Positions 1-64,000 of a DNA stretch of 64,000 nucleotides are shown piece by piece (within the stretch, counting starts at the first letter, position 1; the number at the start of each line of letters is the position of its first letter). The position numbers and the translations under genes were made by a program. Source of the DNA: Lachnospiraceae bacterium. GTDB taxonomy: Bacteria; Bacillota; Clostridia; Lachnospirales; Lachnospiraceae. The notes beneath the pieces are model-generated. The model made no database searches. It saw only the letters and a list, made by a program, of their open reading frames with translations, and was not told where the DNA came from. The DNA lies in assembly GCA_024682375.1 (NCBI GenBank), contig JAIKZI010000039.1, forward strand, positions 144,338 through 208,337. The letters are read 5' to 3'.

Positions 1-118
1 TAATATTCCTTCCACAGGATAGAGATGTGACTTTAAACTTATCTTTATGCTGAGATATAACATCTAAAGTCTGTGTTCCAATAGATCCAGTTGAACCTAG
101 AATTGCTATATTCTTCAT
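1..118 (-). CDS. dxr: 1-deoxy-D-xylulose 5-phosphate reductoisomerase, N-terminal fragment (truncated by window edge)
   Basis: Reverse translation [39 protein letters not shown] matches the Dxr N-terminal NADPH-binding motif; located next to cdsA/uppS. Confidence 0.9.
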
Positions 119-135
119 AATAAAACTTCCTAAAA

Positions 136-948
136 CTAAATACGATGAACAAGTGTCAAAGCCAAGAAATATACTATAGGCGCAGTGATAATAATACTAT
201 CAAATCTATCCAAAACTCCGCCGTGGCCAGGAATTAATTTACCGTAATCTTTAATATCATATTCTCTTTTAATAGCCGAAGCAGCCAAATCACCGATCAT
301 TGATACAAGTGCACCAACAGCACCGATTACACCAATAAGAATCAATTCTCTAGGCTGGAAATTGAGCTGCATCTTAAAGTAATAGGAATATCCCATTGTA
401 AGAAGTGCTGCGCCGATTATACCACCCAATGCGCCTTCAACTGTTTTCTTAGGGCTGAGTACAGGAGCCATCTTGTGTTTACCAAACAATCTTCCAGCAC
501 AGTAAGCAAATGTATCAGAACCCCAGGCACAGAGGAAAATAAGCCATACATAATATTTTCCCTTTACTGGAATATCACGAGTCAAATAAATAAAAGAAAG
601 CATGGCTGATACATAGAAGAATCCAAAAAATCCTCCCATCACATTAAGTGCACTATATTTAGGAAAGCCTAATACATAGGCAGCTAAAATTACAATCAAG
701 AAAATAATGGTATAAACAACCGGGTTACTAATCCAACGAAACTTCAAATTTAAATAATAAAACAAAGTCATCAAATAACTAATATATGCAATTGCAGTCT
801 TTTCCATCTTAAGAGCCTTCATAAGCTCATAAAGACCTATAATTGAAAGCAATAATGTAGAAACCAGAAGAACATTTCCTCCAGTTATAATCAAAGCAAG
901 TGCACAAACAACTAATACGATTCCGCTAATCAATCTAGTACGAAACAT
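136..948 (-). CDS. cdsA: Phosphatidate cytidylyltransferase
   Basis: C-terminal signature [25 protein letters not shown]; multiple TM segments; synteny. Confidence 0.95.
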
Positions 949-957
949 AATATCTCC

Positions 958-1656
958 TTATACTCCACCGAAACGACGGTGTCTATTTTCATAAACGCTA
1001 ATAGCTTTCTTAAGTTCCTCTTCATCAAAGGCAGGCCACGCCACATCAGTAAAATAAAACTCACTGTATGAAAGCTGCCACATAAGAAAGTTTGAAAGTC
1101 TCTCTTCTCCGCTGGTTCTAATCATAAAATCAGGATCAGGGATTCCTTCAGTATCAAGTGCGTTTGTAATATCCTCTTCTGTGATATCGCGAATTTCCTT
1201 ACCTTCGGAAAGAATACGTTCTGATGCCTTTATAAAGGCTCTTCTCATTTCATCACGACTACCATAGTTTATAGCAATAACCAAAGTAAGTCCTGTATTT
1301 TTTCCAGAAACATCTTCAAGTCTAGAAATAGTATTCTGAAGTTCCTTTGAAAGGCCTGTTTTGTCTCCGATAATTTTAAAACGCATGTTATCACGCATAC
1401 ATGTCTTAATACACTTATTAAGATATGTATTTAGAAGACTCATAAGAGTCTTTACTTCTGTCTCAGGTCTCTTCCAGTTTTCTGTGGAAAAGGCATATAT
1501 AGTAAGATATTTAATACCTAGATCATCACAAGCACGGCAAATCTTTTCGACATTTTCAGCGCCAACCTTGTGACCATAAGTTCTAGGCTTTCCCTGGGCT
1601 TTTGCCCATCTTCCATTACCATCCATGATGATGGCAAGAGATTTTGGTACGCTCAT
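958..1656 (-). CDS. uppS: Isoprenyl (undecaprenyl diphosphate) synthase
   Basis: IIMDGNGRWAKAQGKPRTYGHKVG, TIYAFSTENWKRP and PDFMIRTSGEERLSNFLMWQLSYSEFYF motifs. Confidence 0.96.
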   Translation of the reverse strand: MSVPKSLAIIMDGNGRWAKAQGKPRTYGHKVGAENVEKICRACDDLGIKYLTIYAFSTENWKRPETEVKTLMSLLNTYLNKCIKTCMRDNMRFKIIGDKTGLSKELQNTISRLEDVSGKNTGLTLVIAINYGSRDEMRRAFIKASERILSEGKEIRDITEEDITNALDTEGIPDPDFMIRTSGEERLSNFLMWQLSYSEFYFTDVAWPAFDEEELKKAISVYENRHRRFGGV

Positions 1657-1697
1657 CTTAAACTCTTCTTTCTATTTATTCTATAACGCATTATGGT

Positions 1698-1703
1698 ATT
1701 ATA
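1698..1703 (-). promoter_or_regulatory. Candidate -10 element (TATAAT) upstream of uppS; -35 weak
   Basis: TATAAT on minus strand in the frr-uppS gap, downstream of the frr terminator. Confidence 0.35.
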
Positions 1704-1741
1704 CTAAAATTTGGAAAAAAGAGAAAGTCATAAAACAAAAA

Positions 1742-1770
1742 GCATTGATTCTGTAAAACAGAACCAATGC
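1742..1770 (-). terminator. Intrinsic terminator after frr
   Basis: Minus strand GCATTGGTTCTG-TTTTA-CAGAATCAATGC followed by TTTTTGTTTT. Confidence 0.85.
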
Positions 1771-1795
1771 CTATAATTTATAAATCTAAAAAATA

Positions 1796-2347
1796 TTAGA
1801 TAGTCATAACTTCTTTTGATTTAGCATCAACAGCGTCATCAACTTTTTTTATGTAAGAATCAGTGATTTTCTGAAGTTCATCTGTAAGATCTTTGATCTC
1901 ATCCTCAGAAACATCCTCGCCCTTTAGCTTTTTGATAGAATCATTTCCATCACGACGAATGTTACGAACGGCAACCTTTGCCTCTTCGCCTCTCTTCTTG
2001 ATGTCCTTTGCAAGTTCCTTACGTCTCTCTTCTGTGAGAACAGGGAAAGAAAGTCTGATTACCTTACCATCATTGATAGGGTTGATTCCGATATCAGAAA
2101 GTTCGATTGCCTTTTCGATTTCCTTTAAGAGTGTTACTTCCCAAGGCTGAATCTGAAGTGTTCTAGCATCAGAAACTGTTACGTTAGCAACCTGCTGAAG
2201 TGGAGTCTCAGCTCCATAATAATCTACACGAAGCTTATCAAGAATATGTGGATTAGCTCTTCCAGCTCTAATAGACTGGAACTCCTCTGACAAATTCTTC
2301 AAAGTTTTTGTCATGCGGTTATCAAAATCTTTTAATCTATCGTCCAT
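1796..2347 (-). CDS. frr: Ribosome recycling factor
   Basis: RAGRANPHILDKLRVDYYGAETPLQQVANV and RKELAKDIKKRGEEAKVAVRNIRRD motifs. Confidence 0.96.
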   Translation of the reverse strand: MDDRLKDFDNRMTKTLKNLSEEFQSIRAGRANPHILDKLRVDYYGAETPLQQVANVTVSDARTLQIQPWEVTLLKEIEKAIELSDIGINPINDGKVIRLSFPVLTEERRKELAKDIKKRGEEAKVAVRNIRRDGNDSIKKLKGEDVSEDEIKDLTDELQKITDSYIKKVDDAVDAKSKEVMTI

Positions 2348-2355
2348 AATTCCTC

Positions 2356-3048
2356 CTAAACAGTAACTGTAGTACCATTAAACTTATCATTTACGGCATT
2401 TACAATTCCATTCTCTTCCTGTAAAGCAAAAATCTTTAAAGGAATCTTGTTTTCCATGCACATAATTGAAGCAGTCAAATCGATTACTCCAAGTTTCTTA
2501 TCAATTACTTCCTGAATTGAAATCTCATCATACTTCTTAGCATCAGGGTTTGTTTTAGGATCACTATCATAAACACCATCGATTGCTTTTGCAAGAAGCA
2601 TCATATCGCATTCAGTTTCAATCGCTTTAAGTGCAGCTCCGGTATCTGTTGAAAAATATGGATGACCTGTACCACCAGCGAAGAAAACAACTTTCTTATC
2701 TGAAAGTGCTTTTGTCGCATCATCGTATGAATAAAGTTTTGTAAAAGCTCCGACAGCAAATGGAGTGAATACTTCTGTTTCCATTCCACATGTTTCAAAG
2801 ATTTCAGATACATAAATACAGTTCATAACTGTAGCCATCATACCGATCTGATCAGCTTTTGAACGACGGATTTCATTTCCAGTTCTACCTCTCCAGAAAT
2901 TTCCACCACCGATTACTACTCCTACTTCGATACCCTTGTCGATAAGCTTTTTAACTTCATTACCGACTGTTCTACAAGTATCGGCGTCAAATCCAAATTT
3001 TTTCTCACCAGCGAGTGCCTCGCCGCTTAGTTTTAAAAGAACTCTCAT
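2356..3048 (-). CDS. pyrH: UMP kinase
   Basis: LKLSGEALAG, VVIGGGNFWRGR, GTGHPYFSTDTGAALKAIE motifs. Confidence 0.96.
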   Translation of the reverse strand: MRVLLKLSGEALAGEKKFGFDADTCRTVGNEVKKLIDKGIEVGVVIGGGNFWRGRTGNEIRRSKADQIGMMATVMNCIYVSEIFETCGMETEVFTPFAVGAFTKLYSYDDATKALSDKKVVFFAGGTGHPYFSTDTGAALKAIETECDMMLLAKAIDGVYDSDPKTNPDAKKYDEISIQEVIDKKLGVIDLTASIMCMENKIPLKIFALQEENGIVNAVNDKFNGTTVTV

Positions 3049-3062
3049 GTCTATCCTTATAA

Positions 3063-3830
3063 TTATTTATTATCAATATCAAATACGCTCTGAATATCAA
3101 CATCAGCATAAGCCTGTGATACAAGACCTTCGATTACAGCACCATTATTGATCTGTACTGAACGAGACTTGATATTACCCATAACTACAGCAGATGTATC
3201 AACTACAACAGGTCCCTGAACATCGATATCACCCTTTACGGCACCAGCAATTACAGCTGAAGTAGCAGCGATGTTACCTACGATAACAGAACCAGCACCA
3301 ATCTTTGCAGTTCCAGTTGTATTTACTTCACCTTCAATTTTAGCATTGTCAGCAAAGAATTCGCTTGATACACTATTACCCTTAATAGCGCCGTTTACAA
3401 CAAGCTTACCGTTGCACTTAACGTTACCCTTTACTGTTCCTTCTACATTGATTGAACCTGAAGATTCCATATCACCAGTGATAACCATTCCTCTAGTGAT
3501 TTCAGCAACTTCGTCAGAAACATTTGTTGCGTCGATAGATGCATCAGTAAATGTGCTAGTTGTATTCTCTTCCATTCTATTGTCCTCTCTCATAACAGGT
3601 GCTGTCTCAGCTCTTTCAATCTTTACATCTTTTTCTTTTAAAGTTGTTGGTTCAGATACCTTAGATGCAACCTGCTCAAGAAGTCCATCAAGCTTATTAA
3701 GTTCAGAATCAACATCAACATCTTCCTCAAGAGTATTTACCATTACATCATCCTGAGTTTCCTTCTCTTCTCCTGTAAGATCATCTACAGCATCTGCGAA
3801 GTCTTCCTTAAAGTCTTTAAAAAGTCCCAT
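3063..3830 (-). CDS. Bactofilin family (polymer-forming cytoskeletal) protein with acidic N-terminal extension
   Basis: Beta-helix-type repeats: GDMESSGSINVEGTVKGNVKCNGKLVVNGAIKGNSVSSEFFADNAKIEGEVNTTGTAKIGAGSVIVGNI. Confidence 0.85.
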   Translation of the reverse strand: MGLFKDFKEDFADAVDDLTGEEKETQDDVMVNTLEEDVDVDSELNKLDGLLEQVASKVSEPTTLKEKDVKIERAETAPVMREDNRMEENTTSTFTDASIDATNVSDEVAEITRGMVITGDMESSGSINVEGTVKGNVKCNGKLVVNGAIKGNSVSSEFFADNAKIEGEVNTTGTAKIGAGSVIVGNIAATSAVIAGAVKGDIDVQGPVVVDTSAVVMGNIKSRSVQINNGAVIEGLVSQAYADVDIQSVFDIDNK

Positions 3831-3851
3831 AAGCCTCTCCTCTATACATGT

Positions 3852-4757
3852 TTAATTTTGAAGTGTGACATGCTGAATCAAATTTGTGTCATCACTTATT
3901 GGTAAGATAATAGCGCCGCGGCTCTGAAGAGATTCAATCAAACGAGGAAGAGCATCAACTGTTGCTCCCTTGTCATCTGCATCGTGCATCAAAACTACCG
4001 ACGTTTTGTATTTTACCACATCATTCATAACGTTTTCAATAAGTTCATCGGACGTATAGGCTTTTGACGTGGCATCTCCACTGGAAATATTCCAGTCGAA
4101 ATAAGTAATTTTATTCTCATTCAAAAAATTGATGAAATATGACATATCTTCGCCAGATACTTTGTTACTAGATCCACCTGGAAATCTATACAATTTACAA
4201 TCGACACCAGTAACATCAAATATCAAATCATGAATCTTGTCATAATCTTTTTTAAAAGAAGAAAGGGATGCATATACATCCGAATATTTATGGCTGTATG
4301 AATGCATCCCAATAGTATGACCTTCGTTTACGATACGTTTATAAGAAGCCTTGGCATTCTTTCCCTGCTTACCACAGACGAAAAAAGTTGCCTTAACACC
4401 ATAGTCATCTAGAATATCCAGAATTTTATTAGTGTTCTTACTAGGGCCATCATCAAAAGTCAAATAAACCTTTAATGTATCATTAGGATTAGCAAGATTG
4501 GCTTCTCCCGTACCTGAATCACTCAAAGTCAACGTTCCAATATCCGATTTTTTTGCTGAAACAATTCCGCTTGCCTTGCTTTCTTCAACTTTTTTCAAGC
4601 GACTTTCGAAGCTTATTGTTTTAAAAATAAGAAATACATTGCAAAGTAGAGAGATTAAAAGACCAATCATTATAAATCCGACGATGAACATCTTCATTTT
4701 TCTGATTCTAGTCTGTTTGTCTCTTTTCTGTTTGAGCGCGTCTCTTTCATCCATCAT
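3852..4757 (-). CDS. Polysaccharide deacetylase (NodB domain), membrane-anchored
   Basis: N-terminal TM; VYLTFDDGPSKNTNKILDILDDYGVKATFF, HTIGMHSYSHKY, YRFPGGSSN, VVLMHDADDK motifs. Confidence 0.93.
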   Translation of the reverse strand: MMDERDALKQKRDKQTRIRKMKMFIVGFIMIGLLISLLCNVFLIFKTISFESRLKKVEESKASGIVSAKKSDIGTLTLSDSGTGEANLANPNDTLKVYLTFDDGPSKNTNKILDILDDYGVKATFFVCGKQGKNAKASYKRIVNEGHTIGMHSYSHKYSDVYASLSSFKKDYDKIHDLIFDVTGVDCKLYRFPGGSSNKVSGEDMSYFINFLNENKITYFDWNISSGDATSKAYTSDELIENVMNDVVKYKTSVVLMHDADDKGATVDALPRLIESLQSRGAIILPISDDTNLIQHVTLQN

Positions 4758-4772
4758 AAAATTCTCCTAAAA

Positions 4773-4799
4773 AAGGCACTATAAAAAATATAGTGCCTT
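4773..4799 (-). terminator. Intrinsic terminator after tsf, abutting the next gene's RBS
   Basis: Minus strand AAGGCACTATA-TTTTT-TATAGTGCCTTTTTT; 11-bp stem plus T-tract. Confidence 0.85.
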
Positions 4800-4818
4800 A
4801 AATCAGAAAACTTATTAA

Positions 4819-5754
4819 TTAGCCGTTAATCTGCTTAGCTACTTCTTCAGCGAAGTTTTCTTCCTTCTTCTCAATTCCTTCGCCTGTTTCAAAACGAACG
4901 AATGACTTAAGAGTAAGGTCGCAACCGCATGACTTAGCTACTTCTTCAACATACTTCTGAACTGACTGCTTTCCGTCTTCAGCCTTAACATATACCTGAT
5001 CAAGAAGGCAAACTTCCTTGAATTCTTTGTTAAGTCTTCCCTTAATCATGCCTTCCTTAACCTTATCAGGCTTAGCAGCTTCCTTAGGATCGTTCTCGAT
5101 CTGAGCTCTAAGTATTTCTGTCTCATGATCGATGTAATCCTGATCGATATCCTTGTCGCTAAGGTACTTAGGAGCCATAGCTGCGATCTGCATAGCTACG
5201 TTCTTAAGTGCTTCTGTAACTTCATCAGTTACATTTGAGCATTCAGCTGAAAGAAGAACTGCGATTCTTCCGTTACCATGAACGTAAGAAATAACTGCAC
5301 CGTTCTCAGCTGTAAGCTTCTCAAATCTTCTGATAGAAAGCTTCTCACCGATAACTGCAACCTGCTCTACGAGCTCTTCAGCTACAGTCTTTGATGAATC
5401 TTCATTCCAAGCTTCAGCCATGAATGAATCAAGATCTGTTGCATTTGATGAAAGTGCCTGGTCAGCAACTTTCTGAACGTATGTCTGGAACTTCTCGTTG
5501 TTAGCAACAAAGTCTGTCTCAGAGTTAACTTCAACGATAGCAGCTTCCTTTGTACCGTTTGAAGCAACACAGCAAAGTCCTTCTGCAGCTACACGGTTAG
5601 CCTTCTTCTCAGCCTTTGCCTGTCCGTTCTTTCTAAGAAATTCAATAGCTTCGTCCATGTTACCGTCTGTTTCGTTAAGTGCCTTCTTGCACTCCATCAT
5701 TCCGGCACCGCTAAGTTCACGAAGCTCTTTTACCATAGATGCTGTGATAGCCAT
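4819..5754 (-). CDS. tsf: Elongation factor Ts
   Basis: MAITASMVKELRELSGAGMMECKKALNETDGNMDEAIEFLRKNG; NSETDFVANNEKF. Confidence 0.97.
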   Translation of the reverse strand: MAITASMVKELRELSGAGMMECKKALNETDGNMDEAIEFLRKNGQAKAEKKANRVAAEGLCCVASNGTKEAAIVEVNSETDFVANNEKFQTYVQKVADQALSSNATDLDSFMAEAWNEDSSKTVAEELVEQVAVIGEKLSIRRFEKLTAENGAVISYVHGNGRIAVLLSAECSNVTDEVTEALKNVAMQIAAMAPKYLSDKDIDQDYIDHETEILRAQIENDPKEAAKPDKVKEGMIKGRLNKEFKEVCLLDQVYVKAEDGKQSVQKYVEEVAKSCGCDLTLKSFVRFETGEGIEKKEENFAEEVAKQING

Positions 5755-5802
5755 TTTATATTCCCTCCATATTTAAACGATGTAAAAAGTTGTTAAAGTG
5801 AA

Positions 5803-6510
5803 TTACTCAGCCTTTGCCTGCTGCTCTTCACCCTGCTTTGCTTCGATAACAGCATCAGCCATTACAGATGTAAGAAGCTTAACTGCACGGATAGCATCAT
5901 CGTTACCAGGGATAACATAATCAAGTTCGTCTGGATCACAGTTTGTATCAGCAATACCAATGATTGTGATTCCAAGTGCCATAGCCTCTTTGATACAGAT
6001 TCTTTCCTTCTTAGGATCTACAACAAAGATAGCGTCAGGGATTCTCTTCATATCCTTGATACCGCCAAGGTTCTTGTTAAGCTTATCAAGCTCTTTCTTA
6101 AGACCGATAACTTCCTTCTTTGGAAGAACATCGAAAGTACCGTTCTCTTCCATCTTCTCGATCTTCTTAAGACGAGCGATACGGCTCTGGATTGTCTTGA
6201 AGTTTGTAAGCATACCACCAAGCCATCTCTCGTTTACGTAGTACATTCCACATCTAGCAGCTTCGTCACGAACTGAATCCTGAGCCTGCTTCTTAGTTCC
6301 TACGAAAAGAACTGTACCACCCTGAGCAACGATATCGTATACAGCGTTGTAAGCATTATCGATAAGACCTACTGTCTTCTGAAGATCGATAATGTGGATA
6401 CCGTTTCTTTCTGAATAGATGTATGGAGCCATCTTAGGGTTCCATCTTCTAGTCTGATGACCAAAATGTACACCAGCTTCAAGTAACTGTTTCATTGAAC
6501 AAACACTCAT
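5803..6510 (-). CDS. rpsB: 30S ribosomal protein S2
   Basis: [41 protein letters not shown]. Confidence 0.98.
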
Positions 6511-6552
6511 TTTTTTACCTCCAAAAATGGTTAATCTTCCACGCGGATCTTT

Positions 6553-6589
6553 TCGTTAAAAAACAACATAAGTTGCACCACTTTAACGA
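6553..6589 (-). promoter_or_regulatory. Structured rpsB 5' leader hairpin (candidate)
   Basis: Minus strand TCGTTAAA...GCAAC-TTAT-GTTGT...TTTAACGA nested inverted repeat in the rpsB leader. Confidence 0.45.
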
Positions 6590-6623
6590 TCACCATACGT
6601 GTGTTTTGACTACAAACATACGG

Positions 6624-6653
6624 ATGATACCACAAAATGTACCACCACGTCAA
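6624..6653 (-). promoter_or_regulatory. SigmaA-type promoter for rpsB-tsf
   Basis: Minus strand TTGACG-N18-TATCAT. Confidence 0.7.
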
Positions 6654-7240
6654 TTACTTCCAGTTAAATTCTTTGCAATTTGGGAAAAATCCGAATTTTT
6701 TGTAAATGTATAACTGCCTGGATGAATTCTATTCGCATAGTTATTGCTTACAAGATATTTATCAAATTCTTCAGCATTAGAAATAACACCATTATCAGCT
6801 AAACTCTTTGCAACTGTCCATGAATTCATTCCTCCTAAAACTTCGATATGAACCTCATCAGTTTTAGGTCCGCTTTCCGGATCTTTTGAATTAGCAGGAA
6901 TATTTTCAGTAGTCACAGTTGTTTCATTATTCCCATCTGGATTATTTACTGTATCATCCAATGGCTTCTTTTCTTCAGTTTCTGTCTTTTTTGTTTCTTT
7001 CTTACTGGAATCTGTTTTTTCTTTAGAATTCTTCTTTGTCTCTTCCTTCTTTTTAGAATCCGAATTACTTTTTATTGTACCGTCATCTACTTTATCAACG
7101 GTATATCCCAAGCGTTCTGCTTCTTTCTTAAATTCTTTATCAGTAAGTTTTGTTTCATGAAAAGAAAAGCAAATCATAAAAATCAGAGAACTGATTATAA
7201 ATCCCACTCCCAGTCCTCTAAGATAATATTTCATCTTCAT
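6650..7240 (-). CDS. Membrane-anchored protein with MltG/YceG-like LysM-type C-terminal domain, no catalytic domain
   Basis: N-terminal TM, K/E/T-rich linker, then EVLGGMNSWTVAKSLADNGVISNAEEFDKYLVSNNYANRIHPGSYTFTKNSDFSQIAKNLTG resembling the YceG substrate/LysM-like domain. Confidence 0.6.
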   Translation of the reverse strand: MKMKYYLRGLGVGFIISSLIFMICFSFHETKLTDKEFKKEAERLGYTVDKVDDGTIKSNSDSKKKEETKKNSKEKTDSSKKETKKTETEEKKPLDDTVNNPDGNNETTVTTENIPANSKDPESGPKTDEVHIEVLGGMNSWTVAKSLADNGVISNAEEFDKYLVSNNYANRIHPGSYTFTKNSDFSQIAKNLTGSN

Positions 7241-7251
7241 AAAAAAATATC

Positions 7252-7935
7252 CTATCTTTTAAACAATCCTAGAACCAGTTTTACTTCTCCAAGTCCCAGT
7301 CCTAATTTCTTAGCGATCTCAATTTCTGAATAACCAGCCTTTGAAAGATTCAAAATATCCGAATTGGCATTTCCATTTGCAGAATACTCAGCTTCCTTCT
7401 CCTCTTCCTGGTTAGTATCATATTTCTTCATGAATTCTTCTTTTAAAGATTCAAGCTCTGAATTATCGATTTCTTCTTCAGGAACTTCTTCAAACTGAAT
7501 ATTTTCTTTCTCTTCTATTTCATCTTTCAAATGACGAAGAGTATCTTCCATCTGAGATATTTCTTTTGTAAGTTCAGTGACCTTTTCCTGCTTCTTATTA
7601 AGCATGTCATACATAAACATAATTTCATCATGAGATTTGTTCATAGAAGTAAGAACTGTATCAGAGTATTCACTGATTTCTTTGATTTTTTCATTTGTTT
7701 CTTTATCAGTTTTTACATCCACTTCTTCAAAAGAATCTTCCAGTCTTTTATTGATAGCTTCTTTAATTTTTGAATCTGATTCTTTTAATTCTTTTTCAAG
7801 AATTGTTTTGATTTCAGCCTGGCTCATCTTCTGAATCTCTTCTACGTCATTTGACGACAGTCCCTTTGTCAAAAAGAAACTGCCGCCAACACATAAAATA
7901 CCGATCAAAAGAACCGCTATTTCAAGTCCTGTCAT
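7252..7935 (-). CDS. Coiled-coil membrane-anchored protein with C-terminal helix-turn-helix-like motif (DUF6115-like)
   Basis: N-terminal TM, heptad-rich middle, C-terminus ILNLSKAGYSEIEIAKKLGLGLGEVKLVLGLFKR. Confidence 0.5.
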   Translation of the reverse strand: MTGLEIAVLLIGILCVGGSFFLTKGLSSNDVEEIQKMSQAEIKTILEKELKESDSKIKEAINKRLEDSFEEVDVKTDKETNEKIKEISEYSDTVLTSMNKSHDEIMFMYDMLNKKQEKVTELTKEISQMEDTLRHLKDEIEEKENIQFEEVPEEEIDNSELESLKEEFMKKYDTNQEEEKEAEYSANGNANSDILNLSKAGYSEIEIAKKLGLGLGEVKLVLGLFKR

Positions 7936-7944
7936 ATAATCTCC

Positions 7945-8280
7945 TTAAATCTTTACATCAAATGGCTTCTCGCCTTTTTTATACATTCTGCCATCATCAT
8001 GCTTGTCTTTTTTGTCTTTATCCTGATCTTTCTTTTTCTTTCTTTTATCAGGACGCTTGTAGATGCCGCCATTGCCATCGTCATCAAGGTTTTCCGTTTC
8101 TGTCTTTACATTTCCGTGAACCTGGGTGGCTTCCTGTTGATGCTTAATATCAGCAGCATTCTGCATCATATTCTGCTGAAGCTGTGATTTGTTTTCTTCA
8201 TGCGCACGGAGATGAGATACTTCATTTGCATTTTGAATCATTCCATTGAATTCTACCGGCCTTAATTGCATAAATCTCAC
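7945..8280 (-). CDS. Conserved-looking hypothetical charged protein in the fla/che operon
   Basis: Intact ORF, tightly packed between neighbours; K/D-rich C-terminal half. Confidence 0.5.
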   Translation of the reverse strand: MRFMQLRPVEFNGMIQNANEVSHLRAHEENKSQLQQNMMQNAADIKHQQEATQVHGNVKTETENLDDDGNGGIYKRPDKRKKKKDQDKDKKDKHDDGRMYKKGEKPFDVKI

Positions 8281-8286
8281 TCCTTT

Positions 8287-9885
8287 CTATATAACTGATC
8301 TGGATATTTCTCCATCAATACATCTAAACTGGCATGACGACAATTGTGACTCAATATTTTTCTTATGACCATATAATATCAAAGTTGTGCCTGGATATAC
8401 ATCTCTATTTGCAACAATTCTACAATTTGCATCTGCAGCCAGCTTATTTTCTACTGATTCTTTTATCTTATTATTACTATCGAGATATCCTTGCGCTTCC
8501 TTTAGCGCATTTGTAATTCTAATCAGATATTCTGAGGTTTTTTTATCAGGTTTCAACCCTTTCTTTATAGATCTCGTATAATTAGCAATTATATTAGAAA
8601 ATCTATTAATTTCTTCTTCTAGTTTATTATTTGATTTTTCAATTCGCTTCAATAAATCTTTTGCCTGAGGTTTTGCCCCAATTTCTATAGTTGTTAAAGC
8701 GCCCATATCAGATCCAATCGTATCAGCTCTTACGCTTCCGCCAGATACAACTTTACAGCCAGCTATAAATCCTTTTTTCCCTTGAACAATAACATCTCCT
8801 TCAGCCGATACTTCTGAAGCTAAAAGGACACCGGATTCAACATATCCGCCGCAAATAATATGTCCATTTTCAATGAATTTTGCGATTACATTGCTTCCAG
8901 CTCTAATAAGTCCCTTACCCTGGCTATTGATTCCACGCTTTACTATGACCTGGCCCAAAGCCTCAATATTTGCATCCTCAACTACGCCTTCAACAATAAC
9001 ATCACCACCAGCTTTAACATTAAATCCAGTTCTTACATTTCCCTGTATTGTAACATTTCCGGAATAATTGATATCACCGGTTTTTGTATCTACGTCACCA
9101 GTCACAGTATACACATCACTAACAACCAAACGCCCCGTCACAAGAGCCACGTGGCCAGTCACTAAGGAATATACTTTTGTACCATCTTCTGATACTTTTG
9201 CATTCTTACCAATCTCTACTTGAGCCGGCTTTACCTTTTTAGGTTCAACATTCTTTCCATATAGATTGGTGCCATTTTCGCCTCTAACTTCTTTTACTAT
9301 TTCTAAAAGCAAATCGCCTTCGTTACAAATATTAATGACATTTAAGGAATGAAAATCCACGGAACCATCTTCATTTCTTTTAGGTTCAAGTGTCGGATCT
9401 GTATTGAAATAAAATTTTGCCGAACCATCCTTCCCCTCTATAGGAGCTTTTCCTTCAGCAAAAACAACATCTTGAAAATATACAGGAGATTTTACAAATT
9501 CATCAATGACATCCTCTTTAATTCCATATTTAACCATGTCAGAAGAAAGTGAAGCAATTATATCGTCCTTCGTAAGATCATTTCCGCCAAGAGAAGGTGG
9601 ATACACTCTCGATTTACAGTGCAATTCATCAGCTTCTATATACGTAACCATTGTTCCAGCGAAAAAATCGAAGCGACTTTTTCCCAAAGGCATCTCACTC
9701 TCTTCCTCTTTTCTAAGAAGCTGATCAAGTTTCTGAACGCTAAAAGAAGTAAAGCCCTGTTGTGTTAAATAGGACTCTACCTCTTTTATCTCACATTTAT
9801 CTCCACCATCTATCGGTGGATGATAAATCAAATATACATTTCCCGATTTAACCTCGAGTTGAACATAGGCATTCTTCTGTTCCAT
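8287..9885 (-). CDS. FapA (DUF342) family protein
   Basis: Beta-helix region TKTGDINYSGNVTIQGNVRTGFNVKAGGDVIVEGVVEDANIEALGQVIVKRGINSQGKGLIRAGSNV. Confidence 0.85.
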   Translation of the reverse strand: MEQKNAYVQLEVKSGNVYLIYHPPIDGGDKCEIKEVESYLTQQGFTSFSVQKLDQLLRKEEESEMPLGKSRFDFFAGTMVTYIEADELHCKSRVYPPSLGGNDLTKDDIIASLSSDMVKYGIKEDVIDEFVKSPVYFQDVVFAEGKAPIEGKDGSAKFYFNTDPTLEPKRNEDGSVDFHSLNVINICNEGDLLLEIVKEVRGENGTNLYGKNVEPKKVKPAQVEIGKNAKVSEDGTKVYSLVTGHVALVTGRLVVSDVYTVTGDVDTKTGDINYSGNVTIQGNVRTGFNVKAGGDVIVEGVVEDANIEALGQVIVKRGINSQGKGLIRAGSNVIAKFIENGHIICGGYVESGVLLASEVSAEGDVIVQGKKGFIAGCKVVSGGSVRADTIGSDMGALTTIEIGAKPQAKDLLKRIEKSNNKLEEEINRFSNIIANYTRSIKKGLKPDKKTSEYLIRITNALKEAQGYLDSNNKIKESVENKLAADANCRIVANRDVYPGTTLILYGHKKNIESQLSSCQFRCIDGEISRSVI

Positions 9886-9906
9886 AAATCCCCCTTTATA
9901 GAAATC

Positions 9907-10677
9907 CTATGCATTATTTGTAAGTATTCCCAAGTAATCTCCCATAACGCCTCTCATCTTTCCAAGAGCCTTTGTATGAAGCTGTGATACTCGAGATTCA
10001 GAAACTGAAAGTATCTGACTGATTTCCTTAAGTGTCATCTCCTCATAATAGTAAAGAAGTATAACTTGCTGTTCTTTTTCTGTAAGAATATCAAGTGCAG
10101 CTTTCAATTTTTCTTTTAATTCTTCTTTTGCAATCTTCTCTTCTGGCTGAATAAAATGCGAATTTCTATCTGTTTCCATAGCAGGTTCAGAACCCTGCTC
10201 AACAAATTCATTAAGCGAAATAACATTTGTCATGTTTAAATCTGTCTGCCAATCATTCATTTCTTCTTCAGAAATTCCAAGTTCAATAGCAATTTCTGTA
10301 TCGGTGGCTGCATGACCGGTTCTAGCTTCAACTTCTTTTGAAGCAGCTTCTATCTTCTTCTGTTTTTGTCGAATAGTTCTAGGAATCCAATCCATTTTAC
10401 GGATCTGGTCTAGAATTGCACCCCTGATTCGTAAAGAAGCATATGTCTCAAATTTGACGCCTTGTGCTGTATCAAATCTATCAATAGCATCAATTAATCC
10501 AAACACACCATAACCACATAAATCATCAAATTCTACGTTCTTCCCTAAATATAGATTCATTCGACCTGCAACCACTTTTACAAGTGGAGCATATTCGATG
10601 ATGATCTGCTCTCTAAGCTCTGGTGTAGGCTTCTTTTTGTATGAATCCCATAACTTTTGCTTGTCCTGCTCGTTCAT
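9907..10677 (-). CDS. fliA: FliA/WhiG family RNA polymerase sigma factor (sigma28/sigmaD)
   Basis: YAPLVKVVAGRM, DLCGYGVFGLIDAIDRFD, FETYASLRIRGAILDQIRKMDWIPRTIRQK, SVSESRVSQLHTKAL. Confidence 0.93.
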   Translation of the reverse strand: MNEQDKQKLWDSYKKKPTPELREQIIIEYAPLVKVVAGRMNLYLGKNVEFDDLCGYGVFGLIDAIDRFDTAQGVKFETYASLRIRGAILDQIRKMDWIPRTIRQKQKKIEAASKEVEARTGHAATDTEIAIELGISEEEMNDWQTDLNMTNVISLNEFVEQGSEPAMETDRNSHFIQPEEKIAKEELKEKLKAALDILTEKEQQVILLYYYEEMTLKEISQILSVSESRVSQLHTKALGKMRGVMGDYLGILTNNA

Positions 10678-10701
10678 GTTATTCCTCCGAAAACAGCTCT
10701 A

Positions 10702-11040
10702 CTAAAACTCTTCTGTAGATTCCGTTTCAGACTCTTCGCCTTCCTCTTCAAGTGATGTTTCTATATCATCCAGATCCGAAACTCCACCTTCCATTTCAGG
10801 CGACTCCATCATTTCCTGTTCCTGTTGTTTTTGTGTTTCTTCCATGTCTATCTTAAAAGTTCTATCGATAACGACACGAACAATAACTCCAAGTACATAA
10901 AAAATCAAAGCTACTAAAGCAAAACGCTTTACAAACACTCCGAAATCAACACCTTGAATTATTGAAATGACACACGCAATACCACTCGCTAATAAACATA
11001 TTGCAATCGGTAAAGGCTTAGTATTAGTTTTGTTTTTCAT
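10702..11040 (-). CDS. Hypothetical 2-TM protein with acidic tail
   Basis: Two hydrophobic segments then E/S-rich C-terminus; overlaps the cheD end by 4 nt, suggesting translational coupling. Confidence 0.5.
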   Translation of the reverse strand: MKNKTNTKPLPIAICLLASGIACVISIIQGVDFGVFVKRFALVALIFYVLGVIVRVVIDRTFKIDMEETQKQQEQEMMESPEMEGGVSDLDDIETSLEEEGEESETESTEEF

Positions 11041-11525
11041 ATCTCTTTCACTGGCTTTCCTACAGCTTTTATCAAATATTTTCCAGTCTCACTATAAAGT
11101 TCTACTGTACGTCCATAGTTCAAACCACAATCTTCAGCGATGAGTCTAATACCTAATTCTTTTAATTTTTTCTTAGAAGCCGCAGCATTCTGCTCGCCAA
11201 TATTGATAGCGGAAGCCGCACTTCCAGAAAGTGCAAACATCTTTGCTCCGCCTGCTATTTTTGCAACAAGACGAGTTTTAGAAGCACCTGCTTTTACCAT
11301 CTGTTTAACAAGTTCTTCAATACCCGTATCCGCAAACTTGGCAATATTCGAATTATTTCGAATAGCCTTACTATCAGGCAGCATAATATGAGCCAACCCT
11401 GTGACCTTTGTAACCGGATCATATAGCGCAATTCCAACGCAGGAACCTAATCCGATTGTAGTCAAAGAGTCCGGTTCTTTACAGACTTTCAGATCCGCCA
11501 TACCGACTTTTATCATCTGACCCAT
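11037..11525 (-). CDS. cheD: Chemoreceptor glutamine deamidase CheD
   Basis: TTIGLGSCVGIALYDPVTKVTGLAHIMLPDS motif. Confidence 0.95.
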   Translation of the reverse strand: MGQMIKVGMADLKVCKEPDSLTTIGLGSCVGIALYDPVTKVTGLAHIMLPDSKAIRNNSNIAKFADTGIEELVKQMVKAGASKTRLVAKIAGGAKMFALSGSAASAINIGEQNAAASKKKLKELGIRLIAEDCGLNYGRTVELYSETGKYLIKAVGKPVKEI

Positions 11526-11541
11526 AGATTTATCCTATCTT

Positions 11542-12153
11542 CTAAATCGAAATTCCCAAAGATGTAAGAATCTTTGCAAAAGATTCTTCATCCGGCATCA
11601 AAATAAAATAACCATCAATTGAGCCATCGCCACCAATTGCTGTTTTAATCATAAGAGCTCTGTCACTCATAAGTCCAAACTGTACAGCTGGAACGCTTAA
11701 AATAGCAGCAGCCATATCAATTGATACAGAAGGTACTGTTGGGCTAATAACTAAATTTGTAAGTGTAGAAATAGCCGATAAATATGAGCCGGCAATAATA
11801 TTTCCTACTTCACGAAGTGCTGATAAATCCATCTCATCGAATTCTTTTTCATCATCTGGATCTCTCATCATAAGAAGGTTTACCATCTTATGTGCAGACT
11901 TCATATCCATGATAAACATCATGCTTCCATCAATATCAGCTTCTACTCCAAGCATAATACCAACTACAATCTGTTCCTCAGAGCCAATTGCTTCACCTAA
12001 TTTTTCAACAGGCATAAGTTCTACCTTAGGTACACCCATATCCATCTTCAAATTAAGCATATTAGAAATTGCAGTTGTAGCATTTCCTGTACCGATATTG
12101 CCAATCTCTCTCAAGACATCTATATACATGTCATTAAGCTGATCTAGATTCAT
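11542..12153 (-). CDS. cheC: CheY-P phosphatase CheC
   Basis: DVLREIGNIGTGNATTAISNML and SALREVGNIIAGSYLSAIS duplicated CheC motif. Confidence 0.95.
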   Translation of the reverse strand: MNLDQLNDMYIDVLREIGNIGTGNATTAISNMLNLKMDMGVPKVELMPVEKLGEAIGSEEQIVVGIMLGVEADIDGSMMFIMDMKSAHKMVNLLMMRDPDDEKEFDEMDLSALREVGNIIAGSYLSAISTLTNLVISPTVPSVSIDMAAAILSVPAVQFGLMSDRALMIKTAIGGDGSIDGYFILMPDEESFAKILTSLGISI

Positions 12154-12176
12154 AAAACTCCTATCTATCTAAATCA

Positions 12177-12204
12177 GATAAGGAGAAAATTATTTCTCCT
12201 TATC
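12177..12204 (-). promoter_or_regulatory. Perfect 12-bp hairpin overlapping the cheW stop codon
   Basis: GATAAGGAGAAA-[4 nt]-TTTCTCCTTATC; no T-tract follows. Confidence 0.7.
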
Positions 12205-12669
12205 CTTTGTAGATTCGCCAGCGACCTTATCAATATCAAAAATTGAAATTAGTCTATCGCCATCTTTTCCAATTCCATTTATGAAATTGCCCTTTGTCTC
12301 TTTCATATTAGATACATTCCTATCAATATCAGATTCGCCCAAAGATACAACTTCATTAACAGAATCTACAATAATGCCTAAGTAGCCTAATTCTTCAAGC
12401 TTTAAAATAATAATTCTTGTAGAATTAGTAAACTGATCGTCCTCAAGGCCCATCTTCATTCTAATGCTCATGACAGGAACAACCTCACCACGAAGGTTTA
12501 TAACTCCCTTATAATGAGCTGGAGCCTTTGGAACTCTGGTAATAGAAGAAAGACGAACGATATTATCAACAAAAGAAATATCGATGCCATAATGTTCTCC
12601 ACCAAGAGTTACAACAATATACTGCTGCTTAGCCTCTTCAATTACATCAAGTTCTTCTGATTTACTCAT
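12190..12669 (-). CDS. cheW: Chemotaxis adaptor CheW
   Basis: YGIDISFVDNIVRLSSITRVPKAPAHYKGVINLRGEVVPVMSIRMKMG. Confidence 0.95.
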   Translation of the reverse strand: MSKSEELDVIEEAKQQYIVVTLGGEHYGIDISFVDNIVRLSSITRVPKAPAHYKGVINLRGEVVPVMSIRMKMGLEDDQFTNSTRIIILKLEELGYLGIIVDSVNEVVSLGESDIDRNVSNMKETKGNFINGIGKDGDRLISIFDIDKVAGESTKDKEK

Positions 12670-12686
12670 AAGTTTCTCCTCCAGCC

Positions 12687-14813
12687 TTAGAACAATGAAT
12701 TAACATCAAGAATCAACGCAACTTCACCATCACCAAGAATTGTAGCACCACTGATGTGCTTATTATCTTCGATAACCTTTCCTAGTGACTTGATTACGAT
12801 TTCCTGCTGTCCAATCAAATTATCTACAACGATACCTACGAAACTATCGCCCTTCTTAACAACAACAACAGTAATGCTTTCCTGCTGTTCTTCCTTCTCT
12901 TCGCAGTCGAGAATCTTATCCAAATGAACCAAAGGAATTACACTACCACGGAGGTAAATAACTTCTTTAGCCTGAACATATTTGATATCAGTAACTGGAA
13001 TATATTCAATATTCTGGATAGAAGCAAGTGCGATTGCATACTTCTCTTCTCTAACTTCAACCATAAGAGCCTGGATGATAGCAAGTGTAAGAGGAAGTCT
13101 TACTGTAAATGTAGAACCAGATCCAAGTGTAGATTCTACTTCTACATCACCACCGAGCTGCTCAACATTGGATTTAACAACATCAAGACCAACTCCTCGT
13201 CCAGAAATATCTGTAATCTTTTTAGCCATTGAGAATGATGGCATGAATAGGAAGTTGATAATTTCTTTATCTGTAAGCTTATCAGCTTCTTCCTCAGTAA
13301 CAATGCCTCTTTCAATAGCTTTACCTTTAATAGCTTCAGCATCGATACCGGCACCATCATCGCCTACCTTGATGATTACGTTATTGCCTTCCTGATAAGC
13401 GTTCAACCAGATTTTACCAGTTTCCGGCTTACCTTCTTTACGACGAACATCAGGATCTTCAATACCGTGATCAGCTGAATTTCTAAGCAAATGCTGCAAA
13501 GGATCACCGATCTGATCGACTACTGTTCTATCAAGCTCTGTTTCCTCACCAGTCATTACCAAATCCATAGGCTTATTTAGTCTTCTAGAAAGGTCTCTAA
13601 TCATACGAGGGAACTTATTAACTACACTTTCAATAGGAACCATTCGAACCTTCATAACTGATTCATGAAGATTTGTTGTGATTCTTTCTAGATATTCAAT
13701 CTGCTCAGAGAAATTAACTCCTCCGCCTGATTCCATTGAATTAGCTCTAGAAACAAGTGTATTCTTAGCAATAATAAGCTCGCTGACCTGATTCATAAGG
13801 TCATCTAACTTTTCAATATCTACACGGACTGTTCTAGCTGTAACAGGTTTGCCCTTTGCAGCTGGAGCCTTCTTATCATCTTTCTTTTCTGCCTTAGCAG
13901 GTGCTTTAGGCGCTGGAGCTGCTGGAGCAGCTGGTGCTGCAGGTGCATTTGCTTCTTCTGCCGGAGCCTGAGGTGCAGCAGAAGGCGCTGGCTGAGCCTC
14001 ACCTTCATGATACATTTCAGCTGTAACTGGTCCAATTTCACATGAATCAATTTCTGAAACAGCTTCAATTGCAGCCTTTAGTTCATCAGGATTAGCATCT
14101 GTCTGAACCAAAACGCTAAAATCAAATTCAAATTTCTCATCTTCAACATCACTTGAAGAAGGATCATATACTAAAATATCACCTGCGTCTTCGATTGCCT
14201 TATATACAAGGAAGGCTCTCGCTGCCTTAAGCAAGCAATCATGATTAACATGAACAGTAATACCAAGAACTGTATTACCACCTTCAAGTGTCTCAACAAC
14301 CTTGATTTTATCATTATCATCCATGTTTAGATGTGTATATAAAGGTGCATCTGATGACGCATCCGCTGGTGCATTCTGAGCAGAAGCTGCAGCTTCATTT
14401 GCTGCAGGAGCTGCTGTTTCCTTTCCCATTGCGCGATTCAGAAAATCATTCAATTTCTGAATCAAAACAGCGTTATCTTCATCACCTTCATTTGAAGTAT
14501 TCTTTACATTATCTACATAGGCTTCGATAGCATCTAGACAATTAAAAAGAATATCAATAAGTTCACTTGTTACCTTAACATTGTCATTACGAACTTCCTG
14601 GAACACATTTTCCATATCGTGTGTCAAATGCTGCATCTTTTTGAAGCCCATAGTACCAGCCATACCTTTTAAAGAGTGAGCTACACGGAAGATCTCATTT
14701 ACAGTGTCAGAATTATCAGGCTCCTGTTCGAGTGCCATGATATTGTCACTAAGAGTCTGAATGTGCTCGTTTGACTCATCGATAAAGACGTCTAAATACT
14801 GGCTAACATCCAT
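12687..14813 (-). CDS. cheA: Chemotaxis histidine kinase CheA
   Basis: HPt EIFRVAHSLKGMAGTMGF; LLRNSADHGIEDP; ISGRGVGLDVVKSNVEQLGG; C-terminal CheW-like domain; A/P/K-rich linker. Confidence 0.96.
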   Translation of the reverse strand: MDVSQYLDVFIDESNEHIQTLSDNIMALEQEPDNSDTVNEIFRVAHSLKGMAGTMGFKKMQHLTHDMENVFQEVRNDNVKVTSELIDILFNCLDAIEAYVDNVKNTSNEGDEDNAVLIQKLNDFLNRAMGKETAAPAANEAAASAQNAPADASSDAPLYTHLNMDDNDKIKVVETLEGGNTVLGITVHVNHDCLLKAARAFLVYKAIEDAGDILVYDPSSSDVEDEKFEFDFSVLVQTDANPDELKAAIEAVSEIDSCEIGPVTAEMYHEGEAQPAPSAAPQAPAEEANAPAAPAAPAAPAPKAPAKAEKKDDKKAPAAKGKPVTARTVRVDIEKLDDLMNQVSELIIAKNTLVSRANSMESGGGVNFSEQIEYLERITTNLHESVMKVRMVPIESVVNKFPRMIRDLSRRLNKPMDLVMTGEETELDRTVVDQIGDPLQHLLRNSADHGIEDPDVRRKEGKPETGKIWLNAYQEGNNVIIKVGDDGAGIDAEAIKGKAIERGIVTEEEADKLTDKEIINFLFMPSFSMAKKITDISGRGVGLDVVKSNVEQLGGDVEVESTLGSGSTFTVRLPLTLAIIQALMVEVREEKYAIALASIQNIEYIPVTDIKYVQAKEVIYLRGSVIPLVHLDKILDCEEKEEQQESITVVVVKKGDSFVGIVVDNLIGQQEIVIKSLGKVIEDNKHISGATILGDGEVALILDVNSLF

Positions 14814-14814
14814 C

Positions 14815-15918
14815 TTATTTTACCTCCAATTCCTTTCTGATCGCATCTGCGACCTTGTCAATTGGTGCCGAAACATCTGTTATTCCACTTTGATCAGCTG
14901 CTTTTGGCATTCCATAAACAACACAGGTTTCTTGAGATTGGGTAATAACTCTAACGTGCTTATGCTTCTTTAGAAATTGAATACCGTCCGTACCATCTCT
15001 GCCCATTCCTGTTAGTACCACGCACACAATATCATCGTAATGAGTTTTAGCTAAAGAATTGAACATCACATCAGCGCAAGGTCTCAAACTATTAACCGGT
15101 GGATCATCAAAAACTCTCGCATAGCCTTTTCCATTCCTCGTATAAACCTCAAGATGTCTTCCACCAGGAGCTAAATATACGATATCTGGTTTTAGCTCTT
15201 CGCCATCATCTGCTTCTTTTACCTTGAGCTTAGACTCTGAATCGATTCGCTCTGCCAGGGAAAAAGTAAACCCTTTTGGCATATGCTGTACGATTACAAC
15301 AGGCACTCCCAAAGGAGGAAGCATCTTTATCATCACATGTAAAGCCTGTGGCCCACCTGTCGAAGATGCGATAGCTATGATTCTTTTTGAATTTCCCGAA
15401 GTAACACTAGCTGATGTTGAATTCACTTTAGAAAACACACTTTCCGCCCTAGGACTAGGCTTTGGTACAATTTTCTCCTGCGATGATACCAGCGATTCAT
15501 TACCAAATAGTCCTGAAGAAGAACTGTTAATCAAAAATCTCGCGACTTCAGATAGATCAGCTTTAAACTTCTTGTGACCTGATCCAAAAATATGGAAAGG
15601 AACACTAACACACTTAACCTCTTTCATTCCGGAAAAAACAGATGCAGCATCTATATCTTCCTTTGCTTCGCCATGCAGCAAAATTGCCTTAAAACGAATC
15701 TTCTTAGAAGTAAGTGTGTTAATCACTTCTGATCCATTCTTGCGAGGTAAATACATGTTTACAATAATTATATCTGGTTTTTCAGATACAACTTTTGAAA
15801 CAGCTTCTTCTCCATCACAGCAAGTAATGATCTCATATGTATTTGTGCTTTCGCTGATTATATCACAGATAGCCTTTCTCACGAGTGCAGAATCATGCGC
15901 TATAAGTATTTTTGTCAT
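14815..15918 (-). CDS. cheB: Protein-glutamate methylesterase CheB
   Basis: N-terminal receiver-like domain; IAIASSTGGPQAL, VVIVQHMPKGFTFSLAERID, LTGMGRDGTDGI. Confidence 0.94.
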   Translation of the reverse strand: MTKILIAHDSALVRKAICDIISESTNTYEIITCCDGEEAVSKVVSEKPDIIIVNMYLPRKNGSEVINTLTSKKIRFKAILLHGEAKEDIDAASVFSGMKEVKCVSVPFHIFGSGHKKFKADLSEVARFLINSSSSGLFGNESLVSSQEKIVPKPSPRAESVFSKVNSTSASVTSGNSKRIIAIASSTGGPQALHVMIKMLPPLGVPVVIVQHMPKGFTFSLAERIDSESKLKVKEADDGEELKPDIVYLAPGGRHLEVYTRNGKGYARVFDDPPVNSLRPCADVMFNSLAKTHYDDIVCVVLTGMGRDGTDGIQFLKKHKHVRVITQSQETCVVYGMPKAADQSGITDVSAPIDKVADAIRKELEVK

Positions 15919-16658
15919 ACTTCCCGCTCTTTTCTCCGTCTTTTTCTTTCCAATTCGAAAATATATCTGACAATTACTTCCTGACTGAGCTTTTCAAATC
16001 GATAATCAAATCGTATTCTATGTGAATACTGATCAGTATCTTCGATATGGTCAGAACCGACGCATTTTCCGATTAGTTCAACATGTCTGATGCCACTATC
16101 TAAAGCTAAATCAAAATCAAACAAACAATATTCATCTTCTTTAATACTGTATGGTGCTGTAAACTTAATTCCACCACCACTTATATCTATTATAGTACCA
16201 TATTCTTCTGATTTTCTCTCACCCAGATCGATTTTATTTTGAATATTCTGTCTAAGTAAAGCCATATTTTCAAAATCTAAATCTTCTTCCTTTAATGGAA
16301 TAAATCGGGTTGGCACTAAACAATCAACTCTATAGAATTCTCTTCTTTGATATTTTGAAAGCTTACCTAACAACTGAACCTTTATAAGATAAAAATTCTG
16401 GCTCTTATATCGATCAATTACTACTCCATCAGCTCTAACCAAGCCTTTATCTGTTATAAATACAAATTTATATTTAATTCCTTGATGCAATGGAGCTAGA
16501 TGTCCTTTTTTCATAGGTGTTGTAATCTCAATTACATCATCTTCTACAACACTAAACAATGAACTTTTGTAAGTATTCACAATTTTATTTTCTTCTAAAC
16601 CAGCTGCAAAATGAGTTACTTCAATTTTGCATCCTGGTATGATTTCATCTAATTCCAT
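15915..16658 (-). CDS. PilZ-domain flagellar brake protein (YcgR-like)
   Basis: KYQRREFYRVDCLVPTRF (RxxxR) and DISGGGIKF (D/NxSxxG) PilZ c-di-GMP-binding motifs. Confidence 0.88.
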   Translation of the reverse strand: MELDEIIPGCKIEVTHFAAGLEENKIVNTYKSSLFSVVEDDVIEITTPMKKGHLAPLHQGIKYKFVFITDKGLVRADGVVIDRYKSQNFYLIKVQLLGKLSKYQRREFYRVDCLVPTRFIPLKEEDLDFENMALLRQNIQNKIDLGERKSEEYGTIIDISGGGIKFTAPYSIKEDEYCLFDFDLALDSGIRHVELIGKCVGSDHIEDTDQYSHRIRFDYRFEKLSQEVIVRYIFELERKRRRKEREV

Positions 16659-16675
16659 TTTAATATCCTTTTCTA

Positions 16676-17536
16676 TTATTGATTATGAGTTAAAAATCGA
16701 AAGAACTTATGCAATCCTGAATCGTCCTTCTGTTTTTCTCCAAGAAGATATGAAGCTATATCATAAAAACATTTTGCAGATTTTGAAGTCGGGTTTTCTA
16801 TCGATACAATTTTTTGTTTTCTAACTGCTTTCTCTAAGCTCTGATCAAGACAAACCATTCCTGCATAAGAAATTCTCTCATCTAAGAATTTATTAGTAAC
16901 AGAATAAATCTTTTCAAATACCTGCCTAGCTTCTGCTTCGGACTGTACCTTATTTGCTATCATTCTAATTTGGACATTTTCGCTATCAAATTTTTCATTT
17001 CTAACCATAGCCTTTACTAAGGAATAAGAATCTGTTAAAGAACTAGGTTCCGGAGTTGTAACCAACAAAACATCCGGAGAGGCTAGAACGAATTTTAAGA
17101 CATTATCAGAAATCCCCGCTCCAGTATCTACAATTAAAATATCGCATAAATCGTTTAATGATTCCAAATCATCTACAACTAAATCGACTTGTGCTGCTGT
17201 CAAATTGTTAAGAGCGATAATTCCTGATCCACCAGAAATAAACCCTATATCCATAGGACCATTTGTAATTATGTCCCTAATATCCATTCCCTTATAAATC
17301 ATATCCGATAAGTCATTTTTTGGAACAGTTCCAAACATGACTTCAACATTTGCTAAGCCAAAATCGGCATCGAAAATGATTACTTTTTTCCCTAACTTAG
17401 TAAACCAAACCGCAAGATTGACCGCGAGGTTAGACTTGCCAACCCCACCTTTACCACTGGTAACAGTAAGTACTTTAGTTCGCGTAGTTTTTCTGCGAAG
17501 TTTTACTTCGTTTCTTAACTTTTCCGCCTGATCCAT
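16676..17536 (-). CDS. flhG: MinD/ParA-family ATPase FlhG (YlxH)
   Basis: TVTSGKGGVGKSNLAVNLAVWFTKLGKKVIIFDADFGLANVEVMFG; adjacent to flhF. Confidence 0.93.
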   Translation of the reverse strand: MDQAEKLRNEVKLRRKTTRTKVLTVTSGKGGVGKSNLAVNLAVWFTKLGKKVIIFDADFGLANVEVMFGTVPKNDLSDMIYKGMDIRDIITNGPMDIGFISGGSGIIALNNLTAAQVDLVVDDLESLNDLCDILIVDTGAGISDNVLKFVLASPDVLLVTTPEPSSLTDSYSLVKAMVRNEKFDSENVQIRMIANKVQSEAEARQVFEKIYSVTNKFLDERISYAGMVCLDQSLEKAVRKQKIVSIENPTSKSAKCFYDIASYLLGEKQKDDSGLHKFFRFLTHNQ

Positions 17537-17539
17537 AAC

Positions 17540-18940
17540 TTACTTACCTCCGAGCAATTGCTTAACAATATGCTGTATATTGACAACTTCTATATCGTCA
17601 GGTACCCCCTGTCCATTGCAGACATATGAGATATCTGTGTCCGCATAAAGTTTAGTATTCAAAATATTTCCACACACATCTGTCTCATCGAGCTTTGTGA
17701 AAATAAGATGAAAGTCAGTAAATGATTTATAAATATCGACAATAGCTTTCAAATCTCTATATTTTGTTGTAGCAGAAAGAACTAGATAAACATCTTTTTG
17801 GAATGCAGGATCTACAGCATTTAGGATATCCTCCATATCTTTTCTCTGTCCCTTGTTCTTATGGGAAAATCCTGCTGTATCAACAAGAATCAAATCCAAA
17901 CCGCCCATCTTTGCAATGGCTTCGTTCATGTCATCCTTTGTAAGAACAACATCCAAAGGAATTTCAAGAATGTTTGCATAGGTTCTAAGCTGATCTGTAG
18001 CCGCAATTCTATATGTATCAGTAGTCAAAAGTCCTACAGTTTTTCCGTAGTTTAATTTGTACCTAGATGCTAGTTTAGCAATTGTTGTTGTCTTTCCAAC
18101 ACCTGTTGGCCCAATCAAAAAGACGATAAAAGGTTTACTATCACCACAGACAATTGTCTTAGGTTTACCCATCATAAGCACAAGCTTCTGATATACATTG
18201 GATAAAAGGAAATCCAGATTATTTCCTGTTCTAATAACCTTTTCCATATCCTTTATAATCTGATTAACGTACTTTTCATCAACTTCATTAGAAAGCAATA
18301 CGTTATAAAGCATGCTGACAAACTGGCGGTTAGTGGTTTTACTTTTTTCCTCCATGTCAGCATTGATAGAATCTTTCAAGTTAACAAATCCATCCTCTTC
18401 AGGTTTTTCAACGGCCTTAGGAGCCTTCTGATATGCAGGATTTGTAGGTTGTTTCACTTCCTGATTCATATTAGGAAGGAGAGAGTCAAGTCTCTTGTCT
18501 TCTGCATTAGCATAATTTTCAGTGTTTCTATGACGATTAACCTCTATAGACTCGGATTTTTTTATAACATCATTCACGGCTTTGAAAGCACTTCTAAGAG
18601 ATTCTTCTGCAAGTGCATCTGCATCCTGATTTGAAGGTGCAGAAGTAAGAGGTGGCAGAGGATTTTTCTTTGTTTCTACATGATTTACAACTCCTCTTTC
18701 ACCGGCAACTGCATCGAAATGACCACCTTCGCCAAGCGCTGTAGAAGGATTCTGTTTAACAGGTGTCTTATCGTCTTCAAGAGCTGCAGTAACTTCATAA
18801 GTACTTGTCTTAAAGATTCCAAAAACTCCCTTAGGACGAATCTCTTTTACATTCATAATAACTACTGAATCACCCAATTCATTTTTAGCATTTTGTATTG
18901 CTTCATCTCTGCTATTTCCAGTAAATTTCTTAATTGTCAT
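17540..18940 (-). CDS. flhF: SRP-like GTPase FlhF
   Basis: VFLIGPTGVGKTTTIAKLASRYKL, TTDTYRIAATDQLRTYANIL, LILVDTAGFSHKN. Confidence 0.95.
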   Translation of the reverse strand: MTIKKFTGNSRDEAIQNAKNELGDSVVIMNVKEIRPKGVFGIFKTSTYEVTAALEDDKTPVKQNPSTALGEGGHFDAVAGERGVVNHVETKKNPLPPLTSAPSNQDADALAEESLRSAFKAVNDVIKKSESIEVNRHRNTENYANAEDKRLDSLLPNMNQEVKQPTNPAYQKAPKAVEKPEEDGFVNLKDSINADMEEKSKTTNRQFVSMLYNVLLSNEVDEKYVNQIIKDMEKVIRTGNNLDFLLSNVYQKLVLMMGKPKTIVCGDSKPFIVFLIGPTGVGKTTTIAKLASRYKLNYGKTVGLLTTDTYRIAATDQLRTYANILEIPLDVVLTKDDMNEAIAKMGGLDLILVDTAGFSHKNKGQRKDMEDILNAVDPAFQKDVYLVLSATTKYRDLKAIVDIYKSFTDFHLIFTKLDETDVCGNILNTKLYADTDISYVCNGQGVPDDIEVVNIQHIVKQLLGGK

Positions 18941-20990
18941 TTATTGTCACCATTCCCACTGATCGTAATTCTACATTTGGCTCAACTTCGTTAAATGAAA
19001 CCACTATTAAATCACTATAGTAATCTTCCGTCAGATTTTTGAAATACATTCTAACAATTGGAGAACAAACTACTATAGGAGCAAGCCCCTGGTCCTCAAA
19101 TTTCTTTATTTCAACTCCAAGAGAATCCATAATTGCTCTGACTTTCTCTGGATCTAACGTCAAATACGCACCCTGCTCTGTCTGTTTTACGGATCCCATA
19201 ATTTCCTGTTCCAGACGAGGATCTAAAGTAATAACATCGGATGTCTCATTTGCCGGGAAGTATTTACTTGAAATAGCTCTCTTAAGCCCCTGTCTTACAT
19301 ATTCCGTAAGGACATCCGTATCTCTTGTAGTAGATGCATGATCTGCTAACACTTCAAATATAGAGAGCAAATCTCGAATTGAGATTCCTTCCTTCAAAAG
19401 GTTCTGCAAAACCTTTTCAATTTCACCTAAACCTAAAAGTTTAGGAATCAATTCATCAACCAAAACAGGATTTGACTTTTTGAGGTTCTCGACAAGATTC
19501 TGAACATCCTGTCGTGTAAGTAGCTCGTCAATATGAGTTCTTATAACCTCTGTCAAATGAGTTGCAATGATTGAAGGCGGATCAACAACAGTATATCCTA
19601 AACTTTCAGCCCTCTCTCTTTGCGACTCCGTAATCCAGATAGCTGGAAGATGGAATGAAGGCTCAAATGTAGGAATACCTGTAATCTCTTCCTCAACATA
19701 TCCAGGATTCATCGCCATATAATGATCAAAAAGAATTTCTCCTTCAGCTACCTGGATACCTTTTATCTTAATAATATATTGATTAGGATTCAGCTGAATA
19801 TTATCTCTAAGTCTAATAATTGGAACTACAGTACCAAGCTCAAGAGCAATCTGACGTCTAATCATAACTACTCTGTCCAAAAGATCTCCACCCTGATTTA
19901 CATCAGCTAGAGGGATAATACCATATCCAAATTCAAGTTCAATAGGGTCAACCTGAAGAAGTGATACAACATTTTCAGGACGTCTAACTTCTTCTGCTTC
20001 AGTCTCTTCTGTTTCTACAGCTTCTTCAGTAGCTTCCTGTTCAATATTCTTCTGAATATTATAGCCTGTAATTATAAGAGCAATACCAAGGCCACCGAAA
20101 ATAACTAAATTCAAAGGTGTAAAAATTCCTAAAAAAGTCAAAACACTTCCAGCTAAAAGAAGCACCTGAGAATTACCAAACAACTGCTTAACAAGAGTTT
20201 CGCCAAAATCATTTTCATTCGAACCCTTTGTTACAAGAATACCTGTAGACAGCGAAATAAGAAGTGATGGAATCTGTGATGTAATACCATCACCAATAGT
20301 AAGAATTCCATACTGCTGAAAAGCATCATTAGCAGCCATACCGCCCTGAGTCATTCCCATCATAATTCCACCTACCAGGTTGATAAGTGTAATAATAAGT
20401 CCGGCTATAGCATCTCCTTTTACATACTTAGTAGCACCATCCATGTTACCGAAGAAACTTGACTCATCCTGCAACTTCTTTCGTCTGGCAGCGGCCTGCT
20501 CATCATTGATAGCACCAGTATTCAAATCGGCATCGATAGCCATCTGCTTACCAGGCATAGCATCCAAAGAGAAACGTGCTGATACCTCAGCTACTCGCTC
20601 AGAACCTTTATTGATAACCATAAACTGGATTATAAGTAAAATTACAAAGACAATACCACCGATGATGATATTACCACCACCTACGAACTGTCCGAAAGTA
20701 ACGACTACATTTCCAGGATTTCCTGTTGTAAGAATAAGTCTTGTTGAACTTACGTTTAGAGAAATTCTAAAAATTGTAGTAAACAAAAGTAACGTTGGGA
20801 AAAAAGCCATATCCAGGATTTCCTTCATGAAAATCGTGTTTAGCATAATTACCAACGCAACACCTATATTAAAGGCTAACAATATATCCAACAAAATGGA
20901 GGGAATAGGTACAATGAAGAATACAACGGCGGCAAGCATATAAAATACAACGCCAAAATCCATACCGTTTACATTTAATTTCTGTAGCAC
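18930..20990 (-). CDS. flhA: Flagellar export protein FlhA
   Basis: RFSLDAMPGKQMAIDADLNTGAINDEQAAARRKKLQDESSFFGNMDGATKYVKGDAIAGLIITLIN. Confidence 0.97.
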   Translation of the reverse strand: MLQKLNVNGMDFGVVFYMLAAVVFFIVPIPSILLDILLAFNIGVALVIMLNTIFMKEILDMAFFPTLLLFTTIFRISLNVSSTRLILTTGNPGNVVVTFGQFVGGGNIIIGGIVFVILLIIQFMVINKGSERVAEVSARFSLDAMPGKQMAIDADLNTGAINDEQAAARRKKLQDESSFFGNMDGATKYVKGDAIAGLIITLINLVGGIMMGMTQGGMAANDAFQQYGILTIGDGITSQIPSLLISLSTGILVTKGSNENDFGETLVKQLFGNSQVLLLAGSVLTFLGIFTPLNLVIFGGLGIALIITGYNIQKNIEQEATEEAVETEETEAEEVRRPENVVSLLQVDPIELEFGYGIIPLADVNQGGDLLDRVVMIRRQIALELGTVVPIIRLRDNIQLNPNQYIIKIKGIQVAEGEILFDHYMAMNPGYVEEEITGIPTFEPSFHLPAIWITESQRERAESLGYTVVDPPSIIATHLTEVIRTHIDELLTRQDVQNLVENLKKSNPVLVDELIPKLLGLGEIEKVLQNLLKEGISIRDLLSIFEVLADHASTTRDTDVLTEYVRQGLKRAISSKYFPANETSDVITLDPRLEQEIMGSVKQTEQGAYLTLDPEKVRAIMDSLGVEIKKFEDQGLAPIVVCSPIVRMYFKNLTEDYYSDLIVVSFNEVEPNVELRSVGMVTINDN

Positions 20991-21044
20991 GTCTCCCCTC
21001 CTTTCAAAAGTCTATAATTCATGTGTCTAATTACCCAATTTAAA

Positions 21045-22175
21045 TTACACTAGGTTTCTACTATTATATACCAACGCAAGAATCTCGGCTACTGCTTCAT
21101 ACAATTCTGGAGGTATCTCTTGACCTATATCGACAGTTGCATAAAGTGCTCTAGCTAAAGGCTTATTTTCAGTAATTAAAATACCATTTTCTTTCGCAAC
21201 TTCTTTAATCTTGTTAGCGACATAATCCTCACCCTTTGCAACAACAATAGGCGCTGTAGATTCATTTGAATCATATTTAAGCGCTACAGCAATATGCGTA
21301 GGGTTTGTGATTACTACATCGGCATCCGGAACACTTTGCATCATTCTTCTTTGAGAAACTTCCTGCATCTTCTGACGCTGTTTCTGTTTAATCTGCGGAT
21401 CACCTTCAGTATCCTTAAATTCATCCTTTACTTCCTGTTTTGTCATCTTCATATCTTCATTAAACTTACGTTTTTGATAGATATAATCCATAAGACCGAT
21501 AACAAAATAAAGCAAAGAAATCTTAAGTCCTGTATCAATTACGATATCTCCAACCAGAGCAATTGCACCTTTTAGGTTAATATCATAAAGTATAAAAAGT
21601 GTTCCCGCTCTATCCTTCAAAGTGTTATATGCAACCCAGAAAATAATTCCCACCTTTAGAATAGATTTAATCAATTCGAAAATTGATTTTTTGGAAAAAA
21701 TTCTTTTAAATCCATTAATTGGATTCATTTTATTTAGATTAGGTTTCATAGGTTCAGCACTGACCTGCCAACCTACCTGTACAATTTCACCTAAAATACA
21801 AACCATTACACCCGCTATTAGAAAAGGGGCTAATATTAATAACATCCTAAGTATAACTGGGAAAATCAAAGATATAAACGCTTGGACAGAAACACCATCT
21901 CTCTGACTTTCAACGAAATCAGGCATTCGATTTTGATATGTCCATTTAAAGATATTTATTAGATTTGAACCAACGAATCCCACAAAAACTTTTAACGTCA
22001 CAAACAAAGCCATCAAGCCAAAAGCATTAGTTAATTCTTTGCTCTTTGCTACCTGGCCTTTCTTTCTAGCATCAGAAAGTCGCTTAGGTGTAGCGGCTTC
22101 GGTCTTCTCTCCTCCTGGTCCTTCCTGAGGCGAGAAGAACTGTAGATCAAATTGTATTAAATACAATTCACTCAT
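21045..22175 (-). CDS. flhB: Flagellar export protein FlhB
   Basis: EKTEAATPKRLSDARKKGQVAKSKEL; autocleavage motif NPTHIAVALKYD. Confidence 0.97.
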   Translation of the reverse strand: MSELYLIQFDLQFFSPQEGPGGEKTEAATPKRLSDARKKGQVAKSKELTNAFGLMALFVTLKVFVGFVGSNLINIFKWTYQNRMPDFVESQRDGVSVQAFISLIFPVILRMLLILAPFLIAGVMVCILGEIVQVGWQVSAEPMKPNLNKMNPINGFKRIFSKKSIFELIKSILKVGIIFWVAYNTLKDRAGTLFILYDINLKGAIALVGDIVIDTGLKISLLYFVIGLMDYIYQKRKFNEDMKMTKQEVKDEFKDTEGDPQIKQKQRQKMQEVSQRRMMQSVPDADVVITNPTHIAVALKYDSNESTAPIVVAKGEDYVANKIKEVAKENGILITENKPLARALYATVDIGQEIPPELYEAVAEILALVYNSRNLV

Positions 22176-22960
22176 TTCTGCAGAACCCTCATCATCGAAA
22201 CTAACATATTTCTCATTTCTTTAAAGATGTAATTTGAAACATCCGGAAGTAAATATACAACAATAAACAAAACTGAAAAGCCGGCTAAAAGTTTAATCTG
22301 AATACCTACAGAGAACATATTCATCTGAGGCGCAACCTTTGCAATAACACCTAATACGACATTTATTATCATAGTACATGCAAAAACCGGCAACATAATT
22401 CTAAACGAAATAGTGAAAAAATGAGTCATATAAACAGTCATCATTTTTATCAAATTAGTAGTATCTACATTCGCTCCACCTAACTGTATCAGCTGAAACG
22501 AATCCACTATAGCTCTAAGTATATATTGATACATACCTGTAACAATAAGCATGATATAAACATAGTAATAATATAACTGACCGGTAAGTGTAGCCAAAGA
22601 ACCAGTCGAAGGATCGAACTGTGATGCCATAGATAGTCCGATATCCATATCTATAATATTACCAGCAAACATAATAATATATGTACAAATATTTGCTGAG
22701 AATCCCAGTAGCAATCCTGTAATAGCCTCTTTTAAAACCAAAGTAGCATATCCTATTACCGAGACATAAGTATAAGCTTCAACAGGTCTGAATGTATAGT
22801 AAACAAGCATTGCAACAAACAAAGAAAGACCGACCCTAACTCTTCTCGGCACATTACGCATCGAGAAGAAAGGAGCGGCCGCAACAAATGATGCAATTCT
22901 TACTAGAACCAACAAAAAATATTCAAAATCAATTAACGAAAAAGTAAAATTTAATGTCAT
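22172..22960 (-). CDS. fliR: Flagellar export protein FliR
   Basis: Multi-TM, FliR-type EAITGLLLGFSANICTYIIMFAGNIIDMDIGLSMA; synteny. Confidence 0.95.
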   Translation of the reverse strand: MTLNFTFSLIDFEYFLLVLVRIASFVAAAPFFSMRNVPRRVRVGLSLFVAMLVYYTFRPVEAYTYVSVIGYATLVLKEAITGLLLGFSANICTYIIMFAGNIIDMDIGLSMASQFDPSTGSLATLTGQLYYYYVYIMLIVTGMYQYILRAIVDSFQLIQLGGANVDTTNLIKMMTVYMTHFFTISFRIMLPVFACTMIINVVLGVIAKVAPQMNMFSVGIQIKLLAGFSVLFIVVYLLPDVSNYIFKEMRNMLVSMMRVLQK

Positions 22961-22963
22961 AGA

Positions 22964-23233
22964 TTATTTGATAAATAAAGTAAAATCAGACCACAAATCA
23001 ACCATATAAGTAGTTAGATTAGTCATTATAAATGAACCGAAAATTACAAGCGATAAGAATATCGCTAATAACTTAGGAACGAAAGTCAATGTCTGTTCCT
23101 GGATAGACGTAACAGTCTGAAAAATACTAACTACCAAACCTATAACCAAAGAAACAATAAGCATCGGAGCCGAATTAATAATAATCTGATATATTGCATT
23201 TCGCATCATATCAAGTACTGCACCTTGTGACAT
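22964..23233 (-). CDS. fliQ: Flagellar export protein FliQ
   Basis: 89 aa, 2 TM, VSIFQTVTSIQEQTLTFVPKL. Confidence 0.96.
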   Translation of the reverse strand: MSQGAVLDMMRNAIYQIIINSAPMLIVSLVIGLVVSIFQTVTSIQEQTLTFVPKLLAIFLSLVIFGSFIMTNLTTYMVDLWSDFTLFIK

Positions 23234-23247
23234 TCTCTCCTCCTAAA

Positions 23248-24078
23248 TCAGTAGAATGTTCTAACTACATTTCCAATTACGAGATCCCATCCATCTGCAA
23301 GTACAAATAGTAGAATCTTGAACGGTAGCGAAATGGTTGTCGGCGGGAGCATCATCATACCCATCGACATAAGAACCGATGCAACTACCATATCAATAAC
23401 GATAAATGGAATATATATAACGAATCCTATGATAAAAGCTGTTCTAAGTTCACTCAAAATGAATGAAGGAACCAAAACATAAAATGGAACATCATCATAG
23501 TCATCATATTTCACTTTGGCTATATCACAGAATAGATTTAAATCCTTCGTCTGTGTCTGACCATACATGAATTCTCTAATAGGACCTTCTGCCTTTTCCA
23601 AAGCGACTTCCTGTGTTATCTCACCTTTATCAAAAGGTTGAATAGCATCAGTATTAATCTTTGTAAAAGTAGGCCACATTATAAATATTGTCAAAAACAG
23701 TGCCAAACCAATTAGCACCTGATTAGGTGGTGACGTCTGTGTTCCAATAGCCGCTCTTACGAAATGTAATACAATGATAATTCGAATAAACGAAGTCATC
23801 ATAATCAAAATCGAAGGCGCTAAAGAAATAACCGTGAGAACGATTAGAATTCTCACGGTCGATGTAAGTGATCCGGTATCACCATTTAAGGTGAGGGAAA
23901 AAATCTCACCATCACCAGTCTTCTGATCACTCGCATTTGGAGCCTTCTCTGTTGCACCATAAGAATTATCTGTAGCATATACTCTTCCAGCTTTCGAAAG
24001 AGATACAGTAGAAAATACCAGTACAAACACTGCAAAGGCTATTGACAGACGACAATACCATTTCTTTAGTTTCGTCAT
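23248..24078 (-). CDS. fliP: Flagellar export protein FliP
   Basis: SFIRIIIVLHFVRAAIGTQTSPPNQVLIGLALFLTIFIM; SMGMMMLPPTTISLPFKILLFVLADGWDLV. Confidence 0.97.
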   Translation of the reverse strand: MTKLKKWYCRLSIAFAVFVLVFSTVSLSKAGRVYATDNSYGATEKAPNASDQKTGDGEIFSLTLNGDTGSLTSTVRILIVLTVISLAPSILIMMTSFIRIIIVLHFVRAAIGTQTSPPNQVLIGLALFLTIFIMWPTFTKINTDAIQPFDKGEITQEVALEKAEGPIREFMYGQTQTKDLNLFCDIAKVKYDDYDDVPFYVLVPSFILSELRTAFIIGFVIYIPFIVIDMVVASVLMSMGMMMLPPTTISLPFKILLFVLADGWDLVIGNVVRTFY

Positions 24079-24079
24079 G

Positions 24080-24454
24080 TTATTCCTTTTTATTTGGAAG
24101 ATTAGTAAACTGCTTTAGAATCTCCTGAAACTTTCCACTAGATTTAAAACTATTATCATCGCAACCAACAATTGAAACAGCTTCACTATCCAGCTCTCCA
24201 AGAAAGACTATCTCATCTTTGCCCACACCAATCACAATATATCTATTCTGACCAGTCTGAACTATTTCAACGAACTTATTGTTTCCAACTCTGATAGTCT
24301 CAACGATTTTCAGATTCTTACCAATTTGCTGCTGTTTTTGAAATCCTGCCATCCACTTCGTGGTATAGAATGTCAAAACCAATACAGCAATAAAAATAAA
24401 TAAAACAATAATCAGTTGAAATAAACTCTCTCCCTGAGAAGTAAGCAAAATCAT
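24080..24454 (-). CDS. fliO: Flagellar biosynthetic protein FliO/FliZ
   Basis: Single TM, short FliO-like domain, located upstream of fliP. Confidence 0.8.
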   Translation of the reverse strand: MILLTSQGESLFQLIIVLFIFIAVLVLTFYTTKWMAGFQKQQQIGKNLKIVETIRVGNNKFVEIVQTGQNRYIVIGVGKDEIVFLGELDSEAVSIVGCDDNSFKSSGKFQEILKQFTNLPNKKE

Positions 24455-24458
24455 CTAA

Positions 24459-24821
24459 TTAGCCTATAACCTTCTTTACAGCCTCAAGAACACGTTCTGC
24501 CTGGAAAGGTTTTACAATGAAATCCTTAGCTCCAGACTGAATAGCTTCGATAACCATTGCCTGCTGACCCATAGCTGAGCACATAATAATTGAAGCATTA
24601 GGATCATTTTCTCTAATTGCTTTAAGTGCCTGAATACCGTCCATCTCTGGCATTGTGATATCCATAAGTACAAGATCAGGTTTACATTCTGCGTAAGTAT
24701 CAACGGCCTTCTTACCGTTTTCAGCCTCACCTACAATGTTATAACCATTCTTTGAGAGGATGTCTTTAATCATCATTCTCATAAATGCTGCGTCATCTAC
24801 AACCATTACATTCTTTGCCAT
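24459..24821 (-). CDS. cheY: Chemotaxis response regulator CheY
   Basis: VVDDAAFMRMMIKDIL, KPDLVLMDITMPEMDG, IVKPFQAERVLEAV. Confidence 0.95.
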   Translation of the reverse strand: MAKNVMVVDDAAFMRMMIKDILSKNGYNIVGEAENGKKAVDTYAECKPDLVLMDITMPEMDGIQALKAIRENDPNASIIMCSAMGQQAMVIEAIQSGAKDFIVKPFQAERVLEAVKKVIG

Positions 24822-24837
24822 TTGTTCTCTCCTATCA

Positions 24838-26034
24838 TCAATCAGTCAATATTTCCGTTATACGGATACCGAAAGATTCCTCAATAACAACAACTTCACC
24901 TTTTGCAACATATTTGCCATTGACTAAAACGTCAATAGGTTCACCTGCTATCTTATTTAATTCTATTATAGTTCCGGGAGCAAAATCAAGTATTTCCTGA
25001 ATAGATTTATGAGTTCTTCCCAATTCCACTGTAACTTCAAGCGGAACATCCTTGATCAAATCGATGTTTTCCTGCAAAGCAATCACCGGCTGACCGCCTG
25101 TAAATGCTGAAAACTGAGCAGATTGTACATCGACCGGCTGCTGCATTTGCATCTGTGGCATCATTTGTGGAGCCATCTGCATTTGAGGTGCCATCTGAGG
25201 TGCCATCTGTGGAGCCATCTGAGGCTGTGCCTGCTGCATCTGAGGCTGTGCCTGCTGTTGAGCTGTTTCCAAGGATCCCATCTGCATCTCATTCTGAGGT
25301 ACAGCACTAACTTCCTGGCCACTTCCTTCTGGGGAATTAGAATCCGAATCAGCTTCCATATTTCCCTGTACACAAGAAATCATCTCATGAACTAAAGATA
25401 CTGGATACAACTGCATCATCTTACTATCAACCAAGTCACCAATCTGAAGATGGAACTCAATCTTTACAAACAATCCAGAAATGAAGTCTCCAAATTCAGA
25501 GCCCTCTTTTACATCATCTAATTCAATAAGATTAGATGATGGTGGACTGATATCTACCATCTTATTTAGCATAGATGATAATGATGTCGCTGATGAACCC
25601 ATCATCTGGTTCATAGCTTCACTAATAGCAGAAAGATGAATCTCAGTAAGTTCACCATCTGTATTCGTGCCGTCACCACCCATCATTAGATCAGTAATTA
25701 CCTTAACATCAGATTCCTTAAGTACCAACTCGTTGCTACCTGAAAGACCCTTTGTGTAAGTAATCTTAACTAAAACGCATGGTTTATCATATTCATCTAT
25801 TATATCTGTCCACGTGGAAGTTGATACTACTGGAGTAGAAATATCTACCTTTGTATTTACAAGGGAAAAAAGGGCTGTTGCTCCACTTCCCATACAAATA
25901 TTGGCAATTTCTCCAATGGTATCTTTTTCGTCTGTGGTTAGGTCAGCTGCTCCAGCTGAATCAGAAGAACCTCCGCCACCGCCTCCATTTAGGAGAGCAT
26001 CAATTTCTTCCTGGGATAAAGAGCCGTCACTCAT
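24838..26034 (-). CDS. fliY: Flagellar switch protein FliY (CheC + FliN fusion)
   Basis: N-terminal SQEEIDALLNGG, CheC-type domain, M/P/Q-rich linker, C-terminal FliN domain VPLEVTVELGRTHKSIQEILDFAPGTIIELN. Confidence 0.95.
   Translation of the reverse strand: MSDGSLSQEEIDALLNGGGGGGSSDSAGAADLTTDEKDTIGEIANICMGSGATALFSLVNTKVDISTPVVSTSTWTDIIDEYDKPCVLVKITYTKGLSGSNELVLKESDVKVITDLMMGGDGTNTDGELTEIHLSAISEAMNQMMGSSATSLSSMLNKMVDISPPSSNLIELDDVKEGSEFGDFISGLFVKIEFHLQIGDLVDSKMMQLYPVSLVHEMISCVQGNMEADSDSNSPEGSGQEVSAVPQNEMQMGSLETAQQQAQPQMQQAQPQMAPQMAPQMAPQMQMAPQMMPQMQMQQPVDVQSAQFSAFTGGQPVIALQENIDLIKDVPLEVTVELGRTHKSIQEILDFAPGTIIELNKIAGEPIDVLVNGKYVAKGEVVVIEESFGIRITEILTD
25137..25262. repeat. In-frame tandem repeat encoding the QPQM/MAPQ linker of FliY
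   Basis: Repeated gccatctg(a/t)g(g)-type units encode QAQPQMQQAQPQMAPQMAPQMAPQMQMAPQMMPQMQMQQP. Confidence 0.8.
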
Positions 26035-27019
26035 CTTCTTCCTTCTCCTCCCTAATCACTTTTGTCACTCTAACTGCGTATTGCTTGCCTCGGGTTCCTG
26101 GAAGACCCGTGAATTTCAAAATGTCTCCGACATAAACTGAAAGTTCGTCATCGACCTTACTATCTAGTCTTATAATATCACCAGGACGTAGACTCGAGAA
26201 ATCATGAACTGAAATAGATGATTTTCCAAGGACTACGTTAACTGGAATAGCCGACTTATTAATCAATCTTTCAACTGTAGAATTGTAAGTCTGATCATCT
26301 TTCTCTTGCATATTTGAATACCAGAATTTAGTATTCAACTTATCCATGATCGGTTCAAGTGTAATGTATGGTAAACATACATTCATCAAACCTTCGACAT
26401 CACCTATCTTGATATTTACCGTAATAACGGCTGTCATTTCAGAAGGCGAAATAATCTGTGCGAACTGTGAATTGGTCTCTATTCGCTCCATTCTAGGATT
26501 AACATCTAAAACATTAGCCCAAGGTTCACGAAGCAAATTAACACATACATTCATGATTCGCTCTATAAGTAGAAGCTCAATTTCCGAGAAATCCCTCAAT
26601 TTATCAATAGGATCTCCATTTCCACCAAGCAATCTATCAACAATAGCGTACCCCAGTTTAGAAGCCATTTCAATGATGATATTTCCCTTTAAAGGCGAAA
26701 AATCAATAACTCCAAGGAGTACTGGATTCGAAAGAGCATTCGAAAATTCCATATATGAAATCGCTTCTGCGTTCATAACTTCAACCTGAATATTCTTTCG
26801 TAAATAAATTGGCAGGTTAGTAGATAATAATCGGCCGTAATGTTCAAAAATCATCTCTAGAGTACGAAGATGTTCTTTCGAGAATTTGGAAGGACGTGCA
26901 AAGTCATACTCTTTCACCTGATTTTCACTATTCTTTTTCATTTCCTCGGCATCTACTTCACCGCTGTTTAGAGCTTGAAGCAGACTATCGATTTCGCTCT
27001 GTGAAAGTACGTCACCCAC
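26027..27019 (-). CDS. fliM: Flagellar motor switch protein FliM
   Basis: LSQSEIDSLLQAL; YDFARPSKFSKEHLRTLEMIFEHYGRLLSTNLPIYLR. Confidence 0.97.
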   Translation of the reverse strand: MGDVLSQSEIDSLLQALNSGEVDAEEMKKNSENQVKEYDFARPSKFSKEHLRTLEMIFEHYGRLLSTNLPIYLRKNIQVEVMNAEAISYMEFSNALSNPVLLGVIDFSPLKGNIIIEMASKLGYAIVDRLLGGNGDPIDKLRDFSEIELLLIERIMNVCVNLLREPWANVLDVNPRMERIETNSQFAQIISPSEMTAVITVNIKIGDVEGLMNVCLPYITLEPIMDKLNTKFWYSNMQEKDDQTYNSTVERLINKSAIPVNVVLGKSSISVHDFSSLRPGDIIRLDSKVDDELSVYVGDILKFTGLPGTRGKQYAVRVTKVIREEKEEDE

Positions 27020-27074
27020 GGTCGATTCTCACCACCTTCCTGTAAAAAAGACCTATATAACACATAAGATATTA

Positions 27075-27611
27075 TTACTGCTTTGGCTGAATAACAGCTT
27101 TTGCAAATCCGACAGCGGAAACAACATCTCCTCCGAATGAATTAGCAAGTTCATCCTTGATCTGATCCTGGATATCCTGCTTCTTTTCATTGAAGTTATC
27201 GCATGTATACTGTGAAACGATATCATTTACAGCTCTCTGAATAACACCGTCATATGTGTTCATAGTATCTTTAGTATAAGTTCCGGCCTTATAGCCATCG
27301 CTTTCCTTGTTAATATTGATAACAATCTTAACAAGTGCTACACCACCATCAGATAGAGATATTGTCATATCATCTGCAGGTGTGTAAGCTTCAGTTGTTT
27401 CAAGTGATGTACTTGAACCACTCGTGGACTGTCCAGCGGATAGATCCAAATCAATTGCTCCAGCAACTTTTGAAATCAACTCATTCGCTTTCTTAGTTTC
27501 AGGCATAATAGTAAAAGTAAGTAAAGCTGTTAGCACTAGATTTACAAGGACCAGCACTAGGGTGATCAATGTAATAATACTTTTTTTCATAACTTTAAAT
27601 ACCCCTTTCAA
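27075..27611 (-). CDS. fliL: FliL-like flagellar basal body-associated protein (start probably at internal MKKSII)
   Basis: Single N-terminal TM plus FliL-like domain; position between motB and fliM. Confidence 0.85.
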   Translation of the reverse strand: MKGVFKVMKKSIITLITLVLVLVNLVLTALLTFTIMPETKKANELISKVAGAIDLDLSAGQSTSGSSTSLETTEAYTPADDMTISLSDGGVALVKIVININKESDGYKAGTYTKDTMNTYDGVIQRAVNDIVSQYTCDNFNEKKQDIQDQIKDELANSFGGDVVSAVGFAKAVIQPKQ

Positions 27612-27623
27612 AAAGTAAGTAAT

Positions 27624-28577
27624 TTAATTAGTTGTATTATCCAAATTAGAATTCATGTCGTTGTAAATCTTTACGACTACTCTTCTGTTCAAAGCGCGGT
27701 TCTCAGCTGTATCATTTGGAGCTATCGGGTCCCACTCACCACGACCAGAATATATAACATGTGAAGGATCTAAATTAGTATTTGCTTTTACAAAGTTTGC
27801 AATATCAAGAGCTCTGTACATAGATAAAACATCATTGCTCTCGATTTTAGCTGTGTGCATTGGAACATTATCAGTATGTCCTTCTATTAGAATAGTATTT
27901 TCTGAGTAACCATTCAATATCGCACTCAATTTCTTTAGAAAAGGTTCAGCATCTTTCTTGTGATCATATTTACCGCTGGCAAATAAAACCGCACCATTCA
28001 TGGTGATTTCTACATACTGACCATTAGATTTGATATCGACAAGATTCTGAATACCACTTTTTTCCATAGCTTCAGTGATATCTTCTTCCATCTTCTCACT
28101 TTGAGCGGCTCCCTTTTTTTCAAACTCTTCGGTAAGTTCCTCATCGGTTTTACCTGAGCCACCCTTATATGTACTCTCTTTATCACCATCTACAAGTGAT
28201 CTTGAAGTACCTGTAGTTCCGGCAACATTTCCAGTTGTTCCATCATTATCCGCATCAGCTTGACCGCCGTTTTGCTTATTATCCTTATCTCCATGCTTAC
28301 CAGAAGAAGCATTGAAAAAAGAATTAAACTGCTGCAAGGCACTTACACCTGATGAAATAAGGCTTCCTTCCTGAGTACTGATTGTTGTACCACCGGCAGG
28401 AAGAACTGAGAAGCTCTGCTGCAATGACTGTACTACCATCTCGTATTTCTCAGCATCTACAGATGACATTGAGAAAAGTAATACGAAGAAGCAAAGGAGC
28501 AGATTCATCAGATCCGAGAAAGTCGCCATCCAAGCTGGCGAGCCCTTTGGAACTTCCGGCTCTTTCTTCCTAGCCAT
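27624..28577 (-). CDS. motB: Flagellar stator protein MotB
   Basis: GSPAWMATFSDLMNLLLCFFVLLFSMSSVD plug/TM; OmpA-like ILIEGHTDNVPMHT. Confidence 0.97.
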   Translation of the reverse strand: MARKKEPEVPKGSPAWMATFSDLMNLLLCFFVLLFSMSSVDAEKYEMVVQSLQQSFSVLPAGGTTISTQEGSLISSGVSALQQFNSFFNASSGKHGDKDNKQNGGQADADNDGTTGNVAGTTGTSRSLVDGDKESTYKGGSGKTDEELTEEFEKKGAAQSEKMEEDITEAMEKSGIQNLVDIKSNGQYVEITMNGAVLFASGKYDHKKDAEPFLKKLSAILNGYSENTILIEGHTDNVPMHTAKIESNDVLSMYRALDIANFVKANTNLDPSHVIYSGRGEWDPIAPNDTAENRALNRRVVVKIYNDMNSNLDNTTN

Positions 28578-29371
28578 TAGCCTTCACCTCCGCCATCATC
28601 ACTAGACGCAACTGCTTCACGTGCTTTAGGTGAAAGGAATGTCTTAAGTTTCTCTTCAATTACTCGAGGGTTTTCACCTGCCTGAATTGAAAGGATACCT
28701 TCTACGACAACTTCCTTCATCATAAGTTCATGGGATGTATTATCCTTTAACTTCTCAGAAAGAGGACCGAAAATCCAGTTTGCAAGAAGTGAACCGTACA
28801 TAGTTGTAATCAAGGCAACGGCCATGGCAGGTCCGATAGATGCGGCATCTGACATGTTCTGAAGCATGATGATAAGACCGATCAAGGTACCGATCATACC
28901 CCAGGCGGGGCCCATTTCTCCGACACGGTCAAGAACGCCTGTTACCTTCTTATGTCTGCCTTCGATAGCGGAAAGTTCTGTTTCAAGAATTCCTCTAACT
29001 AAGTCTGGATCTGTACCATCGACAACTAGCATAATGCCTTTTCTAAGGAAAGGATCTTCGATTCCTTGAGTTGCCTCATCCAGAGCAAGAAGTCCTTCTT
29101 TTCGAGCTGTATTTGAAAGTCCAATGATAGTACTAATAGATTCAGCTGGATTCTGTTTTGATGGTTCCTTTAATGCTAATGTAAGTCCTTTTAGACCGTT
29201 TATGAATTCATCCATCTTATAGGAAGCCATCGTAGCTCCCAAAGCACCACCTACTGTAATGAGTAGTGATGGAGGGTCAATGAACCAGGCAAAGTTACCA
29301 CCACCTGAGAGGATACCGAATATAAGGAAGAAGGTACATAAACCAAATCCAATAAGAGATGCTAAATCCAC
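28577..29371 (-). CDS. motA: Flagellar stator protein MotA
   Basis: DPPSLLITVGGALGATMASY; MGPAWGMIGTLIGLIIMLQNM. Confidence 0.97.
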   Translation of the reverse strand: MDLASLIGFGLCTFFLIFGILSGGGNFAWFIDPPSLLITVGGALGATMASYKMDEFINGLKGLTLALKEPSKQNPAESISTIIGLSNTARKEGLLALDEATQGIEDPFLRKGIMLVVDGTDPDLVRGILETELSAIEGRHKKVTGVLDRVGEMGPAWGMIGTLIGLIIMLQNMSDAASIGPAMAVALITTMYGSLLANWIFGPLSEKLKDNTSHELMMKEVVVEGILSIQAGENPRVIEEKLKTFLSPKAREAVASSDDGGGEG

Positions 29372-29457
29372 TTAATACCACCAGCCTTTCTTTCTTAATA
29401 AAAATCATAATTTATTAAAAAAGTGCACAAAATTTCCAATAATAATACTACAAATTT

Positions 29458-29486
29458 ATCATACAAGATTTATAAATGTTTGTCCA
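29458..29486 (-). promoter_or_regulatory. SigmaA-type promoter upstream of motA
   Basis: Minus strand TGGACA-N17-TATGAT. Confidence 0.65.
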
Positions 29487-29521
29487 CTTTTATTTCCTAT
29501 ATCTAGTATAAGCTAAATAAG

Positions 29522-29554
29522 CCACATACAAGAAATATGCTTTCTTGTATGTGG
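29522..29554 (-). terminator. Perfect 14-bp hairpin downstream of flgE (terminator or 3' stabiliser, poor T-tract)
   Basis: CCACATACAAGAAA-[5 nt]-TTTCTTGTATGTGG. Confidence 0.65.
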
Positions 29555-29580
29555 TTATAAAGCTATAAGTTTAAAGAGTT

Positions 29581-31260
29581 TTATCTCTTAAGGTTAACCA
29601 ATTCTTCAAGAAGTGTATCAGAAACTGTGATAATTCTTGAGTTGGCCTGGAAACCTCTCTGTGTAGTAATCATGTTTGTAAATTCTCTAGCCAAGTCTAC
29701 GTTTGACATTTCAAGCTGACCTGTTGACATCTTTCCGCCATCACCAGATACATCTACACCGACACCATCAAACTCTCCTGAGTTAAGTGTCTGTCCATAA
29801 CAGTTATTTCCTAAACTTTCAAGACCAGAAGGGTTAGCGAAATGTGCTACTGCTATCTGTCCTAAAAGAACTGTATTACCATTGTCATAAGATCCAAAAA
29901 TCTTACCACTCTGATCTACTGAAAGACCAGTCATATTTCCTAGCTTTTTACCAGCGCCAAGCTTTCCTGATGTATCTCCTCTTAAAAGACCTACTGTTGA
30001 AGCTGCGCCATTGTCTGCAACTTTTATCTGTGAAAAGTCGATGTCTACATTCTGGAAATTAACTCCAAGTGCAGACATATTAAGTGTAACCGAATTGCTA
30101 CCAGCCTCATTTACGTATGAGAATGAACCATCTGCTGGATTGAACTTAACAGTGAAGTCAGTAGAATTCTTCTCAAGAACAAGCTGTCCACCGCCATTTA
30201 TAGTTCTAGAAACCGCATTTGCAGCAACAGCATCTGTAATTCCATACATTTCAGAAAGAGCAAAGAACTTTGTCTCTCCAGATGTAGCACCAGTAAATGT
30301 ACATCCATACACTCCATTTTGCTGAGTGATAGTTCCATCTGAAGTAAATGTTTCAGATGTACCTGTAGAGTTATTTGCTACAGTTGAAATCGTAGATGAG
30401 TTAAGTCCTACAGTAGCTGAAGTAAACTTAGAAGCATCAAGTGTATATGATGATTCTCTAGTTCTATTCTGACCAAACAATGTAGAAATTGTTGCATCGG
30501 TAATAGTTACACCAGCCTGATTATTTGCACCCTGTAAAATATCATTTCCAGCCTGATCTGTAATACCTGTAAGGCTTACATAGAATTCACCTTCATCAGT
30601 ATTTGCTGAATGAAGTGAAAACTTAGCTGTATATGCATATCCGAGTGAATCATAAAACTGAAGACTCATTACATATCCATTTTCACCAGTTAAAACTGCT
30701 GTGTTTTTATCAAGGATACCGCTTGCTGAAGCCTTTGTTGTAGCTTCAGGCTGTGAAGTTTTATTTTCTGCAGACATAACACGAAGAGGCTGTACTGTAT
30801 CCTGACGAATTGTCTGAGTTTCCTGATCAACTCCCCAGCCCTGTACTAAATAACCTGTAGTTGTCATCGCAAGGTTACCTGCTGCATCTACGTAAAATGA
30901 TCCTGCACGAGTGAATACATTCTGAACACCGTTAGAAACGATGAAGAAGTTAGTATTTTGAGCGTCCGTGAATTTGATATCCAAAGCCTCTCCTGTACTT
31001 TCAGAAGCACCGCCGGCCTCGATTGAAACCTTTGTAGCACCTGCAGTAACACCAAGACCGATCTGGTTGGCATTCTTACCACCGAGGGTCTCTGAAGGGC
31101 CTGACGCACCAGAAGTTGTCTGGTACATGATATCCTGGAATGTAGTTGATGATGATTTGAACGCCAGTGTGTTAACGTTAGAGATATTATTACCAATTAC
31201 ATCCATTTTAGTCTGGTGAGTACGAAGACCTGATACACCAGAATATAATGCTCTCATCAT
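29581..31260 (-). CDS. flgE: Flagellar hook protein FlgE
   Basis: MMRALYSGVSGLRTHQTKMDVIGNNISNVNTLAFKSSSTTFQDIMYQTTS; C-terminal SNVDLAREFTNMITTQRGFQANSRIITVSDTLLEELVNLKR. Confidence 0.97.
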   Translation of the reverse strand: MMRALYSGVSGLRTHQTKMDVIGNNISNVNTLAFKSSSTTFQDIMYQTTSGASGPSETLGGKNANQIGLGVTAGATKVSIEAGGASESTGEALDIKFTDAQNTNFFIVSNGVQNVFTRAGSFYVDAAGNLAMTTTGYLVQGWGVDQETQTIRQDTVQPLRVMSAENKTSQPEATTKASASGILDKNTAVLTGENGYVMSLQFYDSLGYAYTAKFSLHSANTDEGEFYVSLTGITDQAGNDILQGANNQAGVTITDATISTLFGQNRTRESSYTLDASKFTSATVGLNSSTISTVANNSTGTSETFTSDGTITQQNGVYGCTFTGATSGETKFFALSEMYGITDAVAANAVSRTINGGGQLVLEKNSTDFTVKFNPADGSFSYVNEAGSNSVTLNMSALGVNFQNVDIDFSQIKVADNGAASTVGLLRGDTSGKLGAGKKLGNMTGLSVDQSGKIFGSYDNGNTVLLGQIAVAHFANPSGLESLGNNCYGQTLNSGEFDGVGVDVSGDGGKMSTGQLEMSNVDLAREFTNMITTQRGFQANSRIITVSDTLLEELVNLKR

Positions 31261-31279
31261 AGGGCATGACCTCCAATCA

Positions 31280-31372
31280 GCTGTGATTAGAATTTTTCAT
31301 CGCGTCTGTCGGTCGGCGATGAACTAAGCTTCCATAAGGTCCAGCTTAAATAAATTTCTATGCAATCACAGC
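31280..31372 (-). promoter_or_regulatory. Structured intergenic RNA upstream of flgE
   Basis: Nested inverted repeats: GCTGTGATT/AATCACAGC (31280-31288 / 31364-31372), TTCATCGC/GCGATGAA (31296-31303 / 31316-31323) and TAAGCT/AGCTTA. Confidence 0.55.
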
Positions 31373-31765
31373 ACCATCAATATTAGTAAAAACATTATGC
31401 TCCGTAGTAGAATTTTCATCCATGGCAGTAACTACGGTATGCGAAGGAACATTGACGATAAACGCCATTTTATCGACCATTACAAGTGAGTCGTTGATTC
31501 CTTTCTCATAAGCCATCTGTATGCCATTTGACAATCTCTCGCTCTGCTCAGGTGATAGCGAAATTGATCTCTCCATAAGTCGGTTAGCCGCATGTTTTGA
31601 GAACTTAACTTCCGATGTATTCCCGATTACATCTTCCATCTTGCCAGAAAGCACATCTTTAAAAGAAGTAGCATCCTTTGCTTGATTGGCTGGCTTACTT
31701 ATCTTTCCCAAATACTGATTTTGTATCTGTTCAATCGAAGTAAAGTTTCCATCTAGTCGATTCAC
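31358..31765 (-). CDS. Flagellar operon protein, TIGR02530-like
   Basis: VKFSKHAANRLMERSISLSPEQSERLSNGIQMAYEKGINDSLVMVDKMAFIVNVPSHTVVTAM, typical gene between flgD and flgE. Confidence 0.85.
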   Translation of the reverse strand: MNRLDGNFTSIEQIQNQYLGKISKPANQAKDATSFKDVLSGKMEDVIGNTSEVKFSKHAANRLMERSISLSPEQSERLSNGIQMAYEKGINDSLVMVDKMAFIVNVPSHTVVTAMDENSTTEHNVFTNIDGAVIA

Positions 31766-31799
31766 TTTTCTCGTTCCTCCTTTCTATGCAAAAATCCTT

Positions 31800-31827
31800 T
31801 TCAAACTATTATATCGGCTAGTTTGAA
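31800..31827 (-). promoter_or_regulatory. 9-bp perfect hairpin spanning the flgD stop codon
   Basis: TTCAAACTA-[10 nt]-TAGTTTGAA. Confidence 0.55.
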
Positions 31828-32477
31828 TTTTTCTTTAGTTCTTCTAGTCTAGAAGTTAACTCTGTAATCTTTGCTAGATCTCCAGGAGCAACAAACTGCT
31901 TTGTATAAGCAGAAAATGAATCATATAGATTAATAACTGCTGTAAGCTGCTTCTCATTATCAAGTGTGAAATGTTCCTTGTCAGGAAGCTGAGATACCAT
32001 ACTGTTAAGTGTTGATGCAGCCATTGTAGATTCATAATACTGTGAATCCTTGATTGAGATAACCTTATCTACATCGAAGTCCTTTCCGTTTACATTGATA
32101 TACATAGTGTCATCTTTTTTTGTTGTATAATCTACAACTCCAGTTACAAGGCCGTCATCAGAATCTACAGTTACATACTTACCAATAAGTGATCCTGCAG
32201 AAATACTGTCAACGCTTCCAGCAACATTCTGAGTAGCTTCTACCTGTGAGAATGTAGCCATTTCAGATACATATTCTGAGTTCTGAGTAGGTTCCATCGG
32301 ATCCTGGTACTGCATTTCAGCTGCCAAAAGTTTTAGGAACATGTTCTTATCAAAACTTGTATTGCCCTTTGCTTTATCTGCTGCTGTTTTAGCACCAGTT
32401 CCAGCACTGTCATAAGCTTTCTTAGCATTTGCTTCATTTGCCATCTGTCCATTAGAGACATCCATCCAAATTGCCAT
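31818..32477 (-). CDS. flgD: Flagellar hook-capping protein FlgD
   Basis: NMFLKLLAAEMQYQDPMEPTQNSEYVSEMATFSQVEATQNV. Confidence 0.95.
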   Translation of the reverse strand: MAIWMDVSNGQMANEANAKKAYDSAGTGAKTAADKAKGNTSFDKNMFLKLLAAEMQYQDPMEPTQNSEYVSEMATFSQVEATQNVAGSVDSISAGSLIGKYVTVDSDDGLVTGVVDYTTKKDDTMYINVNGKDFDVDKVISIKDSQYYESTMAASTLNSMVSQLPDKEHFTLDNEKQLTAVINLYDSFSAYTKQFVAPGDLAKITELTSRLEELKKNSN

Positions 32478-32495
32478 TTACTTATCTCCTTTCCA

Positions 32496-34103
32496 TCAAG
32501 CCTGGTAATTAAGTGTATTACCCTGAGCTTTCATAATTTTTGCTGTTAAAACTTCCTCATCAGTCATAAGTCCCTGCAAATCATCCAAATTATTCAAATC
32601 AATTCTGTGAAGTCGATTACCCTTTTCAGAATTCTCATTTGACTCTTCTTTCTGATGATTTTCGCCATTCATATTCATATCCATGGCTTCACTTTTTTCC
32701 TGATTCTCTTTAAATTCATGAGTTCCAACAGAAATTTCAACAGAGTCGACCTTCATGCCCTGGTCTTTAAACCTATCCTGAAGTATCGCCAACTGAGTCT
32801 CAAGTGCAGCTTTTACTGTTTCGTTCTGAGCTAAAATCTTAGCCTTGACTGCTCCATCTTTAGATGTAATTTCCATGAAAATCTTTCCTAATTCTTCTGG
32901 ATTAAGAACCATCTCCATAGTATGAACAGAATCAGTCAATGTGACCTTTGCATTCTGAACCATCTTATCAATCATTGATGAAACATCTACTTTTACAGTT
33001 CCCAAAGAAGCTGTAGTAACTTCGATTTCAGTAGCATTTGCATTCAATTCAAAAGTATTAACAACCTGATTATTTTCAGGATTTACCTTTATATTCTGGT
33101 TGTTCTGATTCTGGGAAAAAAGATTGCTAGAATTATCATTCTGCATATTCTTCTCATTTTTGTTTAGAACTTTTGAAACGAGGTCATTTGAAACGCCTGT
33201 CTGGCTTTCATTTTCCGCCTCTTCTCTAAATGAAGTAGACTTCTCTTCAGCCTTTGTTCTGAAATCCTCAACAATGACTTTTGTATCAGCATTTGTTTCA
33301 GGATTCTCTTCTGAAACAATTTTGTCATTTATAGGATTCCTTGTTTCATCAACCACATTTTCATCCATTCCTGTTATATTCTGAATAACTTGATTAAAAT
33401 CAACTTCTTCTTCAGGAACAGCTGTTAATCCAAGTTCTGATAAATCCAGATTATTAACTAAATCTTTCAAATCAGAAATCAACTCTTTCATGCCATCAAC
33501 ATTTAAAAGTGAAATAGGATCACTTACGTCAAGGGCTTCTGAAACAACCATCATCATATTCTTAGGATCTAATAAATCAACGAAATTAAGTCCTAAAGTC
33601 TGCATTGCATTCACAATATCATCTTCGCTGATACCTAGATTCTTTGAAATAACCTTCTTGATTTCTTCTTCAGTTTCCTGATCCAGCTCTACTTTTGATT
33701 CAGTTTTGTTATCTTCGGTGTGAACATCTTTTGTATCCGACTTCGAAGAAGTTTTTGTTTCCTGTCCATTTTTAGCTTCAACAGAATCATTTGGTGTATT
33801 TTCCACTGATTCCATCGAAGAACCCTTCACATCCTGCGAATTAAGGGCAGAATTCTTCGTCAAATCAACTTTTACATTGATTTGAACACTTGTCTTCTTC
33901 GAAGATACAAGTTTAAGAGAATTGTTTGTACTGTCCACTTCTAGTTTTCTATAACTACTCTGACCCATGGACATCATAATATTCTCAAATTTAGAATTGT
34001 CGTTAGAATTGAAATTCTTAACGGACTTGACACCAGCTTCAGGTATTTTAGTGGCAGGAAGTCTTGAAATATCGGCACCTGTCATACCACTATCTCCTTT
34101 CAT
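32496..34103 (-). CDS. fliK: Flagellar hook-length control protein FliK
   Basis: C-terminal MEMVLNPEELGKIFMEITSKDGAVKAKILAQNETVKAALETQLAILQDRFKDQGMKVDSVEIS. Confidence 0.92.
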   Translation of the reverse strand: MKGDSGMTGADISRLPATKIPEAGVKSVKNFNSNDNSKFENIMMSMGQSSYRKLEVDSTNNSLKLVSSKKTSVQINVKVDLTKNSALNSQDVKGSSMESVENTPNDSVEAKNGQETKTSSKSDTKDVHTEDNKTESKVELDQETEEEIKKVISKNLGISEDDIVNAMQTLGLNFVDLLDPKNMMMVVSEALDVSDPISLLNVDGMKELISDLKDLVNNLDLSELGLTAVPEEEVDFNQVIQNITGMDENVVDETRNPINDKIVSEENPETNADTKVIVEDFRTKAEEKSTSFREEAENESQTGVSNDLVSKVLNKNEKNMQNDNSSNLFSQNQNNQNIKVNPENNQVVNTFELNANATEIEVTTASLGTVKVDVSSMIDKMVQNAKVTLTDSVHTMEMVLNPEELGKIFMEITSKDGAVKAKILAQNETVKAALETQLAILQDRFKDQGMKVDSVEISVGTHEFKENQEKSEAMDMNMNGENHQKEESNENSEKGNRLHRIDLNNLDDLQGLMTDEEVLTAKIMKAQGNTLNYQA

Positions 34104-34111
34104 ATGGATAT

Positions 34112-34975
34112 CTATTTTGGTTCCATAATCTGCGTTACCTGAGCTGCAACTTCCGCATCCATGGCACCCAAAATTTTACCTCGAGTATCGCTATCCATAG
34201 CATTAAGGATTTTGGCTACCAGAGACAGATTATCTTTCATAGATTCAAAAATTCCTGCAGCCTGAGCCGGCTTCATAGCTGAATAAGTCTCAGCATAGGA
34301 TTTTATCTCTTCAGATTCTTGCTGTTGCTCTAAAACTTCCTTGTATATAGCCTTCGCATTTTCGGGAGAAATGCTCTCATAATACTCCTTATATTCTTTT
34401 ATATCGGGCGCATTATCGGAAAAAACAACCTCTTCATCAAATTTTTTCTTTAAAGCTTCATATTCAGCTTCCTTTTCCTTGTAAGCTTGAAGTTCAGAAG
34501 CTTTTGACTGCAAATCTGCAATCTTTGACTGTGAATCTTGAGCACTCTTTTTTGCTTTCTTAAGCTGTGCTTCTAGATCTTTTATCTTTTCAACTGCGTC
34601 AGAAACAGATGAATACTGATAAGCATCATCTTTTCCCTTTGCACCATCGATATCATTTTCAGTTTCCGGAAGAATTTTATTAATTCCAGGAACATCTTTT
34701 AAAACAGGATATAAAACAGTAGAACCAAATCCACCGACATCCATCTTTATGAGTAAAGCAAAAATTGCAATCCAAACAGCCGCAATAAGTAAAGCCACGA
34801 GAAGTATAATAATTCCGCCGCCTTCATCATCTTCTTCAATATCACTAGCCCCTTCTCTGCCTTCAGCCTTAGCTTTTTTTGCCTCTTCCTTCTTTTGTTT
34901 CTTCAGGGCTTTCTTTTCTTTTCTAGAAAGTTTCTTTTCGTCTTTAGATTCTTTCTCTTCAATTTCTTCAGCCAT
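34112..34975 (-). CDS. MotE/MgtE-N-like flagellar protein, TM plus coiled coil
   Basis: Highly charged N-terminus, TM, coiled coil, C-terminal SAMKPAQAAGIFESMKDNLSLVAKILNAMDSDTRGKILGAMDAEVAAQVTQIM. Confidence 0.8.
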   Translation of the reverse strand: MAEEIEEKESKDEKKLSRKEKKALKKQKKEEAKKAKAEGREGASDIEEDDEGGGIIILLVALLIAAVWIAIFALLIKMDVGGFGSTVLYPVLKDVPGINKILPETENDIDGAKGKDDAYQYSSVSDAVEKIKDLEAQLKKAKKSAQDSQSKIADLQSKASELQAYKEKEAEYEALKKKFDEEVVFSDNAPDIKEYKEYYESISPENAKAIYKEVLEQQQESEEIKSYAETYSAMKPAQAAGIFESMKDNLSLVAKILNAMDSDTRGKILGAMDAEVAAQVTQIMEPK

Positions 34976-34981
34976 TACTTA

Positions 34982-35440
34982 TTACTCCTGTGAAGCATCG
35001 TCTATATTTCCATATGTATAAGCTACTAATTCATCAACTTCTTTTGACTCTTTATAAAGAACTTCAGCTTTGAATTCTTCAAAAGCCTTTTCCCTAAGTT
35101 TCTCATAGGTCTTTCGTTCCTTCATAGCTTCATCAAGTTTCGATCTTTCGATTTCAACCCGATTCTGAGCCATACTTACATTCCTGATTTGCTCATTTAC
35201 CTTGCCATCCATTATTAGAATCGCATTTCTTAAGAAGTTAATTTCTGTAAGATGAAGTGTTCCACTCTGTTCTTCTTTAAGTTTGTTCTCATAAGAAGAT
35301 CTGCGTAAAAGAAGATCTTCTAAAATAGCCTGTTCTTCTTGTAAAGCAGCATTTGCCCTTGCATATTCCATTTTCTGTTGTACTTCTAACTTGGATTTTA
35401 TATCCAAAATATTTTGCATTCGATAATGAAAAGCTGGCAT
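34982..35440 (-). CDS. fliJ: Flagellar export chaperone FliJ
   Basis: 152 aa coiled-coil starting FHYRMQNILDIKSKLEVQQKMEYA; next to fliI. Confidence 0.9.
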   Translation of the reverse strand: MPAFHYRMQNILDIKSKLEVQQKMEYARANAALQEEQAILEDLLLRRSSYENKLKEEQSGTLHLTEINFLRNAILIMDGKVNEQIRNVSMAQNRVEIERSKLDEAMKERKTYEKLREKAFEEFKAEVLYKESKEVDELVAYTYGNIDDASQE

Positions 35441-35464
35441 AACTCTACCTCAAAAAACTATTAG

Positions 35465-36796
35465 CTATTCACTAGGATTCTCTTCCAAAAACATATTTTC
35501 CAAAGTATCGATGATTTCTTCAAAAGAAAATTTTTCATGAGTTTCCTGACAAAGAAAAGCATTTACGCTATCAATCTTTGACACTGCATAATCAATACTT
35601 TTATTAGAGCCCGCTTTATAAGCTCCGATATTAATAAGATCCTCCGCCTCATTATATGTTGCCATAACATTTTTCAGCTTACCGGCAGCCTTTTTATGTT
35701 TATTGTCTGCAACAGCAGACATAACTCGAGATATAGACTGCAATACATCTATAGCTGGATAATGATTCAAATGTGCAAGTCGTCTGTTTAGAACGATATG
35801 TCCATCTAAAATAGATCTGGCTGTATCAGAAATAGGTTCATTGAAATCATCACCATCGACAAGTACTGTATAAAGTCCAGTGATAGATCCCGTAGCGCCA
35901 TTTCCTGCTCTTTCCAAAAGTTTAGGCATTTCAGAATATACACTAGGTGGATATCCTCTAGTAACTGGAGGCTCACCTGATGCAAGACCAATTTCTCTCT
36001 GTGCCATAGAAAATCGAGTCAAAGAATCCATCATAAGAAGGACATCTTTGCCCTGATCTCTAAAATACTCAGCGATAGCAGTCGCTGTCTTTGCCGCCTT
36101 ATTTCTAATCAAAGCAGGCTTATCAGAAGTAGCTACAACGACAATAGAACGTTTCATGCCTTCCTCGCCCATATCGTTTTCTACGAATTCTCTTACCTCT
36201 CGTCCTCGCTCTCCAATTAGAGCGATTACATTGATATCAGCCTTTGTATTTCTGGCAAACATACCCATAAGGGTACTCTTTCCAACACCGGAACCGGCAA
36301 AAATACCAATTCTCTGTCCTTTTCCAACAGTGATAAGACCATCAACAGCCTTAACTCCTAGTGAAAGAGGTTCTGAAATTATCACTCTCTCCATAGGATC
36401 AGGTGGTGCAGCATCAACCGGGTATTCAGAATCACAAATAATCTCTTCGCCTTCTGCTAAATCAGTTGGACGGCCCAGGCCATCTACCGTATGGCCTAAA
36501 AGTTCATCTCCAACCTGTATCGAAAGCGGTTTTCCAGTGTTTTCAACTATACAACCAACACCTACACCTTCCATATTTTCAAAAGGCATAAGCAAAAGTC
36601 TTTTATCCCTGAAGCCGACAACCTCAGCCATAATCTTACGATCAGAATCAGCTGTCTGAATCTCACACAAATCATTGAGCTTGGCATCCGGACCAATAGA
36701 TTCGATAGTAAGGCCGACTACTTTCGCAACCTTTCCCATCTTTCTATAATATGTATTCTCTGTTAATTGTAGATATTTATTTCTATCTATATTCAA
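35465..36796 (-). CDS. fliI: Flagellum-specific ATPase FliI
   Basis: Walker A IFAGSGVGKSTLMGMFARN; LLMMDSLTRFSMAQREIGLASGEPPVTRGYPPSVYSEMPKLLERAG. Confidence 0.98.
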   Translation of the reverse strand: MNIDRNKYLQLTENTYYRKMGKVAKVVGLTIESIGPDAKLNDLCEIQTADSDRKIMAEVVGFRDKRLLLMPFENMEGVGVGCIVENTGKPLSIQVGDELLGHTVDGLGRPTDLAEGEEIICDSEYPVDAAPPDPMERVIISEPLSLGVKAVDGLITVGKGQRIGIFAGSGVGKSTLMGMFARNTKADINVIALIGERGREVREFVENDMGEEGMKRSIVVVATSDKPALIRNKAAKTATAIAEYFRDQGKDVLLMMDSLTRFSMAQREIGLASGEPPVTRGYPPSVYSEMPKLLERAGNGATGSITGLYTVLVDGDDFNEPISDTARSILDGHIVLNRRLAHLNHYPAIDVLQSISRVMSAVADNKHKKAAGKLKNVMATYNEAEDLINIGAYKAGSNKSIDYAVSKIDSVNAFLCQETHEKFSFEEIIDTLENMFLEENPSE

Positions 36797-36815
36797 AGGA
36801 ATACCTCCAGACCAA

Positions 36816-37667
36816 TCAAGAAAGTGACTTAATATCTCTAATCAAATTATCGAATTCTACTCCCAAAGAGCAATCGATGATTCCTCCATCAGTTTCAATC
36901 ATGCACTGATCTCCACTTAAAAGAGGATCTTCTGTAACGGAAATGCTAACTCCCTCTCTGGCATTTGCCTGAAGTTCCGGGAGTTTTGTTTGAAATTCTT
37001 TTATAGAATCCTTGCCAACTCGAACTAATAGCTCTTTCGAATCATCAGAATGTGAAAGGGCATCTTTTGCCAAGGAAAAAAGTATGTCCTTTTTTCCATC
37101 GAATTGACAATGAAAAACTTTGTTTACTACTTCGATAAGGACATCCAAAAGTTCACTTTCCATATTCAATCTGTCATTATCGAATTCTGCTTTAAGAGCA
37201 TTGACTTTAGCATCATACTCTTCTTTTGCCCGACGAACTTCTTCCTGAGCTTCAAAAAGTCCAGCCTGATAGCCTTCCTCTTTTCCATGCTGTGCAGCAT
37301 TGGATTTAGTAGCCTCGGCTTCTCGATTTGCATTCTCGAGAATTGTAGAAGCTTCTTCATTGGCATGATTAATAATAGCATCAGCTCTTTCCTGAGCTTC
37401 TGCTTCTAAACGCTCTAATTCTTCTTCAGAGATAAAATTAGCGGAGGAATCTGAAGAATTACCATTGACCAAATTTTCGAGGTCACCTTCTACAAATTCT
37501 CCTGACTCCCCTGCTTCTCCTTCGAGATTGAGCTTTTCTCTCAATTCTGATTCCTGGCGCATCTTTAGGCTAGACAGTTTCTTCTCGAGAATATTATTAG
37601 AATTAATTTCTCTTGGATTATCAATATCCTGCCTGACTTGCGCACTATAAATAATAGACTTAGACAA
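36816..37667 (-). CDS. fliH: Flagellar assembly protein FliH
   Basis: A/E-rich coiled coil, C-terminal FliH/HrpE-like domain; between fliG and fliI. Confidence 0.9.
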   Translation of the reverse strand: MSKSIIYSAQVRQDIDNPREINSNNILEKKLSSLKMRQESELREKLNLEGEAGESGEFVEGDLENLVNGNSSDSSANFISEEELERLEAEAQERADAIINHANEEASTILENANREAEATKSNAAQHGKEEGYQAGLFEAQEEVRRAKEEYDAKVNALKAEFDNDRLNMESELLDVLIEVVNKVFHCQFDGKKDILFSLAKDALSHSDDSKELLVRVGKDSIKEFQTKLPELQANAREGVSISVTEDPLLSGDQCMIETDGGIIDCSLGVEFDNLIRDIKSLS

Positions 37668-38667
37668 CTAAATCGTCTCCTCCACCTCTGGAAATAACAA
37701 TCTCACCAGCATCTTCCAGTTTTCTAATAATACCTACAATCTGCTGCTGTGCTTCTTCTACATCTTTCATACGAACAGGTCCCATGTAATCCATGTCTTC
37801 TTTTATCATGGCTGCTAGACGCTGTGACATATTTGTAAAGATGACATTCTGTACTTCTTCATTTGTACTCTTAAGTGCAACAGAAAGAGTTGAGTTTTCA
37901 ACATCACGAAGTACACGCTGAATAGATCTGTTGTCGAGAAGAAGGATATCCTCGAATACGAACATCTTCTTTCTGATATCATCAGCAAGTTCTGGTTCAT
38001 CAATTTCAAGAGATTCCATAATTCTCTTCTCAGTACGTCTATCAACAGCATTCAAAATAGCTACGATAGCATCGACACCACCGGCAACTGTGTAATCCTG
38101 ATTGATAAGAGAAGAAAGTTTTCTTTCGAGAACTCTTTCTACCTCTTTAACTACATCAGGTGAAGTTCTATCCATAAGAGCAATTCTCTTTGCTACATCA
38201 GCCTGCATTTCTGCAGAAAGTGCTCCTAAGATAAGAGCTGCCTGCGAAGATGATAGATATGAAAGAATCATCGCTATAGTCTGAGGGTGCTCATCCTGTA
38301 TAAAGTTAAGAACCTGAGAAGGTTCAGTCTTACGAATAAATTCAAAAGGTCTAACCTGAAGAGATGCAGTAAGCTTTGTAATAACATCCGCTGCTCTCTC
38401 GTCGCCAAGAGCCTTCTCCAGGAGTTCTTTTGCATAGCCAATACCACCTTCGGCAATATACTGCTGTGCCAGACATACCTGGTAAAATTCGTTTATGACT
38501 TCTTCCTTGATTTCAGGTGTAATAGATCTAGTATTTGCAATTTCAAGTGTAAGCTCTTCAATTTCTTCTTCCTTGAGATGCTTAAATATCTCAGCAGATT
38601 TCTCAGGTCCAAGAGTAATCAAAAGAACAGCTGCCTTCTGAACTCCATTTAAATCTTCTACCGCCAT
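37660..38667 (-). CDS. fliG: Flagellar motor switch protein FliG
   Basis: QKAAVLLITLGPEKSAEIFKHL; EHPQTIAMILSYL; MFVFEDILLLDNRSIQRVLRDV. Confidence 0.98.
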   Translation of the reverse strand: MAVEDLNGVQKAAVLLITLGPEKSAEIFKHLKEEEIEELTLEIANTRSITPEIKEEVINEFYQVCLAQQYIAEGGIGYAKELLEKALGDERAADVITKLTASLQVRPFEFIRKTEPSQVLNFIQDEHPQTIAMILSYLSSSQAALILGALSAEMQADVAKRIALMDRTSPDVVKEVERVLERKLSSLINQDYTVAGGVDAIVAILNAVDRRTEKRIMESLEIDEPELADDIRKKMFVFEDILLLDNRSIQRVLRDVENSTLSVALKSTNEEVQNVIFTNMSQRLAAMIKEDMDYMGPVRMKDVEEAQQQIVGIIRKLEDAGEIVISRGGGDDLVV

Positions 38668-38670
38668 CTT

Positions 38671-40302
38671 CTATCCCCAGTCTTCATTCAGCCAGTTACG
38701 AAGCAAATTAGCCACTGCTTCTGGATTCTCATCAACAAATTTCTCAATCAAAACACGAGCTTCGGATTTCTCGTTGAAGCCAATATCTTCAAGGTTCTCT
38801 TCCTGCTGTTCATTCTGTTCAGCGAGAAGATCATCAACAGAAACCTCTTCTTCGACTTCCTCTTCCTGTTCCTTCTTCAATGAACGGAATACTACGAAGC
38901 CAAGTAGAGCAAATACCAAGAGTGCAATTATAATCTGCAAGTAATCGGTAATTGTTCTTCCACCAGTAGATTCATGGAATAGAGGAACTTCATAAGCTAA
39001 GATAGTAATCTTGTTTGTAGAAAGACCTGTAGCATTAGATACTGCAGTAATCATATTGTCATCTACATCAATCTGCTTCTTTTCATTATTTTTAGCGCGA
39101 AACTCTGCAAATGTCTGCTTTTTAAGCTCGCCATTCTTCTTCATTTCATCTTCATCATAAGTAATATAGTTAGTAGCAACTATAGTTATAGAAGACTCAT
39201 CATAATCAATCTTTCCAACCTCACCATCTTTTGTGGTGATAAGTTCGCTAGGAAGATAATCTTCTGTAACAGATGATGACTCTGATTTAGATGTACCATT
39301 ATCATCTGTTACATATGTTGTATCATCATCATTAGTATCTGTTCCAGGTGTTCCACCAGATCCACCCTGAGTTGAAGTATTAGTCTCTGTTCTAGAATCG
39401 AGGTAGCCCTCTTTCTTTCCGTTTTCTGTATCAACATAATATTTGTAATCAACAGACTTTTCTTTTGTAAAGCTCATCTTAAGTTCAGCACTTACATCTA
39501 CATTATCATAGATAGCTGAATTCATACCATTATCATGAGCCAATACTTCTTTTACTTTCTTAGCGGTAAGCTTCTCTGCATTATCTTTTACTTCCTGCTG
39601 AGTAGTAGCCTGAACCATTGACGAATCATCATCAGTTCCGTTATAAAGAGTATTTCCATTATTATCAATAACAGTAATTTTCTTTGTAGATGTATTTCGC
39701 AAGTTTGCAGCCATAAACGAAGCTACAGACTTAGCAATTTTCTCATGATTTTTGCTGCCTTCGACGAATTTGATTTTAACCGCAGCTGAAGACTCCTCAT
39801 TAGATGCAATAATTGTGCCATCATCATGAGGAACATTGATATTGATGTCTACTTCTGAGACACCATCCATCTTTTCAATCTGTTTAGCAAATTTATTTTC
39901 AAGAAAGACTCTGTATTTCTTCTCTTTATCTGCCTCTGTAGTAGAGAAAGACCCATTTACAACATCATCGATGCTATAACCTTCTGAAGAAATATCATTA
40001 GTACCTAGAAGAATCTGAGCCTGAGCTGTATCTTCTTCATGAATACTAAATGTCATACCGTCTTTAGATTGTTCAAATGTAATTTTATTTTCAGTTAGTA
40101 GATTCTGAATGTTCTGTGCTTCCTTAGCATCAGATGCAACCTTCAAAACCACCCAACTAGGTCTCGTAAATACGTAACCCAAAATAGCAATAGCGACTAC
40201 TACAACTACAGCCATGCTAATCATTATAGCTTTCTGACGGGATGTGAACTTCTTCCACCACTCCACTATTCTATTTATCGTATTCTGAATTCTTTCAGGC
40301 AT
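38671..40302 (-). CDS. fliF: Flagellar MS-ring protein FliF
   Basis: Two TMs; FLENKFAKQIEKMDGVSEVDININVP; C-terminal FliG-binding tail. Confidence 0.97.
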   Translation of the reverse strand: MPERIQNTINRIVEWWKKFTSRQKAIMISMAVVVVVAIAILGYVFTRPSWVVLKVASDAKEAQNIQNLLTENKITFEQSKDGMTFSIHEEDTAQAQILLGTNDISSEGYSIDDVVNGSFSTTEADKEKKYRVFLENKFAKQIEKMDGVSEVDININVPHDDGTIIASNEESSAAVKIKFVEGSKNHEKIAKSVASFMAANLRNTSTKKITVIDNNGNTLYNGTDDDSSMVQATTQQEVKDNAEKLTAKKVKEVLAHDNGMNSAIYDNVDVSAELKMSFTKEKSVDYKYYVDTENGKKEGYLDSRTETNTSTQGGSGGTPGTDTNDDDTTYVTDDNGTSKSESSSVTEDYLPSELITTKDGEVGKIDYDESSITIVATNYITYDEDEMKKNGELKKQTFAEFRAKNNEKKQIDVDDNMITAVSNATGLSTNKITILAYEVPLFHESTGGRTITDYLQIIIALLVFALLGFVVFRSLKKEQEEEVEEEVSVDDLLAEQNEQQEENLEDIGFNEKSEARVLIEKFVDENPEAVANLLRNWLNEDWG

Positions 40303-40328
40303 TACGAGCTCCTCTAATCGTTTTTATT

Positions 40329-40661
40329 TTAAATCTGCATATTCATGATTTCCTGATAACCCTGTAGGAATCTGTCTCTTATAGCAACTGTATACTGAAG
40401 TGCTGTAAGAGCTTTCTTCTGAGCAATCATCAAATCATGTGGGTTATCCGCTTCACCTAAAGCGAATTTAACTTCTTCATTCTGAGCCTTGACCTGCAAA
40501 GCATTAGTCTGGTCAACCACATTCATAATTCCACTCAAAACATCGCCAAAAGTCTGACCATCATCGTCAAGAATTCCATTGACACTGTTTGAATTTTTCG
40601 GAGTAGAAGGTGTGACCTTATAAATGTTATCAGAAAGAGAGCCTACACTACTTACGTCCAT
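40329..40661 (-). CDS. fliE: Flagellar hook-basal body protein FliE
   Basis: DNPHDLMIAQKKALTALQYTVAIRDRFLQGYQEIMNMQI. Confidence 0.96.
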   Translation of the reverse strand: MDVSSVGSLSDNIYKVTPSTPKNSNSVNGILDDDGQTFGDVLSGIMNVVDQTNALQVKAQNEEVKFALGEADNPHDLMIAQKKALTALQYTVAIRDRFLQGYQEIMNMQI

Positions 40662-40686
40662 ATATTCTTATCCTTTCCGGAATAAA

Positions 40687-41136
40687 TTAATTCTGACCGA
40701 TTGAAATACCAGACTGAACCATAGACTTAACCGCATTAAACGCAGTTACATTAGCCTCATATGCTCTGGAAGAATCAATAAGGTTGGTCATCTCTTCTAC
40801 AGTATTTACATTAGGATATCTGACATATCCATTCTCATCAGCATCTGGATGAGATGGATCATAAGACATCACAAAATCTGTAGATGTATCCTCATATACA
40901 TTTGTTACTCGAACACCATTGCCTTTGAACGCTCTTCTGTAATCATCCAAAGTGTCGTTAAATGCGACAGGGTTCAATCTCTTTTCCTGGAATGTAACTA
41001 TCTTTCTACGGTATGGTTCACCGTTTTCCGTCCTTGTTGTATTTAGATTTGCGATATTCTGAGCTATCGTATCCATTCGAAATCTCTGGGCAGTCATACC
41101 AGAGGCGCAGATATCATATGATTGAAACAGTCCCAT
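40687..41136 (-). CDS. flgC: Flagellar rod protein FlgC
   Basis: SYDICASGMTAQRFRMDTIAQNIANLNTTRTENGEPYRRK. Confidence 0.97.
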   Translation of the reverse strand: MGLFQSYDICASGMTAQRFRMDTIAQNIANLNTTRTENGEPYRRKIVTFQEKRLNPVAFNDTLDDYRRAFKGNGVRVTNVYEDTSTDFVMSYDPSHPDADENGYVRYPNVNTVEEMTNLIDSSRAYEANVTAFNAVKSMVQSGISIGQN

Positions 41137-41154
41137 AACTTACCTCCTCCAATC

Positions 41155-41550
41155 TTAGCTAATTACCGCATTGAAACGCTGGAAATCATTTGTAATACTT
41201 GTTGTGATTGTAGAATATCTCTGCTGTTCTGATGCTAACTCAACATTTTCAGTATCAATATCTACGTTATTTCTATCTAATCTATATGAATAGTTAGGAT
41301 AGTCAACATACTTTCTAGCTTCAGTATCTTCAACAGATAGTTTATTAACGGCCTTGTCCAAAGAACGCTCCTCTGCTGTATAATGGCTTAACTTATCCTT
41401 AAGTATACTAGAAAACTCGACATCCTGTCTTTTGTATGTTGGAGTATCAACATTTGCTATATTATTTGCGATGACAGTTTCTCGTAAATAACTAGCATCT
41501 GCAGTTCTGTCCATCATATTGATGTATCCAAATGCATCTGAAATTATCAT
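41155..41550 (-). CDS. flgB: Flagellar rod protein FlgB
   Basis: RETVIANNIANVDTPTYKRQDVEFSSIL. Confidence 0.97.
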   Translation of the reverse strand: MIISDAFGYINMMDRTADASYLRETVIANNIANVDTPTYKRQDVEFSSILKDKLSHYTAEERSLDKAVNKLSVEDTEARKYVDYPNYSYRLDRNNVDIDTENVELASEQQRYSTITTSITNDFQRFNAVIS

Positions 41551-41588
41551 AGACTACCTCCAAGAAACAATTTACCTATTCTCTTTAC

Positions 41589-41616
41589 ATTATAATGGAA
41601 ATCATTTAAAAAACAA
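41589..41616 (-). promoter_or_regulatory. SigmaA-type promoter for the flgB operon
   Basis: Minus strand TTGTTT-N16-TATAAT. Confidence 0.55.
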
Positions 41617-41686
41617 CATTTTTTCCACCATATTGTGTGTATTCTGTATAAAATCACACTATATCTATAAAAAAAAAATAAAAAAA

Positions 41687-41722
41687 GCAGGAAAGGGAAA
41701 AAATTTCAAATCCCTTTCCTGC
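41687..41722 (-). terminator. Intrinsic terminator after codY
   Basis: 12-bp perfect stem GCAGGAAAGGGA/TCCCTTTCCTGC followed on minus strand by TTTTTTTATTTTTTTTTT. Confidence 0.93.
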
Positions 41723-41740
41723 AAAATCCACAAAAAATAA

Positions 41741-42523
41741 TTATTTAGATTCTTTATTCTTAATCTCGTTTAACTCATCGAAAATAAGATCATTAAGAAC
41801 CTTAATGTATGTTCCCTTCATGCCTGAAGATCTAGATTCGATAACTCCTGCACTTTCAAATTTTCTAAGTGCGTTAACGATAACTGATCTTGTTATCCCT
41901 ACTTTGTCGGCAATCTTTGAAGCAACTACAACAGACTCATTTCCCTCCATCTCATCAAGGATATGGATGATAGCCTGTAGTTCTGAATAAGAAAGTGTGC
42001 TGATAGCAGACTTAACTACCTGCTTCTTTCTAACCAATTCTTCATTCTCTTCGTTTACAGAACGCATCATTTCAAGTCCTACTACTGTAGTTCCATATTC
42101 ACATAAAATGATATCATCAATATCATATGATCTATTGTCTCTGTAGAAGAAAATAGTACCAAGTCTTTCACCAGCGATATCAATCGGTGTGATAATAGCT
42201 GAGAAATTCTCGATTCCAAGTTCTTCAAAACCTAGAGTCTGTAGATTTACATTTTCCTTTGTAGAAAGGATACCAAGAAGTCTTTCATTAAGCATATCAT
42301 CGATATACTCTCCAACCTCAGTTGTAATCAAATCTCTGATTTCATCAGTACCAGGATTAATTGAAGCACCAAGTACTTTTCCTTTTTTAGAGATTACCAA
42401 AACATTTGATGTAAGAATCTCAGTAAGAACTTCACATATATCGTTGAAGACAACTTTTGACTTATGATTGTTATGCAAAAGCTGATTAATCTTTCTTGTT
42501 TTATCGAGTAATTCTACGCCCAT
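41741..42523 (-). CDS. codY: GTP-sensing pleiotropic regulator CodY
   Basis: LLDKTRKINQLLHNN; ASKIADKVGITRSVIVNALRKFESAGVIESRSSGMKGTYIKVLND. Confidence 0.97.
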   Translation of the reverse strand: MGVELLDKTRKINQLLHNNHKSKVVFNDICEVLTEILTSNVLVISKKGKVLGASINPGTDEIRDLITTEVGEYIDDMLNERLLGILSTKENVNLQTLGFEELGIENFSAIITPIDIAGERLGTIFFYRDNRSYDIDDIILCEYGTTVVGLEMMRSVNEENEELVRKKQVVKSAISTLSYSELQAIIHILDEMEGNESVVVASKIADKVGITRSVIVNALRKFESAGVIESRSSGMKGTYIKVLNDLIFDELNEIKNKESK

Positions 42524-42586
42524 TTTGTCTCCTTAAACTTCTTTCAAATTTCTAACTTAGTATAACAATTCTAACACAACTTTATG

Positions 42587-42601
42587 AATTTTCAAGAAAT
42601 A
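42587..42601. promoter_or_regulatory. Candidate CodY box overlapping the codY -35
   Basis: AATTTTCAAGAAATA vs consensus AATTTTCWGAAAATT (3 mismatches by eye); minus strand TTGAAA-N16-TAGAAT promoter overlaps. Confidence 0.4.
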
Positions 42602-42621
42602 TTATTATTTGTGTCAAAGTT

Positions 42622-42644
42622 GTTCCCTATTGGGTATAAGGAAC
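42622..42644 (-). terminator. Possible weak terminator/hairpin after topA
   Basis: Minus strand GTTCCTTAT-ACCCA-ATAGGGAAC, 9-bp stem, no strong T-tract. Confidence 0.4.
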
Positions 42645-42647
42645 CAA

Positions 42648-44726
42648 TTATTCCTCATCAGGTTTGTACGCTTCTGAGTATCCACAAGACGCATCAGAAC
42701 ATACAATCTTCTTTCCGCGAATAACCATATAGTTATTACACTTTGGACATTTCTTTGAAACCGGTCTCTGCCAGCTGACAAAGTCGCACTCTGGATAATC
42801 CTCACAACCGAAGAACTTTCTGCCCTTCTTAGTCTTTCTGATTACCACATCCTTGCCACACTTAGGACAAGATACACCAATTTTTTCCAAATAAGGTTTT
42901 GTATTCCTGCACTCAGGAAATCCCGGACATGCAAGGAATTTTCCATGTGGACCATACTTGATAACCATATTACGTCCACAGTTTTCGCAGATTACATCTG
43001 TCACTTCGTCCTGAATCTGGATTTTCTCCAATTCTTTCTCAGCTTTCTTAATAAGCTCCTCTAAATCCGGATAGAAGTTTCTGATGATAGATTTCCATTC
43101 AACCTTACCATCTTCTACACCATCGAGAAGGCTTTCCATATTTGCTGTAAACTCAGTATTAACAACAACTGGGAAAGATTCACGCATAATCTTATCAACC
43201 GCCTCGCCAATTTCAGTCATATAAAGGTTACGGCCTTCTTTTGTGATATAGCGGCGTTTAAGAATAGTTGCGATAGTCGGAGCATATGTACTAGGACGAC
43301 CTATGCCTTTTTCTTCAAGCATTCTAACAAGTGAAGCCTCAGTAAAGTGAGCTGGAGGCTGTGTGTAATGCTGCTTCTCATCAAACTCATTGAGTGAAAG
43401 TACAGAATCTTTTGTGATATCAAAAATACCATTTTTCTTATCTTCCTGCTCTTCATCTGAAGAAACATAGATAAGTCTAAATCCGGCAAATACCTGCTTT
43501 GAAGCACTTCCGGAAAAAATATAGCCATTTGAATTTACCTTTACATTAGTATTTTCAAATACTGCATTTGACATCTGACTGGCCATGAATCTCTTCCAAA
43601 TCAACTGATACAGTCTAAACTGATCTCTTGATAGAGATTCTTTGATTTCAGTAGGAATCTTTGTTACATCTGCAGGTCTTATGGCTTCATGTGCATCCTG
43701 AATTTTCTTTGATTCACTCTTAGATTTTGCTTCATTTCCAAGATATTCTTTACCATAATTCTCTTCAATGAAATCAGCTGCTAAAGCCTTAGCCTCATCA
43801 GAAATACGAACAGAGTCAGTTCTTAAATATGTAATAAGACCAACTGTTCCCATTCCTTTGATATCAACACCTTCGTATAACTGCTGTGCTATACGCATAG
43901 TCTTCTGAGTTGAAAAATTCAAGGCTTTTACAGCTTCCTGCTGCAATGTAGATGTTGTAAAAGGTAGAGGTTTCTTTCTTTCTCTTTCAGTTTTCTGAAT
44001 TGAAGAAACTACAAAATCTCCATCTTTTGTCTTTTCAATAATCTCATCTAAAGAAGCTTTGTCTTTGATATCCTTCTTTCCAGTTGTATCACCATAGAAA
44101 GAAACCATAATAGGCTTCTTCTCCCCTTTTACAGAAAGAGATGCATCTAATGTGTAATATTCCTGTGGGATGAAAGCGTCAATTTCAGCTTCTCTATCAG
44201 CGATCAAACGAAGTGCTACTGACTGAACACGTCCAGCAGAAAGACCTCTTTTAACCTTTGCCCATAAAAGCGGGCTGATATTATAACCAACTAATCTATC
44301 GAGAACTCGTCTAGCCTGCTGAGCGTCAACTAGATTCATATCGATATCTCTAGGATTCTTAAGTGAATCCTTGACCGCTTTCTTTGTAATTTCGTTAAAA
44401 GTGATTCTCTTCACATCTTTGTTCTCAAGTTTAAGAGCGAAATAAAGATGCCAAGAGATAGCTTCTCCTTCGCGGTCCGGGTCAGTTGCAAGATAAATGT
44501 GGTCTGCTTTCTTCACTTCTTTTCTAAGTGATGAAAGAAGCTCGCCTTTACCTCTTATAGTTATATATTTAGGCTCGAAGTCATTTTCTGTATCGATGCC
44601 CATCTGGCTCTTTGGCAAATCACGTACATGCCCTAATGATGCGACTACTTCATAGTTCTTACCTAGGAACTTCTTAATAGTCTTTACCTTTGTAGGGGAC
44701 TCAACTATGACAAGATTTTTAGCCAT
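42648..44726 (-). CDS. topA: DNA topoisomerase I
   Basis: TOPRIM LVIVESPTKVKTIKKFLG; SAGRVQSVALRLI; GLITYLRTDSVRIS; three C-terminal zinc ribbons. Confidence 0.98.
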   Translation of the reverse strand: MAKNLVIVESPTKVKTIKKFLGKNYEVVASLGHVRDLPKSQMGIDTENDFEPKYITIRGKGELLSSLRKEVKKADHIYLATDPDREGEAISWHLYFALKLENKDVKRITFNEITKKAVKDSLKNPRDIDMNLVDAQQARRVLDRLVGYNISPLLWAKVKRGLSAGRVQSVALRLIADREAEIDAFIPQEYYTLDASLSVKGEKKPIMVSFYGDTTGKKDIKDKASLDEIIEKTKDGDFVVSSIQKTERERKKPLPFTTSTLQQEAVKALNFSTQKTMRIAQQLYEGVDIKGMGTVGLITYLRTDSVRISDEAKALAADFIEENYGKEYLGNEAKSKSESKKIQDAHEAIRPADVTKIPTEIKESLSRDQFRLYQLIWKRFMASQMSNAVFENTNVKVNSNGYIFSGSASKQVFAGFRLIYVSSDEEQEDKKNGIFDITKDSVLSLNEFDEKQHYTQPPAHFTEASLVRMLEEKGIGRPSTYAPTIATILKRRYITKEGRNLYMTEIGEAVDKIMRESFPVVVNTEFTANMESLLDGVEDGKVEWKSIIRNFYPDLEELIKKAEKELEKIQIQDEVTDVICENCGRNMVIKYGPHGKFLACPGFPECRNTKPYLEKIGVSCPKCGKDVVIRKTKKGRKFFGCEDYPECDFVSWQRPVSKKCPKCNNYMVIRGKKIVCSDASCGYSEAYKPDEE

Positions 44727-44871
44727 TTACTTCATCTCCTTATATATTTGTTTAGTCATATCAAATGTAATTTTGTTATCTTTTTTCGCAAGAAACTTTG
44801 TCAAATATACACCACTGTAGTTTACAATTCAAGAAAAAATTTATTTTAATTAAATATATTTAAGAAACTTC

Positions 44872-44916
44872 AAACTATTTAAGAAATAGTTTACGTTAAT
44901 TAAACATCTTTAACGT
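44872..44916. promoter_or_regulatory. Tandem inverted repeats in the topA/comM divergent intergenic region
   Basis: AAACTATTT-AAG-AAATAGTTT (44872-44892) directly followed by ACGTTAA-N10-TTAACGT (44893-44916). Confidence 0.5.
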
Positions 44917-44938
44917 TTGTAAGCCAACATACATGCTA

Positions 44939-44966
44939 CCCTAAATACATAAAAATATATTTAGGG
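44939..44966 (+). promoter_or_regulatory. 5' leader hairpin partially sequestering the comM Shine-Dalgarno
   Basis: CCCTAAATA...TATTTAGGG; the GGG of the stem is part of GGGAGG upstream of ATG 44978. Confidence 0.5.
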
Positions 44967-44977
44967 AGGTTAATAAA

Positions 44978-46516
44978 ATGTATTGTTCAGTGAAAACCGC
45001 AACGCTAAGCGGAATCGATAGCATTATGGTTACATGTGAATCTGACGTTTCTAATGGATTACCTAACTTCTCCATTGTCGGTTTATTGTCAACAGAAGTC
45101 AAGGAGTCTCGTGAAAGAGTTCGCACTGCCGTCAAAAATTCAAAGATAAAATTTCCAGCCTCAAGAATAACAGTTAACATCTCTCCCGCTTCTATAAGAA
45201 AAAGCGGTACGGGATTTGATTTACCTATAGCAGCCTCTATTCTAGGCGCCATGGGACAGATTCCCTTAAAGAAATTAGAAAGTATTCTTATGATTGGAGA
45301 AATGAATCTTACTGGCGAAATTCTTCCAATAAAAGGTGTACTTTCAGCTTCAATTATTTGTAAAGAAAACAGTATAGAATATTTGATGGTTCCGAAAGAA
45401 AATCAAAACGAAGCTACTTTAATAGAAGATGTAAAAGTCATCCCAGTAGGATCTCTTCGCGAGATGATAGATATTCTTCGTTCAGATTTTGAATTGGAGC
45501 ACTTCGTAGTTTATGATGCAGAAAAAAGCATTCCCGAAAAGATAATCTATGAAAATAATTTTAAAGATTTAAAAGGTCATCATTCACTCAGACGATCCCT
45601 TGAAATTGCTGTAAGCGGAATGCATAACCTTCTTATGATTGGACCACCCGGAGCAGGAAAAACCATGGCCGCATCAATGGTTCCTTCTATTCTTCCGCCC
45701 ATGACAAAAGAGGAAATGATTGAAGTTTCAAAAGTCTACTCTGCGGCAGGTCTACTTGTAAATCAAACCTCACTTATTAATAAAAGGCCTTTTAGAGCTC
45801 CTCATCATACAATTTCAAATTTTGGATTAGTAGGAGGTGGTCAAAATCCGGTTCCGGGAGAGATAACTCTTGCCTCATCCGGCGTATTATTTTTAGACGA
45901 ACTATTTGAATTTAGAAAAGAAGCTTTAGAACTATTAAGGCAGCCTCTAGAAAACCACAAAATAAATATCTCAAGGCAGAAAAATCAGGTTGAATTTCCA
46001 GCTGATTTTATGCTTATTGCAGCCACAAATCCTTGTCCTTGTGGCTACTATCCAAACTTAAAACTCTGCCATTGCAAAGAAAGTGATATTAAAAGATACC
46101 TGTCCCATCTTTCGGGTCCACTTATGGATAGAATTGACCTCATGGTTTCCATCCATCCACTTACAATAGAAGAAATGACATCTGATCAAAAATATGAGTC
46201 TTCAGAGGAAATTCAAGCTCGAGTTTTAAAAGCTTTGGAAAAACAAAAAACAAGATTTAAAGGCACAAAAATACACTTCAATAGTCGCATTCCATCTAGT
46301 GAAATAAAGAAATACTGCTCTATTTCTGAAGAACTCGAAGAATACATAAAGTCACATCTTTCAGGACAAACTATTTCTGTTCGCTCCTATCAAAAGCTCT
46401 TAAAAATTTCGAGGACTATAGCTGATTTAGACGACTCTTTTAATATAGAAAAGAAACATTTGGATGAGGCTTTGAATCTAATAACGAAAGGAGAAATATG
46501 GCAAAACATGTATTAG
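44978..46516 (+). CDS. comM: YifB/ComM family Mg-chelatase-like AAA ATPase
   Basis: VGLLSTEVKESRERVRTAVKNS; MIGPPGAGKTMAASMVPSILPP; APHHTISNFGLVGGG; ATNPCPCGYY. Confidence 0.93.
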   Translation: MYCSVKTATLSGIDSIMVTCESDVSNGLPNFSIVGLLSTEVKESRERVRTAVKNSKIKFPASRITVNISPASIRKSGTGFDLPIAASILGAMGQIPLKKLESILMIGEMNLTGEILPIKGVLSASIICKENSIEYLMVPKENQNEATLIEDVKVIPVGSLREMIDILRSDFELEHFVVYDAEKSIPEKIIYENNFKDLKGHHSLRRSLEIAVSGMHNLLMIGPPGAGKTMAASMVPSILPPMTKEEMIEVSKVYSAAGLLVNQTSLINKRPFRAPHHTISNFGLVGGGQNPVPGEITLASSGVLFLDELFEFRKEALELLRQPLENHKINISRQKNQVEFPADFMLIAATNPCPCGYYPNLKLCHCKESDIKRYLSHLSGPLMDRIDLMVSIHPLTIEEMTSDQKYESSEEIQARVLKALEKQKTRFKGTKIHFNSRIPSSEIKKYCSISEELEEYIKSHLSGQTISVRSYQKLLKISRTIADLDDSFNIEKKHLDEALNLITKGEIWQNMY

Positions 46517-47619
46517 ATGAAGATTTTAATAGAAAGAAATACCAGATTTGGTTTAATAGTATTTTTCCCTGGAATAACAAGTTAAAGTTGCAGCTTTATG
46601 AAGAGTTTAAAAGCGCAAAAAACATATATGAAATGCCAGAAAATAAGCTTATAGAATCCCCCTTTTTGGATTTGGAAAAAATGGCTCAAATCCAAAAGTA
46701 TAAAAAGATTACTCCAGATGAAATTTATGAGAAATTACTTACTATCGATATGGACTTCACTACAATTGAAGAGGAGGATTATCCTGGATTATTACAGGAA
46801 ATTCCTGATAAGCCATACTGCCTATATTATCTTGGACATCTGCCAGAAAGAAGCATGCCTTCAGTAGGTGTAGTCGGAGCTAGAATGAGTACCAATTATG
46901 GAAAATCCATAGCTCATGATATTGGCTATTCTCTTGCTAAATGTGGTATAAACGTAGTATCTGGAATGGCCCTGGGAGTCGATTGCGCTTCCCAAAACGG
47001 AGCACTTGAAGCCTCAGGCATGACCACTGCTGTCCTCGGCTCAAGCGTCGATATTTGCTATCCCGAAAAGAATAAACCACTGTATAATGCGTTAAAAAAA
47101 TCCGGTTGCATACTATCGGAGTATCCGCCAAATACAGAGGCCAGGCCTGCTTTTTTCCCACTAAGAAATAGAATTATAAGCGGTATGTCATCTGCACTTA
47201 TTGTCACAGAAGCCCGGGTTAAAAGTGGTTCTCTAATAACTGCCAATCTTGCAAGTTCATACGGAAGGGATGTCTATGCCTTGCCGGGGAGAATCACAGA
47301 TCCTCTGTCTATAGGTACCAATCACCTTATAACCGAAGGCGCACTGGTACTGGAATCCATAGAAGATTTGATAAAAAATCTAAATGAAAAATTCAATAGA
47401 ACTAAAGGAGATGAATCTATTTTTTCAAACGAAGTAGATAATACTCTTACAGAAAAGGAAAGTCTGATTTATGATGTTATAGATTACTATGCTACTCATT
47501 TAGATGATATTTCATTTAAAACAAAGATATTCGACACAGAACTAAATGAACTTCTTACAAATCTAAAAAACAAAGGGAAAATAAACGAAATCTTCCCTGA
47601 CTATTTTGTAAGAATATAA
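46498..47619 (+). CDS. dprA: DNA-processing protein DprA
   Basis: VGVVGARMSTNYGKSIAHDIGYSLAKCGINVVSGMALGVDCASQNGAL; FPLRNRIISGMSSALIVTEARVKSGSLITANLA. Confidence 0.96.
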   Translation: MAKHVLDEDFNRKKYQIWFNSIFPWNNKLKLQLYEEFKSAKNIYEMPENKLIESPFLDLEKMAQIQKYKKITPDEIYEKLLTIDMDFTTIEEEDYPGLLQEIPDKPYCLYYLGHLPERSMPSVGVVGARMSTNYGKSIAHDIGYSLAKCGINVVSGMALGVDCASQNGALEASGMTTAVLGSSVDICYPEKNKPLYNALKKSGCILSEYPPNTEARPAFFPLRNRIISGMSSALIVTEARVKSGSLITANLASSYGRDVYALPGRITDPLSIGTNHLITEGALVLESIEDLIKNLNEKFNRTKGDESIFSNEVDNTLTEKESLIYDVIDYYATHLDDISFKTKIFDTELNELLTNLKNKGKINEIFPDYFVRI

Positions 47620-47623
47620 AATT

Positions 47624-47656
47624 AGTGCTTTCAAGGGTTAATCCTTTGAAAGCACT
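47624..47656 (+). terminator. Intrinsic terminator between convergent dprA and the DUF5662-like gene
   Basis: AGTGCTTTCAA-N-TTGAAAGCACT then TTTTTCT on plus strand; stem overlaps the 3' end of the minus-strand ORF. Confidence 0.8.
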
Positions 47657-48183
47657 TTTTCTCTGATATATTTATATGTAGCTTCTTCTCCCTGAGTTGC
47701 AACCATTGTGAGAAGTTCCTCCAGAAGTTTCTTGGAATCCTCGTGAAGAATATAATGCCACTTTCCTCTATTATAGTAGTTAAGAGCGCTATCATCTTTA
47801 TAGTCATCTCCCTGATAAACCTTCGATGCACTGATTCTATCAATAAGCATCTCAACTACATATTTTTTAGGCATCTTCATGCCTTCCATGGGATATCCCG
47901 GTTTGCTGGAATAGTCAATCCAATACTCCATGTGATGTTTGTTTCTACCCTTGTGATGAAGCCAGGCAGAGGTATATCCCTTCTCTTCTCTTTCAGCATT
48001 ATTAGGACTTCTAAATCCCTGATAATACTTCACACCAACTCGAAACTCTGTCCATGAATACTTAGATAAGTCATGTGTAAGTCCCTGCCAATATAACCCT
48101 ACTTTAAAACAACCTCTTCTAACTAACTTTCTGTGTTTATGTACTGTACTAAAATGTCCACAAAATCTCTGAAACCAATTCAT
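47638..48183 (-). CDS. HD-like metal-binding hypothetical protein (DUF5662-like)
   Basis: Conserved-looking His/Asp pattern HKHRKLV...THDLSKYSWTEF...AWLHHKGRNKHHMEYW; start immediately follows the upstream stop. Confidence 0.6.
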   Translation of the reverse strand: MNWFQRFCGHFSTVHKHRKLVRRGCFKVGLYWQGLTHDLSKYSWTEFRVGVKYYQGFRSPNNAEREEKGYTSAWLHHKGRNKHHMEYWIDYSSKPGYPMEGMKMPKKYVVEMLIDRISASKVYQGDDYKDDSALNYYNRGKWHYILHEDSKKLLEELLTMVATQGEEATYKYIREKVLSKD

Positions 48184-50028
48184 TTATTTCTCCGTATTAC
48201 CTACCAGAATAGTTAGAGTACCACCAGGCACATCTATCTCCTCCTGATTTTCTAACAATCTTCTATTTTCACCAAATACATCCTCAGAAGTATTTGAAAC
48301 GAAATGCCATTTTCTATTGTTCAAAAGTGAAGGAAGTGCAAATTTCTCGTCCTCCAAGTAGAAATTAAACAGAAGCATAACATCCTCGTCCTTAAGATTT
48401 TTTCCATAAAATCCTGCGTAAAGAATTCCTACAGCTTTTCGATCTTCAGAAAGCCATACAGTCCATGGTTCTCTTCCATGGTAGCTTAAATCAGGCAGTC
48501 CCAAATGCTTCGGATCACTCATCTCTTTAGGCATAAGAGGTGAAAGCACAGGATGACTCTTTCTAAAGCCAATAAGACTCTTTATATACTCTCTATACTC
48601 TTTCGTACGCTTTCTATTATTAAAATTCACCCAACCAATCTTATTATCCTGACAATAAGGATTATTATTTCCACTTTGAGAATTCAAGACCTCATCACCT
48701 GACTGGATCATAGGGATACTCTGGGAAAAAATAGCTGCAGCAAGCGAAGTTTTGCAGTTTTTAACCCTTGCGTTCCAAACCATTCTACTATTCGTTTCAC
48801 CCTCAGTACCGTAATTATCACTAAAGTTGAAATTATTACCGTCTCTATTTTCTTCACCATTATCAAGATTATGCTTTTCTTTATAAGAAAAACTATCCAA
48901 AAGTGTATATCCACTACTTGTAGAAGCTGCAAAATTTACAAAGCCAAACTTTTCATTCTGGCGTCTCATCATATTTGTAAATTCAATAATATTTCCATCT
49001 TTGTGATTGATAAGACGTCTAAGTGGATACATAAATCCAGTATCATCCACAAAAAGATGACGGTCCAATCCCGAATAATCATTTAAAACATTTTCAGGAT
49101 AATTGTCATAAAAGATATTTATATTAGAAAGGAATGGATCTCTTGCAATTCTTTCTATCGGACAGGTGAGTCCTATCAAATGGAATCCATCCACATGATA
49201 CTCTTTCGCCCAAAAGCGAAGGCAATCCAAAATCAAATCTTCACTGGTTCCAACAGCAAAGGACATCTCCATCACAATCTGCATATTCTTCTTATGAATA
49301 TGATGAACCATAGATCTCATATTTTCGTGGCAAGAAATTCCACCGAAATAAGAAGCCTTAGGTGCAAAATAAGAAGCTTCACCATATCCCCAATAATTCA
49401 CTTTATTACTTGGTTCGATTTTATAACGATTCCTGCCCTTCTTGTCTACATAAGGCTTTTTAGTACATAAAATCTCATCAAAATCATATAAAGGCTGAAA
49501 CTCTAGAACATTGACGCCCAATTCTGCCAGATAATTAAGTCTTTGAATAACTCCAAGATAATTACCTGCCTTGGCACTTGAAAGTGAGTGATCCATAGTA
49601 AATCCACGCATATGAAGCCTATAGATAATATAATCATTAGTACATATTTTAGGACTTACATCTTTAAAAGGTGTACCTGATTTAATGATATTTCCAAAGC
49701 AAAGAAAATTATGTTTTTTTCTACTTAAATCATTCCAATTATCTCTTCCGTACACCGAAAGTGCATAAGGATCCATACGAAGAGTTCCGTCCTCTTCGAT
49801 TAGATAACCATAGTTTTCATAGTCCAAATCAAGAACAACAATAGAACATACTCTGCCATATCTATAACTATCATCAATATCAATTTTTATCTGAGATAAA
49901 TCCTGCTTATTTATAAGAATTAGATTAACCTTCTTCTTTGTGTTTACTTCAAAAGTGAAAGTTACATTCTGTTCTTTTACAACAGCTCCAAATCTTTTAA
50001 AATCGCCTACTTTAGTTTTAAATTTCAT
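48184..50028 (-). CDS. GlgX/isoamylase-like GH13 protein lacking canonical catalytic residues (probable pseudoenzyme)
   Basis: GlgX-like framework (NFAASTSSGYTLLDSFSYKEKHNLDNGEENRDGNNFNFSDNYGTEG, SQSIPMIQSGDEVLNSQSGNNNPYCQDN) with altered regions I-IV. Confidence 0.8.
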   Translation of the reverse strand: MKFKTKVGDFKRFGAVVKEQNVTFTFEVNTKKKVNLILINKQDLSQIKIDIDDSYRYGRVCSIVVLDLDYENYGYLIEEDGTLRMDPYALSVYGRDNWNDLSRKKHNFLCFGNIIKSGTPFKDVSPKICTNDYIIYRLHMRGFTMDHSLSSAKAGNYLGVIQRLNYLAELGVNVLEFQPLYDFDEILCTKKPYVDKKGRNRYKIEPSNKVNYWGYGEASYFAPKASYFGGISCHENMRSMVHHIHKKNMQIVMEMSFAVGTSEDLILDCLRFWAKEYHVDGFHLIGLTCPIERIARDPFLSNINIFYDNYPENVLNDYSGLDRHLFVDDTGFMYPLRRLINHKDGNIIEFTNMMRRQNEKFGFVNFAASTSSGYTLLDSFSYKEKHNLDNGEENRDGNNFNFSDNYGTEGETNSRMVWNARVKNCKTSLAAAIFSQSIPMIQSGDEVLNSQSGNNNPYCQDNKIGWVNFNNRKRTKEYREYIKSLIGFRKSHPVLSPLMPKEMSDPKHLGLPDLSYHGREPWTVWLSEDRKAVGILYAGFYGKNLKDEDVMLLFNFYLEDEKFALPSLLNNRKWHFVSNTSEDVFGENRRLLENQEEIDVPGGTLTILVGNTEK

Positions 50029-50066
50029 GCCTACATCCTTTTTCCCTGTAAAAAAAGTCTCAGATA

Positions 50067-50095
50067 ATTCTACACTTTTTAAATATTACTTACAA
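50067..50095 (-). promoter_or_regulatory. SigmaA-type promoter for the GH13-like gene
   Basis: Minus strand TTGTAA-N17-TAGAAT; the -35 overlaps the stop of the upstream helicase gene. Confidence 0.55.
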
Positions 50096-51871
50096 TATTT
50101 CTAGCTCATCTATAAACCTTGAGCGCTTATATTTTCTTTCACCGATACTTTCAGTAAAGCATATTATGAGTTCTCTTTTTGCCCTTGTGATTGCAACATA
50201 AAACATACGTCTTTCCTCTTCTATGTCGCCCTCATGCATCGACTTATTGGCAGGAGTAATTCCATCGTTTGCATCAATAATATATACGGTATTATACTCC
50301 AACCCCTTTGCCCCGTGAAAAGTTCGTAAATTCACGCCATTCTCTTTTGATTCTATTCCATGCGTGTTCTCCTCAACATATCGTCTAAAATCGGATATAG
50401 AGCCAATATATCGTCCATAATCCATAAGCGAATCCACTATTTCAAGGAAGTAATCAAATTCGAGTTCATATTCCTTACAATACCTCTTTAAATATTCATC
50501 ATATTTAAGAGTTTTTCGTAAAAATACCATAAGTGCAAACGGTTTCATTCTTTGCATCATCATAAAACTATTTTGAAGGCCTTCTAAGAATTTTCTCTCT
50601 TCCGTAATCAAAGTCGAATCCATTAGTATTTTCGAAAAATCCACTTTTTCACTTGTAAAATACTTCCTGTAAAAAGTTTTATCTAAAAATGAAAGTACCT
50701 TAAATACATCCTGCCTTTGATAGATTCCAGTTGCAATATTGATTACCGAGATAATATCTGAAACAATTCTTTTATTATCTGTACTAAGCCTTCTAAAATT
50801 AACAGGAATTCTATTATTAACAAGTTCATTTACGATTCTATTTGCCCTTATATTATTTCTATATAAAACAGCTATATTCTTTGGTTCTATTCCAGAGGAC
50901 AACTGTTTTTTTATATCTTGTACTATAAACTTAGCTTCTTTTTGAGAATCAATAAAATTATGAACTTCAATCCTTGCCTTAGCGTCAAAAGCAGAGTACT
51001 GATTTTTATCAAATCTGGATTTATTATTTGAAATAAGCTTTGATGAAATCTCGACTATTTCTTTTAGAGACCTATAATTCTTTTCTAATTTGTAGATTTT
51101 ACAATCAGGGTAAGTCTTTTCAAAATCGAGCATTATTTTAGGATTGGCTCCACGGAAACCATAAATAGACTGGTCCTCATCGCCAACTGCAAAAATATTT
51201 TGTTCCTCTCCTGAAAGCATCTTTATTACCGAAAATTGTAAATCATTCATATCCTGTGCTTCATCTACCAGGATATAATCAAAGCGTTTTTGCCATTTAG
51301 AAAGTATATTGGGATTTTCTTGAAACATCTTCAAGGCGAAATTAATCATATCTCCAAAATCGACATACTTCATGTCTTCTTTTAGAGACTCATACTGTTT
51401 TATTATTTTAGAAATTTTGTCCCCTTTTTCGTCAAATTCCCCTGTCTGATTCAGCTTATATCGAAGCATTTTCTTTTCAAAAAGTGAATAGAATTCCGGA
51501 AAAAAATCATTATAAATTCCACTTTTCAAAAAAGCCTTTTTTATAAGGAATTTCTTTTCTTCTCCAATCAAAATATTCTCTCTGGTGTATCCTTTTTCCT
51601 CAGAAAGAATATGAAAGAAAATAGAATGAAACGTTCCGAAAACCGGAGATTCAACCTTTGAATCCAAAGTTTCGAAACGATTCTTCATAGACAAAGCAGC
51701 ATCCTTTGTAAAGGTTATTACAAGGATGCGCTTCGGATCTATCTTCTTATTACGGATTAGAAAGAATAATCTTTCGATAATAACTGTTGTCTTTCCAGAA
51801 CCTGGAGATGCGACTACAAGAGTCGGTCCGTCCTCTGTTTCAACGGCCGATCTCTGCGCTTCATCTAACAA
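50090..51871 (-). CDS. UvrD/PcrA-like superfamily 1 DNA helicase, apparent TTG start
   Basis: VVASPGSGKTTVIIERL; ILVDEAQDMNDLQFSVI; GDEDQSIYGFRGANP; AKGLEYNTVYIIDANDGITP; VAITRAKRELII. Confidence 0.93.
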   Translation of the reverse strand: MLDEAQRSAVETEDGPTLVVASPGSGKTTVIIERLFFLIRNKKIDPKRILVITFTKDAALSMKNRFETLDSKVESPVFGTFHSIFFHILSEEKGYTRENILIGEEKKFLIKKAFLKSGIYNDFFPEFYSLFEKKMLRYKLNQTGEFDEKGDKISKIIKQYESLKEDMKYVDFGDMINFALKMFQENPNILSKWQKRFDYILVDEAQDMNDLQFSVIKMLSGEEQNIFAVGDEDQSIYGFRGANPKIMLDFEKTYPDCKIYKLEKNYRSLKEIVEISSKLISNNKSRFDKNQYSAFDAKARIEVHNFIDSQKEAKFIVQDIKKQLSSGIEPKNIAVLYRNNIRANRIVNELVNNRIPVNFRRLSTDNKRIVSDIISVINIATGIYQRQDVFKVLSFLDKTFYRKYFTSEKVDFSKILMDSTLITEERKFLEGLQNSFMMMQRMKPFALMVFLRKTLKYDEYLKRYCKEYELEFDYFLEIVDSLMDYGRYIGSISDFRRYVEENTHGIESKENGVNLRTFHGAKGLEYNTVYIIDANDGITPANKSMHEGDIEEERRMFYVAITRAKRELIICFTESIGERKYKRSRFIDELEIL

Positions 51872-51888
51872 ACATTATCCCCCGTAAA

Positions 51889-53358
51889 TTAGATTTCTTT
51901 TTCAAGTTTTAAAATCGCATTCTTAATACGATTGATAGATTCGTCTTTGCCAAGAATTTCCATAAGCTGAGTAGCTCCACCAGGTGTGCTCATCTTTCCT
52001 GATACAGCTGTACGAAGTGGCCACATAACGAATCCAGTCTTGTATTCATGTTCTTCTCCAAACTTCTTAAGAACAGCAAATAGATTATCATTTGAATAAT
52101 CATCTGTTTCTTCAAGAACTGGAAGTACTTCTTTAAGAAGTGCAAGTGAGTTCTCTGGTGTAGTCTTCATCTTCTTATGTGTGTACATAGACATGTCATA
52201 GTCAGGAACTGCCTTCAAAAAGTCGATATGCTCTTCGATTTCTGGGAAGATTTCAATACGACTCTTTACAAGTTCAGCAATCTTTCTCTGATCCATTCCA
52301 TCAGGAACAGCCTCATCGAGGTATGGCTTAGCAAGTTCCATAAATCTGTCCAAATCCATAGCCTTTAGATACTCACCATTCATCCACTTAAGCTTGCCAT
52401 AATCAAATACGGCTGGTGACTTACCAATTCTATGGTAATCGAATTCTTTAACAAGTTCAGGAAGACTGAAGATTTCCTGATTTCCTTCTGGGCTCCATCC
52501 AAGAAGAGCTACGAAGTTTACGATAGCTTCTGTTACGAATCCCTTCTCAACAAGGTCTTCGAATGATGAATGTCCACTACGCTTCGAAAGCTTCTGGTGC
52601 TCCTCATTTGTGATAAGTGGACAATGAATATACTTAGGTACTTCCCAACCAAAAGCTTCATAAAGTCTATTGTACTTAGGTGAAGAAGAAAGGTACTCAT
52701 TTCCTCTTACTACATGAGTGATTCCCATCAAATGATCATCTACTACATTAGCAAAGTTATATGTTGGGAAACCATCTGATTTGATAAGAATCATATCATC
52801 AAGCTCTGAGTTATCTACTGTGATATCTCCGTATAACTCGTCATGGAATGTTGTAGTACCAGTTCTTGGGTTATTCTGTCTGATTACAAAAGGCTTACCT
52901 TCTGCAAGATTCTTCTCAACCTCTTCCTTTGAAAGTGAAAGACAATGCTTGTCATATACAGAGATTGTCTTTGTCTCACCATCAGCAGTAATATCCTGCT
53001 TTAAGCTATCAAGTCTTTCCTGGTCACAGAAGCAATAATATGCCTCTCCCTTTTCGATAAGCTTCTTAGCATATTCCATGTAGATACCAGCTGCCTGTCT
53101 TTCAGACTGAACATAAGGTCCTACACCTTTATCTTTGTCAGGGCCTTCATCATGAACGAGTCCAGTTTCCTTCATTGTACGATAGATAATATCTACAGCA
53201 CCTTCGACTAATCTTTCCTGATCAGTATCTTCGATTCTAAGAATATAATCTCCGCCTTCATGTTTTGCAATCAAGTAAGTATACAATGCAGTTCTTAGGT
53301 TACCAACGTGCATTCTTCCTGTTGGGCTTGGTGCAAATCTCGTTCTAACTTTTGCCAT
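51889..53358 (-). CDS. gltX: Glutamyl-tRNA synthetase
   Basis: [53 protein letters not shown]. Confidence 0.97.
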
Positions 53359-53387
53359 TTTATTACTCCTTTATTTTTTCGCCTAAA

Positions 53388-54572
53388 TTAGGCTCTTTTA
53401 TATTGATTCAATCCGCAGAGCTTATCTACCGAATGAATAATCTCAAGTATCTCAGGAACGAAGAAATTATGTTCCTGCATAACCCTATCAATTTCATCTC
53501 TTTCGAGTTTGACAGATTCAGTATTATGGTTGATCTGGTCTCTAATCTTCTGTCGTCTAACAATGAGACGATGTTTAACCTCAACCATCTCATCATGATT
53601 TACCAAGGCTCTGGCCTGATATTCCCAAATCTTTGAATCATATAGTTTCTTCGACTCAAGGAATTCCATAAACTGTTCAACACAGAACTCCATATCTCTA
53701 TTATTTCTTCTATAGAGATCTCTTTCAGCCTTTTCAATCTGATAATTATTAAAAATATATTCCAACTCCATAGCTGACTCTACACTATAACGATTATAGA
53801 CGTAACGCACAGCATTAGTTATATTAGCATATTTCATCCTTGATGAGTTAAGCATCGGGATAATTTTGTTCAAATATTTTAAAGAACGCTTCCTTCTACG
53901 CCTGATTGATGAAGACCAGGCAAAGAACAGGGAAAAAGATACCCCGCCGAAAACAAGCAATGCCACGAAATACCATGTTATATCTTTATCCGAGGTATTG
54001 TCAAAGAAAAGAATAATAGCAAGTGCTAATAGACAGATGAAAAAAAGAAGAATCGATACAATTCTAGAATTTTTCTCCGCTCTTTTTATATTTTCTCTTT
54101 CTATTTCAATAGCATTCTTTTCACCTTCAAGATGATGCATATCCTTTTCAAGAGAATGCTGATATATCTCATTTTCCTTTAGTCTCAAAATAGTATTAGG
54201 AACATCTTCAAAATTCTCTTCCATCATAGTGTAGTTTTCTTCAGATATTCTCTTTTCTCTATGTTCAAAACTAGATCTGGAACGAGATAGCTCGACAATC
54301 TTTCCAGCTAAAACCTTAAGATCAGCTCTCTCCTCTTCAGGCATATTTTCCAAAATATCAATATCATTTAGATACTTTGTAACAATTCTATACTCTTTCT
54401 TTTCAGCCTCGATTTCTTTTGTATTAGAAACGATCTGTTCACAGGAATCTAGAATATATCTCTCCAGTTTCTTAGGATCGTCCCAATCATCAAGTGTACG
54501 TATTTCTTCTAGAGTTCGATTAAATGCCTGATCTAGATTTTCCTTCTTTTTCTTCTTACCAAATCCAAACAT
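53388..54572 (-). CDS. Uncharacterised coiled-coil protein with two central TM helices
   Basis: IVSILLFFICLLALAIILFF and ITWYFVALLVFGGVSFSLFFAW flanked by long charged coiled-coil regions. Confidence 0.65.
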   Translation of the reverse strand: MFGFGKKKKKENLDQAFNRTLEEIRTLDDWDDPKKLERYILDSCEQIVSNTKEIEAEKKEYRIVTKYLNDIDILENMPEEERADLKVLAGKIVELSRSRSSFEHREKRISEENYTMMEENFEDVPNTILRLKENEIYQHSLEKDMHHLEGEKNAIEIERENIKRAEKNSRIVSILLFFICLLALAIILFFDNTSDKDITWYFVALLVFGGVSFSLFFAWSSSIRRRRKRSLKYLNKIIPMLNSSRMKYANITNAVRYVYNRYSVESAMELEYIFNNYQIEKAERDLYRRNNRDMEFCVEQFMEFLESKKLYDSKIWEYQARALVNHDEMVEVKHRLIVRRQKIRDQINHNTESVKLERDEIDRVMQEHNFFVPEILEIIHSVDKLCGLNQYKRA

Positions 54573-54589
54573 AGTCTCTCCCCTATTAA

Positions 54590-55405
54590 TTAAATACCAC
54601 TATTCTTCTCATATTCACTTTCCCAAATGCCTACCAGAGCGGCAAGTGATTTTGGATCTTGTGAATACGCCTTTTCCACCTTGGCTTTAAAAGATTCTAC
54701 ACTCGAAGAGTTTATAGAATTATTAAATTCATCTTTAACAACTTCAACTAAATCAGGTGGAACCAGGTATCTATCTACAACAGCTTTAAATGCATTCTCA
54801 TCATTCATCAAAAGAACACAATGTAACAGAGCTTTTATAGATTCAGTACGTCTATTTTTTTCATAGGCACTATTAAAACATTCTTTAGCTTCTTCAAAGA
54901 AAAACATCCTAGAATAGCAAACACCTAAATTGTAAAAAACATCTCCTTCATTTACAACGCTTAGTTTCAAATTCTTTCTGTCTTCTAGAATTGAAGTATA
55001 TTCTAGCACCGCATCTGAAAGACGGTCAGAATGAAGCAATCTGTCTGCCCTGATTTTTCTGATTTCAGCTTCACTTTTATTTTCCAATGCCTGAATACGG
55101 TCAATTGTTTTCTTTAAATCGCTCTCAGTCAAATATCCACAATTACTTAGTAGACGTCCAACAAAAATATGTAAAGAAGCACCTTCGGCAATCAAATCAT
55201 CCAACTCACGTTTTAATGCAGGAAGATGTAATTCTTCTCCAACCCAGTTAGTAAAGTCGCCTGTCATAATATCTTCACTAAGCATATCAGTATGCTTAAA
55301 AGCTAGATGAGATAGCTCCTCTAAAGAATAGATATTTATACCGAAGTCATCCATGTAATATGGTGTTCCGGCTAAAGGAATCTTGCAAAGTATCAAATCG
55401 CCCAT
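54590..55405 (-). CDS. TPR-like repeat protein of unknown function
   Basis: GDVFYNLGVCYSRMFFFEEAKECFNSAYEKNRRTESIKALLHC TPR-like helices; adjacent to the ATPase gene. Confidence 0.65.
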   Translation of the reverse strand: MGDLILCKIPLAGTPYYMDDFGINIYSLEELSHLAFKHTDMLSEDIMTGDFTNWVGEELHLPALKRELDDLIAEGASLHIFVGRLLSNCGYLTESDLKKTIDRIQALENKSEAEIRKIRADRLLHSDRLSDAVLEYTSILEDRKNLKLSVVNEGDVFYNLGVCYSRMFFFEEAKECFNSAYEKNRRTESIKALLHCVLLMNDENAFKAVVDRYLVPPDLVEVVKDEFNNSINSSSVESFKAKVEKAYSQDPKSLAALVGIWESEYEKNSGI

Positions 55406-56640
55406 TATGCTTCCTCCTTTAGTTTGATTCTATGAACATAATTCATAGATGATCCTGGAGCTATTTCTCCAAAACCTAAATCTCTGATATTAACTTCTAC
55501 TTCCGTATCAGATACAGCTTTCGCATTTATACGAAGTCTTGTAGTTCCTTCTTCTCTATCAGGTAAATCATCTAATACAAGCTTTTCTATAGAAGCTGTC
55601 CTGCTCTCAGGTCTTTGAACCCAAAATTCAATTTCTTTAGAGCCAAACAAAATAACTTCACATTCTCCCTGACTCTGAAACCAACTTTCCCCGGCATCAA
55701 GAATTGTAAAGAACTGCATCTTATTGTCATCATTTACTTTAAGAGAAAGGTTCATCTTTAATTCATTTGAACCAATATAAACATAATTAAAATTGGAGTT
55801 TTCCTGCTTTACATATCCTGCAAAACATGCTCCCTTAGAATAAAGATTCTTTCCAATAAATACTCTTCTATTCTCTAAAAGATATTCCATGGATGATTTC
55901 ATCCACCCACCGTCAAAGCCGTCTCCTACAAGGTATACGCTAGAAATTGAATTATCTTTTAATAAAGCTCTAAGTACGCTTAAAAGAGATTCATCCTTTT
56001 TTAGTTTTCCAAGTGTATCCTTTCCAGATTTAAGCTTTACAGTAATTGGAGTTGTATGTCTATCTAAACTCAAAAAAGTATAAGCGATATCAGATTTATC
56101 ACAATCCAAAAGCAAAACATCATGCATAAAAGTTGTGGCATCCTGATTCAATGCATAATAATAAAAAGCCTCCATATAATCGATAACAAGAAGTCTATCT
56201 TCAGGCAATGACAACTTATTTGTAATAATCGAACAAAGTTCAGCCATATCCAGTGAAAGTGATGGAACTGTAATAACAAGCTTCTTAACAGAATTTGCAT
56301 TGACAGGCATTCCGGATATTTCGAGCAAATGCTTTATATAAATAGTAAGAAGATCTCTTGAAGAATAAATCTTTCCATCTATTCTTATTTCATTATTAGA
56401 TAAAGCATTATTGAGAAGATTTTCAGCCTCCTCTGCGCTGCCTTCAGCTATCATATTCTTAGCTTCTTTGCCATAGAACCACTGATCCAAGCCTTTTCTC
56501 TTTGCTAAGCAAGTAGGAATCTGAAACTCTTCACTTCCCATAACAGTACTTACGCTTCCTGGTTCTTTCATGGAAGAATTGTAATAGCTCAATATTGTAT
56601 TTTTAATTCCTAAATCAATTCCGAAAAAAATGCCTTCCAC
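55405..56640 (-). CDS. Hsp70/actin-like ATPase-fold protein (DUF5716-like)
   Basis: FFGIDLGIKNTILSYY phosphate-1, VITVPSLSLD, SSVYLVGDGFDGGWM adenosine motif, KGACFAGY; C-terminal RLRINAKAV...IRDLGFGEIAPGS. Confidence 0.75.
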   Translation of the reverse strand: MEGIFFGIDLGIKNTILSYYNSSMKEPGSVSTVMGSEEFQIPTCLAKRKGLDQWFYGKEAKNMIAEGSAEEAENLLNNALSNNEIRIDGKIYSSRDLLTIYIKHLLEISGMPVNANSVKKLVITVPSLSLDMAELCSIITNKLSLPEDRLLVIDYMEAFYYYALNQDATTFMHDVLLLDCDKSDIAYTFLSLDRHTTPITVKLKSGKDTLGKLKKDESLLSVLRALLKDNSISSVYLVGDGFDGGWMKSSMEYLLENRRVFIGKNLYSKGACFAGYVKQENSNFNYVYIGSNELKMNLSLKVNDDNKMQFFTILDAGESWFQSQGECEVILFGSKEIEFWVQRPESRTASIEKLVLDDLPDREEGTTRLRINAKAVSDTEVEVNIRDLGFGEIAPGSSMNYVHRIKLKEEA

Positions 56641-56658
56641 TACTTCTCTCCAAAAATT

Positions 56659-59600
56659 CTACAAACCAGAAAACAAATCTCTAGTAACAATATCCAAGCT
56701 TCCATATTCACTGAGCGAATTCTTTAAATCCAGATTCTCTGAAAGCATCATTGAATACTTCATATGATTGATTCTATCAAATCTACCCTCTTCCTGCTTC
56801 TCAAAATAATCAGGTCCAGATATTCTTCCTTCTTTTATAACCTCGCCATCTTTTTTCCCTTCAATAATCTTATAAGTAATAATATCTCCGGTAAAAAGCA
56901 CGAACATACGAATATATAATCCAGAATAAACTTCCGGCAAAGGAACAGTATATTCCTCATTATCATTCTTTTTTATTCTACAGAAAAGTCTAGCTCCGGT
57001 TTTATAAGGAATGCTTATAAAACTTCTATCATTCAAGTGATATTTAATACGCAGTCCCTTAGGCGCTGATTTAAAGAACGGGAATCTGATATTTCTAGAG
57101 ATATAATATCTCAAATACTTATCCAAAGTCTTATACTCTTCTTTTGAAAGGTTTTCCTGTTCACAAAGGAACTTGATAAGTGAGATTCTCATACTATCAT
57201 TAACATTATCATCTAAAACGACTGAACGATAAAGTTCATTAATAAAACAATCAGGAAGTGCAGCATCTGAAAGAATGTTTTCTCTACTCCAGAATGTCAA
57301 AAAGGCTTCCTTCACCATCCTATTATGTCTGTCTCCAAGAAATGCTTTAAAAATATCTTCTGGGAAATGTTCCTTAAAAGATGTGTAAATCATCTGGAAA
57401 ATGATTCTCTCAGCAAATCCTTCCTGTTTAACATCACATTCTTTGCATACGGAAAAAATCTTCTCCATACACTCTGTTGCACCGGAATAAAACTTTGCCA
57501 AATAGCTTGCACTCGCCTGCGAAGCATAACCCTTCATAAGTAAATTTGAAGCCAAAAGTAATAATGTATCATCTGATGCAAACTCTAAGTAAACAATCAT
57601 TACATTTACAAGATTGAGCATAAGTTTCGGATCACAATCTGAAGCATCAACCACCTTTATATACTCATAAGCTTCTTCAAATTTATGAGATCTAATCGCA
57701 TAAGATACTATCTCTTTTACAATATATTTAGGTAGAGAAAGCTTATTTCTTCTAGTCCAAATATATGAAAGAATAATATCCTCTTTCATATTGTCTTTTA
57801 AAAGAGCATATATTTCATCATAACGTCTAACCAAGAAATCAGAGTCAAAATCACTATTCTTAAATATAGATTCAATAAACGGAATATCCTTGTTTGTAAA
57901 AGCTACATTCTCATCTTCTCTTGTAAGATTATAAAGCATAGCAGGAACAGAATGACTATATCTTTCCGGAAGCATTCCATCATCTGTATCCAATCTAATA
58001 ATAGGATCCATGACATATAATTCTCTATCACTATGAACTGTACCGTCCATATCGACAAGGAATATTCTATAGTTCTTATCTGTTATAGGTACATATGCAA
58101 TATTATTAACTATAGGGCATACTACAGATTTTCTATAGCAATCCTGATACAAAATAATCTGTTTTGCTTCTTCTCTCAAAACTGCAACACGATTGATAAA
58201 CAAAAATGGAACAACAAGTTCAGAAAAAGCTGCAAAATTATGATTATGATCCATCATCTCCTGATAAATCACAGTGAGATTATCATCAATTCTCTCCTGT
58301 TGCATCTCTGCAAGCGCAAAGCTTTCAATATCAGGTAAATACTCTCTATATAATCTTGGATGTTTGTTCTGATTTGCAATCATAGCAACATAGAGAAAAG
58401 CTCTTCTTTCTATGCTTAGATTACTTGGATATCTAAAATATAAAAGTACAGATTCTGGGATTTCTTCTACACTATCAAGTGGAAGAGAGTTTAAATATGC
58501 CTCAAATAAACCAGAAACATTGATTCCCTCTTCAATACCCTTTTTATACCATTTTGAATATTCTTTAGAAAACTTCTCATTTTTAATTAGATAATTCAAA
58601 ATAGCTTCTAATAATTCAAAAGAACTATCCGTCTTATATGCAGTGGTTACTATTTCAAATACAATTCTATCGAATCCTTCACTTGCCCTGAGTAATCCAG
58701 CTAAAACAGAAATAATATCCATAGTAAAAGAATGATTCTTTCTGCCAAAGTTTAAAACTTTTACAGTAAATGGATCAAAACTCTGAACCAGATAAGGATG
58801 TAATTTAAATACATCTAATGCTTCTTCAAGAAGAAATGAAGAAACATATCCTGAATTTACCCACTGTTTAATATCTCTAAGTTTTCTGGCAGGATCATCC
58901 ATATATTCTTTTCTAAGATACAATAAAAATAGGAAAATTCGAGAATCCTCAGAATTCATTCTAAAAATCTTCTCTATTTCATCTGTAAGCTTTTCCTGAT
59001 AATGCTCATCAGGATCTATAAGAATACATAAATATAAAAGATAAGCCCATTCAAACTTACTATGATCTTTGATATCAGCCTTTAAATCTCTAATAAGCCA
59101 AAGAGCTTTTTGTCTCTCTCCATTTAGAATTCTGACATGAGAAAGCAATAATCTATCTAATATAGGCATACGATATGAAATATATTCTTCCTCATCTTCA
59201 GATGGTTTTCTGTCTAAATCTAAATCCCAGGTCTTCTCTTTTCTTTCGTGAATCTTTCCTTCATCATCGAAATAAATAGCTGCATCGCTAATAGAATTCT
59301 GGGATTCCTCTATTTTAAAGGAAATAATTAAATTTTGATATAATTTCTTGCTTAAGGCTGCAATACCCAGATTTCCAGTTCTATAAGATATCACATCTCT
59401 TAAAATTTCTGTACGAATTCTCTTCTTTCGAATCTCTAATTTTCTTTCACAATAATCCTCATCCAAAAGATTTGCATCGACAAAAACACTTCTATAAGTA
59501 GAGCCATCATAAAACTTGATTTCTCCACGATTCTTACCTTTATGCATTTTTTCCGTACGAATATAAAACTTATAATCGTACTCTCTTCCTAAGAATTCAT

Positions 59601-60330
59601 TTTCAGTAATTCTTCTCAAAGGTAAGTCAATAAAACTAGATGATGTAGTAATAAATAAATCGAGCTTTCCCCAGCTGGATCTAGTGATATTAATTGTGCC
59701 TCTCTGATCATCTGTAATATCATTAAACTCGATATTTTTAGCATCTAGTGTATAAGTTAATTTTGTATTTAATTTTGTTTCTTCAAGGAAATGCTGAAGA
59801 TTAATACCTGATGGTACAGCTTTTTGATATCCCTTATATAATACTCTGATATCTACCGGCTGTTTTTTTATAAATCTTTCAAATGTACGCGTTCTAAATA
59901 ACGTCAAGCCTTCGTTAAAATCAATTTCACAAAGCTTGCCGAAATCTTCTAACGTTTTGATTTCTCCTATAGATGAAATAAGTGGAGATGATTTGAAAGT
60001 GAATTTAAATGGGACTCTTACTTCGCCCATATTATAGACAACATCAAAATACCCTGTGAGTTCATCCACAGAGGTAAAAGAATTTGTAAGTGTATGGAAA
60101 GAAATATCTACACTCTTTCCATCAAAAGTTGGATTATCGATGCACACATAAGGGCTAGATGCATATACATAGCCCTTTATGTCCACATCATTTTTCGAAC
60201 CAATGGTAAAAGAGCCAGATATAATCTGCTCCTCATTACCATCTAATTCGATATTAGAAGGAGAAATATTAAGTTCTGGTTTTAAATCCTCAAACCTATC
60301 TTCTGAAATTTTCCAGATTCGCCTTTTCAA
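56659..60330 (-). CDS. Giant uncharacterised protein, N-terminal Ig-like beta domain plus long helical region (DUF5717-like), TTG start
   Basis: 1223 aa intact ORF; N-terminus LNISPSNIELDGNEEQIISGSFTIGSKNDVDIKGYVYASSPYVCIDNPTF...GEVRVPFKFTF resembles a beta-sandwich; the rest is mostly helical. Confidence 0.75.
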   Translation of the reverse strand: MKRRIWKISEDRFEDLKPELNISPSNIELDGNEEQIISGSFTIGSKNDVDIKGYVYASSPYVCIDNPTFDGKSVDISFHTLTNSFTSVDELTGYFDVVYNMGEVRVPFKFTFKSSPLISSIGEIKTLEDFGKLCEIDFNEGLTLFRTRTFERFIKKQPVDIRVLYKGYQKAVPSGINLQHFLEETKLNTKLTYTLDAKNIEFNDITDDQRGTINITRSSWGKLDLFITTSSSFIDLPLRRITENEFLGREYDYKFYIRTEKMHKGKNRGEIKFYDGSTYRSVFVDANLLDEDYCERKLEIRKKRIRTEILRDVISYRTGNLGIAALSKKLYQNLIISFKIEESQNSISDAAIYFDDEGKIHERKEKTWDLDLDRKPSEDEEEYISYRMPILDRLLLSHVRILNGERQKALWLIRDLKADIKDHSKFEWAYLLYLCILIDPDEHYQEKLTDEIEKIFRMNSEDSRIFLFLLYLRKEYMDDPARKLRDIKQWVNSGYVSSFLLEEALDVFKLHPYLVQSFDPFTVKVLNFGRKNHSFTMDIISVLAGLLRASEGFDRIVFEIVTTAYKTDSSFELLEAILNYLIKNEKFSKEYSKWYKKGIEEGINVSGLFEAYLNSLPLDSVEEIPESVLLYFRYPSNLSIERRAFLYVAMIANQNKHPRLYREYLPDIESFALAEMQQERIDDNLTVIYQEMMDHNHNFAAFSELVVPFLFINRVAVLREEAKQIILYQDCYRKSVVCPIVNNIAYVPITDKNYRIFLVDMDGTVHSDRELYVMDPIIRLDTDDGMLPERYSHSVPAMLYNLTREDENVAFTNKDIPFIESIFKNSDFDSDFLVRRYDEIYALLKDNMKEDIILSYIWTRRNKLSLPKYIVKEIVSYAIRSHKFEEAYEYIKVVDASDCDPKLMLNLVNVMIVYLEFASDDTLLLLASNLLMKGYASQASASYLAKFYSGATECMEKIFSVCKECDVKQEGFAERIIFQMIYTSFKEHFPEDIFKAFLGDRHNRMVKEAFLTFWSRENILSDAALPDCFINELYRSVVLDDNVNDSMRISLIKFLCEQENLSKEEYKTLDKYLRYYISRNIRFPFFKSAPKGLRIKYHLNDRSFISIPYKTGARLFCRIKKNDNEEYTVPLPEVYSGLYIRMFVLFTGDIITYKIIEGKKDGEVIKEGRISGPDYFEKQEEGRFDRINHMKYSMMLSENLDLKNSLSEYGSLDIVTRDLFSGL

Positions 60331-60375
60331 ACTATAATTCTCCCATTCCGTTTAGTAAAAATAATAAGTTAGTGT

Positions 60376-61758
60376 TTATTTTGCTGCGAAATAGTCCATA
60401 ATTCCCTTTGCAGCGGCTTTTCCAGCGCCCATAGCAAGGATTACAGTTGCTGCTCCAGTAACTGCATCTCCACCAGCATAAACGCCAGTCTTTGATGTTT
60501 CACCATTTTCTTCTTTTGCGATGATACATCCTCTCTTATTTACATCTAGACCTTTTGTTGTAGATGAAATAAGTGGGTTAGGTGATGTTCCCAGTGACAT
60601 GATTACTGTATCGCAATCAATTTCATACTCACTGCCAGGAATCTCTACTGGTCTACGTCTTCCAGAATCATCTGGTTCACCGAGTTCCATTTTAATAAGC
60701 TTTACGCCTCTAACCCATCCGTCGTCGTCACCTAATACTTCAACAGGGTTCTGAAGGAGATCAAAGATGATTCCTTCCTCTTCTGCATGGTGAACTTCCT
60801 CACGTCTAGCTGGAAGTTCTTCCATACTACGTCTATATACAACATGAACTTCTGCGCCGAGACGAAGAGCTGTTCTAGCTGCATCCATAGCAACGTTTCC
60901 GCCACCGACTACGACTACCTTTTTTCCTCTAAAGATAGGTGTATCCTGATCTTTAAAGGCCTTCATAAGGTTATTACGTGTCAAAAATTCGTTGGCTGAG
61001 AATACTCCGTTTAACTGTTCACCAGGAATATTCATAAATCTAGGAAGACCTGCACCAGATCCAATAAATACAGCTTCAAAGCCCTTTTCATTGAGAAGCT
61101 GGTCGATAGTAAGTGTCTTTCCAATGATTACATCTGTGTCAATCTTTACACCAAGTGCTTCTACATTTGCAACTTCGTGAGCTACAACCTCGTCTTTTGG
61201 AAGACGGAATTCTGGAATACCATAAACAAGTACTCCACCAGCCTCATGTAGAGCTTCAAAAATAGTTACATCGTAACCTTCTTTTGCTAAATCTCCAGCA
61301 CAAGTAAGTCCGGAAGGACCTGCTCCGATGATAGCTACCTTGTGACCATTCTTAGTTTCTGCCTTCTTAGGTGCAATTCCGTTCTTTCTAGCCCAATCAG
61401 CGACGAATCTTTCAAGTTTACCAATAGCAACTGGTTCACCTTTGATTCCTCTGATACATACGCCTTCACACTGTGTTTCCTGTGGACAAACACGACCACA
61501 TACAGCAGGAAGTGCACTTGACTCAGAAATAATTTCATAAGCCTTTTCAAAGTTACCCTCTGTAACTTCATGGATAAAAGCTGGAATATTAATAGATACA
61601 GGACATCCTGCTACACAACGAGGATTCTTACAGTTAAGACATCTCTTAGCCTCTTCGATAGCCTCTTCTTCAGTATATCCTAAACAAACTTCATCGAAAT
61701 TCTTTGCACGAACCTTTGGTTCCTGTTCAGCAATAGGTACTCTCTTTAAAACGTCCAT
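60376..61758 (-). CDS. nfnB: NADPH-dependent glutamate synthase small subunit-like / NfnB subunit
   Basis: CLNCKNPRCVAGCPVSINIPAFI; CPQETQCEGVCIRG; VAIIGAGPSGLTCAGDLAKEGYDVTIFEA; VVGGGNVAMDAARTALRLGAEVHVVYRR; paired with an NfnA-like gene. Confidence 0.88.
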   Translation of the reverse strand: MDVLKRVPIAEQEPKVRAKNFDEVCLGYTEEEAIEEAKRCLNCKNPRCVAGCPVSINIPAFIHEVTEGNFEKAYEIISESSALPAVCGRVCPQETQCEGVCIRGIKGEPVAIGKLERFVADWARKNGIAPKKAETKNGHKVAIIGAGPSGLTCAGDLAKEGYDVTIFEALHEAGGVLVYGIPEFRLPKDEVVAHEVANVEALGVKIDTDVIIGKTLTIDQLLNEKGFEAVFIGSGAGLPRFMNIPGEQLNGVFSANEFLTRNNLMKAFKDQDTPIFRGKKVVVVGGGNVAMDAARTALRLGAEVHVVYRRSMEELPARREEVHHAEEEGIIFDLLQNPVEVLGDDDGWVRGVKLIKMELGEPDDSGRRRPVEIPGSEYEIDCDTVIMSLGTSPNPLISSTTKGLDVNKRGCIIAKEENGETSKTGVYAGGDAVTGAATVILAMGAGKAAAKGIMDYFAAK

Positions 61759-62648
61759 TAGTTTTCACCTCCGCAGTGTCCGCATCCACCATGATGAGTG
61801 TCGCCTTCCTGAAGTTCAAGCATCTTTCTGCCTTCTTCAGTCTTGTACTGCGCCTGTCTCTTCATAGCGAGGTCAAAGTCTACTTTATGTCCGTCAAATT
61901 CAGGACCATCTACACATGCAAATCTTACTTCGTTTCCAACGATCAATCTACATGCACCACACATTCCTGTACCATCAACCATGATTGGGTTCATAGATAC
62001 AATTGTATGAATTCCAAGCTTTTCTGTAAGCTTGCATACGAATTTCATCATGATCATAGGTCCGATTGCTACGCAATGATCATATCTCTTACCCTCATCA
62101 TAAAGAGCCTGGAGCTGATCTGTACCCATTCCATGGAATCCATAAGATCCATCATCAGTTGTAACATGAAGTTCTGTTGCAACTTTTTCCATCTTGTCTA
62201 CGAAGAAAAGGAGATCTTTATTTCTAGAACCCATAATAACAGTAGTCTTAACACCATGTTCATGGAGCCACTTTACCTGTGGATATACAGGAGCTGTTCC
62301 TACACCACCGGCGATAAAGACAATATTTTTCTTCTTTGTTTCTTCCAAATCTTCTTCGATACAAAGATCAGAAGGATTTCCAAGAGGTCCAGCAACATCT
62401 CTAAAAGAATCACCCTCATTTAAATCGAGCATTCTAAGAGTTGATGCACCAACTACCTGGAATACAATTGTAATAGTACCTGCAGTTTTATCATAATCAC
62501 AAATAGTAAGCGGAATTCTCTCTGCTTTTTCATCTACCTTTGTGATGATAAACTGTCCAGGAAGACATGACTCAGCGATAAGCGGAGCTTCGATGTCCAT
62601 AAGATAAATCTTATCCGCAAGCTGTTCTTTCTTCACAATTTTGAACAT
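61758..62648 (-). CDS. nfnA: Sulfide/dihydroorotate dehydrogenase-like FAD/NAD-binding protein, NfnA subunit (ORF track start 62669; ATG at 62648 has the better RBS)
   Basis: MFKIVKKEQLADKIYLMDIEAPLIAESCLPGQFI; PLGNPSD; FIAGGVGTAPVYPQ; C-terminal CGACRLIVGNEVRFACVDGPEFDGHKVDF 2Fe-2S motif; GGGAGGGGG upstream of ATG. Confidence 0.88.
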   Translation of the reverse strand: MFKIVKKEQLADKIYLMDIEAPLIAESCLPGQFIITKVDEKAERIPLTICDYDKTAGTITIVFQVVGASTLRMLDLNEGDSFRDVAGPLGNPSDLCIEEDLEETKKKNIVFIAGGVGTAPVYPQVKWLHEHGVKTTVIMGSRNKDLLFFVDKMEKVATELHVTTDDGSYGFHGMGTDQLQALYDEGKRYDHCVAIGPMIMMKFVCKLTEKLGIHTIVSMNPIMVDGTGMCGACRLIVGNEVRFACVDGPEFDGHKVDFDLAMKRQAQYKTEEGRKMLELQEGDTHHGGCGHCGGEN

Positions 62649-62680
62649 TTTTATATCCCCCTCCCTCACATAAGAAAAGA

Positions 62681-63643
62681 TTAGTTGAAATAAACCAATT
62701 CATCCTCTGGTTTATCAGTTTTTTCAAGAGAAATAGGATATAAAACCGGTCCTTTTCCCTTGTATTCACGGGCAAATTCATTCTTGATTTTAGCTTTGAT
62801 TTTAACCCATGATTTATGTTCAATGCTAGCTGCATCGGCATACTTACACTTCATACCAAGGAACTGAACATCTTCAATACAACATGTCATAGCAAATCGT
62901 CCCGGTACGATTGTTCCCGGCTTAAGTTTTCCATCTCCATCTTTTGGATTGTAAACTAAACCAGTAAATGATACTACTTTACCATTATACTTCTTTGGAT
63001 TGTCCATACAATCCATAAACCATAGTGCATAATCCGCATCTGTTATCTCAATCTCATCACTATCTATATCAAATGGTAAAGATTCTTCTGACTGATCCAA
63101 AGTACCATCTTCTCTCATATAAACGAGCTGTGCCGGTCTATTGAAAGCCTTGATAGCTGCTCTGAATTTTGCCTTATTTGTATTATCATTGCAACGGTTA
63201 AAGAATACTACTTCAGCTCTCTTGAGCTGCTCATTCATCATCTGTCTCATATTCAAAAGATACATTTCAAATGTAGTAGCATCTACAGTTGCGAGAGACT
63301 GAACAATAGTCCAGTTTGAAGGAAGAGATCCCTCTGCATAGAGTCTATCTGTTCCCCAAGTTCCATTATATTCTATAAAGATAGCATCGGGAAGATTCTC
63401 TTCATCTAATTTCTTCAAATTTTCTACATCAAAGAAATCATCCTCTTCTTCAAAGTAGAATACTTTTCCATTAATCTTATCAAGATCTTCCTTCTTATAT
63501 TCAATTTCTCCATCTTCGCATGAAAGAATAAGAACTGAATCCATATCTTCAGCAAAGCCATTTTCAATCAATGTATCGAGAATCATTGAAGTCTTTCCGC
63601 TATCCATGAATCCCGTCAAAATATATACAGGTACTTCCTGCAT
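62681..63643 (-). CDS. CobW/G3E-like GTPase N-terminal domain fused to a YcgQ/TIGR03943-like C-terminal domain
   Basis: P-loop VPVYILTGFMDSGKTSMILDTLI; C-terminal GRFAMTCCIEDVQFLGMKCKYADAASIEHKSWVKIKAKI resembling the RFxMTCCxxDxxxxG...WVxVxG motif. Confidence 0.7.
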   Translation of the reverse strand: MQEVPVYILTGFMDSGKTSMILDTLIENGFAEDMDSVLILSCEDGEIEYKKEDLDKINGKVFYFEEEDDFFDVENLKKLDEENLPDAIFIEYNGTWGTDRLYAEGSLPSNWTIVQSLATVDATTFEMYLLNMRQMMNEQLKRAEVVFFNRCNDNTNKAKFRAAIKAFNRPAQLVYMREDGTLDQSEESLPFDIDSDEIEITDADYALWFMDCMDNPKKYNGKVVSFTGLVYNPKDGDGKLKPGTIVPGRFAMTCCIEDVQFLGMKCKYADAASIEHKSWVKIKAKIKNEFAREYKGKGPVLYPISLEKTDKPEDELVYFN

Positions 63644-63661
63644 GGTAATACTCCTTAAATC

Positions 63662-64000
63662 TTATAGTCCAAAGAGCTCTTCGATTTTATCTTCTTTAAG
63701 CTCTGAACCAATTACTACAATACGTCCAGTTACATCTGGCTGACCAGATCTGATTTCATAATCACCATCTACGAAATCGAAATAGATCCATGTTCCATCT
63801 GTCGATGGCAACATACCCTTAGATCTTAAAATAATACCATAATCATCAGTCTCATCTAACTTCTTAAGTGCTTCTTCAATAGTTGATTTTTCAAATGTCT
63901 TTGGAGTTTCTTTTCCAAAACTTTCAAATACATCATCTGCATGGTGATGATGATGTCCATGGCATCCGCACTCGCAATGCTCGTCATGTTCATGTTCATG
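63662..64000 (-). CDS. CobW-family GTPase, C-terminal part (continues beyond window), His-rich linker
   Basis: Translated by eye: HEHEHDEHCECGCHGHHHHHADDVFESFGKETPKTFEKSTIEEALKKLDETDDYGIILRSKGMLPSTDGTWIYFDFVDGDYEIRSGQPDVTGRIVVIGSELKEDKIEELFGL*. Confidence 0.85.
   Translation of the reverse strand, partial: HEHEHDEHCECGCHGHHHHHADDVFESFGKETPKTFEKSTIEEALKKLDETDDYGIILRSKGMLPSTDGTWIYFDFVDGDYEIRSGQPDVTGRIVVIGSELKEDKIEELFGL

What the first reader, a model, noticed from the sequence alone, without database searches (positions are those of the whole stretch)
48184..50028. GlgX/GH13-like protein with every catalytic region altered: probable carbohydrate-sensing pseudoenzyme
The sequence keeps GlgX landmarks (HNLDNGEENRDGNNFNFSDNYGTEGETN and IPMIQSGDE). 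Where active GH13_11 enzymes have DVVYNH (I), GFRFD (II, nucleophile), AEPWD (III, acid/base) and F(V)xxHD (IV), this protein has EMSFAV, GFHLIG, IFYDNY and NFAASTSS. The nucleophile Asp, acid/base Glu and transition-state Asp all appear to be missing. An intact 614-aa ORF argues for selection rather than decay.
Basis: partly seen in the sequence, partly recalled or inferred. Interest (0 to 1): 0.78.

Follow-up and report, generated by a model that had tools for sequence, protein, structure and literature searches.

The report
Family-wide dead glycogen-debranching enzyme (pseudo-GlgX)
Most genera of the gut and rumen bacterial family Lachnospiraceae carry a protein built like the glycogen-debranching enzyme GlgX but with its catalytic machinery removed and much of its sugar-contacting surface kept under strong selection, so it probably binds glycogen or short glucans and helps control them rather than cutting them.

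Summary
The intact 614-aa ORF (48184-50028, minus strand) has the GlgX/isoamylase fold (AlphaFold pLDDT 86.8; best PDB match Streptomyces GlgX) but none of the GH13 catalytic residues. It is not an isolated decayed gene. About 224 of 299 sampled genera of the family have a full-length orthologue. All 69 orthologues aligned lack the nucleophile Asp and share a ~44-residue loop deletion next to the active site, while 77 true GlgX proteins all keep the nucleophile Asp and acid/base Glu. The orthologues form one clade that nests among active GlgX, which suggests one ancestral loss. dN/dS is 0.06-0.10 in close pairs. Glucan-contact residues away from the catalytic centre (Trp213, Glu392, Asn456, Tyr458) are invariant. 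No full-length orthologue was found in other families of the order or class. The gene usually sits directly upstream of a DUF5662 gene; in two genomes it lies beside a true GlgX gene. The window's genome encodes glycogen synthase, phosphorylase and branching enzyme, but no recognisable GlgX, pullulanase or GDE_C. Best reading: a non-catalytic glucan-binding regulator or scaffold of glycogen metabolism, a bacterial analogue of plant isoamylase 2. "Pseudoenzyme" is strongly supported; "glucan-binding regulator" is inference. I found no previous description.

The parts
48184..50028 (-). pseudo-GlgX: GlgX/isoamylase-fold protein, 614 aa, without GH13 catalytic residues
49235..49276 (-). remnant of CSR I (QIVMEMSFAVGTSE, residues 251-264) and the shortened beta4-beta5 loop; about 44 residues shorter than in active GlgX
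   Evidence: CSR I to CSR II distance 28-30 aa in 69/69 pseudo against 70-75 aa in 77 active
49160..49195 (-). remnant of CSR II (VDGFHLIGLTCP, residues 278-289); nucleophile Asp absent
48637..48870 (-). retained GlgX signature block (HNLDNGEENRDGN...NYGTEG through GDE...GNNNPYCQDN, residues 386-463) holding invariant Glu392, Asn456, Tyr458, equivalent to glucan-contact residues of Streptomyces GlgX
   Evidence: contacts from PMC9530166
47638..48183 (-). DUF5662 (PF18907) protein, 181 aa; start codon directly abuts the pseudo-GlgX stop; probable co-transcribed partner of unknown function
47624..47656 (.). terminator-like inverted repeat (14 pairs) at the end of the pseudo-GlgX/DUF5662 pair, shared with the convergent dprA gene
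   Evidence: consensus scan only

Best explanation
The gene encodes a catalytically dead paralogue of the glycogen-debranching enzyme GlgX that arose once at or near the origin of Lachnospiraceae and has been kept since. Shown by sequence and structure prediction: GlgX fold, complete loss of the GH13 nucleophile, loss of the other catalytic motifs, constant loop deletion, retention of several glucan-contact residues, purifying selection. Inferred: the protein still binds alpha-glucan chains through the remaining cleft and works as a non-catalytic subunit, scaffold or glucan-occupancy sensor for cytoplasmic glycogen metabolism, acting through partner proteins (true GlgX where present; otherwise glycogen phosphorylase, synthase or another GH13 enzyme; possibly the co-encoded DUF5662 protein). 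It would work like plant isoamylase 2 (ISA2).
For: Fold: AF2 pLDDT 86.8, pTM 0.89; Foldseek best matches Streptomyces GlgX 7u3d/7u3b, TreX and plant ISA1, TM about 0.8, E 1e-40 to 1e-44. Catalytic loss: nucleophile column empty in 69/69, His271 lost, CSR III motif lost, CSR IV Asp lost in 62/69; nucleophile and acid/base intact in all 77 active GlgX. Retained sugar contacts: Trp213 69/69, Tyr215 62/69 (7 Phe), Glu392 69/69, Asn456 69/69, Tyr458 69/69, equivalent to W222, Y224, E470, N534, Y536 that contact acarbose in Streptomyces GlgX. One clade, nested among active GlgX when rooted on pullulanases. dN/dS 0.056, 0.104, 0.058 in close pairs. About 224 of 299 genera, 9 of 9 genomes of its own genus; no full-length member in other families of the order or class. 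Glycogen genes: glgA in 146/150 and glgP in 143/150 family genomes, both in this genome. In one genome pseudo-GlgX lies in a same-strand run with a true GlgX gene; in another the two are convergent about 2 kb apart. Precedent: plant ISA2 is a selected, non-catalytic GH13_11 paralogue acting in complex with ISA1 (PMC12510319).
Against: No binding data. The gene is not usually clustered with glg genes; its commonest neighbours are DUF5662, uvrD and gltX. Active GlgX is absent from 83 of 125 pseudo-positive genomes, so an obligate ISA1-like partner cannot be GlgX in most species. Nearly all pseudo-negative genomes still have glgA, so it is not needed for glycogen synthesis. An N-terminal CBM48 is recognisable in only 1 of 24 members. 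Retained contacts could be structural.
Confidence: 0.55

Rival explanations
1. The protein has moved away from glucans: it is a fold-only regulator or adaptor whose real function is set by its co-encoded partner DUF5662 (and, in some species, TraX), for example controlling a putative metal-dependent hydrolase at the membrane.
For: DUF5662 is downstream on the same strand in 49/71 loci, directly next in 38 and often overlapping; adjacent in 44 of 66 genomes that have both and were checked; co-occurrence odds ratio 4.5, p 0.003; the pair survives where uvrD/gltX synteny is broken. DUF5662 has invariant His/Asp/Glu residues compatible with a metal site.
Against: DUF5662 also occurs in genomes without pseudo-GlgX and is often unlinked. 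Its predicted structure matches no solved fold significantly, so a hydrolase role is speculative. It would not explain why glucan-contact residues stay invariant.
Confidence: 0.2
2. It is an enzyme after all, with a relocated catalytic apparatus, and supplies the debranching activity missing in species without GlgX, pullulanase or GDE_C.
For: 58 of 125 pseudo-positive genomes, including this one, have no recognisable GlgX, pullulanase or GDE_C yet nearly all have glycogen phosphorylase. Acidic residues Glu392, Asp445, Glu446, Asp461 and the clade-specific Asp505 are conserved.
Against: The universally required GH13 nucleophile is deleted in every member, and the acid/base motif is gone. The residue replacing the CSR I Asp varies (E 48, Q 14, D 6, S 1). 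Other GH13 enzymes in this genome keep intact motifs and could act on alpha-1,6 bonds. Most of the conserved acids are also invariant in active GlgX.
Confidence: 0.05
3. A stand-alone glucan sensor that binds a small messenger such as c-di-GMP, as Streptomyces GlgX does, and signals carbon status.
For: The best structural match is the c-di-GMP-binding Streptomyces GlgX (PMC9530166).
Against: In that study the binding residues (E47, R49, R56, R438, R579) are not conserved even in E. coli GlgX or a Streptomyces paralogue, and I saw no sign of them in the conserved blocks here. Structural rank alone says nothing about ligand.
Confidence: 0.05
4. Ordinary pseudogene or assembly error.
For: Loss of catalytic residues alone would fit a decaying gene.
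Against: Intact ORFs in nearly all loci, dN/dS about 0.06-0.10, a clade that keeps 43 of 114 active-GlgX-invariant positions at 90% or more, presence in about 224 genera.
Confidence: 0.01

Closest known systems
GlgX/TreX/isoamylase, CAZy GH13_11 (NCBIfam TIGR02100)
   Same: Overall fold, GlgX signature blocks, several glucan-contact residues; derived from this family by phylogeny.
   Different: No catalytic Asp/Glu/Asp; ~44-aa deletion between beta4 and beta5; scores 230 bits against a 641-bit family cut-off.
Plant isoamylase 2 (ISA2)
   Same: Non-catalytic GH13_11 paralogue with the nucleophile and other catalytic residues substituted, retained across a whole lineage.
   Different: Apparently independent origin (similarity to ISA1 and bacterial GlgX much stronger than to ISA2); bacterial; most genomes lack the active GlgX partner; different substitutions and a loop deletion.
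GlgD, inactive regulatory paralogue of GlgC in Firmicutes (own knowledge)
   Same: Dead paralogue retained to regulate glycogen metabolism in the same bacteria.
   Different: Unrelated enzyme family; GlgD is clustered with glgC.
4F2hc/rBAT transporter heavy chains (GH13-like, own knowledge)
   Same: GH13 fold without glycosidase activity.
   Different: Animal membrane glycoproteins, oligo-1,6-glucosidase-like rather than isoamylase-like.

Membership tests
GH13_11 glycogen debranching enzyme GlgX | Catalytic nucleophile Asp, acid/base Glu, transition-state Asp in CSR II, III, IV | tested here: not met
   nucleophile absent in 69/69; CSR III motif absent; CSR IV Asp in 7/69 and not in the window protein
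GH13_11 glycogen debranching enzyme GlgX | Score over the curated TIGR02100 cut-off | tested here: not met
   229.9 bits against 640.9
GH13_11 glycogen debranching enzyme GlgX | N-domain, (beta/alpha)8 barrel, C-domain fold and GlgX signature blocks | tested here: met
GH13_11 glycogen debranching enzyme GlgX | alpha-1,6-glucosidase activity | not testable with these tools
   needs biochemistry; mechanism predicts none
ISA2-like non-catalytic isoamylase | GH13_11-derived, catalytic residues substituted, selected over a whole lineage | tested here: met
ISA2-like non-catalytic isoamylase | Orthology with plant ISA2 | tested here: inconclusive
   ISA2 chains match far more weakly (1.5e-15) than ISA1 or GlgX (about 1e-43), which speaks against it, but no tree with ISA2 was built
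ISA2-like non-catalytic isoamylase | Forms a complex with an active isoamylase and changes glucan binding | not testable with these tools
   only indirect: 42 of 45 GlgX-positive genomes also have the pseudoenzyme (p 0.03)

The most novel reading that the evidence does not exclude
A lineage-defining bacterial pseudo-isoamylase that senses or scaffolds glycogen and, in species with no canonical debranching enzyme, organises an alternative route of glycogen breakdown together with DUF5662.
Probability: 0.2. Interest if true: 0.82.

Novelty: new variant of a known kind. Interest (0 to 1): 0.6.

Why it matters
Plant ISA2 has posed the question of why a dead isoamylase is kept; a 2025 paper states this 'is not understood' (PMC12510319). 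A second, apparently independent case in bacteria makes the question testable in small, fast-growing systems. It also affects annotation: such genes are probably counted as glgX, so the glycogen-breakdown capacity of gut Lachnospiraceae is overstated. In Butyrivibrio hungatei a 648-aa GH13 protein without CBM48 is listed as glgX2 (PMC5716241); I infer from its size and missing CBM48 that it belongs here. About half of the pseudo-positive genomes checked have no recognisable GlgX, pullulanase or GDE_C, so how they debranch glycogen is open.

Tried and rejected
Pseudogene or assembly error: rejected. Co-occurrence with glgA and glgP: uninformative because both are near-universal. HD-type hydrolase for DUF5662: suggested by conserved His/Asp, but no solved fold matched and no PDB sequence relative was found, so not claimed. 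c-di-GMP binding: no support beyond structural rank. dN/dS using the window gene itself: its relatives are only about 47-56% identical, so close pairs elsewhere in the clade were used instead. Literature: searches for a bacterial GH13 pseudoenzyme and for DUF5662 found nothing relevant.

Full report
Observation. The 614-aa ORF at 48184-50028 (minus strand) is intact. Its best family matches are weak: Pfam alpha-amylase 24.8 bits and GlgX TIGR02100 229.9 bits against a cut-off of 640.9. The solved relatives are GlgX, TreX and plant isoamylase.

It is a family-wide trait. A protein search gave matches in 247 of 299 genera of the family, some of them true GlgX. A profile of 24 orthologues (A1) gives full-length matches at E below 1e-130 in about 224 of 299 genera; 56 clearly lack it and 19 are intermediate (these groups were counted by hand from the listed E-values). 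All 9 genomes of the window's genus have it. No full-length match occurs in the other families sampled in the order or class; there the profile finds true GlgX, usually broken in two at the position of the loop that the pseudoenzymes lack. Named pseudoenzyme loci are mostly Lachnospiraceae (Roseburia, Pseudobutyrivibrio, Dorea, Oribacterium, Velocimicrobium), with a few carrying only broad or uncertain names; that the coded family is Lachnospiraceae is inferred from these names.

Anatomy. In 69 pseudoenzymes against 77 active GlgX the nucleophile column is empty in 69/69 against Asp in 77/77. The CSR I His is lost. The CSR III motif is lost, although this region aligns uncertainly and 12 rows show a Glu outside any motif. 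The CSR IV Asp is kept in only 7. The stretch from CSR I to CSR II is 28-30 residues in every pseudoenzyme and 70-75 in every active enzyme, a constant deletion. In contrast, residues equivalent to the acarbose-contacting W222, Y224, E470, N534 and Y536 of Streptomyces GlgX (contacts from PMC9530166; mapping) are Trp 69/69, Tyr 62 plus Phe 7, Glu 69/69, Asn 69/69 and Tyr 69/69. The position of E470 is itself Trp or Glu among active enzymes, so its retention is weaker evidence than the others. R212 lies in a variable loop and is not retained in the window protein. The AlphaFold model is confident (pLDDT 86.8, pTM 0.89) and its best solved matches are GlgX, TreX and ISA1.

History and selection. 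The pseudoenzymes form one clade with SH-aLRT 100 (61 against 62 rows) and, rooted on pullulanases, nest among active GlgX. These are quick trees with long branches, so nesting is likely rather than proven. Nei-Gojobori dN/dS is 0.056, 0.104 and 0.058 for the three closest pairs; dS is already high (1.5) in the third. The gene is under purifying selection.

Context. In 71 loci a DUF5662 gene lies downstream on the same strand in 49, directly next in 38, often overlapping by 4 bases; in most of the other 11 a TraX-family gene intervenes. Of 66 genomes with both genes whose coordinates I tabulated, 44 have them within 4 kb. The pair persists where the flanking gltX-uvrD or comM-dprA order is lost. 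In the window the DUF5662 start codon follows the pseudo-GlgX stop without a gap, and a terminator-like repeat follows. DUF5662 is helical with invariant His/Asp/Glu residues, but no solved structure matches and no paper in the held library mentions it. In one genome a true GlgX, an ABC-F protein, the pseudoenzyme and TraX follow each other on one strand. In a second a true GlgX gene lies convergent to the pseudo-GlgX/DUF5662 pair, about 2 kb from pseudo-GlgX.

Glycogen setting. glgA is over cut-off in 146 and glgP in 143 of 150 family genomes. True GlgX is in 45 genomes (strong matches counted by hand, not all over the curated cut-off), type I pullulanase in 36 and full-length GDE_C (PF06202) in 27. 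58 of 125 pseudo-positive genomes, including this one, have none of the three (a few intermediate genomes were assigned by judgement). This genome is 93.8% complete, so single absences are not certain, and other GH13 enzymes with intact motifs are present. The association with true GlgX is weak (42/125 against 3/25, p 0.03) and may only reflect how many GH13 genes a genome has.

Interpretation. That the protein is a pseudoenzyme by the GH13 mechanism is, in my view, about 95% sure. That it binds glucan and regulates or scaffolds glycogen metabolism is the best inference (about 55%), by retained contacts and by analogy with plant ISA2, a non-catalytic isoamylase selected in green plants and algae (PMC12510319). 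A function centred on DUF5662 is the main rival.

Novelty. I found no description of such a bacterial family, within the limits of an open-access library. Published genome accounts probably list members as glgX: Butyrivibrio hungatei glgX2, 648 aa, GH13 without CBM48 (PMC5716241), and perhaps the second glgX of Blautia obeum (PMC10395257). I did not retrieve those sequences.

Noticed in passing
window 47638-48183 and relatives (A2): DUF5662 protein: highly conserved (invariant HD, HHKGRN-HH, E-W, DR motifs), confident all-helical model, no solved structural relative and no literature found.
   Followed up: partly
window genome (G000): Glycogen synthase, phosphorylase and branching enzyme are present, but no recognisable GlgX, pullulanase or GDE_C; the same holds for 58 of 125 pseudo-positive family genomes checked.
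   Followed up: partly
window 53388-60330: Run of same-strand genes of unknown function upstream of gltX (unknown 394 aa, TPR-like 271 aa, DUF5716, DUF5717) that partly recurs in related loci.
   Followed up: no
L218:7149-13738: True GlgX, ABC-F protein, pseudo-GlgX and TraX on one strand, with overlapping or closely spaced reading frames.
   Followed up: partly
L191, L192, L193, L084, L101: A shorter subgroup of the pseudoenzyme (about 560-570 aa) in which a periplasmic-binding-protein-like gene lies directly upstream.
   Followed up: no

Follow-up and report, generated by a model that had tools for sequence, protein, structure and literature searches.

What do the four genes at positions 53388 to 60330 of the window (the whole 64,000-nucleotide stretch of Lachnospiraceae DNA analyzed here) encode, and do their products, one of them resembling Hsp70, work as one machine? 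A sequence-only reading had described four tightly packed genes on one strand, and the open reading frames (ORFs), here called A to D, were confirmed on the minus strand with the following coordinates and lengths:

56659..60330 (-): gene A, a DUF5717 protein of 1223 aa with a TTG start, a putative cytosolic scaffold with predicted tandem Ig-like domains and a long TPR/HAT-type alpha-solenoid
55405..56640 (-): gene B, a DUF5716_C protein of 411 aa with a GTG start, predicted to be a lidless pseudo-Hsp70 with an NBD without subdomain IIB and an SBD-beta
56596..56622 (-): phosphate-1 motif of B (GIDLGIKNT), Asp retained and T11 equivalent lost
56089..56106 (-): phosphate-2 motif of B (DCDKSD), degenerate; the DnaK counterpart is DLGGGT
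55915..55932 (-): adenosine motif of B (LVGDGF), 60 residues past phosphate-2, versus 143 in DnaK
55423..55752 (-): SBD-beta-like C-terminal domain of B, without an alpha lid, assigned from AF2 strand order and Foldseek
54590..55405 (-): gene C, a putative TPR adaptor of 271 aa with an ATG start
53388..54572 (-): gene D, a predicted coiled-coil membrane hairpin of 394 aa with two TM helices and an ATG start
53913..54062 (-): TM helices 1 and 2 of D with a short acidic outer loop between them, predicted from hydropathy and flanking charge

Genes A and B are separated by 18 nt, B and C overlap by 1 nt, C and D are 17 nt apart, and a Shine-Dalgarno-like run lies ahead of every start codon. With gltX 29 nt downstream of D and the end of a glutamate-synthase-like gene 45 nt upstream of A, transcription in this genome may extend beyond the cassette.

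Pfam searches bore out the earlier guess that the two large proteins belong to DUF5716 and DUF5717. Two profiles match protein A, PF18984 (E 2e-175, 585.5 bits) and PF18983 (E 7e-61, 206.5 bits), against a gathering score of 25 bits, and B matches PF18980 (DUF5716_C; E 3e-90; 302.5 bits versus a gathering score of 34.7). For C, Pfam gave TPR matches below the cut-off only (TPR_2, E 3e-4, residues 155-184), and for D nothing above it. Searches of the cassette proteins against NCBIfam, PADLOC, and PHROGs yielded nothing useful, the sole PADLOC match being a weak one to the TM region of D (E 0.007). A full-text literature search found no paper on the cassette or on the function of either DUF, the one paper that mentions either being on an unrelated topic, in keeping with the earlier description of the system as undescribed.

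Profile searches of PDB sequences with A and B gave no match, and fold comparison was therefore needed for both. The AF2 model of B, built with 61 sequences, has a pLDDT of 91 and a pTM of 0.82. In a Foldseek comparison of this model with the PDB, all 50 matches listed were Hsp70-family chains (best E 4e-18), among them the lidless Ssz1 of RAC (6sr6, 5mb9) and Hsp110/Sse1, and the alignments cover both the NBD and the SBD-beta of Hsp70s. Model and matches thus place an Hsp70-fold protein at the heart of the cassette, as had been proposed, with an actin/Hsp70-type nucleotide-binding domain and an SBD-beta assigned by predicted fold only; a paralog, K3 (see below), aligns through the SBD-beta of DnaK 2v7y. 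The SBD-alpha lid is missing, and B terminates after the beta domain. The Pfam HSP70 profile, PF00012, does not match B at E 0.1, and in the window genome it matched DnaK and two proteins of ~340 aa (the size of MreB), but not B.

Alignment with DnaK indicates that B has lost T11, K70, E171, and T199 (DnaK numbering), as well as the phosphate-2 glycines, although the E171 column is alignment dependent, with an invariant Glu 1-2 residues off in B. The D8 equivalent is retained, D194 is retained in 47 of the 61 sequences, and the adenosine-motif Gly is also present; retention of D8 and, mostly, of D194 means that nucleotide binding could still matter. Only 14 of the 77 residues of the subdomain IIB span remain in B, and it is the missing subdomain that shortens the distance from phosphate-2 to the adenosine motif. 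The phosphate-1 and adenosine motifs noted in the sequence-only reading therefore stand, whereas phosphate-2 is degenerate, and with key catalytic residues and subdomain IIB lost, the label “ATPase” for B is unsupported. Structure prediction instead describes B as a lidless Hsp70 of NBD and SBD-beta from which catalytic residues and IIB have been lost. In the B proteins of three loci (L079, L190, and L194), the HMM match begins only at position 95-135 of 398, indicating that part of the N-terminal nucleotide domain is lost or changed there too.

The predicted structures of the partners agree with the giant Ig-like/helical scaffold and the membrane-linked coiled coil proposed earlier. In the AF2 model of an A ortholog (pLDDT 87, pTM 0.60), a pair of beta-sandwich domains is accompanied by two long stretches of alpha-solenoid and, at the C-terminus, by a beta domain; Foldseek relates the model to central-apparatus/HYDIN-type Ig-like (Ig/ASH-type tandem) domains and TPR/HAT solenoids with low TM-scores, which indicate fold class only. 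Protein C is homologous to the TPR protein of an expanded locus (below), whose TPR match has an E value of 2e-21. Two TM segments were predicted in all 66 D orthologs, and their basic flanks suggest a hairpin with both ends probably in the cytosol. No convincing TM segment was found in A, B, or C.

Protein B also occurs elsewhere in the order, and 15 loci from families other than Lachnospiraceae carry a larger cassette. The DUF5717 gene of these loci is usually split, and more genes follow it on the same strand, giving the order split DUF5717, K1, X, K2, K3, K4, and TPR protein, with sizes of ~558 aa (K1), 279-645 aa (X), ~470-535 aa (K2), ~546 aa (K3), and ~690-725 aa (K4). The exception is L077, with no K4 or TPR gene called within the stretch analyzed, and a D homolog was called in two of the 15 loci. 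Pfam matches in one representative (L064) identify K1 (HSP70, E 2e-77), K3 (HSP70, E 3e-57), and K4 (HSP70, E 2e-95, plus VWA, E 1e-10) as Hsp70s, X as a protein with a C-terminal GrpE domain (E 1e-14), and K2 as the ortholog of B (DUF5716_C, E 2e-25, plus HSP70 [PF00012], E 2e-16). The GrpE domain recurs in X of L070, L072, and L073. These three additional Hsp70s and the GrpE-domain protein of the relatives were not visible from the window alone. In K4 the VWA domain occupies the place of the Hsp70 lid (e.g., L064:12517-14676), and at L070:11114-15904 (genome G097) three ORFs of ~490-526 aa without a Pfam match lie between the GrpE-domain protein and K2. A J-domain partner was also considered and rejected: no HPD motif occurs in the unlabeled ORFs of the expanded loci, and no J-protein is encoded in the cassettes.

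The Hsp70s of the expanded loci differ in what they retain. The catalytic set is intact in K1 and K4 (one K1 has R in place of K70), K3 has lost only K70, mostly replaced by Y or F, and K2 has lost K70 and T199 and, in most cases, T11 and E171. In a tree of these Hsp70s, with long branches and an arbitrary root that leave its details unsure, K1, K3, and K4 each form one clade and the Lachnospiraceae B falls together with the K2 proteins from two further families. Parsimony suggests that Lachnospiraceae lost K1, X, K3, and K4, with gain in the other families as the alternative. Each of eight Lachnospiraceae genomes encodes one GrpE-domain protein and one canonical DnaK, plus MreB-sized matches, and each of four genomes with the expanded cassette encodes two GrpE-domain proteins; three of these four have a single DnaJ. 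Nucleotide exchange factors act on subdomain IIB of Hsp70 (PMC4753570), and the absence of IIB together with X is consistent with this.

The reading that we favor, with a probability of roughly 0.55, is that A, B, C, and D form one membrane-tethered cytosolic complex with an Ssz1-like B, and that this complex is the reduced core of an ancestral multi-Hsp70 machine. B would be a nonhydrolyzing, lidless pseudo-Hsp70 acting as a scaffold or holdase, and by analogy its SBD-beta might bind peptides of clients or partners weakly and with fast kinetics, independently of a cycle of ATPase, J-protein, and GrpE. The TPR protein C would bind B directly and bridge it to A, the Ig-like/alpha-solenoid scaffold of ~1200 residues, and in most species the coiled-coil hairpin of D would hold the complex against the cytosolic side of the membrane. 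The ancestral machine, kept in sister families, would comprise two ATPase-competent Hsp70s, one of them with VWA replacing the lid, as well as a third Hsp70 in which only the K70 equivalent is lost and a dedicated exchange factor with a GrpE domain.

By analogy, the nearest mechanism to that of B appears to be that of Ssz1, which binds but does not hydrolyze ATP and has no lid (PMC8476630, PMC7083937). Ssz1 of the yeast/fungal RAC and B share an Hsp70 fold in which SBD-alpha is absent and SBD-beta is kept; neither is expected to hydrolyze ATP or to depend on an exchange factor, and the fixed complex of Ssz1 with its partner would have a counterpart in the putative complex of B. However, Ssz1 is eukaryotic and works with a J-protein partner at the ribosome, whereas B is bacterial, additionally lacks subdomain IIB and the phosphate-2 loop, and has as candidate partners a TPR protein, an Ig/solenoid protein, and a membrane hairpin rather than a J-protein.

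Considerably less probable, though the strongest of the alternatives, is that B is a co-chaperone of the ordinary DnaK, which would bind ATP without hydrolysis in the manner of Ssz1 or Hsp110 and recruit DnaK/DnaJ to a membrane site; the cassette would then serve general folding or secretion as a docking platform. The matches of B to Ssz1 and Hsp110/Sse1, its retained phosphate-1 Asp and adenosine Gly, and the presence in the genome of one canonical DnaK with GrpE and several J-proteins are consistent with such a role. Against it, the cassette has neither a lid nor a J-domain protein, the IIB surface is missing from B, and the expanded relatives supply active Hsp70s and a GrpE-domain protein of their own rather than relying on DnaK. 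The expanded cassette resembles the canonical DnaK-DnaJ-GrpE system in the DnaK ATP motifs of K1 and K4 and the GrpE domain of X, but it has no J-protein, includes lidless Hsp70s, and has a degenerate K2/B, while the window cassette contains neither an active Hsp70 nor a GrpE. Extra specialized Hsp70s beside a housekeeping DnaK are also described for Myxococcus xanthus (PMC8265645), among them SglK, which is of the DnaK type and able to complement E. coli dnaK; no mention of a DUF5717-like scaffold or an Hsp70 without IIB was found there.

The proposal of a single complex also draws on gene order. A scan of named genomes gave 500 relatives, from which 80 loci were retained, mostly from Lachnospiraceae by title (Pseudobutyrivibrio, Butyrivibrio, Roseburia, Eisenbergiella, Kineothrix, and MAGs). 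Of these 80 loci, 66 have the exact order A-B-C-D, eight have A-B-C, and three have A-B; loci short of A-B-C-D are mostly A-B-C or end at a contig edge. Median gaps are 14 nt (A-B), 8 nt (B-C), and 16 nt (C-D). The immediate flanks vary, with upstream neighbors falling into 13 gene clusters and downstream ones into 23, the commonest upstream neighbor being a divergent aminotransferase-like gene. Conservation of A-B-C-D is far beyond chance, and together with the distribution and the changing flanks it upholds the earlier view of the genes as one conserved unit. Gene D was found in 69 of 75 judgeable loci and is absent in six. In four genera (L191-L194), B and C form a single ORF of 684-723 aa, and mapped onto a quick tree of A the fusions call for two or more changes; fusion is the best evidence in the analysis that B and C may act together, and it supports the TPR partner proposed earlier. 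At L080:1261-4113 (genome G238), a single ORF of 950 aa covers both D (residues 33-379) and GltX (residues 464-944), either through a true fusion or through a lost stop. Gene A has a non-ATG start in 48 of 53 orthologs (TTG in 32, GTG in 16), accompanied by a Shine-Dalgarno run and located at 60328-60330 in the window, which suggests a conserved damping of translation. Heat-shock control was rejected, as no CIRCE or CtsR-like site was found upstream of A in 109 loci.

That the four genes are simply coexpressed neighbors without a shared complex is improbable: the fusion evidence is limited to B and C, and D can be absent, as this explanation would allow, but the order is constant across Lachnospiraceae while the outer neighbors change, and the same partners recur in the expanded cassette of other families.

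Among sampled genomes of the order, DUF5717_N was found in 123 of 246 and DUF5716_C in 117 of 246. In Lachnospiraceae, DUF5716_C occurs in 117 of the 120 genera sampled, as a single copy in each, and one of the three genera without it retains DUF5717. Class and phylum samples contained no credible relative outside the order, only short weak matches, and the expanded-form DUF5717 alignment used as a query likewise gave nothing credible beyond it; a scan of genome contigs with B alone found no match, and pattern search was precluded by the divergence within an alignment of the two cassette forms. No plasmid carrying B was found. Four unannotated metagenomic “Bacteriophage sp.” records (MT835486, MT835988, MT835719, and MT837190) encode DUF5717-like proteins with 18-27% identity to A and are probably bacterial contigs. 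Among the 80 loci, the window B is nearest the Pseudobutyrivibrio side (45-49% identity). Identity of A, B, C, and D to their closest relatives is 31-49%, versus 75-80% for the neighboring gltX; such fast divergence is unusual for a housekeeping chaperone, the role that the cassette would have, and counts against the reading that we favor.

Fast divergence would fit a system for conflict or stress sensing that resembles the GAP1-N2 GTPase systems (Kaur et al. 2020, PMC7159879), of which some include HSP70, GrpE, a second HSP70, and FNIII-DnaJ or FNIII-TPR proteins. These systems are the nearest described genomic theme, and the cast is similar: Hsp70 with GrpE, a degenerate second Hsp70, Ig/FNIII and TPR giants, VWA, and a membrane link through a TM protein. 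Nevertheless, the DUF5717 cassettes have up to four Hsp70s rather than one or two, and the defining GAP1/GTPase components are absent, leading to rejection of this candidate: the GAP1-N2 domain is missing in 14 of 15 genomes searched (the match in G088 lies on another contig), and no conserved GTPase or J-protein occurs among the neighbors of the 15 expanded loci. PADLOC gave only its weak match to D, and the cassette occurs once in nearly every genus of the family, whereas defense systems are patchy in distribution. A relationship of this kind is thus quite unlikely. The cassette is classed here as a variant Hsp70 system, belonging to neither the Ssz1 nor the GAP1-N2 systems.

The possibility that B is an actin-like cytoskeletal ATPase polymerizing into an envelope or intracellular structure, as “cytoskeletal” in the sequence-only reading implied, is the most remote, since the common actin/Hsp70 superfamily core and the scaffold and membrane coiled-coil partners are outweighed by best structural matches to Hsp70s, not actins, across both NBD and SBD-beta, by the loss of the phosphate-2 loop and catalytic residues, and by the absence of subdomain IIB, which makes filament contacts in actins.

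The reading of A-B-C-D as a membrane-tethered complex built around a pseudo-Hsp70 can be taken one tentative step further: the order may have a dedicated membrane multi-Hsp70 machine with four specialized lidless Hsp70s (one bearing the VWA domain), a GrpE-domain factor, the Ig/solenoid giant, and the TPR adaptor, of which Lachnospiraceae, one of the dominant gut families, keep an ATPase-free core as a nearly universal, possibly essential scaffold. If so, an Hsp70 can shed the entire ATP cycle along with the subdomain for exchange factors and still survive as a membrane scaffold. The expanded and reduced cassettes provide a bacterial case of an Hsp70 becoming a pseudo-enzyme in a visible series, from intact K1 and K4 through K3 without K70 and K2 without most catalytic residues to B, which also lacks IIB, and they connect, in a testable way, the loss of subdomain IIB with that of a dedicated GrpE. 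Lachnospiraceae rank with the most abundant butyrate producers of the gut, and the cassette is present once in nearly every genus sampled, yet no description of it was found in the literature. Should the cassette prove essential, it would serve as a target and marker specific to the family.
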